Shown here piece by piece: positions 1 to 64,000 of a stretch of DNA of 64,000 bases (position 1 is its first letter; each line of letters opens with the position of its first letter). A program made the translations under genes and the position numbers. The stretch covers positions 2,294,001 through 2,358,000 of the forward strand of contig NZ_CP092535.1 of assembly GCF_022437945.1 (NCBI RefSeq). Direction: 5' to 3'. Under the pieces are notes generated by a model. The model did no database searches, was not told the DNA's origin, and worked only from the letters and a program-made list of their open reading frames with translations. The DNA is from Nocardioides sp. TF02-7 (GTDB lineage: Bacteria; Actinomycetota; Actinomycetes; Propionibacteriales; Nocardioidaceae).

Positions 1-316
1 AAGTCGTCCGGGGCGTACTCGCCCTGGTGGAACACCACCACCACGTCGCCGACGCGGTGGGCCAGCTCGGCGTTCCCGTCCACGTCCAGGTCGGTCGACC
101 AGCGCTCGTCCGCCCGCCCAGCGACGGCGTCGCCGGCGACGCCGGGCGTGGCGCTCCCCCCCGTCGCGCCAGGCAAGCGCGGCGACCAGGAGCACGGCGA
201 GGACGAGCGCGAGACCGACGGTGAGGAACGCCAGCGTCCGGGGGCTCGGGGTGGTCGGTGCAGGGCCCGGTGCGGGGGCTTGGCGCGGCCGGACGGCGGG
301 GCGGCGGCTCGGGCAC
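1..316 (-). CDS. Membrane-anchored protein, N-terminal part (runs off the left edge, frame-broken)
   Basis: Minus-strand coding bias continues to the window edge. Reading inward there is a Pro-rich start, one hydrophobic segment (LAFLTVGLALVLAVLLVAAL) and then a soluble region ending ...DVVVVFHQGEYAPDD. The hydrophobic segment and the soluble part lie in different frames that join if one base is removed from the seven-C run at 156-162, so a sequence error is likely. The start is uncertain: a GTG at 316 fits the position but may itself need a second shift. It follows the lipoprotein gene on the same strand, so the two may be co-transcribed. I do not recognise the family; the single helix suggests an exported or membrane-tethered protein. 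Confidence 0.45.
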   Translation of the reverse strand, partial: MPEPPPRRPAAPSPRTGPCTDHPEPPDAGVPHRRSRARPRRAPGRRACLARRGGAPRPASPATPSLGGRTSAGRPTWTWTGTPSWPTASATWWWCSTRASTPRTT

Positions 317-356
317 GTCGGGGGTCCTGCCCTCGGCCCGGGCCGGTGAAACGGGC

Positions 357-989
357 TCAGCGGTAGAGCCGCACCTGGTCGGTGGCGTCGTCGAAGGTCA
401 CCACACCGCCCTCGACGCCCCAGATCTCGGGGCCGGTGTCCTCGAGCGCGATCGTGTAGCCGCCGTCGGGGCCGTCGACGACCAGCTCCTCGCCGGCGAC
501 CGTGTAGGCCTCGTCATCGCGCGGCACCGGGATGCCCTCCTCGTCGTCGGCGCCCGGGCACCGCTCGTCGTCGGCCGGGCCCTCCTCCACCACCGAGCCG
601 TCGTCGGCGGCGAGCGTGACCGCCTCGTCGTCGTCGCACACGAGGACCGCGTCGTCGCCGACCGGCGCGAGCAGCGCACCGCCGTAGACGCGTTCGTAGA
701 CCCACGCCACCGAGCCGTCGTGGCGGTAGGCCGTCACCTCGGAGCCCTCGTCGATCTCCCACGAGGTGGACACCACGGTGACGTCGCCGGCGGCGACGGC
801 CTGGACCGGCGACCAGTCCTCCTCGAGCGTGACGGTCCACGCGACCGACGCGTCCTCCGGGACGAGGGACGACCCGGCGTCGCCGCCGTCGTCACGGCCG
901 GCGGCGTCGGAGCCGTCGCACGCGGCGGTCGCGAGGACCAGCACGGCGGCCGGGAGGGCGGTCAGCAGGGTCAGGGGTCGTTTCGGCAT
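357..989 (-). CDS. Putative lipoprotein, PQQ-like repeat type
   Basis: 210 aa. The start is ATG at 989; an in-frame start 11 codons upstream is less likely because the signal peptide follows MPKRP directly. The N-terminus has basic residues, a hydrophobic stretch and the lipobox-like sequence TAAC, so it should be lipidated on Cys and held on the outer face of the membrane. The mature part is acidic, with repeated short beta-strand-like units (for example AWVYERVYGG and TVAGEELVV) of the kind seen in PQQ-like propellers, but too few for a full propeller. The next gene downstream on the strand is another membrane-tethered protein. Substrate and role cannot be inferred. Confidence 0.65.
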   Translation of the reverse strand: MPKRPLTLLTALPAAVLVLATAACDGSDAAGRDDGGDAGSSLVPEDASVAWTVTLEEDWSPVQAVAAGDVTVVSTSWEIDEGSEVTAYRHDGSVAWVYERVYGGALLAPVGDDAVLVCDDDEAVTLAADDGSVVEEGPADDERCPGADDEEGIPVPRDDEAYTVAGEELVVDGPDGGYTIALEDTGPEIWGVEGGVVTFDDATDQVRLYR

Positions 990-1118
990 GCCGCCAGCGT
1001 GACCCCGCCCGGCGCCGGCCATGCCCGGCGGGTGCGCAAATTCGTCCGCAGGGACGAACGGGGTCGTCCGGAGGGCGGAGGGGGCGCGGTCGGGCGAGCG
1101 GGTCGCTCAGGTCACGGG

Positions 1119-1220
1119 CGCCGCAGGTTCATCACGGTATGTCGCCGAGCTGGCACTTCCCACGGCGTACCCACCGTGGGAGGCGCAGGTTCGGCTGCAT
1201 ACCGTGATGAATCTGCGGCT
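1119..1220. repeat. About 100-bp imperfect palindrome in a gene-free stretch
   Basis: The outer arms at 1119-1140 and 1199-1220 match in 20 of 22 positions as inverted repeats (core TTCATCACGGTAT). A second nested stem (CCCACGG...CCGTGGG) sits at about 1170-1180, so the whole segment can fold into one long interrupted hairpin. It lies between the end of the desaturase gene and the start of the lipoprotein gene, both on the minus strand. It could act as a terminator for the desaturase operon or be a small non-autonomous palindromic element. I saw no second copy in this window. The rest of 990-1296 shows no gene. Confidence 0.75.
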
Positions 1221-1296
1221 GCCGGGGCCGACGGGGCGATCACCCCGCCCGGCACCCCCTCCGACCCGCCGCGCGGCCGCCCCGCCCCCGCGCGGC

Positions 1297-2556
1297 TCAG
1301 GCCGCCGCGGCGTACTCCCCCTGCTGCTCCCGGGCCGCCGCCTCGAGCTGCCGGGTGAGCACCCGGCGGGTACGGCGGTCGGACCGGGCGAGCTTGTAGA
1401 GCAGCTGCAGCTGGCTCGTCAGGTTGCGCCGGTTGGTCGTCGCCAGCCAGCCGTTGGGCAGCGACAGGCGGAACACCTTGTGCCAGGCGCTGCCGACCTG
1501 CTGCGGCAGCGGCGCGGTGTGGTAGTTGAGGTCGTACTTCGCGAAGATCGCGCGCACCTTCGGCGCGATCTCGGCGTAGCGGTTGCTCGGCAGGTCGGGG
1601 AAGAGGTGGTGCTCGATCTGGTGGCTGAGGTTGCCGGTCATGATGTGCATCGCCTTGGAGCCGGAGATGTTGGCCGAGCCGAGCATCTGCCGGAGGTACC
1701 ACTCACCGCGGGTCTCCTTCTCGGGGATCGCGGCGAGCTCGAAGGTCTCCACGCCCTCGGGGAAGTGGCCGCACATGATCACCGAGTGCGACCACAGGTT
1801 GCGCACCACGTTGGCGACCGCGTTGGCCATCAGCGTGCTGACGAACGAGCCGGTCGGCGCCGACAGCAGCGGGTGCACGACGTAGTCCTTGGTGAACTGC
1901 CGGCGGATCTTGCGCAGCGTCCCCTGGGCGCGGCGGCGGAACTCCGCGTTGGTCCGCCAGGCCTTGCGGACGCCGCCCTTGCGGGCGTAGTGGCCGAGGT
2001 CCATGTCGTAGGCCGCGATGCCGTACTCGAAGATGCAGGCGTTGAGGAAGTTCCACAGCGGCTGGACGAGGTAGCGGGGGTGCCACTTCTGCTCCTCGTC
2101 GACGCGCATGATGCCGTAGCCGAGGTCGTTGTCCTTGCCGATGATGTTCGTGTAGGTGTGGTGCACCTGGTTGTGGGAGTGCTTCCAGCCCTCCGACGGC
2201 GAGGCGTTGTCCCACTCCCAGCTGGTCGAGTGGATCTTGGGGTCGCGCATCCAGTCCCACTGGCCGTGCATGACGTTGTGGCCGATCTCCATGTTCTCGA
2301 GGATCTTGGCCACCGAGAGCCCGGCGGTGCCGACCAGCCAGGCCGGCGGCAGGGCGCTGAACAGCAGCACGGCGCGCGAGCCGAGCTCCAGCTTGCGCTG
2401 CACGTCGACGACGCGGCGGATGTAGCGCGCGTCGCGCTCGCCGCGGGTGTCGAGCACCTCCTGGCGGATCGCGTCGAGCTCGGCGCCGATGGCCTCGACG
2501 TCCTCGGGGGTGAGGTGGGCGATCGGGTTCTGCGGCTTGTTGGTGATGGAGGTCAT
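1297..2556 (-). CDS. Membrane fatty acid / acyl-CoA desaturase, DesA3-like
   Basis: 419 aa integral-membrane desaturase. The three His boxes that hold the di-iron centre are visible: H93-x3-H97, HSHNQVHH at 126-133 and HQIEHH at 312-317. The spacing fits fatty-acyl desaturases that insert a cis double bond using O2 and two electrons. The gene lies just downstream (74-bp gap) of a flavin/2Fe-2S reductase, the order known for the mycobacterial Rv3229c (desA3)-Rv3230c pair, so that reductase is the likely electron donor. The likely role is making unsaturated membrane lipids. Regiospecificity cannot be read from sequence. Unlike its neighbours, it has no frame break. Confidence 0.92.
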   Translation of the reverse strand: MTSITNKPQNPIAHLTPEDVEAIGAELDAIRQEVLDTRGERDARYIRRVVDVQRKLELGSRAVLLFSALPPAWLVGTAGLSVAKILENMEIGHNVMHGQWDWMRDPKIHSTSWEWDNASPSEGWKHSHNQVHHTYTNIIGKDNDLGYGIMRVDEEQKWHPRYLVQPLWNFLNACIFEYGIAAYDMDLGHYARKGGVRKAWRTNAEFRRRAQGTLRKIRRQFTKDYVVHPLLSAPTGSFVSTLMANAVANVVRNLWSHSVIMCGHFPEGVETFELAAIPEKETRGEWYLRQMLGSANISGSKAMHIMTGNLSHQIEHHLFPDLPSNRYAEIAPKVRAIFAKYDLNYHTAPLPQQVGSAWHKVFRLSLPNGWLATTNRRNLTSQLQLLYKLARSDRRTRRVLTRQLEAAAREQQGEYAAAA

Positions 2557-2629
2557 CGGTCTCTCTCGGTCGAGGGGGTGAGGTCCGGGGTCTCGAGGCG
2601 GTCGCGCTGCGACCTGCCGACCGCCGGGT

Positions 2630-3766
2630 CTAGTGGTCGAGGTGGCAGCCGCCGGCGGGCGAGCTGATGCAGGTCTGGATCTTCACGCCACCCGGTCCGG
2701 TCTCCCCGGGCACGGCGACGGTGACCTCGCCGTTGCGCAGGTCGCGCACCGCGCCCTCCCGCATCGGCAGCACGCACGCCATGCAGATGCCCATCCGGCA
2801 GCCGCTCGGCATCAGGACGCCGGCGTCCTCGGCGGCGTCGAGGATCGGCGTGGCGCCGTCGGCCTCGACGACGGTGCCGTCGGCGAAGGTGACGGTGCCG
2901 CCCTCGCCCTCGCCGCCGGCCAGCGCGGGCGGCCGGAACCGCTCGGTGTGCAGGGTCAGCCCGCGGTCGGCGTACAGCTCCTCGAGGGCGTCGAGGAGAC
3001 CGCTCGGCCCGCAGGCGTACGCCGTCCGGCCGGCGAGGTCGGGCACCAGCCGGTCGAGCGCGGCCGGGTCGAGCAGCCCGTCGCGGTCGTCGAAGTGCTC
3101 GATCAGCCGGATCCGCCCGGCGGCGGCGAGCGCCCGCAGCTCGCGCTTGAAGATGGAGTCGGGCTCGCGCTGGTTGACGTGGAGCAGCGTGATGTCGGTG
3201 CGCGGCGGCTGCGCCTTGGAGAACAGGTTCCGCAGCATGCCGATCACCGGGGTGATCCCGGAGCCGGCGGTCACCATCAGCACCGACCGGGGAGCGGGCT
3301 GGGCAGCACGAACTCGCCGGCGGCCTGCTGGAGGTGGACGAGCTGGCCGCGCCGCGCGCGGCGCACCAGGTGGTTGGAGACGGTGCCGTCGGGGATCGCC
3401 TTCACGGTGATGCTGATGCAGCCGTCGGGCCGCGGGCCGTGGGTCAGGGAGTAGCACCGCCACAGGCGGACGCCGTCGACGTCGACGCCCACCTGGACGT
3501 ACTGCCCGGGCGTGTGGCCCAGCCAGTCGCGGCCGGGCTTGATCACGATCGTGGCGGCGTCGGCGGTCTCGGGCTGGATCGACTCGATCCGGCCGCGCAG
3601 GTCGGTGCCGGCGCGGAGCGGGTGGAAAGGTGTCGAGCACGTCGTCGACCGACAGCGGTGTGACGGCGGCGTCGGCGACGGCCTTGAGCCGCGTGCGCAG
3701 CGCCGTCCGCAGCGGACGGCGGCTGCCGGTGCGGAGCAGCGTGGTCGGGATGCCTGGTGTCGTCAC
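2630..3766 (-). CDS. Ferredoxin reductase-type electron donor for the desaturase (two frame breaks)
   Basis: About 378 aa once repaired. GTG start at 3766 (VTTPGIPTTLL). Domain order: FAD-binding (PGQYVQVGV, RCYSLTH), NAD-binding (TAGSGITPVIGML, YACGPSGLLD) and a C-terminal plant-type 2Fe-2S ferredoxin (CRMGICMAC ... TCIS). The layout equals Rv3230c, the partner of DesA3. Three same-strand pieces join if one A is removed at 3626-3628 and one G is added at 3289-3292. The coding sense and all motifs survive, so sequence error is more likely than decay. It should move electrons from NAD(P)H to the desaturase encoded immediately downstream. Confidence 0.85.
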   Translation of the reverse strand: MTTPGIPTTLLRTGSRRPLRTALRTRLKAVADAAVTPLSVDDVLDTFPPAPRRHRPARPDRVDPARDRRRRHDRDQARPRLAGPHARAVRPGGRRRRRRPPVAVLLPDPRPAARRLHQHHREGDPRRHRLQPPGAPRAARPARPPPAGRRRVRAAQPAPRSVLMVTAGSGITPVIGMLRNLFSKAQPPRTDITLLHVNQREPDSIFKRELRALAAAGRIRLIEHFDDRDGLLDPAALDRLVPDLAGRTAYACGPSGLLDALEELYADRGLTLHTERFRPPALAGGEGEGGTVTFADGTVVEADGATPILDAAEDAGVLMPSGCRMGICMACVLPMREGAVRDLRNGEVTVAVPGETGPGGVKIQTCISSPAGGCHLDH

Positions 3767-3864
3767 TCTTCCAGAGTGCTCGTTGGGGCGACTAAAGTCC
3801 TGACCGGGAACGGTGAATCGAGCCGGGTTTTTTGACGCTTGCGAACAAGTTGGGGTGGGTAGTG

Positions 3865-5056
3865 ATGGATTCTTCCCCCCGCGTTGCGGCCGTTCACGCT
3901 GCCCGCGGAGGTCGAGGCGGCGATCCGGATGCAGCTGCCGCAGGTCGCCGACGACATCGTCGAGACGATCGTCGCCGAGGTGCCGAGCTATGAGAACGCC
4001 TTCGTCGACCAGATGGGCGAGGTCATCCGCAACGCCGTGCAGCTGGCGCTGCGCACCTTCCTCTCGCTGGTGAGCCACCGGCGCGACCCCGATCCCGACC
4101 GGCTGCTCCGGCCCGCGATCGACGGCGCCTACCAGCTCGGCCGGGGCGAGGCCCGCAGCGGGCGGACCATCGACGCCCTGCTCGCGGCGTACCGGATCGG
4201 GGCCCGGGTCGCCTGGCGCCAGCTGTCGGGCCACGCGGTGGCCCACGACTCGGGCGCGCCGATGCTCGCGGAGTTCGCCGAGCGGGTGTTCGCCTACATC
4301 GACCAGCTCTCCGCGGCCAGCGCCGCCGGGCACGCCGACGAGTCGGCCAGCACCGGCCGGGCGCGGCACCGCCTCCTCGAACGGATCGTCAGGGCGCTGC
4401 TCGAGGGCGAGCCCGAACCGGCGGTCGTGCGGCACGCCGAGCGGGCGGAGTGGACGCCGCCGGAGACGCTGACCGCGGTGATCGCCCCCGACGCCCACGC
4501 CGGCACCGTGCTCCAGTCGCTCCCGGCCGGCACCCTCCAGGCCGCGGAGCTGCCCGACCTCGACGAGGCGGTGCTGCTGTTCGCACCCGACGTGCACCGG
4601 TGGGCGCGGTCGGCGCTGCTCCGGGTCGCCGAGCCGCTCGGCTGCGTCGTCGGGCCCGGCCGGCCCTGGCTGGACGCCCGGTCGTCGTACCTCCGCGCGC
4701 TGCGGGTGCGCCAGCTCGGGCTGGGCGCCGACACCGAGGCCCACCTCCCCGCGCTGGTGCTGACCGCCGACCCGCTCGCCCTCGCCGACCTCCGGGCGCA
4801 GGCGCTCGAGCCGCTGGCGGGGCTGCGGCCGGCGTCGGCCGCCAAGCTGACCGAGACGCTGCGCGCGTGGCTGCTCCACCAGGGGCGGCGCGACGAGGTG
4901 GCCGAGGCTCTGTTCGTGCACCCACAGACCGTGCGCTACCGCATGACGCAGCTGCGGGACCTCTACGGCGACCGGCTGGAGGACCCCGAGACGGTGCTCG
5001 CGCTGACGATCGCGCTGGGGCACGAGGACGGCCTGGGCGGGCCGGTCGGCGGCTGA
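3865..5056 (+). CDS. PucR/CdaR-type transcriptional regulator
   Basis: About 395 aa. The N-terminal two-thirds is helical and resembles the RsbT co-antagonist-like domain found in many actinobacterial PucR proteins. The C-terminal 60 residues carry the PucR helix-turn-helix (RRDEVAEALFVHPQTVRYRMTQL is the recognition region; HPQTVRYR is diagnostic). The conserved frame opens at a TTG at 3884. Removing one C from the run at 3875-3880 gives a better start, ATG at 3865 (MDSSPALRPFTLP), which I prefer. It is divergent from the reductase-desaturase operon across about 100 bp, so it is a good candidate regulator of that operon. The ligand is unknown. Confidence 0.82.
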
Positions 5057-5066
5057 GAGCCCTATG

Positions 5067-6293
5067 TCAAGCGGCCTCCTGGAGGAGGTCGTTGAGGCGG
5101 CCGTGGCGGTCGGTGTCGTAGGGCACGCGTTCTTGCCAGCAGCGCCACAGGATCCTGGTCCAGCCTTGGGCGAGGATCCTTGCTGCGTGGGGGTGGCGGC
5201 AGCCGCGAGCCCGGGCCCGGTCGTAGGTGTCGCGGGCCCAGGCGTTGGCGCGTGGGGTGTCCTGGGCCCAGTCGATGAGCGCGGCTCGTAGCTGCTTGTT
5301 GCAGCCGCGGCGGTAGGCGACGTTGCGGTGCTTGCCGGACTGGCGGGTCGAGGGTGCGACGCCGGCGGCGGCGGCCAGGGACTGGGCGTCGGGGAATCGT
5401 GCGCGGCAGTCGCCGATCTCAGCCAGGAGGGTTGCTGCGCGGACGACCCCGGCCCGGGGCAAGGACTGGAAGAGCGGCCCGTCGGGATGGGCGAGGAGCG
5501 CTTCGCGGATCCGGGTCTCGAGCTCGTCCTGACTGGCGCGCAGGCCCATAAGGACCTCGACCAAGGTCGTGACGATCAGCTCGGACGCTTCGGCGGCAGC
5601 ACCGGTGGTGCGCCCTTCAGCGGCCTTGCCGAGGTGGTCGACCAGCTGGCGTGGGGTGTGGCGCCCGCAGTAGCTGTTGGCCTTGAGCCAGTGCGCCATT
5701 CGCAGTTCACCACCTCCGGCGGTCAGCCACGCGGCCTTCGCTTCAGAGGGAAATCGGCGCAGGAAGGCGAGGCTGATCGGGATGTCGAGCTGGCTGAACA
5801 GGCCGATCGCGCCGGGGAAGTTGTGCTGCAGCACCGCCAGCAGCTGGTTGTGAACCGCGATGCGGTGCCCGACCAGGTCTTGGCGGGCACGGACCAGCAT
5901 CCGCAACGCGATCGTCTCGGCAGAGTCGGGTCGAACGACCGCCCATCGGCCGGCGTCGGTGCGCAGCGCGTCGGCGAGGACGAACGCATCGAACCGGTCG
6001 TCCTTGTTGCCCGCAGTGCCGTAGCGGGCCCGCAGCGACTTCACCTGCCGGGCTGAGATCACCACGACCTCGAACCCGTCGCGGATCAGGTGCTCGACCA
6101 CCGGACCGTCGCCACGTTCGATCCCCACCTGCGCGACACCGTGTCGTCGCAACAGGGTGGTGATTTTCGCCAGCCCCGGCCGCGAGTGCGGCACGGTGGC
6201 CTCTTCGATGCGCTGCCCGGTGTCGTCGACGATGCACAGCGCGTGGTGCTGCCAAGACCAGTCGATCCCGGCGAAAGTGGGCGTAGCCTGCAT
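5067..6293 (-). CDS. IS110-family DEDD transposase (bridge recombinase)
   Basis: 408 aa, normal length and intact. The N-terminal RuvC-like DEDD domain shows FAGIDWSW, VGIERGDG and NKDDRFDAFVLADAL. The C-terminal Transposase_20 region shows LPRAGVVRAATLLAEIGD and the Ser-containing GVAPSTRQSGKHR motif, Ser being the proposed nucleophile. ATG at 6293 is preceded by an AAGGAG ribosome site. IS110 enzymes join donor and target DNA guided by an RNA made from the element's non-coding end. No frame break is seen, unlike many neighbouring genes of similar length. The element may still be active. Confidence 0.93.
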   Translation of the reverse strand: MQATPTFAGIDWSWQHHALCIVDDTGQRIEEATVPHSRPGLAKITTLLRRHGVAQVGIERGDGPVVEHLIRDGFEVVVISARQVKSLRARYGTAGNKDDRFDAFVLADALRTDAGRWAVVRPDSAETIALRMLVRARQDLVGHRIAVHNQLLAVLQHNFPGAIGLFSQLDIPISLAFLRRFPSEAKAAWLTAGGGELRMAHWLKANSYCGRHTPRQLVDHLGKAAEGRTTGAAAEASELIVTTLVEVLMGLRASQDELETRIREALLAHPDGPLFQSLPRAGVVRAATLLAEIGDCRARFPDAQSLAAAAGVAPSTRQSGKHRNVAYRRGCNKQLRAALIDWAQDTPRANAWARDTYDRARARGCRHPHAARILAQGWTRILWRCWQERVPYDTDRHGRLNDLLQEAA

Positions 6294-6545
6294 GTGAGTG
6301 CTCTCCTTCCGTTAGCCCACGGATTCAGCACTCCGGTCCGGGACGTGACGGTCGGTCGCTCACTGAGGCGCTCCAGGCCGGCAAGCCTTGGCGCAAAGCC
6401 CTATGGCCGATCTGCACGTCCCGGGCCACCGGGCCCTGCAACTCTCAGCCAGGTCGTCCACGAAGGGCGACTCGGTCAGCCCGGCAGTGACCCGGCAGAC
6501 CCGGGGTGCAGACAAGAGACCTACTCCTGTCTGCGCCTAACGTCC
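6294..6545 (-). ncRNA. Candidate bridge RNA region of the IS110 element
   Basis: Gene-free DNA between the transposase start and the presumed left end of the element. On the minus strand it begins with a hairpin at 6508-6534 (GCAGACA ... TGTCTGC) followed by GC-rich segments that could form internal loops. At 6397-6405 it carries AGCCCTATG, identical and in the same orientation to 5058-5066, the junction at the other end of the element. A guide segment of a bridge RNA is expected to match donor or target DNA in this way. The family precedent is IS621. Boundaries, promoter and loop assignment are inference only. Confidence 0.35.
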
Positions 6546-6560
6546 ACCAGTGAGGGGTGG

Positions 6561-8030
6561 TCAGGCGCGGTGGACGACCCGGCCCGCCACGACGGTGACC
6601 ACGACCGGGGGACGGGTGGCGGTGAGCGGGTCGTCGTCGAGCACGACCAGGTCGCCGCGGGAGCCGGGGCCCACGGTCGGCTGCCCGTCGACGGAGCAGG
6701 CGAGCGCCTCCTGCCGGGTCAGCGCGTGCTCGGGGTGCCAGGCCGGCCGGTCGTCGCCGGTGCGGCGGACGGCGGCGTCGATCGCCAGCCACGGGTCGAG
6801 CGGCGACACCGGGGCGTCGGACCCGAGGGTGGTGGTGACGCCGGCGTCGAGCAGCCAGCGGAAGGCGTAGGCGCGGTGGGCGCGGTCGCCCCAGACCTGC
6901 TCGGTGAGGTCGCGGTCGTCGACGAGGTGGTGCGGCTGCACGCTGGCGCGCAGGCCGAGCCGGGCCAGCCGTCCGACCGCCTCGCGGGCGACGAGCTGGA
7001 CGTGCTCGACCGAGCCGCGTGCGCCGGTCGTCTCGTACGCCGCGAGCGCGGCGTCGACCGCCGCGTCACCGATCGCGTGGGTCGCGACCTCGAGGCCCGC
7101 GCGGTGGGCACGGGCGAGCAGCTCGGTGAGCCCGGCCGGGTCGACGTTCGGCGCGCCGGCCGGCTGCGGGTGGTCGCCCTCGACGTACGGCTCGTGGCAC
7201 CACGCGGTGCGGGTGTTGAGCGACCCGTCGCTGATGATCTTGAGCGGGCCCATCGTGAGCCGGTCGTCGCCGGGCAGCAGCAGGTCGCCGGTGCGCAATC
7301 CCTCGGCGACCACGTCGTCGAGCGTCTCGGCGTAGACGGCCGTGCGCACCCGCAGCAGGTCGGCGCCCGCCGGCCAGCGCCGGCGCCACGCCTCGACGTC
7401 GCCGCCGAACTCGAAGTCGACGATGCCCACCACCCCGAGCGCGGCGGCGCGGCGCAGCGTCTCGCGGTAGGCGGCCGGCGACCCGAGGTCGTCGGGCACC
7501 AGCGCCGCCAGCCGCTCGTAGGCGGCGAACCACTCCGCCTCCCGCACGACGTCGTCGCGGAGCTCGAGGCCGAGCGCGGCCTGGGCCGCGCTGTTGAGCC
7601 ACGCGTGGTGGCCGTCGCCGGCGATCAGCACCACCGGGGTGACGCCCGTGATCTCGTCGAGCTCGGTCGCCGTGCCCTCCCGCTCCCACGAGCCGGGGCG
7701 GTGGCCCCAGCCGACGACCGGTCGGCCCGGCTCGGCGGCCACCCGCTGCGCCACCGCGTGCACCGCCTCCTCGGGCGAGCGGAGCGCCGACGTGTCGAGC
7801 CGGTGGCTGGCCAGCGTCCACTGCCCGAGGTGGACGTGGGCGTCCCACAGGCCGGGCGACACCCAGCGCCCGCCGGCGTCCACCACCTCCGCCCCCGGCG
7901 GCCGCCCGACGTCCTCCGCGACCCGCGTGACCACGCCGTCCTCGACCAGCACGTCGACCGGGTGCGGAGGCGCCTCGTCGCCGGGACGCACCGGCACCAA
8001 CCGGGCGCGGCGGATGAGCAGGGCGGTCAT
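6561..8030 (-). CDS. Amidohydrolase family 3 protein (YtcJ-like)
   Basis: 489 aa, ATG at 8030. It shows the amidohydrolase metal-site motifs: DAHVHLG near residue 65, a central carboxylated-Lys candidate in GPLKIISDGS, HAIGDAA, VEHVQLV and the C-terminal SDAPVSPLDPW. The start (LLIRRARL) and end (RGDLVVLDDDPLTA) form the usual split beta-sandwich. Members hydrolyse amide or related C-N bonds of mostly unknown substrates, probably in the cytoplasm. It stands alone, with the IS element downstream and a palindromic repeat upstream. No substrate is indicated by its neighbours. Confidence 0.88.
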   Translation of the reverse strand: MTALLIRRARLVPVRPGDEAPPHPVDVLVEDGVVTRVAEDVGRPPGAEVVDAGGRWVSPGLWDAHVHLGQWTLASHRLDTSALRSPEEAVHAVAQRVAAEPGRPVVGWGHRPGSWEREGTATELDEITGVTPVVLIAGDGHHAWLNSAAQAALGLELRDDVVREAEWFAAYERLAALVPDDLGSPAAYRETLRRAAALGVVGIVDFEFGGDVEAWRRRWPAGADLLRVRTAVYAETLDDVVAEGLRTGDLLLPGDDRLTMGPLKIISDGSLNTRTAWCHEPYVEGDHPQPAGAPNVDPAGLTELLARAHRAGLEVATHAIGDAAVDAALAAYETTGARGSVEHVQLVAREAVGRLARLGLRASVQPHHLVDDRDLTEQVWGDRAHRAYAFRWLLDAGVTTTLGSDAPVSPLDPWLAIDAAVRRTGDDRPAWHPEHALTRQEALACSVDGQPTVGPGSRGDLVVLDDDPLTATRPPVVVTVVAGRVVHRA

Positions 8031-8120
8031 GGGAGGACGGTAGTTGGCCTCCCGCGGCGCCGGTGGCGGGGTGGGTGCGGGGGTGGGGTTTGGCGGGGTG
8101 GGGTTTTCGCGGGGACGCGG

Positions 8121-8206
8121 CGTGAGGTTTCCCCGGCCGACCGGGGAAACCTCAACTTGTCGGGCATTGCTTTGCCGGACAAGTGGAGGTTTTGCCCGTC
8201 ACGTCG
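8121..8206 (+). repeat. Double-hairpin dispersed repeat, copy 1
   Basis: Two adjacent stem-loops: the first is a 13-bp perfect stem (GAGGTTTCCCCGG / CCGGGGAAACCTC) with a 4-nt loop; the second is built on ACTTGTCSGGCA ... TGCCGGACAAGT. Nearly the same sequence occurs in reverse orientation at 47615-47706. It fills most of the gap between the amidohydrolase start and the CitE-like gene end. It has no coding potential of its own. A small mobile palindrome or REP-like transcript stabiliser are both possible. Confidence 0.8.
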
Positions 8207-8245
8207 CCCCGCGGGCACCCACGGGCGACGGCGACGGATCCGGGC

Positions 8246-9115
8246 TCAGCCGTCCAGCGCCTGGATCGCCTCGTGCACGGCGAGGGTGCGGCGGGCGGAC
8301 TCGACGTGGAGGTTCTCGACCATCCGGCCCCGGTAGGTGACCACGCCGCTGCCCGCGCCGTCCTCCCACGCGGCGATCAGGCCGCGGGCCTCGTCGACGG
8401 CGCGCTCGCTCGGCGCGAACGCCTGGTTGGCGCCGTCGACCTGGCCGGGGTGGATGAGGGTCTTGCCGTCGAAGCCCATCTGGCGACCCTGCTCGCACTC
8501 GGCGAGGAAGCCGTCGAGGTCCTTCACGTCGTTGTAGACGCCGTCGACGATCGCGATCCCGGCCGCCCGCGCCGCGAGCAGCGCCGTGTGGAGGCTGGGG
8601 AGGATCGGGGCGCGGCCCGGGACGTGCTCGGCGTACAGCTCCTTTACGAGGTCGTTGGTGCCCATCACCAGCACCGCGAGCCGCTCGTCGGCGGTCGCGA
8701 TCGCGAGCGCGTCGAGGATCGCCACCGGGGTCTCGATCATCGCCCAGAGCCGGGTGTGGTCGGGTGCGCCGGCGCGCTCGAGGGCTGCGGCCAGCCGGCG
8801 TACCTCGTCGGCGCTGCCGACCTTCGGTACGACGACCCCGTGCGGGCCGGCCTGCGCAGCGGCCGCGAGGTCCGCCTCGTGCCACTCGGTGCCGGTGCCG
8901 TTGACGCGGATGGTCAGCTCGCGACGGCCGTACTCACCGCTCGCGACCGCGGCGGCCGCGGCCTCCCGGGCGGCAGGTTTGGCGTCGGGCGCGACGGCGT
9001 CCTCGAGGTCGAAGATGATGCCGTCGGCCGGGATCGACTTCGCCTTCTCCAGCGCCCGCCCGTTGGAGCTCGGCATGTAGAGGACGGAGCGGCGCGGACG
9101 GAGCTCGGTGGTCAT
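8246..9115 (-). CDS. HpcH/HpaI aldolase / citrate lyase beta-like (CitE) protein
   Basis: 289 aa, ATG at 9115. Typical CitE-like features: [17 protein letters not shown] at the start, [12 protein letters not shown] (acidic metal ligand), [20 protein letters not shown] and [12 protein letters not shown]. These TIM-barrel enzymes cleave or form C-C bonds of CoA thioesters such as malyl-, citramalyl- or citryl-CoA using Mg2+. The start lies 4 bp after the stop of the related upstream gene, so the two are one operon. At 289 residues it is in the usual range for stand-alone CitE proteins. The exact substrate is open. Confidence 0.88.
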
Positions 9116-9119
9116 CGGC

Positions 9120-10212
9120 TCAGGCCTCCGCGTCCGAGCCGATGCCGGCGTAGCGCTCCGCGAGCTCGGGGTCGACGGCGGCCAGCCGCTCGGCCAGCTC
9201 GACCATCACCAGGCACTGCTTGAGGGAGGCGTCGTCCTCCATCTTGCCGTCGATCATCACCGCGCCGGTGCCGTCGCCCATCGCCGCGACCACCCGGCGG
9301 GCGTGCGTGACGTCCTCGACGCTGGGGGAGAAGACCCGGTTGGCGATCGCCACCTGCTTCGGGTGGAGGGTCCAGGTGCCGACGCAGCCGAGGAGGAACG
9401 CGTTGCGGAACTGGTCCTCGCAGGCCACCACGTCGGCGATGTCGCCGAAGGGCCCGTAGTAGGGGTAGATCCCGTGGGTCGCGCAGGCGTCGACCATCTT
9501 CGCGATCGTGTAGTGCCAGAGGTCCTGCTGGAAGACGCTGCGCTGCGCCTCCACCTGCGCGGTGCCGTCGTCGCCGCGCGGCGGGTCCTGGCGCACGAGG
9601 TAGCCCGGGTGGCCGCCGCCGACGCGGGGTGGTCTTCATCTTCCGGTCCGCGGCGAGGTCGGCCGGACCGAGGCTCAGCCCCTGCATCCGCGGGCTCGCG
9701 CCGCAGATCTCCTCGACGTTGGCCATGCCCCGCGCGGTCTCGAGGATCGCGTGGACGAGGATCGGCCGCTCGAGACCCGCCTTCGCCTCGAGCTGGGCGA
9801 GCAGGCGGTCGACGTAGTGGATGTCCTCCGGCCCCTGGACCTTCGGCACCATGATCACGTCGAGCTTGTCGCCGATCGCCGGCACCAGCGTCGTCAGGTC
9901 GTCGAGCACCCACGGGCTGTCGAGCGCGTTGATCCGGGTCCACAGCTGGGTCGGGCCGAAGTCGGTCTCGCGGGCGATCCGCACCAGGCCCTCCCGGGCC
10001 GCGACCTTGTTGTCGGCCTTGACCGCGTCCTCGAGGTTGCCGAGCAGCACGTCGACCGTGCCGACCATGCCCGGGACCTTCGCCGCCATCTTCTCGTTGC
10101 TCGGGTCGAAGAAGTGGATCGCCCGGCTCGGCCGGGCCGGGATCTCGTGCAGCGGCGCCGGCGCACCGACGGCCAGGGGGCGGAAGAAGTCCTTGGGGCT
10201 CTTGTGGCTCAC
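9120..10212 (-). CDS. Malyl-CoA lyase-like CoA-ester lyase (one frame break)
   Basis: About 363 aa after removing one base from GGGG at 9626-9629; GTG start at 10212. Motifs: [72 protein letters not shown] and, past the break, [12 protein letters not shown]. It is longer than the CitE neighbour and closer to the L-malyl-CoA / beta-methylmalyl-CoA lyase branch. It is the first gene of a two-gene operon with that paralogue. Together they could act in glyoxylate or acetate assimilation or in side-chain degradation. The break keeps every motif and looks like a sequence error. Confidence 0.82.
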
Positions 10213-10318
10213 GCCGGGCGACGTTACCGGCGGGTCACGGCCGGCGGTATGACGCAGGTCTCGCCGCGCGGGCCGGGTGCGGACGCGGCTCGGGCCGGGC
10301 GCGGACCGGGCCGGGCGC

Positions 10319-10367
10319 GGACGTCATACGTCGCGAGGGCGATCGCCCACGGCTCGTATGACGTCCC
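10319..10367. repeat. Palindrome with GACGTCATACG arms
   Basis: Inverted repeat GACGTCATACG ... CGTATGACGTC around a central GGGCGATCGCCC. A related palindrome lies at 22848-22893. It occupies the 271-bp gap between the malyl-CoA-lyase start and the Asp-rich gene; no other gene is visible in that gap. Possible roles are an operator for either divergent gene or a dispersed element. Confidence 0.6.
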
Positions 10368-10483
10368 AGGGGAACGTGCGCGACGGCCCGGCAACTGTCC
10401 ACAGGGCCGCACCAGCCGGCCGTCGTCCACAGGCAGTGCCGCACGAGCAGGCCGGGGTCGGCCGGCGGTCCTAGCGTCCCGGC

Positions 10484-10900
10484 ATGACACACCTGTTGCC
10501 CGCGACCGACGACCCCGACGACGGAGAGGAGGACTCGAACGACTGGGACGACGACTGGGCCGACGACTCGGACGACGACTCGGACGACGACTGGGCCGAC
10601 GACTGGCTCCGCGACCACGGCTGGCTCCGCGACCACGACCAGCCCGAGGAGTGGCGCGAACCGCGAGGGGAACGCAACTTCGACCTCTCCGGCCTGACGA
10701 CCGCCGAGCTGGCAGAGGTCTTCGAGGGGCTGGCACGCGAGCTGCGCGACCTCGCTCGTGCGGAGGCGCGACGTGCCCGGCGGGCGGGGCGGCGCACGAA
10801 CCCGCCTGGGATGCCGTCGCTGGCGGGTGCCGCGGTGGGCGGGATGGCGGCTCGCCGGTGCCCCCGAGCCCTACCGGCACCGCGACGGTCTCCTCCGTAG
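10484..10900 (+). CDS. Hypothetical Asp-rich protein with short acidic repeats
   Basis: 138 aa. The first half is made of Asp/Trp repeats (WADDSDDDSDDDWADDW) encoded by near-identical 9-12 base units, then a likely amphipathic helix (LTTAELAEVFEGLARELRDLARAEARRARR). The codon third positions are GC-rich in this frame, which supports coding. The last 40 residues are Pro/Arg-rich and may reflect a frame slip. I do not recognise the family. The acidic tract could bind divalent cations or basic partners, but nothing in the context says which. It lies 12 bp upstream of the metallophosphoesterase and may be co-transcribed with it. Confidence 0.5.
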   Translation: MTHLLPATDDPDDGEEDSNDWDDDWADDSDDDSDDDWADDWLRDHGWLRDHDQPEEWREPRGERNFDLSGLTTAELAEVFEGLARELRDLARAEARRARRAGRRTNPPGMPSLAGAAVGGMAARRCPRALPAPRRSPP

Positions 10901-10912
10901 GCTGGGGCCACC

Positions 10913-11680
10913 ATGCTGGTGATCGCCCACGTGTCCGACCTCCACCTCGGCGGCTCCCCGGAGGCCGAGCGGCGGGCGCAGCGCGTGCTCGACCACGTGG
11001 CGGCGATGCGGCCCGAGGTCGACGTCGTCGTGGTGACCGGCGACGTCGCGGACCACGGGTTGCCGGAGGAGTACGCCGCAGCGGAGCGGCTGCTCGGTTC
11101 GTCGCTGGGCACCGCCCCGGTGCTCGTGTGCCCGGGCAACCACGACGTCCGGTCGACGTACGCCGCCTGGCGGGGCCTGCCGGCGGACCGCCCGGCCGAC
11201 ACGGCGCACCGGGTGGGCGGCCACCTGTTCCTGATGCTCGACTCGCTCGTCCCGGCACGGGCCGGGCAACGGGTCGACCACGGCGAGCTCGAGGCGGCGT
11301 CGCTGACCTGGCTGGACGAGCAGCTCGCGGCGCGGGCACCCGGGGAGCCGGCGGTCGTGTGCCTCCACCACCCGCCGGTGCCGATCCACGTCGCGCTGAT
11401 GGACCCGATCCGGCTCCGCGACGCCGAGCGGCTGGAGGCGGTGCTGCGCCGCCACCGCGACGTCGTTGCGGTGCTCGTGGGTCACGCGCACACAGCGGGC
11501 GCGACGACGTTCGCCGGACGGCCGCTGCTGATCGGCGGCGGGACCGCCTCCACCGTCACCCTCGACGCAGAGGAGCTGCCGGTGATCACCGAGCAGCTCG
11601 GGCCGACGTTCGCCGTTCATCTCGCGGACGACGGGGGCCGGGTCGTCAGCCACTGGCGCACGCTCGCGGCCGACGGCTGA
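10913..11680 (+). CDS. Calcineurin-like metallophosphoesterase (CpdA-type)
   Basis: 255 aa, complete. It carries all class III phosphodiesterase metal ligands: D9-x-H11 (SDLHLGG), G43-D44, G75-N76-H77-D78, H152-H153 and G190-H191-x-H193. This set and the length match CpdA-type cyclic-nucleotide phosphodiesterases and related broad phosphoesterases with an Fe/Mn site. ATG at 10913. There is no signal peptide, so it is cytoplasmic. Hydrolysis of cAMP is a family-level guess; the actinobacterial relatives also act on other phosphodiesters. Confidence 0.9.
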   Translation: MLVIAHVSDLHLGGSPEAERRAQRVLDHVAAMRPEVDVVVVTGDVADHGLPEEYAAAERLLGSSLGTAPVLVCPGNHDVRSTYAAWRGLPADRPADTAHRVGGHLFLMLDSLVPARAGQRVDHGELEAASLTWLDEQLAARAPGEPAVVCLHHPPVPIHVALMDPIRLRDAERLEAVLRRHRDVVAVLVGHAHTAGATTFAGRPLLIGGGTASTVTLDAEELPVITEQLGPTFAVHLADDGGRVVSHWRTLAADG

Positions 11681-11691
11681 GACTCGGGGCC

Positions 11692-12221
11692 TCAGGAGCG
11701 GCGGCGCCACCACCGCCGCCTCGGTGGCGGCGACGGCGCGGGGCGGGGCGGCAGCTCGCCGCGCCGCCCGCCGCTCGCGCCAGGCGGCCACCGTCTCCGC
11801 CACGTCGCGCGGCATCGTGATCAGCGGCGGCCCGTCGGACGGGGTGTACCGGGTGTGCATCACCCGGGCGTTGAAGTCCTCGACCTCGCGGCGCACCTCG
11901 GCCTCGGCAGCAAGCCGGTCGAGCCGGGCGTCGAGCTCGGCGTCGTCCTTGCGCAGCTGGAGCGACGGCGGGGAGGACGGTGATCCGCTCGCGCTCGACG
12001 AGCTGCTTGACCCACCACTCCGGGTCGTGCTGGTCGCCGATGCCGCGGATCGGCTTGCCGGCACCGGGGAGGTCGTCGAAGTCGCCCCGCTCGATCGCCC
12101 GCTGCACCTGCAGGTCGACCCAGGTGTTCTGCTGCGCCATCCGGGCCCGGGCCGCGGCCTTCTCGGCCCCGCGCCGGTCACGGTCACGCACGGGGTCGCT
12201 GCGCGCCTCGTCCTCGGACAT
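11692..12221 (-). CDS. DUF1992 protein (DnaJ-homologue subfamily C28 domain)
   Basis: About 175 aa after repair. ATG at 12221 (MSEDEAR). The core WVDLQVQRAIERGDFDDLPGAGKPI and the following DPEWWVKQLVERE are the hallmark of DUF1992. One extra base in GGGG at 11970-11973 splits the ORF. A second extra base near 11766-11768 would let the frame end naturally at 11692 with a basic WWRRRS tail. The family's function is unknown despite the DnaJC28 label; it has no J domain. It is convergent with the phosphoesterase gene, with 11 bp between the stops. Confidence 0.75.
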
Positions 12222-12263
12222 CGCGATCACCTCGATCCTCACGGTATCGAGGGGGCGGTGAGG

Positions 12264-12450
12264 TGCGGTTTGGGACCAAACCTCATGGTTCGGGGTGGCG
12301 GGTGTGCGGTTTGGGACCAAACCTCATGGTTCGGGGCGGCGGATCTGCGGTTTGGGACCAAACCTCATGGTTCGGGGCGGCGGGTGTGCGGTTTGGGACC
12401 AAACCTCATGTTTCGGGGCCGCGGATCTGCGGTTTGGGACCAAACCTCAC
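12264..12450. repeat. Tandem array, five 41-bp units with a palindromic core
   Basis: Units begin at 12264, 12305, 12346, 12387 and 12428; the last is partial. Each contains GCGGTTTGGGACCAAACC, a stem of GGTTTGG and CCAAACC, followed by TCATGGTTCGGGG. Units alternate mildly between GGGTG and GGATC at their junctions. The array fills the gap between the DUF1992 start and the antiporter end. The same core appears on the other strand in the array at 24857-25250. Repeat and spacer are both conserved, so it is not CRISPR. Confidence 0.92.
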
Positions 12451-12485
12451 CTCCCGGCTCACCACGGCCACCGCCCACCGAAAGC

Positions 12486-14037
12486 TCAGGAGGCGGCGTG
12501 CTCGGGATCGTGACGAGGCGCGGTGGGGGGTGAGGGCGGCGTACCAGCGGGCGAGTCGGCCGTGGTCGCTGATCTCGTGGAGCCTGCGCTCGATCTCGCG
12601 GCGGTGCTCGCGGGCGGCGGCGACGAGCACGTGGTCGCCGCGGCGCAGCACGGTGCCGGGGGTGGGGGCCCAGATCTCGCCGTCGCGCAGGAGCAGGGCG
12701 ACCGTCGAGCCGCGGGGGAGGCGGAGCTCGGAGACCTCGACCCCGGCCAGGCGGGAGCGGGCGGGGACCGTGAACTGGAGCAGGGTCGCGGAGAGCGCCT
12801 CGAGCGGGGCCGACTCGATGGCCAGCTCCCGTGGCGACTCCTCGGCGGTGGCGCCGAGCCGCCGGGCGACCCACGGCAGGGTCGGCCCCTGCAGGAGGGT
12901 GAACAGCACGACCAGCAGGAACACCACGTCGAAGATCCGGGTCGCGCCGGGCAGGCCGACGCTCATCGGGATGGTCGCGAGCACGATCGGCACCGCCCCG
13001 CGGAGCCCCGCCCAGCTGATGAACGCCTGGTCGCGCCACGGCACGTGGAACGGGGTGGCGCAGATCAGCACCGACAGCGGCCGGGCCACCAGGGTCAGCG
13101 CGCAGCCGACGACCAGGGCGTAGGGCAGGGCGTCCCAGAGCCGGTTCGGGCTGGCGAGGAGGCCGAGCATCACGAACAGGCCGATCTGGGCCATCCAGGC
13201 CAGCCCCTCGACGAAGCTGCCGGTCGTGGCCCGGTGGGGCAGGTCCATGTTGCCCAGGGCCAGGCCGGCGACGTAGATCGCCATCAACGCACTCGCACCG
13301 ACCAGCCCGGCGCCGGCGAACGCGGCGAACGCGATCGCCAGGGTGGCGATCGGGTAGAGGCCGGACGCCGGCAGCGCGCTGTGGGCGAGCAGCCAGCGCC
13401 CGCCGGTCGCCACGGCCAGGCCGACGAGGAGACCCCCGACGAGCTGGTAGCCGACCTGAGCGACGATCAGCGGGCCGCTGGCGTCGTGCCAGGCCGACGA
13501 GGTGACCACCGTGACCAGGATGATCACCGGCGGGTCGTTGAACCCCGACTCGGCCTCGACGGTCGCCCGCAGCCCGCCGCGGATCGGCATCTTGCGCAGC
13601 ACGGCGAAGACGGCGGCGGCGTCGGTGGACGATGCGACGGCGCCGAGGAGGATCGCGGTGCGCAGGTCGACGTCCAGAGCCAGCAGCACCAGCGCCGTCG
13701 TGACGCCGACGGAGATCGCGACCCCGAGCGTCGCCAGGACGGCGGCCAGCGGTGCGGTCGGCCGGACCACCTTCCAGTCGGTCGTGAAGCCGCCCTCGAC
13801 GAGGATGATCGCGAGCGCCAGGTTGCCGAGCAGCTGGACGAGGTCGGCGTCCTCGAACTGGAGCCCGAGACCGGCCTCGCCGAGCACGACACCGAGCGCG
13901 AGGTAGATCAGGAGCGTCGGCAGTCCGGCGCGGGTGGAGAGACGTACGGCGGCCACGGCCGCGAGGAGCACGGCGCAGCCGCCGAGCAGCACCAGGTAGA
14001 GATCACCTGGGTCCATCGGCGTCCCGGTGGTGGGCAT
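12486..14037 (-). CDS. Potassium/proton antiporter, CPA1 family with C-terminal RCK_C domain
   Basis: About 516 aa. Twelve or more hydrophobic segments with the CPA signature region (SSTDAAAVFAVLR, VEAESGFNDPPVIILV, SWAGLRGAVPIVLATIP), then a soluble RCK_C/TrkA-C domain (SRLAGVEVSELRLPRGSTVA ... GDHVLVAA). This matches CvrA/NhaP2-like K+/H+ antiporters of the inner membrane. As read, the frame runs on into the repeat array. Removing one G from the six-G run at 12525-12530 gives a natural TGA at 12486, which I adopt. ATG at 14037; ATG at 14016 is an alternative. The start overlaps the upstream small gene, suggesting co-expression. Confidence 0.88.
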
Positions 14038-14440
14038 ACCCGGACGGCGACAGGATCAGGTGCTCGATCGCGACCACCCGCAGGGAGAGAAGGTCGGCGC
14101 CGAGCGACTCCAGGAGCTCGGCGACCGGGTCGTGCCAGACGTGGTGGAGGTCGGGCGTGAGGTCGGCGAGCCGGTGGCGGCGCACCCACCGGGAGACGAG
14201 GGGGACGACCCCGCAGACGAGGGGCTCGACGTCGTGCGCGGCGGATGCGCCCACCGGGCGGACGACCACCTCCAGCAGCAGCCGGACGTCCTTCTGGTCG
14301 GCGGTCGTCTCGCGGACGGTCAGCGGCACCGTGACCGCGGGGTCCAGCACGGTCACGGTGCCGCCGGCGTCATCGTCCCGCCCCGCCAGCAGCCGCCCCA
14401 CGAGGAGGCGGAGTCGGGGCGGTGCCTGCGAGCGGGACAT
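14003..14440 (-). CDS. Hypothetical protein co-encoded with the antiporter
   Basis: 145 aa, ATG at 14438-14440. It is predicted to be soluble with mixed strands and helices: VTVLDPAVTVPLTV, VRLLLEVVVRPVGAS, and a C-terminal helix ending VVAIEHLILSPSGYAHHRD. No known family recognised. The 3' end overlaps the antiporter start by 14-35 bp, so translation is probably coupled and the protein may serve the transporter. The His-rich segments (HHVWHDP, YAHHRD) could bind metal, but this is only a composition remark. Confidence 0.65.
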   Translation of the reverse strand: MSRSQAPPRLRLLVGRLLAGRDDDAGGTVTVLDPAVTVPLTVRETTADQKDVRLLLEVVVRPVGASAAHDVEPLVCGVVPLVSRWVRRHRLADLTPDLHHVWHDPVAELLESLGADLLSLRVVAIEHLILSPSGYAHHRDADGPR

Positions 14441-14566
14441 GCTTCGAGTCAACCCGGTCCGCGCGCCCCACCGAATGGGGTCCTCCACCCATTTTTCCGG
14501 CTCTCCTCGGCGGGTCGCCGCCGCCTCCGGGATGACGTCCGCCCGCGCGTCGGCGAGGCTGGGGCC

Positions 14567-15537
14567 GTGCGGCTCGCGAACTCCTCGCTCTACTGGCTGG
14601 TCTGCCTCATCAACGGTGCGGTCCTCACCGTCGGCACGCTGGTCCTGGTCGTGTCGCCGGCGCGGGTGTCGACCGACGTCGTCGTGTCGGAGGTCGTCGT
14701 GCTGGTGGTCGGGCTGTCGGTCGTGCTCGCCGCCAACGCGGTGCTGCTGCGCTCGGCCCTGGGGCCGGTCGACCGGGTGATCCGCGAGATGGCGACCGCG
14801 CAGCTCGGTGGCGCCGGTCGCCGGGTGGAGGCCACCGGCAGTGGCGCCGGCGCCCGGCTGGCCGAGAGCTACCACGCCATGCTCGAGCGGCTCGAGGCAG
14901 AGCGCGCGAGCAGCAGCGCCCGGGCGCTGGCCGCGCAGGAGGCCGAACGGCACCGGATCGCCCAGGAGCTGCACGACCAGGTGGGCCAGAGCCTCACCGT
15001 GGTGCTGCTCGGCCTCAAGCAGGTGGCCGCCCGGGCTCCGGCCGAGCTGCAGGAGGAGCTGGAGCTGATCCGGGAGACCGCGCGGGCCGGCCTGGACGAC
15101 GTACGCCGGGTGGCGCGCGAGCTGCGGCCCGGGGTGCTCGACGACCTGGGCCTGCTGCCCGCGCTGTCGGCCCTGGCCACCGACGTGGCCGCGCACGGCG
15201 GACCGACCAGTGCGCCGGACGTTCGGACCCGGGTTGCCCCCGCTGTCGCGGGGAGGCGGAGGTCGTGGTCTACCGGGTGGCCCAGGAGGCGCTGACGAAC
15301 GTGGTGCGGCACGCCGCGGCGACCCGGGTCGACCTCTCGCTGCTCCACGTCGGTCCCGACGTCGTGCTGGAGGTCACCGACGACGGCCGCGGGCTCGCCG
15401 ACGACGGCGACCGCACCGGCACCGGGTTGCTCGGCATGAGGGACCGCGCCGCGCTCGTCGACGCGGTCGTGGAGGTCGAGTCCGCGCCGGGACGCGGCAC
15501 CACCGTGCGGCTGCGGGTGCCGGTGGTCGAGCAGTGA
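14567..15537 (+). CDS. Sensor histidine kinase, NarX/DesK type (frame-broken)
   Basis: About 322 aa after repair. GTG at 14567. Two N-terminal membrane segments (residues about 8-28 and 35-60), a HAMP-like stretch, a HisKA_3 dimerisation domain with the phospho-acceptor His136 in QELHDQVGQSL, and a C-terminal HATPase (ALTNVVRHA, VTDDGRGLADDG, GLLGMRDRA, GRGTTVRLRVPV). The two halves differ by two bases, explained by one extra C at 15237-15241 and one extra G at 15250-15253. The stop overlaps the response-regulator start (GTGA). It has no sensor domain beyond the membrane segments, so the signal is unknown. Confidence 0.87.
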
Positions 15538-16178
15538 TCCGGATCCTGCTGGCCGACGACCACGCGCTGGTGCGTCGCGGCGTCCGGCTGATCCTCGAGC
15601 AGCAGCCCGACCTCCGGGTGGTGGCGGAGGCCGCCGACGGCGCCGAGGCCGTCGCCGCGCTGCGTGAGACCGAGGTCGACCTGGTCGTCCTCGACATCGC
15701 GATGCCCACCATGACCGGGCTGCAGGCGGCCCGCGAGATCGCCCGCCGGCGGGAGCCGCCGCGGATCCTGATGCTGTCGATGCACGACAACGAGCAGTAC
15801 TTCTTCGAGGCGCTCAAGCTCGGCGCGAGCGGCTACGTGCTCAAGTCGGTCGTCGACGAGGACCTCGTCGAGGCCTGCCGGGCGGCGATGCGGGGCGAGG
15901 CGTTCGTCTACCCCGGGGCGATGGGGGCGCTCGTGCGCGACTACCTCGACCGCCTGGCCCGCGGCGAGCGGGTGCCCGAGACGGTGCTGACGCCGCGGGA
16001 GGACGAGGTGCTCAAGCTGATCGCCGAGGGCCGCTCGTCGAAGGAGATCGCCCGGATCCTCTCCATCAGCATCAAGACCGTGGAGCGGCACCGCGCCAAC
16101 ATCCTCGCCCGGCTGGGGATGCGGGACCGCACCGAGCTGACCCGGTACGCCATCCGGGCCGGGCTGATCGAGCCGTGA
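15534..16178 (+). CDS. Response regulator, NarL/FixJ type
   Basis: 214 aa. GTG at 15534 overlaps the kinase stop. The receiver domain has the acidic pair D8-D9, phospho-acceptor D54 in VVLDIAMPTM, and the conserved Ser/Thr and Lys positions in LMLSMH and GYVLKS. The C-terminal LuxR-type helix-turn-helix is LTPREDEVLKLIAEGRSSKEIA. It pairs with the kinase just upstream as a two-component system. The targets are unknown; the flanking antiporter and RibD-like genes are candidates by position only. Confidence 0.93.
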   Translation: MIRILLADDHALVRRGVRLILEQQPDLRVVAEAADGAEAVAALRETEVDLVVLDIAMPTMTGLQAAREIARRREPPRILMLSMHDNEQYFFEALKLGASGYVLKSVVDEDLVEACRAAMRGEAFVYPGAMGALVRDYLDRLARGERVPETVLTPREDEVLKLIAEGRSSKEIARILSISIKTVERHRANILARLGMRDRTELTRYAIRAGLIEP

Positions 16179-16251
16179 GCCGGCGATGAGGACCGGCCGC
16201 GGCGCCGGTCGGACTTCCTGTCAGCCACCACCGCCCAGCAGGAGGCCGTGA

Positions 16252-16896
16252 ATGTCCCGCGTCCGCGTCCACAACTTCTCGATCTCGCTCGACGGCTTCG
16301 CCACCGGGGAGGGGCTCTCGGCCGAGGAGCCGTTCGGCCACGCCGGTGAGCGGCTCCACGAGTGGATGTTCGCCACCCGCTTCGGTCGTGCCATGAGTGG
16401 GCGCCCGGGCGGGACGGAGGGCGTCGACGACGCCTTCGCCGAGCGGCACGAGCCGGGCATCGGTGCGGAGGTGATGGGCGCCGGCAAGTTCGGGCCACCC
16501 GGCTGGCAGGACGACCCGGACTGGCGAGGCTGGTGGGGCCCGAACCCGCCGTTCCACACCCCGACGTACGTCCTCACCCACCGGCCGCGGCCCCCGATCG
16601 AGATGGAGGGCGGCACCACCTTCCACTTCCTCGACGCCCCGCCCGCGGAGGCGCTCGCGGTGGCGCGGGAGGCCGCCGGCGGGCGGGACGTCCGCCTCGG
16701 CGGCGGACCGACCGTGGTCCGCGACTTCCTCGCCGCCGGGCTGGTCGACCACTTCCACGTGGTGGTGGTGCCGATCGTGCTCGGCCGCGGGGTGCGGCTC
16801 TGGGACGGGCTCGAGGCGCTGGAGGAGCAGTACGACGTCGCCACGGTGTCGTCGCCGACCGGCGTCACGCACCTCACCTTCGGCCGGCGGGCCTGA
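16252..16896 (+). CDS. Dihydrofolate reductase-fold protein (RibD C-terminal-like)
   Basis: 214 aa, ATG at 16252 with a good GGAGG site 5-6 bp upstream. RibD_C/DHFR-type features: start VRVHNFSISLDGFATG, internal PTYVLTHRPR, GGGPTVVRDFLAAGLVDHFHVVVVPIVLG. These NADPH-dependent reductase-like proteins are common in actinobacteria and mostly unassigned. It is convergent with the ABC exporter gene, with 3 bp between the stops. No frame break. Substrate unknown. Confidence 0.88.
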   Translation: MSRVRVHNFSISLDGFATGEGLSAEEPFGHAGERLHEWMFATRFGRAMSGRPGGTEGVDDAFAERHEPGIGAEVMGAGKFGPPGWQDDPDWRGWWGPNPPFHTPTYVLTHRPRPPIEMEGGTTFHFLDAPPAEALAVAREAAGGRDVRLGGGPTVVRDFLAAGLVDHFHVVVVPIVLGRGVRLWDGLEALEEQYDVATVSSPTGVTHLTFGRRA

Positions 16897-16899
16897 CCC

Positions 16900-18859
16900 T
16901 CAGATCGGCACGTCCGCCCGGCGCCCGTCGTCGGCGCGGCCGCCGGGACGGGAGAACTGCTCGACGTAGAGCCGGGCGTAGAGCCCCGTCGGGTCGGCGA
17001 GCAGTTCGTCGTGGGTGCCGCGCTCGACGACCCGACCGTCCTGCAGGCCGAAGATGACGTCGGCGGAGCGGATCGTGGACAGCCGGTGGGCGATCGCGAT
17101 CGTCGTCCGCGAGCGGGTGGCGCGCTCGAGCGCCTCCTGCACCAGCCGCTCGGTCTCGGTGTCGAGCGCCGAGGTGGCCTCGTCGAGCACCAGGATCCGG
17201 GGGTCCTTCAGCAGCACCCGGGCGATGGCCAGCCGCTGCTTCTCCCCGCCGGAGAGGCGGTAGCCGCGCTCGCCGGTGATCGTCTCGTAGCCCTCGGGGA
17301 AGCTCATGATCCGGTCGTGGATGTTGGCGTCCCGCGCGGCCCGCTCGATCTCCTCGGCGGTCGCGCCCGGGCGGGCGTAGGCGATGTTGTCGCGGATCGT
17401 GCCGTGGAAGAGGTAGGGCTCCTGGGTCACCATGCCGACCGCGTCGGCGAGGGACGACAGGGTCAGGTCGCGCACGTCGTGCCCGTCGATGAGCACCGCG
17501 CCCTCGGTGACGTCGTAGAACCGCGGGACCAGGTAGGTCGCCGTGGTCTTGCCGGAGCCCGAAGGACCCACGATCGCCGCCAGCTGCCCGGGCTCCACGA
17601 CCAGCGAGACGTCCTGCAGCGCCCACCCCGGACCGGTCGGCCGGTCGCCGTCCGCCTCGATCCGGACGCCGGAGTCGCCGAACCGGTCGCGGTCGACCGC
17701 ACCCGACAGCGCGCGCGGCTCGGGGTAGCGGAACCACACCCCGCGGAGCTCGACCCGCCCCCGCAGCCGCGCCGGGTCGAGCGCGACCGCGTCCGGCCGC
17801 TCGGTGATCGCCGGCTCGAGGTCGAGGTACTCGAAGATCCGGCGGAACAGGGCCAGCGAGGTCTGCACGTCGAGCGACACCCGCATCAGCTGCATGAGCG
17901 GCATCTGCAGCCGCCCCTGCAACGTGGTGAACGCGACGACGGTGCCGGCCGTCAGCGCGTCCCGCGCCCACCGGCAGGTCGCCGGTGATGATCAGGCCGG
18001 CGACGAGGTAGATCAGCGCCGGCGTGATCGCGAAGAACGTCTGCACCACGGCGAAGAACGTGCGGCCGGTCATCGCCTGCTCGACCTGCAGCCGGGTCTG
18101 GCGGCGGTTGGCCTCGCGGTAGCGCTCGACCTCCTGCGGCGACCGGTTGAAGACCTTGGCCAGCAGGATGCCGGAGACGCTGAGCGCCTCCTCGGTGATC
18201 GCCGTCATCTCCGACAGCGACTCCTGGGTGCGGCGCGCCAGCCGCTGCCGGCGCCGGCCGACGCGCAGCTGCAGCCACACGAAGAGCGGCATCAGCACCA
18301 GGGTGAGGACGGTCAGCTGCCACGACAGCACGACCATCGACGCGAACGCCGCGGCGACGGTGACCGAGTTCTGCACGATCGTGGTCGCCGTGTCGGTGAG
18401 CACGGTCCGCACGCCGGCCACGTCGTTGGCCAGCCGCGACTGGATGGCGCCGGTCTTGGTGGCGGTGAAGAACGCCAGCTCCATCTTCTGCAGGTGCTCG
18501 AACAGGTCGCCGCGCAGGTCGGCCATCGCGGAGTTCCCGACCGTCGAGGTCAGCCAGTTCTGGCCGATGCCGATCAGCGCGGTCAGCACGGGGATGGCGC
18601 ACATGCCCGCCACCAGCCAGCCGAGCAGCCCGAGGTCCGGTGCGCCGCCGTCGACCGGGAACAGGGCGTCGTCGAACACGGCGCGGGTCAGGAACGGCAC
18701 CAGCGCCGTCAGCGCGGCGGCGGCCACCACGGCCACCAGCACCAGCGCGATCTTGCCGCGGTAGGGCCGCAGCAGACGCGCCACCCGCGGCAGCACCGGC
18801 TCCCGCCCGTGGAGCTCGTCGGGCGAGAGGTGGGTGACGACCGGGCTGGGGCGCGGCAT
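16900..18859 (-). CDS. ABC exporter, fused membrane and ATPase domains (one frame break)
   Basis: About 652 aa. ATG at 18859. The N-terminal six-helix exporter domain runs from VARLLRPYRGKIALVLV to about residue 320. The C-terminal nucleotide-binding domain has Walker A GPSGSGKTT, Q-loop TQEPYLFHG, signature LSGGEKQRLAIARVLL, Walker B ILVLDEATSALD and H-loop IAHRLSTI. Pieces join if one base is removed from CCC at 17961-17963. It likely works as a homodimer or half-transporter pair exporting lipids or drugs. Its start overlaps the nitroreductase stop (ATGA), so the two are co-translated. Confidence 0.9.
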
Positions 18860-19485
18860 CAGGACCAGCCCGCCCCGAACCGGCCGCGGTGGGCGACCTC
18901 GGTCCACGGCGTACGCCGCCGGCGGGTCGCCGAGCCCGCCGCACCCGAGCCGCGGGGAGCGGGGTGGCCGATCGTGATCGCCCCGATCGGGTGGGGGTCG
19001 CCCTCGTCGGAGAGGCCGAGCGCCCGCCGTACCTGCACCTCCCGGTCGGGCACGATGCCGAAGAAGCAGGCCCCGAGCCCGGCATCGGTCACGGTCTGGA
19101 GGACCAGCAGCGACGCCATCGCGGTGTCGAGGTGCCAGTACGGCATCGGCCACCGCCGCTCGTCCCTGTCGGTCCACCCCTTGTCCGCCTCGGCGTAGCG
19201 GTCGAGGTAGGCCGCGCGGACGCTGCACGGCACGACCACCACCGGGGCGCGCATCATCCCGGCCAGCCACCGGTCGGGCCGGTCGACGTCGTCGGTGGAG
19301 GCGGCCCAGAACCGACGGACGTCCTCGGGCCGGTCGAGGACGACGAACGCCCAGCCCTGGGAGAACCCCGCGCTCGGCGCCCGGGTGGCGTGCTCCAGGG
19401 CGCGTTCGACCACCGCCGGGTCGACCGGCTCGTCGGTGTAGCTGCGCACCATCCGGCGACGGCGCACGACCTCCGCGAATTCCAT
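18859..19485 (-). CDS. Nitroreductase-family FMN oxidoreductase
   Basis: 208 aa. The start at ATG 19485 was chosen over a longer frame because AGGAGG lies 6 bp upstream. Family features: VVRRRRMVRSYTDEPVDPAVVERALEHA (FMN phosphate-binding arginines), RAPSAGFSQGWAFVV, MASLLVLQTVTDAGLGACFFGI and a C-terminal IGAITIGHPAP. It probably binds FMN as a dimer and reduces nitro, quinone or unsaturated carbonyl compounds with NAD(P)H. It is co-translated with the ABC exporter downstream, a pairing that would suit a detoxify-and-export unit, which is inference. Confidence 0.88.
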   Translation of the reverse strand: MEFAEVVRRRRMVRSYTDEPVDPAVVERALEHATRAPSAGFSQGWAFVVLDRPEDVRRFWAASTDDVDRPDRWLAGMMRAPVVVVPCSVRAAYLDRYAEADKGWTDRDERRWPMPYWHLDTAMASLLVLQTVTDAGLGACFFGIVPDREVQVRRALGLSDEGDPHPIGAITIGHPAPRGSGAAGSATRRRRTPWTEVAHRGRFGAGWS

Positions 19486-19689
19486 CGACACCTCCTCACG
19501 CTGGCTGGACTGCCGCTTGGTCCATCCCACCTCATGGCCGGTGAGGGGGCGGCCTGAGGTAGCCACCCGCGGCGCCGTCGGGTGGATCTAAGGCACTTTC
19601 CCGATGTGGTCGCCTACCTCAGGGCGCCAGTGTCGTCGTACCAGCCAGGGAAGCGTCCGGGTGCAGGGGCACCCACCGAGGAGACGACG

Positions 19690-19847
19690 ATGTTCGACAG
19701 CAACCAGTACGACAGCAGCCAGTACGTCCGGTCCGAGCTGGACTACCGGCGCTCCAAGATCCGCAGGGCCTGGCCTCCGGCCGCTCCGGTCGCTCGCGCG
19801 CCTCGTGGGCGCGCCGGGCCGCCGCGGCCGACCGGACCGTCCGCTGA
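19690..19847 (+). CDS. Putative small basic protein upstream of the LAL regulator
   Basis: About 52 aa. ATG at 19690 with a strong GAGGAG site 6 bp upstream. It starts MFDSNQYDSSQYVRSELDYRR, a Tyr/Gln-rich head, followed by a basic helix. The TGA at 19845-19847 lies in a different frame. One indel near 19770-19780 would give a tail rich in Ala/Arg (SWARRAAAADRTVR), consistent with the many one-base errors here. The LAL regulator starts 32 bp later, so the two may share a message. I do not recognise the family. Confidence 0.42.
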
Positions 19848-19879
19848 CCGCCGGGGAGCCGACGAAACCGGGAGGCGCA

Positions 19880-22835
19880 GTGTCGGTGGCGGGCACGATG
19901 ATGGTGCCCGTGGCAACGCACACCAGCCGGACGATGGTCGGGCGCGACCAGGAGCTCGCCCAGCTCGCCGAGCTCGTCGGGATCGGCGCCGACGACCGCC
20001 GGTGGCAGGGGCGGCCGGGTGCCGTCCTGCTCTCCGGCGACGCCGGGGTCGGCAAGACCCGGCTGCTCATCGAGCTGCGCGACCTGGCCCGTGCCGAGGG
20101 GTGGCGGGTGCTCGCGGGCCACTGCCTCGACTTCGGCGAGAGCGCGCTGCCCTACCTGCCGTTCAGCGAGGTGCTCGACCGGTTCGACGCCGACCTCCCC
20201 GACGTGGTCGAGCGGGTCGCCGCCGCCCACCCTGCGCTCGCCCGGCTCCGACCGGGGCGCCGGGTCCTCGCCGGCGCCGAGAGCGGCGACGGGCCGAGCA
20301 CCGACCGCTCCCAGCTGTTCGCCGCGGTCCACACGCTGCTCGAGGCCGCGGCCGAGACGGCCCCGCTCCTGCTCGTCGTCGAGGACGCCCACTGGGCCGA
20401 CCAGTCGACCCGCGACCTGCTCGGCTTCCTGTTCACCCGCAGCTTCGAGCGCCCGGTCTCGATCGTGGCGTCCTACCGCTCCGACGACCTCCACCGCCGC
20501 CACCCGCTCCGGCGGCAGGTCGCGGAGTGGAGCCGGATCCCCAGCGTCGACCGGCTGGCCCTGTCGCCGCTGACCGAGGACGCCGTCCGTGCCCTGATCC
20601 GCGAGCTGTCCCCGCACAGGCTCGACGAGCGTGACCTGGCCGGCATCGTCGACCGCGCCGAGGGCAACGCCTTCTTCGTCGAGGAGCTGGTGGCCTCCGG
20701 TGGCGGCTGGGTGCCCGACGACCTCGCCGACCTCCTGCTGGTGCGGCTCGACCGGCTCTCCGACGAGGCGCGGCAGGTGGTGCGGATCGCGAGCGTCGCC
20801 GGCCGCAAGGTCACCCACGAGCAGCTCGCGGCGGTCTCCGGCATGCCCGGCACCGACCTCGACGCCGGCATCCGCCAGGCCGTCGAGATGAACGTCCTCG
20901 TCGCCGGCAGCCGTCACTACTCCTTCCGGCACGCGCTCCTCGGCGAAGCCGTCTACGACGACCTGCTCCCCGGTGAGCGGGTGCGCCTCCACCAGCAGTA
21001 CGTCGACGCGCTCACCTCGCGCAGCGCCCGGGGCACCGCCGCCGAGCTGGCTCGTCACGCCCGGAGGGCGATGGACCTCGACCGCGCCGCCGTCGCGAGC
21101 ATCGAGGCGGGCGACGAGGCCGCGTCGGTCGGCGGCCCCGACGAGGCCGCACGTCACTACGAGCGGGCGCTCGAGCTGCTGACCGACGCCGACCGGCTGG
21201 CGCGGCTCGAGGTCGACCTCGGCAAGCTGGTGGTCAAGGCCGCGGACGCGATCGCCGACTGCGGCGACGCGCAGCGCGGCGTCCAGCTGCTCGCCGAGCA
21301 CCTCGACCGGCTGCCGCCGGACGCGCCGCCGACCTGGCGGCCCACGATGCTGGGGCTCTACGCCGACCTGCTCGGCTACATCGAGACCGACCTCGACCCC
21401 GTCGCCGTCTCGAAGGAGGCGGTCGACCTCGTGCCCGCGGGCGAGAGCCGGCTGCGCGCCCGGGTGCTGGCGACCCACGCCCGGGTGCTGGCCGACTGCA
21501 AGCGGACCGCGGAGGCGCAGGCGGTCGCCGCCGAGGCGCTGGAGCTCGCCGAGCGTCTCGACCTGCCCCGGCTGGTCTCCGAGATCGTCACGACGCTCGG
21601 TGGGTTGCGCACCGGCGGGTCCGAGTCCGACGTGCGCGGTGCGCTCGAGGAGGCGGTCCGGCGCGCCGAGGCCACCGGTGCGACGGGTGCGGAGCTGCGC
21701 GGCCGCTGGCTGCTCGCCCGCTCCTACCAGGACGCCGCCGAGTGGGACGGCGCGGAGCGGTGGTTCCGCTCGTTGATGGAGCAGGGCAGCCGGAGCGGCC
21801 GGACCTGGGCCCCCTACGTCCTCGACGCCCGCTGGCAGCTCGGGTCGGTGCTCTACACCCTCGGCCGCTGGGACGAGGCGCTCCAGCTGCTCGCCGTCGT
21901 CGACGACGCGGCCCCCGTGATCCCACGCGCCGTCATCGAGCCCCTACCGGCTGGCGATCCTCGACGCCCGCGGCCACGACGTGCTCGACCAGCTGCGCGA
22001 GCTGCGCAAGGTCTGGCCCGACGAGGGAGCCGTCGCCGTGCAGTCCGCCGGGTTCGAGATCGAGGTCGTCGGCCGCACCGACCCCGAGGCGGCGCTGGCG
22101 GTCTACGACGACGCCGTCACCGTCCTCTCCCGCATCTGGACCCCGCACTTCGGTGCCCGCGTGCGGATGGCGGCCCAGGTGCTCGCCGCGGTCGGCCGCG
22201 GCCTCCCCGCCACCCCCGCCGCCCGGCGTGGCGTCCTGGTCGAGCGCGCCGATCAGCTGCTCGCCGACGGCACCGCCGTCCTCGACCGCTACGACGAGCC
22301 CGGCCAGTGGCAGGTCGAGGGCCGGGCGTGGGCCGCCCGGCTCCGCGCCGAGCACCTGCGGGTGCGCTGGCTGGCCGGTGTCGAGCAGCCCGAGCGGGAG
22401 CAGCTGGTCGAGGCGTGGGACGCGGCGGTCGACGGGTTCGCCGCGCTCGGCCACGTCCCGGAGCTCACGCGGGTGCGGACGTCGTACTCCGCGATCCTCC
22501 GCACCCTCGGCGACACCGCCGCGGCCCGCCACCACGGCGACCTCGCCCGCGAGGCGGCCCACCGGCTCGGGGCGACCGTGCTGCTCGACGAGCTGCGCGC
22601 CATCGGCAGCACGCCCACGAGGTCCGCCGAGCCCGCGCACCAGCGGCTGACCGCGCGCGAGCTGGAGATCCTCGCCCTCGTGGCCGACGGCCGCAGCAAC
22701 GGCGAGATCGGGCGGCAGCTGTTCATCAGCACCAAGACGGTGAGCGTCCACGTCTCCAACATCCTCGGCAAGCTCGGCGCCGGCGGCCGCACCGAGGCGG
22801 CAGCGATCGCCCGTCGGGAGGGCCTCCTCGGCTGA
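19880..22835 (+). CDS. LuxR-family LAL regulator with AAA-type ATPase (one frame break)
   Basis: About 984 aa. GTG at 19880 with GGGAGG upstream. N-terminal STAND-type ATPase: Walker A LSGDAGVGKTRLL near residue 55, Walker B LLLVVEDAHWADQSTRD. Then a long tetratricopeptide-like helical region, and a C-terminal LuxR helix-turn-helix (LTARELEILALVADGRSNGEIGRQLFIS is the core). Both parts join by removing one C at 21941-21944. Large ATP-binding LuxR regulators usually activate secondary metabolism or catabolic genes on binding an inducer. The downstream P450 could be a target; this is position-based only. Confidence 0.9.
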
Positions 22836-22847
22836 GGCTCGCCCAGG

Positions 22848-22893
22848 AGGTCATACGGAGGGGGCCACCGGTGGCCCTGTCCGCATGACGTCC
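22848..22893. repeat. Palindrome with GTCATACG / CGCATGAC arms
   Basis: Arms AGGTCATACGG...GGGGCC and GGCCCTGTCCGCATGACGTCC pair in 16 of 20 positions around CACCGGTG. It resembles the palindrome at 10319-10367. It starts 13 bp after the LAL regulator stop and ends 58 bp before the next gene start, so it may work as the terminator for the LAL gene or as an operator for the next one. Confidence 0.55.
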
Positions 22894-22950
22894 CACGACC
22901 GGGAGGGCGGCGCAGCGGGCTCCGGCCCCCGGCTTCGGCGGTCTGTCAGC

Positions 22951-23415
22951 ATGGGCGAGGTGACCGACCACGAGCACCAGCGGCCCGACGGCGTCGACGA
23001 CCTCACCGTCGAGGCGCTCGGCAACCTGTCCGAGGCCCTCGAGGCGACCGAGATCGCGCGGGGCCACCTCTACTCCTTCCACCGCATCACCGGCACCGCC
23101 GACCTCACCCTCGGCAAGGCGGTCGACCAACTGCGCGAGGCCGGCCACACCGAGCTGGCCGACCGCATCGAGCGCGACCTGGTGGGGCGCAACGTGCTGG
23201 CCGGCCGGTGGACGTTCCAGATCGTCGAGGAGTACGACGACGACTACTACGCCACCTTCCGCGAGCTCGAGCGCGCGGCCCGCGACGAGCTGGTCGGCGG
23301 CCGCCGCCACCTCTACGAGTCGGAGATGAAGGAGGACCGGCGTACCCACGGCCGGACGGGCCACGAGCACCGTCCGGCGGAGAAGCCGCAGCCCGGCGTA
23401 GGTTCTGCCGGGTGA
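22951..23415 (+). CDS. Conserved hypothetical protein
   Basis: 154 aa, ATG at 22951 (an upstream in-frame ATG would run through the palindrome and is unlikely). It is predicted to be soluble and helical, with an acidic N-terminal half (LTVEALGNLSEALEATEIARGHLYSFHRITGTAD), FQIVEEYDDDYYATFREL in the middle and a charged tail. It reads like a small actinobacterial protein of unknown function. The P450 start overlaps its stop (GTGA), so the two are co-translated and may be functionally tied. I cannot assign a function. Confidence 0.7.
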   Translation: MGEVTDHEHQRPDGVDDLTVEALGNLSEALEATEIARGHLYSFHRITGTADLTLGKAVDQLREAGHTELADRIERDLVGRNVLAGRWTFQIVEEYDDDYYATFRELERAARDELVGGRRHLYESEMKEDRRTHGRTGHEHRPAEKPQPGVGSAG

Positions 23416-24836
23416 CGACCGAGGCGCCGGCCCCCCAGCTCCCCGACACCGCCGACCTCACCGCCGCCCGGCTGCGGCGGATGAGCGGCTCGACCACCGG
23501 AGGCGGCTCGAGGCCGGTGCCGACCGACGGCCTGCCGCCCGGACCGACCTGGCCGCCGCTGGTGCAGACGGCCGTGCTGCTGCGGTTCCGGCACCGGTTC
23601 CACACCTACCTGCACCGGCGCTACGGCGACGCGTTCACGATCCGGATGGTCCCCGGCGGCCGGCCGCTAGTGCTGTTCACGAGGCCCGAGGACACCCGCG
23701 AGATCTTCGCGGGCGACCCGGAGGTGTTCCACGCCGGCAAGGGCAACGCGATCCTCGGCCCGATCATGGGCGAGCACTCGCTGCTGCTCCAGGACTCCCG
23801 TGAGCACCACCGGGCCCGCAAGCTGTTGATGCCGGCGTTCAACGGCCAGGCCCTGCGCGGCTACCGGGGCCTGGTCGCCGAGGTGGCCGGCGCGGCGGTC
23901 GGCGGCTGGCGCGACGGCGAGGAGTTCCGGGCGCTGGAGCGGATGAACGCGCTCACGCTCGAGGTGATCCTGCGGGTCGTGTTCGGCGTCAGTGACGAGG
24001 AGCGGCTCGCGCAGCTGCGGCCCCGGGTGACCGCCACGGTCGAGGTGCCGCCGGTCGTGCTGCTCGGCTGGGCCTACCCGCAGCTGCAGCGCTTCGGCCC
24101 GTGGCGGCGCACGGTCGACAACCAGATGGAGCTCGACCGGCTGATGTACGCCGAGATCCGGGACCGCCGCCGGGCCACCGACCTCGGGTCGCGGGCCGAC
24201 GTACTGTCCCGGCTCCTGCTCACCGGGCGCGACGACGACGGCGACAGCCTCGACGACACCGAGCTGCGCGACCAGCTGGTGACGCTCCTGCTCGCCGGCC
24301 ACGAGACGACCGCGAGTGCCCTGTCGTGGGCGTTGCACGAGGTCGGCCGCAGCCCCGACCTCCTTGCGCGCACCCAGCAGGCCGCCGACGCCGAGGACGC
24401 CGCCGGCGACGCCTGGCTCGAGGCGGTCCTCAAGGAGTCGATGCGGCTGCACCCGGTGATCCCGATGGTGGTGCGCACGCTGCAGCAGCCGGTGACGATC
24501 GGCGGCCGCGACCTCCCCGCCGGCGCCACGGTCGGACCGTCGATCCTGGTCAGCCACGAGAGCGAGAGCAACTTCCCCGACCCCGAGGTCTTCCGCCCCG
24601 AGCGCTTCCTGCCCGGTGTCGGGGAGCAGCCCGCCCCCAACACGTGGATCCCGTTCGGCGGCGGCGTCCGCCGCTGCATCGGCGCCGGCTTCTCGCTGAT
24701 GGAGGGCACCGAGGTGCTCCGCGAGGTCTTCCGCCGCTACGACGTCCGCGCCGTCGGCTCCGACGTGCCGAAGGTCCGCAACATCACGAGCGTCCCGCGG
24801 CGCGGTGCTCGGGTGCGGGTCACGGCGCGGCGGTGA
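23412..24836 (+). CDS. Cytochrome P450
   Basis: 474 aa, GTG at 23412 overlapping the previous stop. I-helix LLAGHETTASALSW near residue 294 (proton-relay Thr), ExxR in LKESMRLHP, and heme-ligand motif FGGGVRRCIGAGF with Cys422. No N-terminal membrane anchor, so it is a soluble bacterial P450 that needs a ferredoxin and reductase encoded elsewhere. The sequence is close to CYP110/CYP102-like long-chain hydroxylase branches by general look (PPGPTWPPL, RPLVLFTRPEDTREIF), but the substrate cannot be read. Intact frame. Confidence 0.92.
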   Translation: MTTEAPAPQLPDTADLTAARLRRMSGSTTGGGSRPVPTDGLPPGPTWPPLVQTAVLLRFRHRFHTYLHRRYGDAFTIRMVPGGRPLVLFTRPEDTREIFAGDPEVFHAGKGNAILGPIMGEHSLLLQDSREHHRARKLLMPAFNGQALRGYRGLVAEVAGAAVGGWRDGEEFRALERMNALTLEVILRVVFGVSDEERLAQLRPRVTATVEVPPVVLLGWAYPQLQRFGPWRRTVDNQMELDRLMYAEIRDRRRATDLGSRADVLSRLLLTGRDDDGDSLDDTELRDQLVTLLLAGHETTASALSWALHEVGRSPDLLARTQQAADAEDAAGDAWLEAVLKESMRLHPVIPMVVRTLQQPVTIGGRDLPAGATVGPSILVSHESESNFPDPEVFRPERFLPGVGEQPAPNTWIPFGGGVRRCIGAGFSLMEGTEVLREVFRRYDVRAVGSDVPKVRNITSVPRRGARVRVTARR

Positions 24837-24856
24837 GGGTGGTCGGGGGGCCGGAA

Positions 24857-25250
24857 GTGCGGTTTGGTCCCAAACCGCAGCTGGGCAGGGCGTCGGGCTG
24901 CGGTTCGTGACCATTCGTGGGTAAAGGGTCAGAGCGCGGTGGGCGGGTGGTGCGGTTTGGTCCCAAACCGCAGCTGGGCTGGGGTGATGGGCTGCGGTTC
25001 GTGACCATTCGTGGGTAAAGGGTCGGAGCGCGGCCGGGGTGGTGCGGTTTGGTCCCAAACCGCAGCTGGGCGGGGCGTCGGGCTGCGGTTCGTGACCATT
25101 CGTGGGTAAAGGGTCGGAGCGCGGCGGGCGGGTGGTGCGGTTTGGTCCCAAACCGCAGCTGGGCGGGGTGATGGGCTGCGGTTCGTGACCAATCGTGGGC
25201 AAAGGGTCGGAGCGTGGCCGGGAGAGGTGCGGTTTGGTCCCAAACCGCAA
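24857..25250. repeat. Tandem array, four full 92/93-bp units plus a partial one
   Basis: Unit starts: 24857, 24950, 25042, 25135 and 25227 (periods 93, 92, 93, 92). Each begins GTGCGGTTTGGTCCCAAACCG, a hairpin of GCGGTTTGG and CCAAACCGC with a 2-nt loop, then a linker with a second motif GCTGCGGTTCGTGACC. Units 1 and 3 share GCGTCGGGCTG and units 2 and 4 share GGTGATGGGCTG, so the true unit may be a 185-bp dimer. It fills the gap after the P450 gene; no gene is visible in 24837-25329. Confidence 0.93.
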
Positions 25251-25329
25251 GGGGACCGCGGGAGCCGCTGCGGTGCACGACCATCCGCACCCGAACAGCC
25301 GCCGCCGGGCCGCCCCGACCGCCCCGACC

Positions 25330-25831
25330 TCACGCCGCCCGCTCCACCACCTCCAGGCCGGCGGCGACGCGGGCGAAGGTGGCGGCGTACGACGGGTGGT
25401 CGTCCTCGGCGGCGGAGCAGGTGAGGGTCACGCCGACCCCGCCGCCCCCGCCCAGCCGCCAGGCCCACTGGTCGGTGACGACGACCGCGGTGCCGAGCCG
25501 GTGGCTGAAGCGGCACCGCGTTGCGCGGCGGCCGCCGGCGTCGCTCCACCCGGCGCTGAGCAGGGTGAAGCCGGGCAGCTGGACGCGCAGGTCGTCGAGG
25601 GCCTGGCTGCGCCAGGCGAGGAGGTCGGTGTCGACCGGGGTGGTCCGCAGCACGATCTCGGGGCTGACACCCACCTGGCCGGGCACCTGCGCGTGCACCG
25701 GCCCCGCCCGTCCGTACGCCGGCCCCACCGCGGGCCGGGCGGCGAGGACGATGCCGTGGCCGAGGTCGCGGCGGGTGTGCCAGCCGGGCGGCAGGGTGAG
25801 GGGTGACCGAGGGCGACGCGTCGAGGTCCAT
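25330..25831 (-). CDS. Hypothetical protein (LpqN-like fold possible)
   Basis: About 166 aa after removing one base from GGGG at 25800-25803; ATG at 25831 (MDLDASPSVTLTLPPGWH). Pattern: a PPGW motif, then RTTPVDTDLLAWRSQALDDLRVQLPGFTLLSAGW, then alternating strands ending SYAATFARVAAGLEVVE. The order (amphipathic strands, one helix, two more strands) recalls LpqN / DUF1795-type domains, but there is no signal peptide or lipobox here. No function assigned. It is divergent from the VOC gene. Confidence 0.6.
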
Positions 25832-25934
25832 GGCGGCAGGGTGTGCCGGGAGGCCGCGAAGCGGAAGGGCAGTCCCTGGGCGCTGTGGACGGCAGCGGCA
25901 GCCGAGTGTCGGTGGCGCGTCGTAGCGTCGCGCC

Positions 25935-26297
25935 ATGACCATCGCACGTGATCCCTCCTTCGTCATCGACTGTCCCGACCCGGCAGCGCTCGCCCGCTTC
26001 TACGCCGCCCTCCTCGGCTGGACGGCCTCGGCCGACGACGACAACGGCTGGGCGTCGGTCGAGAGCGGCGACCGGGCGTTCTTCTTCCAGAAGGTCGAGG
26101 ACTACCGGGCACCGGCTTGGCCCGGCCAGGACGTTCCCCAGCAGGTGCACCTCGACGTCGACGTCGACAACCTCGACCGGGCCGAGCAGCAGACGCTCGA
26201 GCTCGGCGCCACCAGGCACCCCCACCAGCCGGGCGAGACGTTCCGCGTGTTCCTCGACCCCGCCGGCCACCCGTTCTGCCTCTGCCTCGCCGGCTGA
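25935..26297 (+). CDS. VOC-family (glyoxalase-like) protein
   Basis: 120 aa, complete. Paired beta-alpha-beta-beta-beta modules: FVIDCPDPAALARFYAALLGW, WASVESGDRAFFFQKV, VHLDVDVDNLDRAEQQTLELGA and FRVFLDPAGHPFCLCL. The metal-site positions are partly kept (H in VHLDV, D in FLDPAGHPF), typical of the large group of small actinobacterial VOC proteins with no assigned substrate. ATG at 25935. It is convergent with the sulfotransferase gene, with 11 bp between the stops. Confidence 0.88.
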   Translation: MTIARDPSFVIDCPDPAALARFYAALLGWTASADDDNGWASVESGDRAFFFQKVEDYRAPAWPGQDVPQQVHLDVDVDNLDRAEQQTLELGATRHPHQPGETFRVFLDPAGHPFCLCLAG

Positions 26298-26308
26298 GCC
26301 CCACCCAC

Positions 26309-27466
26309 CTACCGGGCGAACGCCTCCCTGACCTGCGCCTCGTCGAGGCCGTAGTCGGCGAGGTCGTAGCGGTGCGCGGGCCGCGCCCGACCGGTCCGCG
26401 ACTCGCGGTCGATCCGCTCCACCGCGGCCCGGGCGGCGTCGCTCCACGGGATGCCGAAGGCGTCGTAGACCTTCGCGACCGTGCCCACCGGGTCGGCGAC
26501 GAACGCCCGGTAGTCGACGTCGACGAACTGGCCGGGGTCGTACGCCGGCCGCGCGTCGTGGAACCGGTGCCACGAGCGCGACAGCAGGTCGAGCTGGGTG
26601 CGGCCGATGCCGTCGCGGACGAAGGTGGTCGACGTCCCCGCCGTGGCCTCCGCCGAGAGGGAGCACGCCGATGCGAACGAGGTGACCGGGTCGCGGTGGG
26701 TCACCACGACCAGGGCGTCGGGGTAGACCTTCATCAGTGCGTCGAGCGCGACCAGGTGCGAGGGGTTCTTGAGCACCCAGCGCCGGTCGTGGTCGTGCAG
26801 GCCGATCAGCTGGAGGTTGCGGCGGTGCCGCTCGTAGGCGCCGGTCCAGTCCTGCTCGGCCAGCCACGCGGAGTACCTCGGCACGTCGGCGAGCGACTCG
26901 AACGAGATCGACCGGCCGGTCTGGCGCAGCAGCCGCCAGCACTCCTCCGGCGAGGTGGCGTCCATGTAGTGGATACCGAGGAACTCCGGGTTGGCGACGT
27001 GGTGGCGCCGGAAGGCGTCCTGCATCGCCGTGAACACCGGGTCGTCGGCCCAGGTGTAGCGCGGCGGCCGCGGCTGGGGGAACTCGGTGAGCCAGAGCTC
27101 GAGGCCCTGGTGGGCGGGGTCGGCGCAGAGCAGCCGGTGCAGCGCGGTGGTGCCGGTGCGCGGGAGGCCGACGACGAAGATCGGCCGCTCGACCGGCACC
27201 TGCGCGTGCTCGGGGAACTCCGCGAACCGCGCCTCGGTCAGCAGCCGGCCGACGAGCGCGCTCTTCACCTGGGCGCGGTGGAAGTAGTTGCCGACCGGCG
27301 TCAGCCCGGCCTCCGGCGAGGCGAGGTCGTCGACGAGGAGCCGCAGGCCCTCCTCGTGGTCGGTGCCGCCGAAGTCGGAGAGGCCGGTGGTGCGCACCGC
27401 GGCGGCCGCGATGTCGTCGTACGACCCGACGTCGGGGCGCTGCCGCGGCGCGGCCTCAGCCGCCAT
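26309..27466 (-). CDS. Sulfotransferase-family protein (Sulfotransfer_3 type)
   Basis: 385 aa, ATG at 27466. The 5'-phosphosulfate loop IFVVGLPRTGTTALHRLL contains the conserved Arg-Thr-Gly-Thr-Thr, and the 3'-phosphate region is ALVVVTHRDPVTSFASA. Together they bind PAPS. The family moves sulfate to hydroxyls or amines; mycobacterial relatives modify lipids and glycans. Its start overlaps the end of the SDR gene by 11 bp, so they are one operon. That operon is led by a KstR-like operator at 28252, which hints at sterol or lipid substrates; this is inference. Confidence 0.88.
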   Translation of the reverse strand: MAAEAAPRQRPDVGSYDDIAAAAVRTTGLSDFGGTDHEEGLRLLVDDLASPEAGLTPVGNYFHRAQVKSALVGRLLTEARFAEFPEHAQVPVERPIFVVGLPRTGTTALHRLLCADPAHQGLELWLTEFPQPRPPRYTWADDPVFTAMQDAFRRHHVANPEFLGIHYMDATSPEECWRLLRQTGRSISFESLADVPRYSAWLAEQDWTGAYERHRRNLQLIGLHDHDRRWVLKNPSHLVALDALMKVYPDALVVVTHRDPVTSFASACSLSAEATAGTSTTFVRDGIGRTQLDLLSRSWHRFHDARPAYDPGQFVDVDYRAFVADPVGTVAKVYDAFGIPWSDAARAAVERIDRESRTGRARPAHRYDLADYGLDEAQVREAFAR

Positions 27467-28241
27467 GGAACTCGCCGCAGTCGACGTTGAGCAGCTGCCC
27501 GGTCACCGCCGAGGCGAGGTCGCTGGCGAGGAACAGGGTCGCGCGGGCGACCTCGTCGGGGGTCGCGAGCCGCTTGAGGTCGGTCGGGGCCGCCTTCTCG
27601 GCGTAGACCTGCTCGTGGGTGCGGCCGGTCTCCGACGCGATCCAGTCGAAGTAGGCCTTGTTGACGTCCTCGTAGATGTACGACGGCGCGACGCTGTTGA
27701 CGCGGATGCCGCGCGGTCCGAGCTCGGTGGCGAGCGAGGACGCGAGGTGCGCCAGCGCGCCCTTCGACAGCTTGTAGCCGCTGTACTCGGGCTGGCTGCT
27801 GTGCACCACGCAGGAGTTGACCATGACCACCGACCCGCCGCTGGCGGCGAGGGCGTCGGCGAACAGCGCCGAGAGCCGCAGCGGCGCGAACACGTTGGTC
27901 TCGTTGGCCGCCCGCAGCGCGTCGAGGCCGACGGTGGTGATCGGGTCCATCGGCGGGATCCCGAACGCGTTGTTGACCAGGCAGTCCACCCGGCCGTACT
28001 CGTCGAGGGCGGCGTCGACGAGGCGCTCGCGGGCCGCCTCGTCGGTGATGTCGGTCGGTACGACGAGGGCACGCCGGCCGTGCTCGCGCACGACCGCGGC
28101 CATCTTCTCGAGCCGGCGCTCGGTGCGGCTCGCGAGCACCAGGTCGGCGCCCATCACCGCCGCCTGCTCGCCGAGGGCGCGGCCCAGGCCGGGCCCCACG
28201 CCGGAGAGCACGACCACCTTGTCCTGGAGGAGCGGGATCAC
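27456..28241 (-). CDS. Short-chain dehydrogenase/reductase (SDR)
   Basis: 261 aa, GTG at 28241. Classical SDR motifs: GVGPGLG (14-20) for the dinucleotide, NNA (90-92), catalytic Ser143 region and YxxxK at Y156-K160. The end LLNVDCGEFHGG is the usual C-terminal contact region. It likely oxidises or reduces a hydroxyl/keto group with NAD(P). It is first in an operon with the sulfotransferase. A KstR-like operator sits only 11 bp upstream of the start codon, so transcription probably starts very close to the GTG. Confidence 0.92.
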   Translation of the reverse strand: MIPLLQDKVVVLSGVGPGLGRALGEQAAVMGADLVLASRTERRLEKMAAVVREHGRRALVVPTDITDEAARERLVDAALDEYGRVDCLVNNAFGIPPMDPITTVGLDALRAANETNVFAPLRLSALFADALAASGGSVVMVNSCVVHSSQPEYSGYKLSKGALAHLASSLATELGPRGIRVNSVAPSYIYEDVNKAYFDWIASETGRTHEQVYAEKAAPTDLKRLATPDEVARATLFLASDLASAVTGQLLNVDCGEFHGG

Positions 28242-28251
28242 GCGGTCACAC

Positions 28252-28265
28252 TAGAACGTGTTCCA
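28252..28265. promoter_or_regulatory. KstR-like operator, site 1
   Basis: TAGAACGTGTTCCA fits the KstR consensus TnnAACnnGTTnnA exactly. It lies in the 83-bp divergent gap between the SDR operon and the aldo/keto reductase gene. The same 14 bases recur at 31219-31232. KstR is a TetR-family repressor released by sterol-derived CoA thioesters; other TetR repressors use related sites. Confidence 0.65.
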
Positions 28266-28324
28266 TTTCTGGTCGAGGGGTGACGCACGGAATACGGCCG
28301 GTCCGGCTGTGATTGCATCCCCTC

Positions 28325-29174
28325 GTGACCACTCCTGCCATCAAGCTCAACGACGACACGTCCATTCCGCAGTTCGGCCTCGGCGTCTGGATGGTGCCGC
28401 CCCCCGGAGACCGAGCGCGTGGTGTCCGACGCGCTCGAGGTCGGCTACCGCCACGTCGACACCGCGCAGATGTACGGCAACGAGGAGGGCGTCGGCGCCG
28501 CGCTCGCGAAGTCCGGCCTCGCGCGCGACGACGTCTACGTGACGACCAAGCTCAACAACAACCGGCACGAGAAGCAGGTCGCGAAGGACTCGCTCCGCGC
28601 GTCGCTCGACCGGCTGGGCCTCGACCGGGTCGACCTGTTCCTCATCCACTGGCCGCTGCCCACGCGCTACGACGGCGACTACGTCTCCACCTGGGAGGCG
28701 CTCCTCGAGCTGCGCGAGGAGGGGCTCACGACCTCCGTCGGCGTCTCGAACTTCCAGCCCGACCACCTCGACCGGATCGTCGAGGCGACCGGAGTCGCGC
28801 CCGTCGTGAACCAGATCGAGGTGCACCCCTACTTCGGCAACGAGGCGGCCCGCGCGGCCACCCGCCGGCACGGGGCGGAGGTGCAGGTCTGGTCGCCCCT
28901 CGGACAGGGCGGCGGCGAGCTCGACGACCCGGTCGTCGCCGAGGTCGCGCAGCGGCACGGCAAGACCCCGGCCCAGGTGCTGCTGCGCTGGGCGGTCGAC
29001 CGCGGTGACATCGTCTTCCCGCGGTCGCTGCGCAAGCAGCGGCTGGTGGAGAACTTCGACGTCTTCGACTTCGAGCTGAGCGCCGACGAGGTCGCCGCGA
29101 TCGCCGGCCTCGACAAGGGCGAGGCAGGGCGCCAGGGCCCGAACCCGTCGACCTTCGACTGGATCCCTAGCTGA
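28325..29174 (+). CDS. Aldo/keto reductase (one frame break)
   Basis: About 282 aa; GTG at 28325 (VTTPAIKLNDDTSIPQFGLGVW). Catalytic tetrad visible: D and Y in VDTAQMYGNEEG, K in TTKLNNN, H in LIHWPL. The end GIAGLDKGE.. and FPRSLRKQRLVEN are the NADPH-binding region of the AKR5-like bacterial branch. One extra C in the six-C run at 28400-28405 (near residue 26) breaks the frame; the true reading is VPPPETERVVSD. It shares the divergent gap holding the KstR-like site and may be in that regulon. Its stop overlaps the DUF1214 gene end by 8 bp. Confidence 0.88.
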
Positions 29175-30321
29175 TCATCCGCCGGGCCACCGCCCGCTGC
29201 CGGGCGGTGATCCGGGCGGCGTACTGCTCCGCCGTCAGCGGCGCGTAGTGGGGGAGGGCCGACGCGACGTCGTCGGCCCTCACCTTCTCCACCGTCGGGC
29301 CGTCGGCCGCCGTCAGGTCGCGTTCGAGCCGCTGCCAGCGCAGCATCATCGGACCGGTGCGGTGGCCGGTGGTCTCGAGCCAGTTGGCGATCGGCGCGCC
29401 ACCCGGCGGCCGCTCCGAGACGACGAACCGCAGGACGCCGTCGGGGTCGGTGACCGCCTGGGCCTTGGTCAGCGAGGTCTGGTGCGTCTCGTAGTCGGTC
29501 GAGGCGTACCAGTCCGAGCCGACCTGGATCGCCTGGTAGGTGCAGTCGTCGCAGCGCGGCACGCTGACGACGAGCGCCTCGTCCTCGGCGAGGTCGTAGT
29601 GGCCGATCGAGGAGAACTGCGACGACAGCCCGCCCGGGGTCCGGGCGGGGACGGTCAGCGTGTTGGCGGGCTCCTGGTACTGGAAGAAGTGCGGGAACGC
29701 GAACCAGGTCCGGATCGACCCGACCAGCGACCGCGCGGCCACGTCGTACTTCTTCGCCAGCAGCTCCCGGTTCGGCGGCCGGCGCGGCCGGCCCAGCGTG
29801 TCGGGGCGCTCGATCCAGAGCGTCCCGCGCTCCTCGGTGTCCCAGTCGTTGAAGACCTCGCGGACGATCATCGTCCTCGCGCCGGGCTCGGCGGTGTAGG
29901 TGAGCTCGAACGAGCCGTCGTCGGCGAGGTCGAGCTCGCGGTCGTCGAAGGCCAGCATGCTGGTGGCCGCCGCGTCGGCGGAGTAGCTGCCGCCCATGAC
30001 CTGGAACGACAGGTCGGCCGACGTCCCGCGCCGGCCGCGGACGACGTACTCCACGCCCTCCTTCAGGTAGGCGTGGAGGTAGACGGCGTCCGGGTTGTCG
30101 AGGCCCTGGCGGGAGAACTGGTGGGTGGGGTTGATGAACAGCGGGTGCTCGAGGTCGTAGTCGAACGCGGTCTGCACCGCCATCCGGATCCGGCCGGCCA
30201 GGTAGTCGTAGCCCTCGAGCCGGTCGGCCTCGGTGCGGATGAACGGCGCGTTCGCGACCAGCTCCTCCGCCTCCGCGATCGCGTCCTGCAGGACCTTGGT
30301 GAGACCGAGGGCCTCGCTCAT
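29167..30321 (-). CDS. DUF1214-domain protein
   Basis: 384 aa, ATG at 30321. C-terminal region matches the DUF1214 pattern (GHYDLAEDEALVVSVPR, YQAIQVGSDWYASTDYETH, LRFVVSERPPG, NWLETTGHRTGPMMLRWQ). The N-terminal half is of unknown fold (DPAYDLEHPLFINPTHQFSR-like region). Such proteins are frequent near lipid and sterol catabolic genes in actinobacteria, but no activity is established. It overlaps the upstream LLM gene by ATGA, so it is the second gene of that operon. No frame break. Confidence 0.85.
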   Translation of the reverse strand: MSEALGLTKVLQDAIAEAEELVANAPFIRTEADRLEGYDYLAGRIRMAVQTAFDYDLEHPLFINPTHQFSRQGLDNPDAVYLHAYLKEGVEYVVRGRRGTSADLSFQVMGGSYSADAAATSMLAFDDRELDLADDGSFELTYTAEPGARTMIVREVFNDWDTEERGTLWIERPDTLGRPRRPPNRELLAKKYDVAARSLVGSIRTWFAFPHFFQYQEPANTLTVPARTPGGLSSQFSSIGHYDLAEDEALVVSVPRCDDCTYQAIQVGSDWYASTDYETHQTSLTKAQAVTDPDGVLRFVVSERPPGGAPIANWLETTGHRTGPMMLRWQRLERDLTAADGPTVEKVRADDVASALPHYAPLTAEQYAARITARQRAVARRMIS

Positions 30322-31208
30322 CCGGCGACCTTCGCGATCACGTTCTCGGCGTACTGCTCGAGGTGCTTGACCTTCGTCTCGAGCGGCTCGGTGTCGGGGC
30401 CCTCGACGTAGGGCACCCGGAAGCCGACGATGCAGTCGGTGACGCCCTTGTCCGCGAGCCGCTTCACCCCGTCGGGGGTGTAGGCGTCGTAGGAGATCAC
30501 GTGCACCTCGAAGTCGTCGCGGGTGTCCCCCTCCTCCCGCCGGATCTCGGCGAGCCGGGCCAGCAGCCGGTCGAGCTCCTCGCCGTCACCGCCGGCGTGC
30601 ATCCACCCGTCGCCCTTGCGGACCGCGCGCCGCAGCGCGGCGTCGGAGTGCCCGCCGACGAGGATCGGGATCCTCTCGGTCGGGGCCGGGCACTGCTGCA
30701 GCGGCTCGAGCTCGTAGAGCTCCCCGGAGTAGCCGAAGAACGCCGGCTCCTCGCCGGGCTGCGTCAGCCCGCGCAGGATGTCGATGCACTCGTCCATCCG
30801 CTTGCCGCGCTTCTCCCACGGCACCCCGAGGGCCGCGAAGTCCTCCGGCCAGGGCGACAGCCCGACCCCGAGCCCGAGCCGGTTGCCGGACAGGAACGCC
30901 AGGGACGACGCCTGCTTGGCGACGAGGACCGGGGGACGCACGGGGAGCTTGAGCACGAACGGAGTCAGCCGCAGGGTGGTCGTCACCGCGAACAGGTGGG
31001 CGCAGAGCACCATCGTCTCGATGAACTCCTTGCCCCGGAGGAACTCGCGGTCGCCGGTGTCGGTGTAGGGGTAGCGCGCGTCGGACTCCTGCGGGTAGAT
31101 CAGGCTGTCGGCGACGGTCATCGAGGTGTAGCCCGCCGCCTCGCAGGCCTGGGCCAGCGGCGCGTAGTAGTCGGCGTGGGTCATGCCCTCGGCGAAGGAG
31201 AAGCGCAT
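30318..31208 (-). CDS. LLM-class F420-dependent oxidoreductase
   Basis: 296 aa, ATG at 31208. Luciferase-like TIM barrel: YAPLAQACEAAGYTSMTVADSL, LRLTPFVLKLPVRPPVLVAKQASSLAFLSGNRLGLGVGLSPWPEDFAALGV is the central sheet, and PILVGGHSDAALRRAVRKGDGW the cofactor phosphate region. The style is that of TIGR03619-like F420 enzymes rather than FMN monooxygenases. Probably reduces or oxidises a lipid-like substrate with F420. First gene of an operon with DUF1214. A KstR-like operator lies 11 bp upstream. Intact. Confidence 0.9.
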   Translation of the reverse strand: MRFSFAEGMTHADYYAPLAQACEAAGYTSMTVADSLIYPQESDARYPYTDTGDREFLRGKEFIETMVLCAHLFAVTTTLRLTPFVLKLPVRPPVLVAKQASSLAFLSGNRLGLGVGLSPWPEDFAALGVPWEKRGKRMDECIDILRGLTQPGEEPAFFGYSGELYELEPLQQCPAPTERIPILVGGHSDAALRRAVRKGDGWMHAGGDGEELDRLLARLAEIRREEGDTRDDFEVHVISYDAYTPDGVKRLADKGVTDCIVGFRVPYVEGPDTEPLETKVKHLEQYAENVIAKVAG

Positions 31209-31218
31209 GCCGCCACGT

Positions 31219-31232
31219 TAGAACGTGTTCCA
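31219..31232. promoter_or_regulatory. KstR-like operator, site 2
   Basis: TAGAACGTGTTCCA, identical to the site at 28252-28265 and likewise 11 bp from the start codon of the minus-strand gene. It sits in the 54-bp divergent gap between the LLM gene and the Ddn-like gene, so it could control both. Followed by GTTTTCGG on the plus strand. The match to TnnAACnnGTTnnA is complete. Confidence 0.65.
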
Positions 31233-31262
31233 GTTTTCGGGAAGGTCTGCCAGGGTGTCGGC

Positions 31263-31752
31263 ATGGCAGCGACGAAGGAGAGGCCGCCGGGCCTGGACTC
31301 CCCGGTCACCGCGCGGGTCATCAAGTACGGCGCCCGCCTCCACGTGCCGGTCTTCCGGCTGACCAACGGCCGGATCGGCAGCCGGTGGCGGATCGGAGCG
31401 GGCTGGCGCAAGCCGGTGCCGACCCTGCTCCTCGACCACGTCCGGACGGCGCAGCGGCAGGCGGTTCACCACGCCGCTGCTCTACCTCCGCGACGGCGAC
31501 CGGCTGGCGGTCGTCGCGTCCCAGGGCGGACTCCCCCGCCACCCGCAGTGGTTCCACAACCTCGAGGCGCACCCCGACACGACGGTCGCGCTGCGCGGCG
31601 AGCGGTCGCGTCGGGTCCGGGCGCGGGTCGCGGACCCGGCGGAGCGCGCCGCGCTGTGGCCGCGGCTCGTGGAGCTGTACGCCGACTTCGAGAGCTACCA
31701 GGCCTGGACCGACCGGGAGATCCCGGTCGTCGTCCTCGACCCCCGAGGCTGA
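31263..31752 (+). CDS. Deazaflavin (F420)-dependent nitroreductase-family protein, Ddn type (one frame break)
   Basis: About 162 aa, ATG at 31263. Split-barrel F420 family: KPVPTLLLDHVGRRSGRRFTTPLLY (after repair), DGDRLAVVASQGGLPRHPQWFHNLEAHPD and RVRARVADPAERAALWPRLVELY. One extra C at 31442-31443 breaks the frame; the reading above assumes its removal. Ddn-like proteins reduce nitro compounds and quinones with reduced F420. Its gap with the F420-dependent LLM gene holds the KstR-like site, so the two may be co-regulated. Confidence 0.85.
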
Positions 31753-31793
31753 CCGCCGGGAAGAAACCGGCGGGCCGACGACATGGATGAGAC

Positions 31794-32231
31794 ATGGACA
31801 TCGCAGAGCTGAGCGACCGCGCGGAGATCAACGACGCCCTGGTGCGCTACACGATCGCGGTCGACACCGGGGAGTGGGACCGGCTCGACACCGTCTTCAC
31901 GCCGGACGCGCGGATCGACTACTCCGAGACCGGCGGCACCAGCGGCGGCTACCCCGAGGTCAAGGCCTGGCTGGCCGAGAACCTGCCGGCGTTCTCCGCC
32001 AAGCGGATGCACACGCTCGGCCAGGTCGCGATCTCGTTCGCCAACACCCGCGACGAGGCGCGGGTGACGGCGTACTTCCACAACCCGATGGTCGTCGCCG
32101 GGTCCGGCGGCGACGACGCCGAGCGGCTGGTCGAGGTGGGCGGCCTCTACCACCACACCTTCGTCCGCACCGAGGCCGGGTGGCGCTCCCGGCGCCTGCA
32201 CGAGCAGCTGGTCTGGACCCGCGGCTTCTGA
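31794..32231 (+). CDS. SnoaL/NTF2-like protein
   Basis: 145 aa, ATG at 31794. SnoaL_4-type sequence: DRAEINDALVRYTIAVDTGEWDRLDTVFTPDARIDYSETGG at the start is the hallmark, then HTLGQVAISFANTRDEARVTAYFHNP and a closing strand WRSRRLHEQLVWTRGF. The cone-shaped fold can act as a polyketide cyclase, dehydratase or ketosteroid-isomerase-like enzyme. Its position 42 bp after the Ddn gene puts it at the end of the redox cluster. No catalytic assignment is certain. Confidence 0.87.
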   Translation: MDIAELSDRAEINDALVRYTIAVDTGEWDRLDTVFTPDARIDYSETGGTSGGYPEVKAWLAENLPAFSAKRMHTLGQVAISFANTRDEARVTAYFHNPMVVAGSGGDDAERLVEVGGLYHHTFVRTEAGWRSRRLHEQLVWTRGF

Positions 32232-32285
32232 GCCCCCGCGCGGGACGGTTTGGCCCGGCTTGGCCGCGTCGACCACAATGGCGCG

Positions 32286-32891
32286 GTGACCGAGCAGCAG
32301 GAGAAGCGCGACAACCCCGTGGTGTCGGGCTTGGTCGCGCTGCTCGCGGTCGGGCTGTCCGTGGGGCTGGTGCTGGCCGGCGTCGCGCTCGTCGCCACCC
32401 GGATGCTCGGCCTCGGCGACGACGGCGAGGCCTCGGCCGACGGCACCGGTGAGAGGGAGAGCCTCTACCTGCCGCCGCCGGCCAAGACCACGGCCGCCGG
32501 CCCGGTCGTCACCCTCAACACCGAGGCGCCCGGCGACGAGACCGACGACACGGACGACGAGGGGCGACGAGGACGGCGACGCCGACGACGAGAAGTCGGA
32601 GAAGGCGACCAAGAAGCCGAAGACGGAGATCGTGCTCCAGGCCGGCCAGACCGCCGTCGGCAGCTTCGAGCGGATCGACCTCACCGGGGTCTACCCCGGC
32701 GGTGAGGAGCGACGCTGCAGGTGCAGCGGTTCGAGGGCGGCCGGTGGGCCGACTTCGCCGCGACCGTCCCGGTCAGCGGCGAGACCTTCAGCACCTACGT
32801 GCAGTCGGCCCAGACCGGCGTCAACCGGTTCCGGGTCGTCGACAACACCAGCGGCGAGGCGTCCAACCAGGTCCGCATCCGCGTCGGCTGA
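32286..32891 (+). CDS. Membrane-anchored hypothetical protein (two compensating frame breaks)
   Basis: About 201 aa, GTG at 32286. One N-terminal membrane segment (LVALLAVGLSVGLVLAGVALVA), an acidic Asp/Glu/Lys linker (residues about 60-115), and an outer beta-rich domain (EIVLQAGQTAVGSFERIDLTGVYPG, RFEGGRWADFAATVPVSG, NRFRVVDNTSGEASNQVRIRVG). The outer part looks like a small Ig-like/fibronectin-like sheet. One base is extra at 32561-32564 and one missing near 32705-32710; both flanks are in the same frame. It is convergent with the peptidase gene. Family not recognised. Confidence 0.62.
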
Positions 32892-32903
32892 CGCCCGGCC
32901 GCG

Positions 32904-33950
32904 TCACCGCAGCCAGGCCAGCACCACCCGCGCGGTCCGCTCCAGCTGCGCCCGGCTGACGACGGAGGGCACGTCGCCGGCGGAGTGGTAGCCGGCGTAG
33001 GGCGTGCTGCCCAGCCGGACGCCGGGGAGCCCGGCACGGACGAAGGACCAGTGGTCGCTGGAGCGCTGGCCGCCCTCGACGACGTACGGCGCCCCGGCGC
33101 GCTCCGCCGCACGGACCAGCTCGGCGCGGAGCGGGTCGCCGTCGTCGGGGCTGCCGATCACGACGGCCGGCCCGACGCCGACCCGGTCCAGCGACACCAT
33201 CCCGCGCAGCGACCGCCGCTGCGCGGGCGACAGCGCGTCGACGTAGGCCCGCGAGCCGTAGTGGTGGTCGTCGTCGCCCGGCCCGCGAGGCTCCTCGGCG
33301 CCGAACGCGACGAGGACGACCGGCAGCCGGGTGCGGCGCTCCGCGAGCGCCTCGGCCACGGCGAGGAGCACCCCGATCCCGGAGGCGTTGTCCTCCGCGC
33401 CCGGGGCCTGGGGCACCGTGTCGAGGTGGGCGCCGACCGCCAGCCACGGCCGTCCCGGCCGGGCCGTGCCGCGCGTCGCGACCAGGTTGACCGAGCGGCC
33501 GGCGTCGACCGGCACGCCCCACGAGACGCCGCCCGGCACCGGGAACCGTTGCCGCGCCACCTGCCAGCCGTGCTCGCGGAGCCGCGCCTCGACCCATGCG
33601 GCGGCTCGCAGGTAGGCCCGCGAGGTGCCGTGCCGGGGGCCGATCCGGCCGGCCAGCGTCGTGACGGCCTCGACCGCGGTGCGGACCCGGGCGTCCCCGG
33701 GCGAGACCCGCGGCGGCCGGGGTGGGGCGGGGGAGGACGACGGGGGCTCACCGGTGCTGGTCGGGTCGGTCGGGCGGGCCGTGCCGGTCGGGCTGGTGGT
33801 GGCGGTCGGGCTGCCCGGGGAGGAGGGAGCGGTCGCGGGCCCGTCGTCGGCGGTGCAGGCCGCGGCCGCCGCGAGCGCGACGACCAGGGCCGTCGCGGCG
33901 GCGACCCGTCGAGCCCTGGGAGCCCGGGGAGCCCGGTCCGACCTGCGCAC
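32904..33950 (-). CDS. M28-family metallopeptidase, lipoprotein
   Basis: 348 aa. GTG at 33950 chosen; a longer frame would run across the HAIR site of dnaK. Signal peptide with lipobox AAAAC, then a Ser/Thr/Pro-rich linker, then an M28 domain: metal ligands in GAHLDTVPQAPGAEDNASG (H, D), general-base Glu in FGAEEPRG, and H in YHSAGDVPS. Two Zn ions are expected. Likely a secreted aminopeptidase tethered to the membrane. It is divergent from dnaK; their starts are 122 bp apart. Confidence 0.88.
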   Translation of the reverse strand: MRRSDRAPRAPRARRVAAATALVVALAAAAACTADDGPATAPSSPGSPTATTSPTGTARPTDPTSTGEPPSSSPAPPRPPRVSPGDARVRTAVEAVTTLAGRIGPRHGTSRAYLRAAAWVEARLREHGWQVARQRFPVPGGVSWGVPVDAGRSVNLVATRGTARPGRPWLAVGAHLDTVPQAPGAEDNASGIGVLLAVAEALAERRTRLPVVLVAFGAEEPRGPGDDDHHYGSRAYVDALSPAQRRSLRGMVSLDRVGVGPAVVIGSPDDGDPLRAELVRAAERAGAPYVVEGGQRSSDHWSFVRAGLPGVRLGSTPYAGYHSAGDVPSVVSRAQLERTARVVLAWLR

Positions 33951-34011
33951 GGGATCAACGTCCCACACGGGAACAACCCCGGGCGCCGGGCGCGTTGGAC
34001 CGTGTGACAAA

Positions 34012-34032
34012 CTTGAGCCAGATCGACTCAAC
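34012..34032 (+). promoter_or_regulatory. HAIR operator for HspR, upstream of dnaK
   Basis: CTTGAGC-N7-ACTCAAC, matching the HspR-associated inverted repeat CTTGAGT-N7-ACTCAAG at 12 of 14 arm positions. It ends 39 bp before the dnaK ATG. HspR, encoded at the end of the same operon, is expected to bind here with DnaK as co-repressor, giving autorepression that is lifted when DnaK is titrated by misfolded protein. Confidence 0.9.
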
Positions 34033-34071
34033 TAAGTTGCTTCGGCTCCGAGAGCAAGGGGAGGAACCACC

Positions 34072-35922
<1,851 letters not shown>

Positions 35923-35926
<4 letters not shown>

Positions 35927-36588
35927 CCGACGACCACACCAAGTCCGAGCAGGGTGGGCAGACGGGGCAGCCCGAGGCGACGCCGGCGGACGCGGCGCCC
36001 GACCAGCAGCCGGCCGAGGAGCCGGCGGCCGACGCGGCCGCCGGCGCCTCGCCGGAGGCCGACGAGCTGACCGTCACCCGGATCGAGCTGGAGGAGCGCA
36101 CGCTGGACCTGCAGCGGCTCCAGGCCGAGTACCTCAACTACAAGCGACGGGTCGAGCGCGACCGGGAGCTGGTCCGCGAGAACGCGACGTACGCCGCGCT
36201 CGTGCCGATCATCGAGGTCCTCGACACCATCGACCGGGCCCGCGAGCACGAGCCGCTCGAGGGCGGCTTCCGGGCCGTGGCCGAGCAGCTCGAGCGGGTG
36301 GTGGCCAACCTCGGCCTGGCCAAGTTCGGCGAGGTCGGCGACGCCTTCGACCCGACGGTGCACGAGGCGCTCTCGCACATCGGCACCGACCCGGACGTGC
36401 AGGTGACCACCTGCAAGGTGGTCGCGAAGGCCGGCTACAAGATCGGCGACCGTGTCGTGCGCGCGGCGCAGGTGCTCGTCGTCGATCCCGCCGAGCCCGC
36501 CGAGCCCGCCGAGCCCACGGAGCCCACGGAGCCCACAGGGCCTGCCGGGTCGGAAGAGCAGGCCGAGGAGCAGTCGGCGGAGGGTTGA
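35923..36588 (+). CDS. grpE: Nucleotide exchange factor GrpE
   Basis: 221 aa, GTG at 35923 overlapping the dnaK stop. Long acidic, disordered head, central coiled coil ([31 protein letters not shown]) and beta-wing domain ([46 protein letters not shown]). It releases ADP from DnaK as a dimer. The C-terminus has a short Glu-Pro-Ala/Thr repeat ([14 protein letters not shown]) from near-identical 9-base units, longer than in most GrpE proteins. Intact frame. Confidence 0.95.
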
Positions 36589-36676
36589 GTGGGCACTTCT
36601 GCAGCGCCGAGTGGGGGTTTCTGCTCGAGTCGATCGACGGAAATCCCCCCACTCGGGCGTGCAGAAGTCACCATTC
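36589..36676. repeat. About 88-bp palindrome between grpE and dnaJ
   Basis: The outer arms pair: GCACTTCTGCA on the left, TGCAGAAGT on the right, then CCGAGTGGGGG against CCCCCCACTCGG. The centre (36621-36640) is a weak stem. It sits within the operon after the grpE stop, in a 130-bp gap that is unusually long for this operon. It may slow or partly end transcription before dnaJ, or be a mobile palindrome like the one at 1119. Confidence 0.75.
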
Positions 36677-36718
36677 GACCCTGGAGAAGTACCCATTCAA
36701 CGACAGGGGAGGTGTGCG

Positions 36719-37891
36719 ATGAGTGAAGCCGGCAACGGCATCCGCGCGGACTGGGCGAACAAGGACTTCTACGCCGAGCTCGGCGTCGGCAAGGGAGCCA
36801 CGGCCGAGGAGGTCAAGAAGGCCTACCGCAAGCTCGCGCGCGCCAACCACCCCGACTCCCACCCCGACGACCCGGCCAAGCACGAGAAGTTCAAGCGGGT
36901 CGCCGAGGCCTACGACGTCCTCGGCGACGCCGAGAAGCGCAAGCGCTACGACCAGGCCCGCGAGCTGTTCGCCTCCGGCGGGTTCCCGGCCGGCGGCGGC
37001 TTCGGCGGCGGCGGGATCAACCTGGAGGACCTGCTGCGCGACCGGGCCGGCGGAGGCGGCGGGTTCGGCGACCTGTTCGGCGACTTCCTCGGGTTCGGGG
37101 CGGGAGCCCGACAGCGGTCGCCGCGGCCCGCGCGCGGCAGCGACCTCGAGACGACCGCCACCGTCGGCTTCGTCGAGGCGCTCGAGGGCGTCACGGTGTC
37201 GCTGCGCACCACCTCCGACAGCGCCTGCCCGACCTGCTCCGGCACCGGCGGGAAGCCGGGCACCAGCCCGCACCGCTGCCCGACCTGCGAGGGCACCGGC
37301 TTCGTGGAGTCGACGGTCGGCGGCGCGTTCTCGATGAACCAGACCTGCCCCGCCTGCGGCGGCCGGCAGCTGGTCTACGACGAGGCGTGCCCCACCTGCC
37401 ACGGCAGCGGCCGTGGCCGATCGAGCCGCACCATCCAGGCGAAGGTCCCGGCCGGCGTCAAGGACGGGCAGCGGATCCGGCTGCGCGGCAAGGGCGCCCC
37501 CGGCGAGCGCGGCGGACCGGCCGGCGACCTCTACGTCACGGTTAAGGTCGCCCCGCACCGCGTCTTCGGGCGCAAGGGCGACCACCTGACGATCGACGTA
37601 CCGATCTCGATCGCCGAGGCCGCCCTCGGTGCCGAGGTCAAGATCCCCACGCTCGGCGGCCCGCCGGTCACCCTGCGGGTTCCGGCCGGTACGCCGACCG
37701 GTCGCACGTTCCGGGTGCGGGGCAAGGGCGCACCGCGGGCCGACGGCAGCCGCGGCGACCTGCTCGCCACGGTGGAGGTGCAGGTGCCGGGGAGCCTCGG
37801 CGACGAGGCGCGGCAGGCGCTGGAGGCCTACGCCGCCGCGACCGCGCACGTGCCGCTGCGGGCTAACCTCTTCTCCGAGTCCGAGGGGTGA
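36719..37891 (+). CDS. dnaJ: Chaperone DnaJ
   Basis: 390 aa, ATG at 36719 with AGGGGAGG upstream. J domain with HPD at 44-46 (preceded by KKAYRKLARAN), Gly/Phe-rich linker (GGGFGGGGINLEDLL, GGGGGFGDLFGDFLGFGAG), four zinc-finger motifs (CPTCSGTG, CPTCEGTG, CPACGGRQ, CPTCHGSG) and two C-terminal beta domains. It delivers substrates to DnaK and stimulates its ATPase. Third gene of the operon, after a palindrome. Intact. The hspR GTG overlaps its stop. Confidence 0.96.
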   Translation: MSEAGNGIRADWANKDFYAELGVGKGATAEEVKKAYRKLARANHPDSHPDDPAKHEKFKRVAEAYDVLGDAEKRKRYDQARELFASGGFPAGGGFGGGGINLEDLLRDRAGGGGGFGDLFGDFLGFGAGARQRSPRPARGSDLETTATVGFVEALEGVTVSLRTTSDSACPTCSGTGGKPGTSPHRCPTCEGTGFVESTVGGAFSMNQTCPACGGRQLVYDEACPTCHGSGRGRSSRTIQAKVPAGVKDGQRIRLRGKGAPGERGGPAGDLYVTVKVAPHRVFGRKGDHLTIDVPISIAEAALGAEVKIPTLGGPPVTLRVPAGTPTGRTFRVRGKGAPRADGSRGDLLATVEVQVPGSLGDEARQALEAYAAATAHVPLRANLFSESEG

Positions 37892-38331
37892 TCACCGTGC
37901 CTGCTCGCCAGCCTTCGTTCGCCGAGCCGCCCGCGCCCGACGCTGCCGTGTTCGTGATCAGCGTCGCCGCCGAGCTCAGCGGCCTGCACCCGCAGACGCT
38001 GCGCACCTACGAGCGGATGGGGCTGATCACCCCGGGCCGGACGGCCGGCGGCGGCCGTCGCTACTCCTACCGCGACATCGAGCTGCTGCGGGTGATCGCC
38101 GAGCTCACGTCGTCGGGGATCGGCATCGAGGGTGTGCGCCGGATCCTCGAGCTCGAGCACCAGGTGGACGCGCTGCGGGCCCGCAACGAGGAGCTGCTCG
38201 CCGAGCTGGAGGCCACCCGGGAGGCGCTGCGCCAGGCCGCTGCCGCCCGCTCCGGCGGCGGCAGCCGGCTGCCCGCGCTGCGACCGCCGACCACCGCGCA
38301 GTCGATCGTGGTGTGGCGCCGCCAACGCTGA
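37888..38331 (+). CDS. hspR: Heat-shock repressor HspR (MerR family)
   Basis: 147 aa, GTG at 37888 overlapping the dnaJ stop. N-terminal MerR winged helix (VISVAAELSGLHPQTLRTYERMGLITPGRT, then GGGRRYSYRDIELLRVI), followed by a coiled-coil dimer helix and a basic tail. The position (fourth in dnaK-grpE-dnaJ-hspR) and HAIR sites upstream of dnaK and clpB fit the known actinobacterial circuit. It lacks the metal-binding cysteines of metal-sensing MerR proteins. It represses with DnaK as co-repressor. Confidence 0.94.
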   Translation: MITVPARQPSFAEPPAPDAAVFVISVAAELSGLHPQTLRTYERMGLITPGRTAGGGRRYSYRDIELLRVIAELTSSGIGIEGVRRILELEHQVDALRARNEELLAELEATREALRQAAAARSGGGSRLPALRPPTTAQSIVVWRRQR

Positions 38332-38382
38332 GCACCGGCCCGCCGGTTTGGCACGGCGCCCGCAGCGGGTAGGTCTCGCGCC

Positions 38383-40633
38383 GTGCCGTCCCGCCTGCTC
38401 GTCCGTGCGTCCGCCGCCGTCGTCGCGGGCGCGGTCGCCGCGACGCTGTCGTCCTGCAGCAGCGACGACCCCCGGGACGACGCGCGGGTGCTCGAGGTGG
38501 CCTGGACCTCCGACGTCGAGGGCTGGAGCTCGGACCGCACTCCGTGGGCGGCCAACGAGGAGCTCTGGATCCACCCCGGGCTGGAGCCGAGGCGCCCTCC
38601 GGGCGGTCGACCTCGACGACGGCAACCTGGCGTGGACCCTGCCGGTCGCCGAGGTGTGTGCACTCTCCGCGATCAACCGGGCAGGCCTGGTCGCCGTGCA
38701 GACGGGGGCCGGCTGCGCGTCCGTGTCCGTCGTCGACACCGCGACCGGTGAGGAGGTCTGGGCCGACGACCTCCGCGACCCGGGCGACACCTATCCCGGC
38801 GGCAACGGCCTGAGCATCGCGGTCACCGAGCGGACCGTGACGGTGGCCGGCCGCTGTGGTCTCGAGCGCTGGTCGCTGACGGACGGGGGCGCCGCTCGGC
38901 CGCCTGACCGCCCGCGGTGAACGCGGGAACCCCGGCTACTGCCGTCCCTCGGCCGCCGCCGGCGGCCTCGCGGTCGTCGCCGACCGCTCCGGGCTCCTCG
39001 GGTTCGACGCCGACACCGGTGCGCGGCTCTGGCGCCGGCCGGGTCGTGGCGCCGCGGTCCACCGGGTCTACGCGACGGACCCGCTGGTCGCCGACGTCGC
39101 GCTCGGGGGCGTGCGCGCCGTGCGGCCGGTCGACCCGGCGACCGGGCGGCTCGGACCGGTCCTCGCGCGGCCGCTGCCGGCGATCGGGGCGAGCCCGGCG
39201 ATCGCCGACCCGGTCGGCGACACCGTCGTCGGTGCCTTCGAGGATCCCGCGGGCGGGTTCGCCGCGACGTACGGCTCGGTCCTCCGGGGCTGGGACCTCG
39301 GCACCGGCGAGCAGCGCTGGGCCCGGGTGTCGACCGGCGACGACTACCTCGGCGCCGACGCCCGCGGCGCCTACCTCGGCCGCACCGTCGCCGGCTCGGA
39401 GGACGGCGATGGCCTCGGCTACTGGGTGATGCGGCTGGCGGCCGGTGACCCCGAGCCCCGGACCCCTGGGCTGGATCGACGAACTCGTGCTGGACGCCGT
39501 CCGGGTCGGGGGACCTGCTGATCACGAGCGGCGGGCCGCTGGGCGGCGCACCGACGACCGCCTACCGGCTGCCGGGCGACGCCGAGGCCCTCCCGGTCCC
39601 CGAGGCACGGACCGGGATCGTGGAGCCGGCGTGGGCCGAGGGCGACCTGCGACCGGACCCGCTGGTCGACCCGTGCGCCCGGATCACCGCGACGACGCTG
39701 CGCACGCTCGGCTTCGAACGCGCCGCCGGCCTCCCGCCGCCGCTGGGCTGCACGTGGGTCGAGGGCGCCCGGGTGCTGACCGTGCGCGTCGACGTGCACC
39801 GGCCCGGCGATGGCACCACCGCCGTCCGGTCGGCCGAGCAGGCCGTGGCCGACGGCCTCGCCGCCGCGACGTACGAGGAGCTGAGGCCGCCGATCGGCGA
39901 CGCGGCCTGGCAGTGGAGCACCGCCACGGTCGGCACGACCGAGCACGAGGACCTCCCCGGGACGACGTCCACCGCCGCCCGGCTGCTGGTGCGACGGGCG
40001 AACGTCGTCGTCCACGCGGCCCTGGCCGACAGCGACCCGCTGCGGGCCGGCGACGGACGGCTGCCGATCGCCGGCACCGACGTCCAGTCCGGTCTGCGCG
40101 CCGCCGTGGAGGAGACGCTGGCCGCGTGGGACGGGCCGACGCCGACCGGCCGGGCCGGCCCGCCGGAAGGGACGGACGGGCCCGTGACCGCTCTGCCCTC
40201 GCCGTGCCGCGTGCTCGCCGCGGACGTCCGGGCACTGCTGCCGGCCGCCGAGCCCCTCGACCGCACGGCGCCCGGCGAGAACCGGCTCCGCGGGTGCCGG
40301 TGGCAGCCCCGGCCGTACGGCGAGCTGGTCGAGGTGACGGCGTACGCCGTCGGGCCGAACGGGATCTCCGGGGCCGACGCGGAGTCGGAGGCCGAGGCGG
40401 TCATGGCGGCCGGCCGGCGGCCCGGAGCCGACCGAGGCCTCGGCGGCCCCTGGGACGAGGCCGCCCTGAGCGGCGCGGACGACGGCTACCACCGCGACGC
40501 GTGGCGCCTGGCCGTCCGGTCCGACAACCTGGTCCTCGTCGTGCAGGTGTCCTTCGCCGGCCGGGCCGGCGGCCGGGCACTGCCCACGGCGGTCGGGCTG
40601 GCCCGGAGCTACCTGGCGGACGCTTCGGGCTAG
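38383..40633 (+). CDS. PQQ-like propeller lipoprotein with DUF3558-like tail (four frame breaks)
   Basis: About 748 aa after repair. GTG at 38383; signal peptide and lipobox LSSC. First half: repeated short strands with Trp (AVDLDDGNLAWTLPVAEV, SVVDTATGEEVWADDL, GFDADTGARLWRRP, GWDLGTGEQRWARV), the PQQ-like propeller pattern. Second half: two units starting PCARITATTLRTLGFE and PCRVLAADVRALLP, with a DUF3558-like look. Extra bases at 38574-38577, 38885-38889, 39463-39466 and 39508-39512; the summed offset (+4) matches the final frame. All pieces keep coding bias, so error is more likely than decay. Confidence 0.72.
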
Positions 40634-40691
40634 CCTCTGCCGGTACCCGGCGAGGTGACATGGGGCGACGGCCCGGGAGCGAGGGGATCGC

Positions 40692-42027
40692 GTGGACTGG
40701 GAGTGGCTGCAGGGCTTCGACGTCACCGCCTGGGACGCGCGCCAGTGGATCACGTTCGCGACCATCCCGCTGTTCACCGGCGTCGTCGGCTGGCTCATCA
40801 ACTGGTCGGGCCTGTGGATGCTGTTCGGCCCGATCAGGTTCCACGGGTTCCGGGTCCCCGGCCTGCGGGAGCTCACGACCGTGCTGCCGCGCCAGCTGCA
40901 GGAGGTGCCGGGCTGGCCGGACGGCCGGCTCGGGTGGCAGGGCATCATCCCGGCCCGCGCGGCCAAGATGGGCAGCATCGCGGTCGACAAGGTGATCGCC
41001 AAGCTCGGCACGCCCGCGGAGTTCTACCGCCAGCTCGACCCGGACCAGATCGCCGAGCACATCGTGACCGTCTTCCGGCCCGAGCTGCCGGCGCTCGTCG
41101 ACCAGGTGATGCGGCGCGAGCACCCCCGGCTGTGGCGCGACCTGCCGCGGCCCGTGCGCGAGGCCGTGGTCGCGCGGGTGGACGCCCAGCTGCCGGCGGT
41201 CGTCGGCCGGATCACCGACGAGATCGGCGTCCACATCGACCAGCTGCTCGACCCGAAGATGATGGTCATCGACCACTTCCGCAAGAACCCGCAGCTGGTC
41301 GTCCGCGTGTTCCGCGACGTGGGCCAGCGGGAGCTGGACCTGATGGTGCGGTTCGGGTTCGTGTTCGGCTTCCTGCTCGGCGTACCGGTGGCGTACGTCG
41401 ACGTCGCGTTCCACCAGTGGTGGCTGCTGCCGATCCTCGGCGTCGTCGTCGGCTGGGTCACCAACGCCCTCGGCATGTGGCTGATCTTCGAGCCGCCGGA
41501 GCCTCGACGGATCCTCGGCATCAAGGTGCAGGGACTGTTCCTGCGGCGGCAGGACGAGTGCGCCGAGGTCTACGCTCGGATCATCGCCGACGACGTGATC
41601 ACGCTCGAGCGGATCGGCGACTTCCTCATGGACGGGCCGCGCGGCGACCGGACCCGGCAGATGCTCGCGACCGCGCTGCGGCCCGCCATCGACCGGGCCG
41701 CGGGTCCCGCTGCGCGGCGCGGTCCGGGTCGCGCTGGGACCCGAGCGATTCGACAGCATCCGCGACTCCGTGGCCCGGGAGGCCGTCGGGCACACGATCT
41801 CGCCGTTCCGCGACCCCGTGTTCAGCCGCCGCCAGTCCGACCGGATCCGCACCCTGCTCGCGCGGCGGACCAAGGACCTCCCGCCCCGCGACTTCGTGGA
41901 GATGATGCGCTCGGCGATCCGCGAGGACGAGTGGATGCTCTACGCCCACGGCGCGATCATGGGTGCCGGCGGCGGGTTCCTACACTTGGCCGTGTTCACC
42001 TGGAACCTGTTCGGACTGCCCCTATGA
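40692..42027 (+). CDS. DUF445-family membrane protein (one frame break)
   Basis: About 444 aa, GTG at 40692. Starts with a hydrophobic segment (WITFATIPLFTGVVGWLINWSGLWMLFGP), a middle region of amphipathic helices, a second pair of membrane segments (FVFGFLLGVPVAYVDVAF, WWLLPILGVVVGWVTNALGMWLIF) and a C-terminal segment GAIMGAGGGFLHLAVFTWNLFG. The GWLINW and GWVTNALGMWLIF pairs are the DUF445 signature. One extra G at 41702-41704 breaks the frame. Function unknown. The next gene overlaps by ATGA, so they form a two-gene operon. Confidence 0.82.
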
Positions 42028-42977
42028 CCGACGACGCCGCGCGCGGACCGCGCGACCCCGCCGCCCCGCCGCAGCGGCTGCCGGCGCTGCCCGCGCTGCC
42101 CGACCACGCGGTCGACTCGGCGGTCGACTCGGTGCCCGGGCTCGCCCGGGTCGCCGCGTCCGCCGCGTGGCACACCGGCCAGTGGGGGCTGCGGGCCACC
42201 GCCCGCGGCTGGCTGCGCGTCGGCCGGGCGGTCACCGACCGCGACGAGGCGCGCGACCTGGCCCGCGACGTGGGCACGGTCGTCGGTGCGGTCGGCGAGG
42301 CGGCCCGCCAGGTCGTCGACGGCAGGCCGGTGGGCAGCGTCCTGCTCGAGGCCGGCGAGGCGCTCGGTGGCCGGTCGCGCCACCCGGCGCCCGACGGACA
42401 CGACGTCGTCGGCGGGCACGTGACGAGCTCGCGACCGGTCACGCTCCGCGAGCGCGGCGCCGAGCTGCTCGAGCGGTCCCGCGACGTCTGGAGCACCGAC
42501 GACCGGCACCCGGCCTACGACCGGATCCTCGACGAGCTCGCGCCCGACGAGGCACGGATCCTCGTGATGCTGCTCCGCGACGGGCCGCAGCCGAGCGTCG
42601 ACGTGCGCACCGGGGGGCCGATCGGCATGGTCAGCAGCCAGCTCATCGCGCCCGGCCTCAACATGCTCGGGCCCCGCGCGGGCGTGCGCTACCTCGACCA
42701 GGTGCCGGCGTACGTCAACAACATCTTCCGGCTCGGCCTGGTGTGGCTCTCCCGGGAGCCGCTGCCCGACCACCAGGAGTACCAGGTGCTCGAGGCGCAG
42801 CCCGACGTGCTCGCGGCGCTGCACTCGGTGAAGTTCGCGAAGGTGGTGCGGCGCAGCATCCACCTCACGCCGTTCGGCGAGCAGTTCGTCAAGCTCGCCC
42901 TCGTCGACGAGGAGGAGGCCGCCAGTCCCGACCTCCCCGAGCACGCGGCCCCGCCGGAGGACCCGCCCGCCGGCTGA
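42024..42977 (+). CDS. Abi-alpha-like (DUF4393) protein
   Basis: 317 aa, ATG at 42024 overlapping the DUF445 stop. A Pro/Ala-rich head, a helical middle (ARDLARDVGTVVGAVGEAARQVV) and a C-terminal half with the DUF4393-like sequence ILDELAPDEARILVMLLRDG, LIAPGLNMLGPRAGVRYLDQVPAYVNNIFRLGLVWLS and LTPFGEQFVKLAL. The resemblance to Abi-alpha (abortive-infection-linked) proteins is by pattern from memory and not certain. It might be a stress or phage-response protein. The clpB HAIR site begins 13 bp after its stop. Confidence 0.65.
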   Translation: MTDDAARGPRDPAAPPQRLPALPALPDHAVDSAVDSVPGLARVAASAAWHTGQWGLRATARGWLRVGRAVTDRDEARDLARDVGTVVGAVGEAARQVVDGRPVGSVLLEAGEALGGRSRHPAPDGHDVVGGHVTSSRPVTLRERGAELLERSRDVWSTDDRHPAYDRILDELAPDEARILVMLLRDGPQPSVDVRTGGPIGMVSSQLIAPGLNMLGPRAGVRYLDQVPAYVNNIFRLGLVWLSREPLPDHQEYQVLEAQPDVLAALHSVKFAKVVRRSIHLTPFGEQFVKLALVDEEEAASPDLPEHAAPPEDPPAG

Positions 42978-42989
42978 AAAATTCCTGAA

Positions 42990-43010
42990 CTTGAGTGGAA
43001 CAGACTCAAC
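42990..43010 (+). promoter_or_regulatory. HAIR operator for HspR, upstream of clpB
   Basis: CTTGAGT-N7-ACTCAAC, one mismatch from the consensus CTTGAGT-N7-ACTCAAG. It ends 102 bp before the clpB ATG. Together with the site upstream of dnaK, it shows that both chaperone units answer to the HspR encoded in this window. Confidence 0.92.
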
Positions 43011-43112
43011 TTTGGGAGCGTTGATCCGGATGACCGCGTGACGGTGCCGGTGCTGGTCAGGCCGGCCCCCCGCGGTCCACGATCGACCCACGCACGTCCG
43101 AGGAGCCTGAGC

Positions 43113-45711
<2,599 letters not shown>

Positions 45712-45745
45712 CGGCCCGGCTGACGGTCCGGTTGACGGCCTGGGG

Positions 45746-45952
45746 TCAGTCCGGGAGCGGCGTACCGGCCGGGTCGACGGTGCCGACGCCGTCGGCCGGG
45801 GCGATCTGCTCGGCCCGCACCCAGGCCGTCGCGACGCGGCCGTCGACCTCGTAGGTGACGAAGGCCTCCGTCCGGTCGGAACGCCACTTGAGGAGCAGGC
45901 CGGGGACGGCGGTGCCGTCGAGCATGACGGCAACCTGTTGCTGGGGACGCAA
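45746..45952 (-). CDS. Small conserved hypothetical protein
   Basis: 68 aa from TTG at 45952 (AGGA 6 bp upstream) or 59 aa from ATG at 45925. Reads LRPQQQVAVMLDGTAVPGLLLKWRSD, then VTYEVDGRVATAWVRAEQIAPA, a compact five-stranded pattern that could be a small SH3-like barrel. The track of hydrophobic positions and GC3 bias support coding. Convergent with clpB (34 bp between the stops). No family recognised. Confidence 0.6.
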   Translation of the reverse strand: MRPQQQVAVMLDGTAVPGLLLKWRSDRTEAFVTYEVDGRVATAWVRAEQIAPADGVGTVDPAGTPLPD

Positions 45953-46130
45953 TGGGGGTCCTCGTGGGAGAGAGCTGGGGTCGCCCCCGTGCACGGACAG
46001 CCCACGTCCTGAGCCGTTCGGGTCAAGCATAGTGGACGACCGGTCGGAGCCCGCTCCCGTGACTTCCGGTGGACGCGCGGGGTACTGCGCCGGGGACGAG
46101 CCCACCGCCCACGAGCACAGGAGGTCCCGC

Positions 46131-46499
46131 ATGGCCGTCACCTCGTTCCAGGACCTGCCGCTCGCCGACGCCGACCGGGAGTGGGACGGCGCCGCCGCGG
46201 AGAAACGGGTCCGCGCCTGGGCCGACGCCGAGGACGAGCCCAACCAGAAGTACCGCGACGCCCACGTCTGGTACGACGCCGACAACAAGGACAACTTCAC
46301 GGCGTACAAGCTGCTCGTCGCCGACGTCGTCGGCGGGAAGCTGAAGGCGGTGCCCCGCGGCGTGCGGGCGGCCGGCGGCATCATGCAGGGCGCGCGCGGC
46401 GGCATCGACATCCCGGAGCGCGACGTCGAGCGCGTGAAGAGCCACCTCGCGAAGTACTACGAGAAGATGGGCGACACGGCGCCCTGGGTGGAGGAGTAG
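46131..46499 (+). CDS. Small protein with a phage prohead-like core
   Basis: 122 aa, ATG at 46131 with AGGAGG 6 bp upstream. Starts TSFQDLPLADADREWDGAAAEKRVRAWADAEDEPN, then DNFTAYKLLVADVVGGKLKAVPRGVRAAGGIMQGARGGIDIPERDVERVKSHLAKYYEKMG. The layout (yxLPxADxxxxWD ... VPRGV..A...QGARGG..IP..D...VK..L..YY) is what I know from the tail of phage prohead proteases and scaffold proteins, and from stand-alone chromosomal copies. No other phage genes are near, so it may be a domesticated piece. Function unknown. Confidence 0.72.
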   Translation: MAVTSFQDLPLADADREWDGAAAEKRVRAWADAEDEPNQKYRDAHVWYDADNKDNFTAYKLLVADVVGGKLKAVPRGVRAAGGIMQGARGGIDIPERDVERVKSHLAKYYEKMGDTAPWVEE

Positions 46500-46512
46500 C
46501 GGCCCGGCTGGT

Positions 46513-46558
46513 GTCCACAGGTCGGGTGGCGGCGTCGCCGTAGCCGTGGCCTGTGGAG
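46513..46558. terminator. Possible terminator: weak hairpin TCCACAGG / CCTGTGGA
   Basis: Inverted repeats of 8 bp at 46514-46521 and 46550-46557 follow the stop of the 46131 gene and lie before the next gene. The 28-bp loop makes the stem weak and there is no T-run, so activity is doubtful. Confidence 0.3.
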
Positions 46559-46628
46559 GGGGGCCGGTGCTCCGCGGCCGGTGGGCGCACGGTGGGTGCG
46601 TCTGTCCGACCGCACCCGAGGAGCGCCG

Positions 46629-46877
46629 ATGGTTCCCGTGCCGCCTCCTGTGCCGCCGCTGGTGCTGGCTGGTCCGCGCTGTCAGTGCAACCACGGCGGC
46701 GGCCCGTTCGACGCGTTCCGCTGCGGTGAGCCCGCAGTGTTCCGCGCCGTGGTCGAGGACGCGTTCGGGTATGACCTCTGCCGGGCCTGCGCCGACGCCT
46801 GGGCGAGGGGCGCGGAGTCGGGGCAGCCGGGCGAGCCGGGGGAGCCGGGGGAGCGGCCGCGGATCGTGCCGCTGTGA
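46629..46877 (+). CDS. Small Cys-rich protein, possible zinc binder
   Basis: 82 aa, ATG at 46629 with GAGGAG 5-6 bp upstream. Cysteine pattern CQCNHGGGPFDAFRCGEP ... YDLCRACADAW gives four or five candidate ligands in a C-x-C-x11-C ... C-x2-C form, like a short zinc ribbon. A Gly/Pro/Glu repeat (GEPGEPGE) follows. No transmembrane segment. The family was not recognised. It is convergent with the next minus-strand gene. Confidence 0.58.
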   Translation: MVPVPPPVPPLVLAGPRCQCNHGGGPFDAFRCGEPAVFRAVVEDAFGYDLCRACADAWARGAESGQPGEPGEPGERPRIVPL

Positions 46878-46914
46878 GAGTCAGACGACCTCGAGCCGGC
46901 GGGCGGGCGCGCCG

Positions 46915-47367
46915 TCACCTGCCGGCGGCCCCGGCGGCCGGCGTACTGCGCTCCTCCTCGTAGGTCCGGACCGCGTCGACGACGCACGCGACCAGCAGGG
47001 CCGCGACGACGGGGGCGAGGTAGGTCCCGATCGACAGCGCCGCGAGCGCCGCGAGCGCGGCGAGCAGGAAGGTCGTCGTCCAGGCGATCGCGTGTCCGAG
47101 CAGGCGGGGGAGGACGAGCAGCGAGATCGCCACGACCACGGCGCCCACCAGGGGGACCGCCAACGGGATGAGGGCGTCCGGTCCGTTCGCCTCGACCAAC
47201 GTGCTCGACGTCGTGGACGTGCTCGTCCGCCCACCGGGCGTGAACTCACGCGTCTCCATGGTGTAGATCGGCACGGTGAGCCCTGCTGCCACGAGGCCCG
47301 CTCCCCACAGCACGGCGCCCAGCAACGCGAGGTCGCGCGTGCGGCGCAGGGCGACGGAAGAGCTCAT
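46915..47367 (-). CDS. Four-helix membrane protein
   Basis: 150 aa, ATG at 47367 with GGAG upstream. Hydrophobic segments at about residues 12-32 (LALLGAVLWGAGLVAAGLTV), 68-90, 96-115 and 118-135, with a polar Thr/Ser-rich loop (TSTSTTSST) after the first. No conserved motif is visible. Gene-free DNA with a short tandem repeat lies upstream. Function unknown. Confidence 0.62.
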   Translation of the reverse strand: MSSSVALRRTRDLALLGAVLWGAGLVAAGLTVPIYTMETREFTPGGRTSTSTTSSTLVEANGPDALIPLAVPLVGAVVVAISLLVLPRLLGHAIAWTTTFLLAALAALAALSIGTYLAPVVAALLVACVVDAVRTYEEERSTPAAGAAGR

Positions 47368-47456
47368 CGGGATGCTCCATCTCCGAGTGGTGCCCTCCCA
47401 TGCTGGCACCGGCCCACCGGCCGCGCCAGCCCGATCAGCGCAGCCTCCGGGTCGCT

Positions 47457-47510
47457 GGCGTCCCGAGCGGAGGTGGCGTCCCGACCGGAGCTGGCGTCCC
47501 GAGCGGAGCT
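47457..47510. repeat. Three 18-bp tandem repeats
   Basis: Units GGCGTCCCGAGCGGAGGT, GGCGTCCCGACCGGAGCT and GGCGTCCCGAGCGGAGCT at 47457, 47475 and 47493. They lie in the 378-bp stretch 47368-47745 that has no convincing gene; a 29-codon plus-strand frame after them (47527-47616) has no support. The remainder is taken by the double-hairpin repeat at 47615. Confidence 0.85.
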
Positions 47511-47614
47511 CGGCGATGATCGTGGCGTGAAGACGCAGGAGCGGCGGGACGCGCAGGCGGTGCGTCGCCCACCGCTCCTCCGCGTCGGCGCGCCTCGTCG
47601 TCGCCCTCGGGGCT

Positions 47615-47706
47615 GACGTGACGGGCAATCCCTCCACTTGTCCGGCATTGCTTTGCCCGACATGTTGAGGTTTCCCCGGTCGACCGGGGGAAAACCTCAC
47701 GTCGCC
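47615..47706 (-). repeat. Double-hairpin dispersed repeat, copy 2 (inverted)
   Basis: Reverse-complement relative of 8121-8206, sharing the ACGTGACGGGCAA edge, the TCCACTTGTCCGGCA stem and the GAGGTTTCCCCGG stem. It differs by small indels (an extra G and A in the second stem) and by swapped bases in the loop between the stems. It lies 40 bp from the stop of the helix-turn-helix gene. Confidence 0.8.
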
Positions 47707-47745
47707 GGACCCCCGAAACCACCCAGTCCCCAGACCCCCGACCCC

Positions 47746-48252
47746 TCACCCCGCCCCCGGCCGCGGCAGCCGGTCCAGCCGGCGGCGGTAGGCGGCGATG
47801 GCCTGGCCGGTGGTGTCGGCGGCGAGCTTGGTGCGGGCGGCGGCGAGGCGGCGGTCGGCGGAGCGGCGGGAGAGGTGGAGGTGGGTGGCGGCGGCGCCGA
47901 GGGTGCTGCCGGAGGCGAGGAGGTCGAGGAGGGCGCGTTCGTCGTCGGTGAGGAGGGGGCCGGGGGCGGCCACGCGGTGCTCGAGGTGGCCGAGCCGGCG
48001 CAGGTCGTCGCAGAGCCGGTCGATGACGGGGCGCTCGGCGCGGGCGTCGACGAGGAGCCCGACCCCTTCGATGGCGGTGAACAGGGCGACCGCGGCCTCG
48101 TCGGCGTCGCGGACCGCGAGCGCCAGCACCAGCCCGCCGGCCCGCTCCTCGGCCAGGCGGTCGACGACCTCCCAGCCGAGGGAGCGGAGCTCGGCGCGCG
48201 CGTCGGCCAGGACGTCGGGGCCGGCCTCGACGACGACGTAGGGGAGGGCCAT
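47746..48252 (-). CDS. Helix-turn-helix protein, LuxR-like C-terminus
   Basis: 168 aa, ATG at 48252 overlapping the LAL regulator stop. The N-terminal part is a small alpha/beta domain (MALPYVVVEAGPDVLADARAELR). The C-terminal 55 residues form a LuxR-like helix-turn-helix (LLTDDERALLDLLASGSTLGAAATHLHLSRRSADRRLAAARTKL). It lacks a receiver or ATPase domain. Co-translated with the large regulator upstream, so it probably works in the same response. Confidence 0.7.
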   Translation of the reverse strand: MALPYVVVEAGPDVLADARAELRSLGWEVVDRLAEERAGGLVLALAVRDADEAAVALFTAIEGVGLLVDARAERPVIDRLCDDLRRLGHLEHRVAAPGPLLTDDERALLDLLASGSTLGAAATHLHLSRRSADRRLAAARTKLAADTTGQAIAAYRRRLDRLPRPGAG

Positions 48253-50761
48253 CAATCGGCCCCGGTGACCAGGCTGATCAGGTGGCGCCGGTTCTCGGCG
48301 CCGAGCTTGCGGCGGGCGTTGGCGACCTGGGTCTGCACGGTGCGGTGGGCGACGCCGAGCCGCGCGGCGATCGCCTTGTCGGTGAGGCCGTCCGCGGCGA
48401 GCAGGACGACCTCGCGCTCGCGTGCGGTCAGCGGCGAGCCGGCCGACCGGGAGACGCCGGCCGAGCGGCGTACGCCGAGGGCGCGCAGCGACCGCTGGCA
48501 GCGGCGCACCACGGCCACCATCCGCAGCTGTCGCGCGTGGTCCTCGGCCGCCTCGAGCGCCGCCTGCGCGCCGGGGTCGCCCGCCAGCCGCAGCGCCTCG
48601 CCGTGGGCCCAGCGGCAGCGGGTCGCCGCGCGCTGGTGCAGGCCGTCGTACGCCGCGGCGGCCTCCGCGAACCCGGCGGCGGCCGTCGCGTGCTCCTCCG
48701 CCCGGAGCGAGGCGATCGCCCGGGTCTCGAGGCAGGCGCCGGCGAGCATCCCGTAGTCGGGGGCGTCGGGTGCCATGTCGGGGTGCGGCGCACCGGTCTC
48801 GTAGGCGGCCCACGCGAAGACCGGGGTGGCGAGGGCGATCCGGGCCGGGTCGACGTCGACCTCGCGGAACGCCTTCTCCTCGATCAGCACCTGGTCGGGA
48901 CGGCCGTCGTCGAGGAACGCCCACGACCGCAGCAGGTGGTAGTTGCTGCGCCCGCGCTCGTTGTCGCGCTCGAGGATCTGCTCCGCGGTCTCCAGACCCT
49001 GCTCGACGTCGCCGACGTCGGCCTGGGCGCAGGCGAGGGTGAAGAGCAGGTCGTTGGCGAATTGCACGGCCATGCCGCTCGACAGGCTGGCCAGGGCAGG
49101 AGCCTTCGCGAGCACGACGTCGTACTGCGCGGCGTGGCCGGCGAGGTTGAGCTCACGGAACTCGAAGTTGCGCTGCAGCCCCAGCACGCGGAGCTCGCGG
49201 CACCGCTCCACCATCTCCCGCGCCAGCCGGCGTGAGCTCTCGTGCGGACCGAACGTCTCGGTGGCGGAGATGTAGTTGTTGGCGATCCGCCACTCGCGGG
49301 CGAAGTCGTCCTCGGCGCGGGCCTGCTCGAGGGCGGCCGGGTAGGCCTCGGCCCAGCGGGGGTCGGCGGAGAGGTAGTAGGTGTCGGCGACCGCCTTGAG
49401 CGCCGCGACCCGGCCGGCCCCGATCCGCTGCGCGAGGTCGGCGGCGCGCTCCGCCATCGGCGTCGCCTCCTCGTAGGCGCCGTCGAGCACGAGCTTGACG
49501 AAGCTGGCCTCCGAGAGTGCGAGCACCTCCTCCTCGGTGCCGGGCCGGGCCAGCCGCTGCTCCTCCTCGACGGCGGCCCGGTGGCCCTCGGAGTCGCCGC
49601 GGAAGTAGGCGATGATCCCGCGGGCGCGGGCGATCCGGAACCGCAGGTCGGGGCGGTCGGGCACCTCCTCGAGCAGGCTGGCGGCGATGTCGCACTCGTC
49701 GACCTCGTTGGCCGCCTCGACCGCCTGCAGGCGGAACTCGGCCCCCTGGGCGGGGTCGACGCAGCGCGCGGCGGTCTCCAGGTGCGGCACCCGCTCGCCG
49801 GGGGTGTGCGCCTCCTCGACGGCGCGCATCGCGAAGGCGTACGCCTCCCCGGGCCGCCCCGCCGCCAGCAGGTGCCGGGCCACCTCGCCGGGGTGGGTCA
49901 GCACCGTGGCCAGCCGCTGGTGGCACCGCGTACGACGCTCCTGCGACACCGTCTGGCCGAGCACCTCGCCGATCAGGGCGTGCCGCACCGACGCCACCCG
50001 CTCGTCGGCACCGACGAGCCCCGACTCGACCAGGCCCGCCAGCCCCGGGACGTGCTCCGTCGGGAGCGGCCGGCCCGCCGTCACCAGCATCGCGAGGCCC
50101 TCGAGCTGGTCCTCGGGCAGCTCACGACAGCGGGCGAGCACGGCGAGCTGGAGGCTCGCGGCGTCGCCGTCGGCGTCGGCGAGCTCCTCGATGAGCAGCG
50201 GGTTGCCGCCGGCGCGGGCGACGAGGGTGCTCACCTCGTGGTCCGACATCCGGGGGTGCAGGCGGCGCACCAGCTCGCCGGCCTCGTCCGGGGGGCAGCG
50301 GGTCGACGTCGACCCGGGTCGTGCACAGCGGGCCCAGCCGCTCCAGCACCGCGCCGGACGCGGGGTCGCCGCGGCGCAGCGCCAGCACCAGCGGCACCCG
50401 GCCGGCGAGCAGGTCGACCACCCGCAGGCTGGCCGGGTCGGCCCACTGCACGTCGTCGAGGAAGAGCAGGTCGTCGTCGAGCGCGGCGACGACCGCGTCG
50501 GCGGCGTACTCCGCGTCACCGGTCCACGTGCTCGCGGCGAGGTCGGCGCCGAACGCCCGGCGGAGCGGGAGGTACGGCGACCACGCCAGGGTCGCGAGGC
50601 ACCCCGCCCTCGCGCACCCCGCCACCGGCGAGCGCGGTGCGGATCAGCACGGTCTTGCCGACGCCCGCCTCGCCGTAGACGAGCACCGGCCCGGGCCCGG
50701 CGGCGAAGTGCGACCGCAGCTCGCGCACCTGCGCGGACCTGCCGACCAGCATCTCAGCCAC
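48252..50761 (-). CDS. LuxR-family LAL regulator with ATPase domain (two frame breaks)
   Basis: About 835 aa. GTG at 50761 (ATG at 50752 possible). Walker A VYGEAGVGKTVLIRTAL near residue 30, Walker B LLFLDDVQWADPASLRV, long TPR-like region, and C-terminal LuxR helix-turn-helix (LTAREREVVLLAADGLTDKAIAARLGV is the core). Pieces join by removing one base at 50602-50605 and one at 50290-50295. It resembles the regulator at 19880 in layout but is not a close copy. Next to it lie three more helix-turn-helix or unknown genes. Inducer unknown. Confidence 0.86.
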
Positions 50762-50953
50762 GCGCGAACCGTACCCAGCGATCCGGGTGCCGGCATGCGA
50801 AATGCACGGATGACGGGCGAGCGCTACCTCCTCGGGGGATGAACCGATGGGACCCTCCGGCGGAAGCGTGGCGCATTTGCACGATGAGAAAGGAGCCCCG
50901 GAAGCCGGATCCTCGTTACATCACCCCCCGAGTGTTCGAAAGAGGATCCGCAA

Positions 50954-51403
50954 ATGACCGTCGCACCGCACCACGCACACCCCACCCCGGTCGTGCGTCA
51001 CCCGGAGCTCATGGTGGTCCCGGGCGGTCGCACCCAGGACCGCACCCACGACCGCCCCCACGACCGGGCCGTCGACGCCCCCGGCCCCCGTGGTCGCCGC
51101 GAGGTGACCCTCAGCCCCCGCGAGGCGGAGGTGCTGACCCTGCTCGCCCTGGGCCGGTCCAACGCCGAGATCGCCGAGGAGCTCTGGATCAGCCTCGCCA
51201 CCGTCAAGAGCCACGTCCGCCGGCTGCTCACCAAGCTGGACAAGCGCGACCGGCTCCAGCTGGTCGTCGCGGCCTACACCAGCGGCTTCGTCGGTGCCCA
51301 GGCCCACTGCCGCCGCTGCGCGAGCATGGCCGCGCACCCCGCGAGCGGCGGCCCGGGCGCCGGCGCGGTCAAGGGGACGCACGGAGTGGTCGCCCGCGTC
51401 TGA
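50954..51403 (+). CDS. Small LuxR/NarL-type DNA-binding protein
   Basis: 149 aa, ATG at 50954 with AGAGGA upstream. A His/Pro/Arg-rich head without known domain, then a complete LuxR helix-turn-helix (LSPREAEVLTLLALGRSNAEIAEELWISLATVKSHVRRLL). No receiver domain, so it is an orphan of the GerE-like kind. A Cys/His group (AHCRRCASMAAH) follows the helix-turn-helix. It is divergent from the LAL regulator (gap 192 bp) and could be regulated by it or regulate it. Confidence 0.82.
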   Translation: MTVAPHHAHPTPVVRHPELMVVPGGRTQDRTHDRPHDRAVDAPGPRGRREVTLSPREAEVLTLLALGRSNAEIAEELWISLATVKSHVRRLLTKLDKRDRLQLVVAAYTSGFVGAQAHCRRCASMAAHPASGGPGAGAVKGTHGVVARV

Positions 51404-51426
51404 GAGGCGTCTGGTGGAATGGAGGC

Positions 51427-52518
51427 ATGAGCCAGGCAGCGCCCCGACCGGGTCAGACCACGTTCGCCGCGTGGATGATCATCGGTGGCTCGGTGATCCT
51501 CGTGATCACCGCCTGGCAGCGGATCTCGGGCCTCCACACCCTCGAGGTGCAGGACGAGCTCCAGCGGGTGCTCTCCGAGCCGCCGGTCTCGGGAACCGGC
51601 CTCACCCTGGAGTCGCTCAAGACCACGATCCGCATCCTCTGCATGGTCGCCGCGGGCGCCGCGACGGCCTCGGCCATCCTCGGGTTCCAGGCGCTCCGCC
51701 GCTCCACCAGCGCCCGGCTGGCGCTCACGCTGCTGGCCCCGCTGGTGCTGGTCGGCGGGTTCGCGACCGCCGGGTTCTTCGCGCCGCTGGTCGTGGTCGG
51801 CGTCGTGATGCTCTGGCTGCAGCCCACCCGCGACTGGTTCGCCGGCCGGCCCTGGCGGTCGCCCGCCGGCGCGACCCGGCCCGACCCGCTGGCCCCGCAC
51901 CGTCAGCAGCGGCCCGACCCCTTCGCGCCGCCGACCGCCCAGCAGGCGCGGCCGCCCGGCCCGGGCGAGCCCGCCCGTCCTGAGGACCGCGAGCCGGAGC
52001 AGCCCCCGGCGCAGCCCGGACCGTACGGCGGCGCGTACGGCGCGCCGTACGCCCCGCCGCCGGCGACCGGCACGTCGGCCGCGACGCCGGCCCGCCGGCC
52101 GGGCGCCCTCATCGCCGCCTGCGTGACGGTGTGGGTCACCTGCGCGCTGCTCAGCGGGCTGATGCTGCTCAGCTCGCTGGTGATGGCGGTGGCCCGAGAC
52201 GAGCTGTTCACCGAGCTCGAGCGGCAGCAGCCCGGCCTCGACCTGGGCGGCCTCAGCCACGGTGAGATCGCCGCCGGCGTCTACGCGACCACCGCGCTCA
52301 CCGTGCTGTGGTGCACGGTCGCCGTGGTGCTCGCGGTGCTGGCCTTCCGCCGGGTGCCGTGGGCGCGGATGGCGCTCGTGATCTGCACCGGCGCCAGCGG
52401 CGTGGTGGCCCTCGCGGCGGCCGTGGTGAGCCCGCTGGTCGTGGTGCTCGTGGCGGCGGCGTCGATGACGTTCTGGCTGCTGCTGCGCTCCGACGTCGCC
52501 GCCTGGTTCCGCCGCTGA
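51427..52518 (+). CDS. Multi-pass membrane protein with a Pro-rich linker
   Basis: 363 aa, ATG at 51427 (GGAGG at 51421). Three or four N-terminal membrane segments (AAWMIIGGSVILVITAW, ILCMVAAGAATASAILGF, LLAPLVLVGGFATAGFF), a cytoplasmic Pro/Gly/Tyr-rich stretch of about 85 residues (PYGGAYGAPYAPPP), then four more segments. The second half repeats the theme of the first (xxSxVxxVxAW and long loop before a pair), so it may be a duplication. Resembles DUF4064-like proteins in outline. Function unknown. Confidence 0.72.
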   Translation: MSQAAPRPGQTTFAAWMIIGGSVILVITAWQRISGLHTLEVQDELQRVLSEPPVSGTGLTLESLKTTIRILCMVAAGAATASAILGFQALRRSTSARLALTLLAPLVLVGGFATAGFFAPLVVVGVVMLWLQPTRDWFAGRPWRSPAGATRPDPLAPHRQQRPDPFAPPTAQQARPPGPGEPARPEDREPEQPPAQPGPYGGAYGAPYAPPPATGTSAATPARRPGALIAACVTVWVTCALLSGLMLLSSLVMAVARDELFTELERQQPGLDLGGLSHGEIAAGVYATTALTVLWCTVAVVLAVLAFRRVPWARMALVICTGASGVVALAAAVVSPLVVVLVAAASMTFWLLLRSDVAAWFRR

Positions 52519-52578
52519 CCCGCGGCCCGCGGGCTTGGTCCAGGAGAGCCTCGGGCTCCGGGCCCGGCCGCCCGGGGC

Positions 52579-53754
52579 TCAGGCGCCGAGGTCGGCCCTG
52601 CCCAGCCGCTCGACCGCCTCGTCGATGACCGACTCCTCCTTGCAGAACGCCCACCGCACCAGCTGTCGCCCGGCGCCCGGGGCGTCGGGGTCGTCGTAGA
52701 AGACCTCCATCGGGATCGCGACCACCCCGGCCCGCTCGGGGAGCGCCCGGCAGAAGTCGAGGCTGCTGCGCCACCCGAGGTGGGAGATGTCGGTGGCGGC
52801 GAAGTAGGTGGCCTCGGGGACGTGGGGCTCCAGCCCGGCCGCGCGGAGGCCGGCGCAGAGCCGGTCGCGCCGCTCCTGGAGGCTGCGTGCGAGCCCGGCG
52901 GGGAAGTCGGGGAAGTCGTCGAGGGCCGTGGCGACGGCGGGTTGCAGCGGTGCGCCGGAGGTGAACGTCAGCCACTGCTTCGCGGCGAACAGCGCCTGGA
53001 CGAGCGGTGCGGGTCCGGTGGCCCAGCCGACCTTCCAGCCGGTGAACGAGTAGGACTTGCCGGCGCTGGACAGGGTGAGCGTGCGCTCCGCCATCCCCGG
53101 CAGGGTCGCGATCGGCAGGTGCCGGTGGCCGTCGAACGTCAGGTGCTCGTAGACCTCGTCGGTGACGACCACCAGGTCGTGCTCGACGGCGATCGCGGCG
53201 ACCGCCTCCAGCTCCGCCCGGGTGAGCACGGTCCCGGTGGGGTTGTGCGGGGTGTTGAGGAGGATCATCCGGGTCCGCGGCCCGACCGCCGCGCGGAGCT
53301 CGTCGGCGTCGAGCCGGAAGTCCGGTGCCCGCAGCGGCACCGCACGGCGTACGCCGCCGGCGAAGGCGATCATCGCCGGGTAGGAGTCGTAGTAGGGCTC
53401 CAGCACGACGACCTCGTCGCCGGGGTCGACCAGGCCGAGGACCGCCGCCGCGATGCCCTCGGTGCAGCCGGTGGTGACGACCACCTCGGTGTCGGGGTCG
53501 ACCGCGAGCCCGTAGTGCCGCTCCTGGTGCCGGGCGACCGCCGCGCGGAGGGCGGGCACCCCCGGGCCGGGTGCGTACTGGTTGGCGCCGCCCTCGAGCG
53601 CGGCGACGGCGCGGGCGATGACCTCGGGCGGGCCGTCGCGGTCGGGGAAGCCCTGGCCGAGGTTGACCGAGCCGGTGCGGGCCGCGAGCGCCGTCATCTC
53701 GGTGAAGATTGTCGTGACGACGCCGTCGAGGCGCCGGGCTCGGCTGGGAGGCAC
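52579..53754 (-). CDS. Class I/II aminotransferase (DapC-like)
   Basis: 391 aa, GTG at 53754. PLP-dependent fold type I: LGQGFPDRDGPPEV, NQYAPGPG, TTGCTEGIAAAVLGLVDPGDEV, LNTPHNPTG, TDEVYEHL and the PLP-lysine in SSAGKSYSFTGWKVGWATG. The length and motifs match the Rv0858c-type N-succinyldiaminopimelate aminotransferase and kynurenine aminotransferases. A lysine-biosynthesis role is possible but not settled; the neighbours do not help. It is divergent from pyrE. Intact. Confidence 0.88.
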   Translation of the reverse strand: MPPSRARRLDGVVTTIFTEMTALAARTGSVNLGQGFPDRDGPPEVIARAVAALEGGANQYAPGPGVPALRAAVARHQERHYGLAVDPDTEVVVTTGCTEGIAAAVLGLVDPGDEVVVLEPYYDSYPAMIAFAGGVRRAVPLRAPDFRLDADELRAAVGPRTRMILLNTPHNPTGTVLTRAELEAVAAIAVEHDLVVVTDEVYEHLTFDGHRHLPIATLPGMAERTLTLSSAGKSYSFTGWKVGWATGPAPLVQALFAAKQWLTFTSGAPLQPAVATALDDFPDFPAGLARSLQERRDRLCAGLRAAGLEPHVPEATYFAATDISHLGWRSSLDFCRALPERAGVVAIPMEVFYDDPDAPGAGRQLVRWAFCKEESVIDEAVERLGRADLGA

Positions 53755-53792
53755 GTCTCCGACCCTAGCGACGCCCCCACTAGCCTGAGGCC

Positions 53793-54338
53793 GTGACCAC
53801 GACCGACACCGCGCTCGCGGCCGACATCGACGCGACCTGCCGGCTCACCGGCGAGTTCACGCTCCGCTCGGGGCAGGTGAGCAACGAGTACTTCGACAAG
53901 TACCTCTTCGAGGCCGACCCGCTGCTGCTGGCCCGGGTCGCGCGGGAGATGGCGCAGCTGCTGCCGGCCGGCACCGACCTCCTCGGCGGCCTGGAGATGG
54001 GCGGCATCCCGATCGCCACGACGATCAGCCAGCTGGTCGGCCTGCCCGCGCTCTTCGTCCGCAAGGAGGCGAAGAAGTACGGCACCTGCAAGCTCGCCGA
54101 GGGCCCCCCGTTCGCGGGCAAGCGGGTGACGCTGGTCGAGGACGTGATCACCACCGGCGGCGCGGTGCGCGACGCCACCCGGGCGCTGCGCGAGGGCGGC
54201 GCGGTCGTCGACACGGTCGTCTGCGCGATCGACCGCAGCCCGGCGGGGGAGAACCCGCTCGCCGACGTGGGCCTCGAGGTCCGCGCCGTGCTGACCAAGG
54301 CCGACCTCGACGCGGCCCGGGCGGCCGCCTCCGCCTGA
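53793..54338 (+). CDS. pyrE: Orotate phosphoribosyltransferase
   Basis: 181 aa, GTG at 53793. Type I PRTase fold with the PRPP loop VTLVEDVITTGGAV, catalytic loop RKEAKKYGT and core SNEYFDKYLFEADP. It makes OMP from orotate and PRPP in pyrimidine synthesis. The length is within the normal range for actinobacterial PyrE. It is convergent with the VWA gene of the five-gene operon, with 13 bp between the stops. Intact. Confidence 0.94.
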   Translation: MTTTDTALAADIDATCRLTGEFTLRSGQVSNEYFDKYLFEADPLLLARVAREMAQLLPAGTDLLGGLEMGGIPIATTISQLVGLPALFVRKEAKKYGTCKLAEGPPFAGKRVTLVEDVITTGGAVRDATRALREGGAVVDTVVCAIDRSPAGENPLADVGLEVRAVLTKADLDAARAAASA

Positions 54339-54351
54339 CGACCCCGCGGGG

Positions 54352-55586
54352 TCACTCCTCCTCGTCTGCGACGGGCGAGGCGACCGCGATGTCGTTGGTC
54401 GCCGCCCACTGCGCGATGTCCTGCCGGTCGATGGCCGCGGCCATCAGGTCCGGGAACAGGTCGGGCGTGCACGCGAACGCCGGTACGCCGATCGCGGCCA
54501 GCGCCGCGGCGTGCTCGGTGTCGTAGGACGGCGCGCCGGAGTCGCTGAGCGCGAGCAGCGCCACCATCACCGCGCCGCTGGACGTGACCTGCTGCGCCCG
54601 GCGGAGCATCTCCTCGGCGATGCCGCCCTCGTAGAGGTCGCTGATCAGCACCAGCACCGTCTCCTCGGGCCGCTCGATGAGGTCCTGGCAGTAGGCGAGG
54701 GCGCGGTTGATGTCGGTGCCGCCGCCGAGCTGGACGCCGAAGAGGACGTCGACGGGGTCGTCGACCTGGTCGGTGAGGTCGACGACCTCGGTGTCGAACG
54801 CGACCAGCCGGGTCGAGACGGTGCGCAGCGACGCCAGCACCGCCCCGAAGACGCTGGAGTAGACGACCGACTCCGCCATCGAGCCGGACTGGTCGATGCA
54901 CAGGATGATGTGGCGCTGGCTCTGCTTCGACCGGCGCGCGTGCCCGACCAGCCGCTCGGGCACGACCGTGCGGTGCTCGGGGGAGGTAGTGGCGCAGGTT
55001 GGCGCCGATCGTGCGCCGCCAGTCGATCTCGTGGTGCCGGGGCCGCCGGGTGCGGGCTGCCCGGTCGACCGCGCCGGTGACCGCCTGCACGGTGCGGTCG
55101 CGCAGCCGCTGCTCGAGCTCGTCGGTCACCTGGCGCACCACGGCCCGGGCGGTGGCGCGGCTGTGCTCGGGGATCACGTCGTTGAGGCCGACCAGGGTCG
55201 TGACCAGCCCGAGGTCGGGCTGCACGGCCGCCATCGTCTCCGGCTCGAGCAGCAGCTCGTGGAGCCCGAGGCGGGTCATCGCGTCGGCCTGCATGACCTG
55301 CACGACCGACGACGGGAAGTAGGTGCGGATGTCGCCGAGCCATCGGTTGACCGCGGGCGCCGACCGCCCGAGACCGCCCGCGCGGCGCCGGTCGGGCGCA
55401 GCACCGGGCTGCGCCGGGCCGCTGCGCTGGTCGCCCCTCGTCGTAGAGCTGGGCGAGCGCCCGGTCGCGGACCAGGTCCTCCGCCGACAGCGGCACGTCG
55501 TCGGGATCGGCCTCGCCGCCACCGAGGACCAGCCGCCAGCGGGTGAGCCGGTCGCGGGGCTCGGCCGGGCCGGTGGGATCGGTCAC
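54352..55586 (-). CDS. VWA/CoxE-like protein of a MoxR-VWA system (two frame breaks)
   Basis: About 410 aa. GTG at 55586 overlapping the DUF5682 stop. An N-terminal helical region (DRLTRWRLVLGG, then LVRDRALAQLYDE) and a C-terminal VWA domain with the full MIDAS: DQSGSM, GGGTDI and LISDLYEGG. The pieces are joined by removing one base at 55434-55437 and one at 54979-54983. In MoxR-VWA systems the VWA protein binds a client or partner through the metal site and is acted on by the AAA+ protein. Last gene of the five-gene operon. Confidence 0.85.
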
Positions 55587-57895
55587 CGGGTCACCTCCAG
55601 GCGGAGCAGCGCGGCGACCCGGTGGGCGGCGCCGCGGGCGCGGTCGAGGTCGACGTCGGCGGGCGCGGCCGGCCCGAGCCGGGCGCTGAGGTTGCGCACC
55701 CGGGTCGCCAGCTGACGCCGCTCGGCGGGCTGGAACCGGGAGAACGTGCGGCGCAGCAGCGGCAGGAGGTCGTCGTACGTCGCCTCGTCGACGCGCCCGA
55801 GCCACTCGTCGACGATGCCGAGCAGGGTCGGCTCGTGGAGCAGCAGCACCGCCTCGCCGTCGAGGAACCCGTCGAGCCAGGCCGCACCGTGGGCGGCGGG
55901 CGTGCCGGCGGAGAGCTGGCGGCTGAGCCGGCGGGCGGCCTCGTCGGGAGGCAGCCGGTCGGCGTCGAGCAGGATCCGGTTGGCGCGGCCCGCGACCAGG
56001 CCGTGGACCCGGTCGTCGGCGGCGACCGCGGCCAGCGCCGCCCGCCACCGCTCGACCTCGGCCCCGACCAGCATCACCCCGCGGTCGGCCGCGTCGACCG
56101 CCCGGCGCATCGCCGTGGCCGCGTCGTCGTCGAGGGCGGCGCACGCGGAGCGCAGCTCCACCGACGCCCGCACGACGACGGTGTCGAGCACCTCCCTGAC
56201 CCGCGAGACGTCGGCGCGGCGGACGTCGCCGTAGCGCTGGGTGCGGGCCAGCGGCTCGACCGCCTCGAGCAGCGACCGGGTGTCGTGCTGGTGGGCGGTC
56301 GCCGCCGCGAGCGCGGGACACCACCGCGGCCAGCGCCCTCGGCAGCTCGGCCACCAGCGCCTGCTCGATCAGCGAGCCGAGCGTGCCGAGGTCGGTGGCC
56401 CGGGCGGCGGCCTCGGCGACCTTGGCCTCGGCGGCGTCGACGACGGTCGTGCCGTGGAGACCGGCCTCGACCAGCGCCACCGCCAGCTCCGGCTCCCCAC
56501 TCGAGCACCCACGCCTCCTTGAAGGTGCCGGTCGAGCGGCCCGCGTCGACCTCGCGGCCCCACGGGACGTCGAGCAGCGCCAGCCGGTGCAGCAGCAGCG
56601 AGCGGGCGAGGTGGGTGTCCTTGCGGAGGTCGAGCTCGACGGTCGTCGGCGACGCGGCCGGCTTCATCCGGAGCCGTCGCTGCTGGCGCGCCACGTCCTC
56701 GGCCAGCGGCACCAGCGGCACCCCGTCGGGCACCCGGCCGAGGTCCTCGCCGATGACCAGCCGGCGCTCGACGAGGGCCAGCGGCACCGCGGAGCCGCCG
56801 CACAGCACCGCCTGCGCGGCGTCGGTCAGCTCGGGGAGCCCGACCGACGGGCGACCCCGGACCGCGGCCAGCGCCTCGGCGAGCAGCACGCTCTCGACCA
56901 CGCTGGCCGGCGCCGCCTCGAGCCCGTCGTCGCGCAGTGTCCGCGCGACGCGGCTCAGCCAGCCCGGCACGACGTCGTCGGGCCGACCGTCCGCCCAGGT
57001 CGCGAACAGGTGCTGGTACCACCCCCGGCGACGTCACGCCGGCGCCGTAGCCGCTGCTCAGCGCGAGCCGGCCGGCCGTCCACGGCGCCCAGGTGGCGGT
57101 GACCTTGACCCGCGGCAGCCGGGTCAGCAGCCGGTTGTCGGCGGCGGCGCTCGGGAACGTCGCCGGGTCGAGCACCGGTGCGTGGTAGGCGCCGCAGACC
57201 ACGGCGACCCGCGGGTGGCCCTCCTTCCGGGCGGCGCGGATCACCCGCCGCATGGCGGCCTCGCGGCGCAGGTCGTCGTCGCGGACGGGGGCGGCGGCGC
57301 GGGCCGAGGTCATCGCCTCGCGCAGGAGCGCGAACCGCTCCAGCGTGGAGTCGGCGCGGTGCTCGACCGCGTCCTCCCACCACCGCTCGGCGTCGTCGTA
57401 GCCGGCCGCGCGGGCGAGGGTGCCGATCGGGTCGACGGCGGGCGCGGGTCGCCGTGGCGGAGCGTCGGCGTCGGCACCGCCCTCGTCCTCGTCGCCGCCC
57501 TCGTCGCGGTCGACGCGCTCGTCCGGTCCACCGGCCAGCGCGTGCGCCGCGGGGAGGTCGGCGAACCGGACGGGTACGTCGTGGTCGGCGGCCCACCGCA
57601 GCGCCACCCACTCCGGGGAGAAGGCCGCCATCGGGTAGAAGGCGGCGCGGCGCGGCTCGTCGGTCGCGTAGACCAGGCCGGCCACCGGCGGCACCAGGCC
57701 GGGGTCGGCCGCGTGCCCTGCGACCGCGTCGAGCTCGGGCGGCCCCTCGATCACCACCAGCGTCGGCTCGAGCTCGGCGAGCGCCGCCGCGACCGACCGG
57801 GCCGAGCCCGGGCCGTGGTGCCGGATCCCGAGCACCTCGACCCGCGGCTCACCGGCCGCGGAGTCCGTGGTGGCGGTCAGGACAGCTCCCGGCAC
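55583..57895 (-). CDS. DUF5682-family protein, TraB/TIKI-like core (three frame breaks)
   Basis: About 769 aa. GTG at 57895, overlapping the AAA+ stop by 19 bp. N-terminal GIRHHGPGSARSVAAAL and VVIEGPPE, then VCGAYHAPVL later, look like the conserved His/Glu pattern of TraB/TIKI-like proteins (inference). The rest is helical, ending LLRLEVTR. Extra bases at 57022-57026, 56495-56498 and 56315-56317. The size equals that of the E. coli YehM protein as I recall it. It may be the effector or core subunit of the system. No secretion signal. Confidence 0.75.
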
Positions 57896-58989
57896 GCGCG
57901 GTAGAGGTCGGCCCACTCCGGCCGGTCCTTGACGACGGTCTCGAGGTACTCCTGCCACACGATCCGGTCCTGCACCGGGTCCTTCACGACGGCGCCGGTC
58001 ACGCCGGCGGCGATGTCGTGCGCCGTGACCCGGCCGTCGCCGAAGTGGGCGGCCAGCGCGATGCCGTTGGTCATCACCGAGATCGCCTCCGCCGTGGACA
58101 GGGTGGCGGTCGGCGACTTCACGGTGGTGCGCTGGTTGAGCGTCATCCCGCCGCGCAGCTCGCGGAAGATCGTGACGACCCGCTCGATCTGCGGGGTGGC
58201 GGCCAGGTCGGGCGGCAGCTCGAGGCTGCGGCCGATCGCCGCCACCCGGTCGCGGACGATCCCGACCTCCTCCTCGAGGGAGTCCGGCAGCGGCAGCACG
58301 ACGGTGTTGAAGCGGCGCTTGAGCGCCGACGACAGCTCGTTGACGCCCTTGTCGCGGTTGTTGGCGGTGGCGATGACGTTGAAGCCGCGCTGCGCCTGCA
58401 CCTCCGTGTCGAGCTCCGGCACGGGCAGCGTCTTCTCGGAGAGGATCGAGATCAGGGCGTCCTGCACGTCGGCGGGGGATCCGGGTCAGCTCCTCCACCC
58501 GCACCAGCGACCCGCTCTCCATCGCCCGCATCACCGGGCTGGCGACCAGCGCGTCACGGGAAGGGGCCCTCCGCGAGCAGCCGCGCGTAGTCCCAGCCGT
58601 AGCGCAGCGACTCCTCCGGCGTGCCGGCGGTGCCCCTGGACGAGGAGCGTCGAGTCGCCGCTGATCGCGGCGGCGAGGTGCTCGCTCATCCAGGTCTTGG
58701 CGGTGCCGGGGACGCCGAGCAGGAGGAGGGCGCGGTCGGTGGCCAACGAGGCGACCGCGATCTCGACGAGGCGGCGGGCGCCGACGTACTTCGGGGTGAT
58801 GACGGTGCCGTCGTCGAGGGTGCCGCCGAGGAGGTAGGTCGCCACCGCCCACGGTGAGAGCCGCCATCGCGGCGGCCGCGGCCGGTCGTCGGCGGCCTCG
58901 AGCGCCGCCAGCTCCGCGGCGTACTCGTCCTCGGCGTGCGCGCGCAGGACCCCGGCGGTGGGGCCGGTGGGGCTAGTCGGGCTGTTCAT
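57877..58989 (-). CDS. MoxR-type AAA+ ATPase (three frame breaks)
   Basis: About 370 aa. ATG at 58989. Walker A LLLLGVPGTAKTWMSEHL, a VRVEELTRIPADVQDAL segment where MoxR proteins have Walker B/sensor helix, sensor 1 NVIATANNRDKG, arginine finger region ALKRRF and lid ELPPDLAATPQ. Extra bases at 58633-58636, near 58561 and at 58474-58478; the resulting protein keeps all motifs. It should form a hexamer and remodel a partner, probably the VWA protein. Third gene of the operon. Confidence 0.86.
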
Positions 58990-60510
58990 CGGAAGGCCTC
59001 CGGGATGGCGGTGACGAGGGCGAGGTGGCGGACGAGGTCGCGGGGCAGGTCGTGCCACCCGTGCTTGCGCGCCTCCCACGCGCGCAGCAGCGGGAGGACG
59101 TCGGGGTGCAGGCCCCGGGCGAGGGCGAGGGTGGGCGCGTCGGGGGTGCCCTTGCGGTCCATCAGCCGCTCGACGAGCAGCCGGCTGAGGTCGGCGCCCC
59201 AGGGCGGCGGCACCACGCGGGCCAGGGCGAGCGGGTCGTACGTCGACCCCGGGCGTAGCAGCGACACGGCGACCCGCTCGCGCTCGTCGGCCGGGAGCAC
59301 GTCGAGCAGCGCCGGGACGTCGGCGACGACCGCGCGGGCCCAGGCCAGGTCGCGCTGGGCGCGCACCGCGGCGGCGATCCCGCGCCGGGCGTCGGCGTCG
59401 CGGACCATCGGCCAGGTGCCGGCGGCGTCGCGACCGGTGACCTCGGTCCACACCGCGAGCGGGGCTGCGGCGGCGATCCGCTCGAGGTGGAACCCGCGGC
59501 GCGAGCGGTGTCGCGGGGCCGTGCCGAGCCCGTCGCGGACACCGGCCGGACCGGGGTCGGCGGGCAGCTCGACCTCCAGGCTCCGGCGGACCCGGCCGGT
59601 GGTCCGGAGCAGCGGTCGGAGCCGGTCGGCCATCCGCTGGGCCCGGGCCGAGCCGGGCAGGCCGTCGAGCAGCTGCTGCGCCCGCTCGCGCACGCTGCGG
59701 GCGCGGTCGTCGAGCGCCCGCTCGAGGAGCTCCTCGTCGGCGGGACCGAGGCTGGTCTCGAGGGTCTCCAGGAGCGCCAGCCGGGTGGCGGCCGGGTCGT
59801 CGCGCCAGGCGGACTCGACGAGCTCCCGGGCGACGTCGGGGTCGCTCGCGCGCAGCCGGGCGACGGTCGCGACCCGCGCCGGCGTCGGCAACCGACCCCA
59901 GGCGAGCGGGTCGGGGGCGTCGACGGGGGCCTCGGCGTCACCGGCCCCGTCGGCCCCGTCAGCCCCGTCGGGCGTGGCCGCCCAGGCCCAGTCGGGATCG
60001 AGGCGGGCCAGCCACCGGCCGCGGGCGTCGACGACCGCGGCCACCGGCTCCCGGAGCTCGCGGCGGCGGGTGGCGAGCGCGAGCAACGCCGGCAGCACCG
60101 GGTGCGGCACCCGGACGCCGCGTCGCTGCGCCGCCGCCAGCCAGGCGCCGAGCGCCACCGGCACCAGCTCCGCCCGGACCGGCGGCTGGTGGAGCAGCAG
60201 CTCGAGCAGCTGGACGGCGGCGGGCGGGGCGGGTGGGAGCACGTCGGCCGGGGCCGGTGGCGGGGCGGTCGCGGACCCGGCGGCACGGCCGGCGCGGCGG
60301 GAGCGCGCCGCCGACGGCGACGGCGTCGAGCAGCGCCGTCGCGGCGTCGGCGCCGGGGCGTCCGGCCACCCCGGCTGCGGCCAGGAGGGCGGGCGGTCGG
60401 CGGCGGCCGGTGCCGAGCAGGCCGGCGGCGGCCACCTCGTGCCACCACCCGGCGGGCGTGGCTGCCTCGTCCGGCGCCGTGGCTCCGGACGCCGCGGCCG
60501 GGCCGGTCAC
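58986..60510 (-). CDS. DUF5691-family repeat protein (one frame break)
   Basis: About 507 aa. GTG at 60510 overlapping the SWIM gene stop. The long body is made of helical pairs that look like HEAT/TPR repeats (DPDVARELVESAWRDDPAATRLALLETLET, DRARSVRERAQQLLDGLPGSARAQRMADRL, ADVPALLDVLPADERERVAVSLL). A start-to-end hydrophobic heptad pattern suggests a superhelix scaffold. One extra base at 60299-60301. Its end overlaps the AAA+ start (ATGA). A protein-binding platform for the complex is the likely role (inference). Confidence 0.78.
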
Positions 60511-61818
60511 GCGACCTCCGTCACGGTGAGCGGCCGCAGCCCCGACTCCTCGAGCTCGCCGAAGACGTCGGAGGCGTGGCCGCCGGTGCGGGCGAGCAGG
60601 TCCCACGGCTCGTCGAGGAGCAGCGGGAGCGCGGCGCCCGTGCCGTCGACGAGCACCGGCGGGCCGTCGGCGCGTGCGACCACCGCGCCCCGGACGACGA
60701 CGGGCGCGCGCACCGCCCACGGGTTGTGGCTCCAGACAGAGGCCAGGTCGTCGAGCGCGTGCGCCACCGTGCCGCCGCCGGGCAGGGCCGCCCCCTGCGC
60801 GACCGGCACCGGCGGCTCGGCGAACAACGCCCGCTGCGGTGCGCTCCCCGGGTAGCGGGCGACCGCGACCTCCAGCACCGAGCCGGTCAGGTGCGCCACC
60901 GGGAGCGGCGCGCCGCCGGCGGCGAAGTCGAGGACCTGCACGACCTCGCCCGACGCCGCCGACCGCAGCCAGGTGCGCTGCTCCAGGAGCCGGCCGTCGT
61001 CGCTGCGGTGCGCGCCGAGCACCTGCCAGGCCGCAGGCGTCGTCGCCTCCGCGTCGCCCGTGCGGACGTCGTCGGAGGCGGTGGCCCAGCCGAGGTAGGC
61101 GCGGAGGTCGCCGCGGGTGGCGTCGTCGAGGTCCGGCCAGCTCCGCCAGGCCTGGACGGCGGTCCACCAGCGGCCGAGCTCGGCCAGGAGGTGGTCGAGC
61201 CAGTCGTCGCGCCCATGGACCGCCGACGACATCGCGCGCACCCGCTCGGCCAGGCCGGGCAGCTGGGCGTCGACCAACCGGGCCGCGGTCGCGTCCCACC
61301 ACCCCCCACGGCTGGCGCCGCGCGGCCGCGGCGCCGGTGCGGGCGACGTCGGCCAGCCACTGCGCGAAGTCCTCGATCCCCGCCGACATCGTGGCGACCC
61401 GCTGCTCGACCCGCCGCGCCCGCGCCTCGGGGTCCGGCGCCCGCGCGGCCGCCTGGGTCGCCCGGGCCGCGGCGCGCTCGGCCCGCTGCGCCGCCCAGTC
61501 GCCGGCGAAGCCGGCCGGCTCCGCCACGTCGCTCACCACGCCGTCGGGCCCGTCGGAGCGCACCCACAGGAGGAGCAGCGCCAGGGCGTGCTTGCAGGGG
61601 TGCTTCCGGCTCGGGCAGGAGCACCGGTAGGCGGGACCGGTGAGGTCGACCGACACCTGGTAGGGCGTCTTCCCCGACCCCTGGCACCGGCCCCACACGA
61701 GACTGTCGGTGCTCCCGGTGCCCGACCAGGGCCCCGGCGTGGCGAGCCGGCGCGCGGCCGCGAGCGAGGACGCGTCGGGAGCCGCCTTCTCGACGGCGGC
61801 CGGGGTCCATCGGGTCAT
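60507..61818 (-). CDS. SWIM zinc-finger protein (one frame break)
   Basis: About 436 aa. ATG at 61818. SWIM finger C66-x-C68-x6-C75-x-H77 (CSCPSRKHPCKH), after YQVSVDLTGPAY. The rest is helical and coil-like with a C-terminal beta-rich half (VVQVLDFAAGGAPLPVAHL). SWIM fingers bind DNA or protein partners. Extra base at 61302-61307. It is the first gene of the five-gene operon (each later start overlaps the previous stop) and is divergent from a DedA gene, with 105 bp between the starts. The layout resembles E. coli yehQ. Confidence 0.84.
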
Positions 61819-61923
61819 GGTGCGCTCATCATGGTCGATGGACCCGACAGAGGGCAGGTGCGGGCCCGCCCGCCGCTGTGGCGGCGTACGGGGGTCCACC
61901 GGCACCCCTCTAGCCTGATCGGC

Positions 61924-62608
61924 GTGACCCGCCTGCTCGCCGCACCCGAGGATCCCGCCGAGCTCGACGGCCTCGCCGGATGGGTCGTCGACGTGATGGA
62001 GGCGGTCGGCCCGGCCGGCGCCGGAGCCGCGATCGCCCTCGAGAACCTGTTCCCGCCGATGCCCAGCGAGGTCGTGCTGCCCCTCGCCGGGTTCACCGCC
62101 AGCCAGGGCGACTTCACCCTCGCCGAGGCGCTGCTGTGGACCACCGCCGGCTCGATCGCCGGTGCGGTCGTCCTCTACTACCTCGGCATGCTGGTGGGCC
62201 GGCAGCGGATGTACTGGCTGTGGGACCGGCTGCCGCTGACCAAGACCAGCGACCTCGAGCGCACCGAGGCGTGGTTCGCCCGGCACGGCCGGAAGGCGGT
62301 GTTCTTCGGCCGGATGGTGCCGATCTTCCGGAGCCTGATCTCGGTGCCGGCGGGGGGTGGAGCGGATGCCGATGCTCCAGTTCCTCGGCCTCACCGCGGC
62401 GGGGAGCGCGATCTGGAACACCACGTTCGTCGTGGCCGGCTACCAGCTCGGCGAGCAGTGGCACCGGGTCGAGCCCGTCGTCGGCGTGCTGCAGTGGACC
62501 GTCATCGTGACCGTGGTGCTCGCGGTCTGCGTCTGGGTGCTGCTGCGGGTGCGCTCGCTGCGCCGCAGCCCTCGGCCGGGGCCTCCGTCCGCCGGCTCGG
62601 ACGGCTGA
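61924..62608 (+). CDS. DedA-family membrane protein (one frame break)
   Basis: About 228 aa, GTG at 61924. DedA/SNARE-associated domain: ENLFPPMPSEVVLPLAGFTASQG (the first re-entrant element), GSIAGAVVLYYLGMLVGRQ, FFGRMVPIFRSLISVPAGVERMPMLQFLGLTAAGSAIWN (the second). Extra base in the six-G run at 62352-62357, near residue 144. DedA proteins are thought to flip lipids (undecaprenyl phosphate or PE) across the inner membrane. Convergent with a second DedA gene. They are not close copies. Confidence 0.85.
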
Positions 62609-62618
62609 CGCCGACCGC

Positions 62619-63404
62619 TCAGCGCGTGGTCTCGCGCGGCGGGACCCGCAGCCCGGTGATGTCGCGGTCGGGCCGGCCGTCGTGGTCGAGGTCCTCGGCC
62701 TCCGGCGCGTTGGTGCGCCGCCGGCGCACCGCCTCGCCCACCATCAGCACCGCCCCGAAGCCGAAGATCGCGATGATCACGTAGTCGAGGTTGTCCCTCA
62801 GCCACGGCACCCGCTCGCCGAGGACGTAGCCCAGCACCGTGATCGACAGCACCCACAGCAGGGCGCCGACCAGGCTCCACAGGTAGAACCGACGGCGGTC
62901 CATCCGGGTGACGCCGGCGACGACGGTGATGTAGGTGCGCACGAACGCCACGAACCGGCCGATCACCAGCGCCTTGCTGCCGTGCTTGTCGAAGAACGCC
63001 TCGGTCTCCTCGAAGTACTTCCGCTTCAGGATCCGGCCGTCGCGCGCATAGAGCGGCGGCCCGATCTTGCGGCCGATCTCGTAGCCCGCGACGTTGCCGG
63101 CGAACGCGGCGACGACGAGCAGCGCCATGCCGATCAGCAGCTCGACCTCGCGGCTGCCGGGGAACACGTCGAGCTGCCCGGTCGCGAGGAAGATGCCGAT
63201 CGCGAAGAGCAGCGCGTCGCCGGGCAGGAACGGGAAGAACAACCCGCACTCGACGAACACGATGAGGAGGCTGATCCACAGGAACTCGGTGCCGAACTCG
63301 TTGATCAGCGTCTCCGGGTCGAGCCAGTCGATGCCGAGGAACAACGGCGTCAGCTGGCCGTGGAGAACGGAGGCGAATGAGGAGAGGTCGAGCGCGGCCG
63401 GCAC
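62619..63404 (-). CDS. DedA-family membrane protein
   Basis: 261 aa, GTG at 63404. VFVECGLFFPFLPGDALLFAIGIFLATG (re-entrant loop 1, with the typical acidic Glu and GD), AFAGNVAGYEIGRKIGPPLY, GRFVAFVRTYITVVAGVTRMDRRRFYLWSLVGALLWVLSI (loop 2) and a charged cytoplasmic tail (RTNAPEAEDLDHDGRPDRD). Presumed lipid flippase-like activity. Intact. Its convergent position next to the other DedA gene may be coincidental. The tail ends near the first DedA stop (10 bp gap). Confidence 0.9.
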   Translation of the reverse strand: MPAALDLSSFASVLHGQLTPLFLGIDWLDPETLINEFGTEFLWISLLIVFVECGLFFPFLPGDALLFAIGIFLATGQLDVFPGSREVELLIGMALLVVAAFAGNVAGYEIGRKIGPPLYARDGRILKRKYFEETEAFFDKHGSKALVIGRFVAFVRTYITVVAGVTRMDRRRFYLWSLVGALLWVLSITVLGYVLGERVPWLRDNLDYVIIAIFGFGAVLMVGEAVRRRRTNAPEAEDLDHDGRPDRDITGLRVPPRETTR

Positions 63405-63459
63405 CCCCTCACCGTACCGGGCGCCCTCGCGGCCGACATCGGGAATTACCCTGAGCCGC

Positions 63460-64000
63460 GTGGAGGACCCGACCGAGCCGAGGGCGCCGTACGACCCGAT
63501 GCCCCACGGCCCGGCCGAGGTGGGGGTGGGTCCGTGGGAGGGCCCGTGGCCCGACGGCGAGCACTACGACGCCCGCCTCCTCGCCGAGGGCGACCGGCGC
63601 AACGTCGTCGACCGCTACCGCTACTGGACGGTCGAGGCGATCGTCGCCGACCTCGACCGCCGGCGGCACGACTTCCACGTGGCGATCGAGAACTGGCAGC
63701 ACGACTTCAACATCGGCACCATCGTGCGCTCGGCCAACGCGTTCCTCGCCAAGGAGGTGCACATCGTCGGCAACCGGCGGTGGAACCGCCGCGGCGCGAT
63801 GGTGACCGACCGCTACCAGCACGTGCGGCACCACCCCACGGTCGCCGACCTCCGCGAGCACCTGCAGGGGCTCGACGGCGGCCCGGTGCCGCTCCTCGGC
63901 GTCGACAACCTGCCCGGGTCGGCGCACCTGGAGACGATGGAGGTCCCGCGGCGGGTCTGCTTCCTCTTCGGCCAGGAGGGCCCCGGCCTCTCCGCCGCCG
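63460..64000 (+). CDS. SpoU/TrmH-family RNA methyltransferase (partial at the right edge)
   Basis: 180 aa visible. GTG at 63460. After an acidic/Pro-rich head and WTVEAIVADLDRRRHDFHVAIENWQHDFNIGTIVRSANAF (motif 1 region NIGTIVRSANAF of the SPOUT fold), it shows FGQEGPGLS (motif 2 region). The third motif lies beyond the window. It would bind SAM at a trefoil knot and methylate ribose 2'-O in tRNA or rRNA. It is divergent from the DedA gene (starts 56 bp apart). Confidence 0.87.
   Translation, partial: MEDPTEPRAPYDPMPHGPAEVGVGPWEGPWPDGEHYDARLLAEGDRRNVVDRYRYWTVEAIVADLDRRRHDFHVAIENWQHDFNIGTIVRSANAFLAKEVHIVGNRRWNRRGAMVTDRYQHVRHHPTVADLREHLQGLDGGPVPLLGVDNLPGSAHLETMEVPRRVCFLFGQEGPGLSAA

What the first reader, a model, noticed from the sequence alone, without database searches (positions are those of the whole stretch)
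5058..6545. IS110 element with a candidate bridge RNA whose segment matches the element's other junction
The upstream non-coding end (6294-6545) contains a hairpin at 6508-6534 and, at 6397-6405, AGCCCTATG in the same orientation as 5058-5066, right after the transposase stop. For IS110 elements the RNA made from that end carries guides matching donor or target DNA. The shared 9 bases include CT, a core dinucleotide of IS621. A 9-base match by chance in this short region is possible but unlikely to fall exactly at the junction.
Basis: partly seen in the sequence, partly recalled or inferred. Interest (0 to 1): 0.55.

Follow-up and report, generated by a model that had tools for sequence, protein, structure and literature searches.

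The report
Jumping element aimed at stop codons
This is a small bacterial jumping gene that seems to make its own guide RNA, and its close relatives sit where two genes run into each other, right at their stop signals, which suggests an RNA-guided way of landing without breaking either gene.

Summary
The finding holds. Window 5058-6552 (minus strand) is an IS110-group element with a predicted bridge RNA in its left end; a second copy in the genome differs by one base. The right donor guide, both target guides and the "handshake" bases are also there. Fold and guide-DNA pairing covary among relatives. The core is the dinucleotide next to the 9-mer (CT; GT in some relatives), not the CT inside it.

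New is the target. For this element's clade, all 21 left flanks read have TGA 1-6 nt before the core (20 score as gene ends); all 28 right flanks read are core+CAG, an opposing TGA scoring as a gene end. In 862 kb of the host genome only 4 of 292 gene ends with the right-hand context have such a partner. Both target guides contain CUGA; the next base in the left guide matches the target in 18 of 21 (p 8e-5). Spacing from left stop to core varies, unlike IS621. Selection against gene-breaking insertions probably sharpens the pattern. Sister IS110s often sit at stop/start overlaps (RTGA). My library searches showed no report of this. No experiment. New variant of a known kind.

The parts
5058..6552 (-). 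IS110-group element, 1495 bp between the two core copies
   Evidence: Two copies in the genome identical over 5053-6554 but for one G; exact ends from guide pairing and the GT-core relatives
5056..5057 (-). core dinucleotide CT, right-end copy; its T is opposite the last base of the stop codon of gene A
6553..6554 (-). core dinucleotide CT, left-end copy
5067..6293 (-). IS110 recombinase, 408 aa. D99, D102 and S319 align with the second pair of aspartates and the serine of IS621; D11 and E59 are placed by eye only
   Evidence: Pfam PF01548 + PF02371, NF033542, IS621 chain 8wt6 E 8.3e-9 with printed alignment (chain numbers taken as offset by 2), residue positions
5058..5066 (-). left donor sequence CATAGGGCT (right end of the element)
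5065..5070 (-). TTGACA, a -35-like box that a circle junction would place before the bridge RNA (inferred)
   Evidence: IS621 precedent in PMC11208158
6340..6537 (-). predicted bridge RNA (ends approximate, inferred)
6508..6534 (-). 5' stem-loop
6426..6498 (-). target-binding loop
6472..6482 (-). left target guide region GGGCUGACCGA; CUGAC at 6475-6479
6444..6450 (-). right target guide GGCUGAG, complementary to core CT + CAGCC
6442..6443 (-). handshake guide AG, complementary to the last two bases of the left donor
6344..6418 (-). donor-binding loop
6359..6365 (-). right donor guide CAGUGAG, complementary to core CT + CACTG
3884..5056 (+). flanking gene A (PucR-type C-terminal HTH), stop TGA at 5054-5056
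6561..8030 (-). flanking gene B (amidohydrolase), convergent, stop TGA at 6561-6563; 6 nt between its stop and the core

Best explanation
An IS110-group element excises as a circle, makes a bridge RNA from its left end, and the RNA brings together the circle junction (donor) and a genomic target. The donor loop reads CATAGGGCT | core | CACTG. The target loop reads CTGAS on the left and core+CAGCC on the right, that is, the TGA stop codons of two converging genes. Recombination happens at the core. The T of the core is part of the right-hand stop (read as TCA), so the element's own core copy restores it; the left-hand stop lies outside the crossover. Both genes keep their ends. Left-guide pairing is tied to the stop codon and tolerates 1-6 nt between stop and core. 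Shown by sequence: element, guides, covariation, insertion pattern. Inferred: RNA expression, circle, recombination, how the spacing is absorbed, and how much of the bias is targeting and how much is selection.
For: All 21 left flanks read have TGA 1-6 nt before the core, 20 scoring as gene ends; all 28 right flanks read are core+CAG with a TGA scoring as a gene end. Same scorer on 862 kb of the window's genome: 2117 STCAG sites, 292 at gene ends, 4 with a converging TGA gene end 1-6 nt away. Right target guide matches its own core+RT at 7 of 7 columns in 58 of 74 elements and 6 of 7 in 14; with foreign targets 7 of 7 in 79 of 4658 pairings. In a scan of left-end columns against 35 target and donor positions, guide columns 105-107 with RT+5 to +3 (0.96, 0.89, 0.95) and handshake column 112 with LD-1 (0.98) rank first; the handshake base pairs in 73 of 74. 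Left-guide base after CUGA equals the target base after TGA in 18 of 21 sites, p 8e-5, and 12 of 14 distinct left ends, p 3e-4. Core and guides change together: CT with AG, GT with AC. One clade, support 100/98. RNA fold. Four sister elements with core+CAG but no CUGA in the left guide lack a left stop.
Against: No expression or transposition data. The left guide's register puts the core 1 nt after TGA, which fits 2 of 21 sites; 11 of 21 have 2 nt. Its second core position is unpaired in 20 of 21 left ends read, L052 being the exception. Guides alone would also hit genes: of 28 strand-counted CTGAS-N0-5-STCAG matches in 864 kb, 16 lie inside called genes, 8 have one called stop, 2 neither, 2 both, so selection or an unseen cue is needed for the purity seen. 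L099's left gene scores only 3. Three left-guide bases mismatch (L012, L015, L037). Gene calls rest on a home-made codon scorer trained on one genome, and the background is from that genome alone.
Confidence: 0.82

Rival explanations
1. Only the right guide and core choose the site (core+CAG, one stop codon); the left-hand stop is a survivor effect, because insertions that break or silence a neighbouring gene are lost.
For: Right-guide pairing is rigid and strongly covarying, left spacing is loose, and motif matches inside genes exist (16 of 28) although no copy read lies clearly inside a gene.
Against: Of 292 host gene ends with the right context only 4 have a converging TGA at 1-6 nt; survival alone should leave many copies behind single genes or in wider gaps. 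The left-guide base matches the target base after TGA (18 of 21). Recent copies show the same pattern: three in G154 identical over 1469 bp and the two here. Sister elements with core+CAG but another left guide lack the left stop: L056, L081, L117, L082.
Confidence: 0.12
2. The target is a palindrome or terminator-like hairpin (CTGAS...STCAG) and the stop codons are incidental to it.
For: The two arms are inverted copies, and one host match (L177) looks hairpin-like by eye.
Against: Beyond the CTGA/TCAG arms the next four bases are complementary in 4, 10, 9 and 5 of 20 sites, no clear extension of the palindrome; spacing varies; 20 of 21 left and 28 of 28 right arms score as gene ends, against 2 of 28 host motif matches at two called stops.
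Confidence: 0.05
3. The 9-mer repeat is a chance match and the left end makes no guide RNA.
For: No RNA data; no Rfam match up to E 1 in 4900-6800.
Against: 9-mer at both places in 18 of 18 close copies, guide tracks donor among 74 elements, fold covaries.
Confidence: 0.01

Closest known systems
IS621 (IS110 group), PMC11208160 and PMC11208158 (passages)
   Same: Recombinase family; long left end with 5' stem-loop, target loop and donor loop; four guides including the core, CT core, handshake bases; -35 box in the right end
   Different: Distant protein (phmmer E 8.3e-9, mainly residues 248-398); target is paired stop codons, not REP (IS621 target recalled); left target half has variable spacing to the core and mostly no pairing to the second core base; some relatives use GT
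IS900 (IS110 family), target motif CATG-N6-TCTCCTT given in PMC8141618 (passages)
   Same: IS110 element whose motif looks like a translation signal (start codon and ribosome-binding site; my reading), two blocks with a gap; I recall an older consensus with a gap of 4-6
   Different: Marks gene starts; the passages seen do not treat guides; not compared here at sequence level
Actinobacterial IS110s about 46-53% alike (e.g. Pseudonocardia, Nocardioides, Micromonospora loci)
   Same: Same RNA layout, donor guides and handshake rule
   Different: Right guide mostly NNRUGAG; 50 of 56 sites read RTGA, 21 of these 50 scoring as a stop/start overlap of tandem genes; left guide contiguous with the core

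Membership tests
IS110 family, IS110 group | DEDD RuvC-like domain plus Transposase_20 domain with catalytic serine | tested here: met
   Both domains above cut-off, NF033542; D99, D102, S319 align with IS621; D11, E59 by eye
IS110 family, IS110 group | Long left end, short right end, no long sub-terminal inverted repeats | tested here: met
   259 bp left, 9 bp right non-coding; longest inverted match between the outer 60 nt is 5 nt
IS110 family, IS110 group | Bridge RNA encoded in the left end with two guide loops | tested here: met
   By sequence, fold and covariation only; expression not tested
IS110 family, IS110 group | Recombination through a shared core dinucleotide, circular intermediate | not testable with these tools
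   Core inferred from CT/GT relatives; no circle data
IS621-type rigid target | Left target half contiguous with the core at fixed spacing | tested here: not met
   TGA-to-core spacing 1-6 nt over 21 sites; second core base unpaired in 20 of 21 left guides
IS1111 group | Guide RNA in a long right end, 7-17 bp sub-terminal inverted repeats (definition from PMC11208160) | tested here: not met
   Right end is 9 bp; longest inverted match 5 nt
TIGR-Tas endonuclease | Match above NCBIfam cut-off | tested here: not met
   NF052498 47.4 bits against cut-off 100

The most novel reading that the evidence does not exclude
A clade of bridge-RNA elements has evolved guides that read a feature of the genetic code, two facing TGA stop codons, with a left guide that pairs to the stop codon at variable distance from the crossover. 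Together with sister elements aimed at RTGA stop/start overlaps, this would make RNA-guided recognition of gene boundaries a general 'safe harbour' strategy of actinobacterial IS110 elements, needing only a few bases and no repeat or fixed locus.
Probability: 0.5. Interest if true: 0.75.

Novelty: new variant of a known kind. Interest (0 to 1): 0.6.

Why it matters
If right, a mobile element uses RNA guides to find gene boundaries that exist in any genome, and lands without damage. It would also show that a bridge RNA can use a left target half at variable spacing, which the rigid IS621 model does not foresee, and it adds natural covariation for the handshake bases (73 of 74) from a distant branch of the family. 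Both points bear on bridge-recombinase design and can be tested with plasmids in laboratory E. coli.

Tried and rejected
Rfam: no match at E up to 1 in 4900-6800. A class-wide sample of 394 genomes gave no new match at E 1e-125. Plasmid records: 20 records at E 1e-60, all under 60% identity, not followed. Exact-strain empty sites: none found; only orthologous gene pairs lying side by side without the element (L161, L172 for the window site; L236-L238 for the N. ganghwensis site). Their gene ends differ in sequence, so they do not fix the ends to the base. The G154 join met mainly the right gene in relatives. Core inside the 9-mer: rejected, GT relatives change the next dinucleotide at both ends. 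Left-guide covariation at fixed distance from the core: no strong signal; it appears when anchored on TGA. A first own-donor test by 8-mer gave only 20 of 74, because LD length differs between groups; a longest-match test replaced it. A first right-guide match searched the whole left end and some hits lay outside the guide; the column count replaces it.

Rows dropped: 115 loci were oriented; 81 had both ends recognised, 74 after removing duplicates. L012/L046, L016/L050, L041/L049 and L014/L048 are the same sites and are counted once. The left flank of L014/L048 is cut off by the contig end. The inner right end of L048 (23 codons) was dropped as an assembly fault, because an N and a repeated end lie there; its true flank is read in L152, a csrA-like gene by eye. 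Of 33 pattern hits, 30 had loci; L132, L134, L139 lie in unrelated sequence, and the G054 and G339 hits belong to another subfamily. Of the three hits without locus, two are the right ends already held in L030 and L037; one in G138 was not examined.

Full report
Observation. The 9-mer AGCCCTATG is in the window twice, at 5058-5066 and 6397-6405, against 0.03 expected. The minus-strand ORF 5067-6293 is an IS110 recombinase, with IS621 as its best solved relative (8wt6, E 8.3e-9). The genome is one contig of 4.75 Mb. Of the 9 named loci at 79% protein identity or more, 5 are Nocardioides; the others are Amycolatopsis (2) and MAGs labelled Micrococcales and Aeromicrobium. A second copy lies at 3826017-3827532; it is identical over 5053-6554 except for one extra G in a G run, which shifts its recombinase frame after residue 368 or so.

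Ends and core. Comparing copies leaves the ends ambiguous by a few bases. They are settled by relatives (the G154 copies, and L099) in which CT becomes GT at both ends at the same place: right end CATAGGGCT-GT-CAG, left end GT-CACTGG. The core is the dinucleotide after the 9-mer, and the element is 5058-6552.

Bridge RNA. On 12 aligned left ends, 42 pairs that I wrote from that fold and the IS621 layout are kept in 98.8% of cells and 8 pairs change on both sides; shuffles reach the observed values in 0 of 500 (1 of 500 for the number of further pair types), and slid partners give 35-51%. The structure was drawn with these sequences in view, so the slid control favours it, and shuffles ignore relatedness. 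RNAalifold on its own gave a partly different structure, which pairs the donor guide with the left end itself. Unpaired A residues lie in the stems where, by my reading of the layout, IS621 flips an A out (IS621 from passages of PMC11208158).

Guides. The left donor guide CATAGGGCU equals the right end; the right donor guide, complementary to core plus the first 5 bases of the right donor, is in the left end of 71 of 74 elements. The right target guide pairs with its own core+RT at 7 of 7 columns in 58 of 74 elements, 6 of 7 in 14, 5 of 7 in one and 4 of 7 in one; with targets of other elements that differ in RT, 7 of 7 in 79 of 4658 pairings. A scan of left-end columns 61-216 that vary against 35 target and donor positions, weighted over 40 clusters, ranks three right-guide/RT pairs and the handshake/LD-1 pair first. 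The handshake base pairs with LD-1 in 73 of 74, which supports the published handshake rule (PMC11208158, passages) in a distant branch.

Target. For the clade of this element (16 proteins, support 100/98) and ends of its type I scored the flanks that were held. Left: 21 of 21 have TGA 1 to 6 nt before the core (gap 1 twice, 2 eleven times, 3 four times, 4 twice, 5 once, 6 once); 20 of 21 TGA frames score as coding (L099 scores 3). Right: 28 of 28 read core+CAG, TGA on the opposite strand, all scoring as coding. At the window copy the genes are a PucR-type regulator and an amidohydrolase, with 6 nt between the second stop and the core. Six of the right ends come from a pattern that says nothing about the flank. 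The flanks differ from site to site, so these are separate insertions, though L124 and L125 may be two ends of one copy. Background in the window's genome with the same scorer: 2117 STCAG sites, 292 at gene ends, 122 with a TGA within 1-6 nt, 4 with both.

Is it the guide? Both target guides hold CUGA. In the right guide, GGCUG against GCCUG goes with CAGCC against CAGGC (Fisher p 0.004 and 0.01). In the left guide the base after CUGA (C, G or A) equals the target base after TGA in 18 of 21 sites (permutation p 8e-5) and in 12 of 14 distinct left ends (p 3e-4). Sister elements give a control: L056, L081, L082 and L117 also have core+CAG on the right but another left guide, and none has TGA within 8 nt on the left. 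In L082 the left guide and left target agree over TGCGAAG plus CT in the fixed IS621 register. So the left guide works, but in the present clade its distance to the core is loose, and the second core base is mostly unpaired there. How the complex absorbs the slack is unknown; a looped-out stretch of target is my guess.

Targeting or selection? CTGAS-N0-5-STCAG matches 28 times (both strands, so 14 physical sites) in 864 kb: 16 inside called genes, 8 with one called stop, 2 with neither, 2 at paired stops. Blind insertion at the motif would often break genes; no copy read clearly does. Guides narrow the choice greatly, and selection probably removes the rest. My gene caller may have missed genes among the 8 one-stop matches, which would raise the share of paired stops. 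The arms do not extend into a longer palindrome: 4, 10, 9 and 5 of 20 sites complementary at the next four positions.

Relatives. Of 56 more distant elements, 53 have TGA at the same place and 50 read RTGA. Of these 50, 29 score as a gene end, 28 as a gene start on the other side, 21 as both and 14 as neither. Host background for CTCAY: 1854 sites, 108 gene ends, 397 starts, 35 both. So these elements favour stop/start overlaps of tandem genes, and the present clade probably changed to facing stops; the direction depends on the root, which was drawn at the midpoint. Core+CAG on the right also arose outside the clade: the tree needs four changes for it.

Prior work. [quoted passage not shown] The search listings for stop-codon, start-codon or convergent-gene targeting (one search listed 25 of 670 papers) showed no report of it. 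The library lacks most subscription journals and bioRxiv, figures and supplements were not available, and the target logos of the seekRNA paper might already show such a motif without naming it. This is weak evidence of novelty.

Noticed in passing
L002 (G000:C1:3826017-3827532): The second copy has one extra G in a G run, shifting the recombinase frame near its C-terminus; real decay or sequencing error.
   Followed up: partly
L256 1640-3260 (G140): A different insert of about 1.5 kb at an orthologous gene end repeats the 3' end of what looks by eye like an exonuclease III gene, as integrating islands do; no good match to the IS110 recombinase in it.
   Followed up: partly
L128, L130, L136, L144, L146, L152, L153 (G046, G072, G138, G115): These right ends lie in short loci cut by contig ends, which suggests collapsed copies in draft genomes, so copy numbers are probably undercounted.
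   Followed up: no
L132, L134, L139: GCTTGACATAGGGCT followed by CTCCGTCGGCGG-like sequence occurs in three genomes of the window's genus outside any IS end; a conserved host sequence perhaps.
   Followed up: no
window 16893-16903: CTGACCCTCAG at two converging called stops, a free site of the predicted target kind in the same window.
   Followed up: no
L037: One G154 copy has a 14-bp stretch at its left end twice in a row (TCACTGGTGGACCG), and its recombinase gene is read in two pieces.
   Followed up: no
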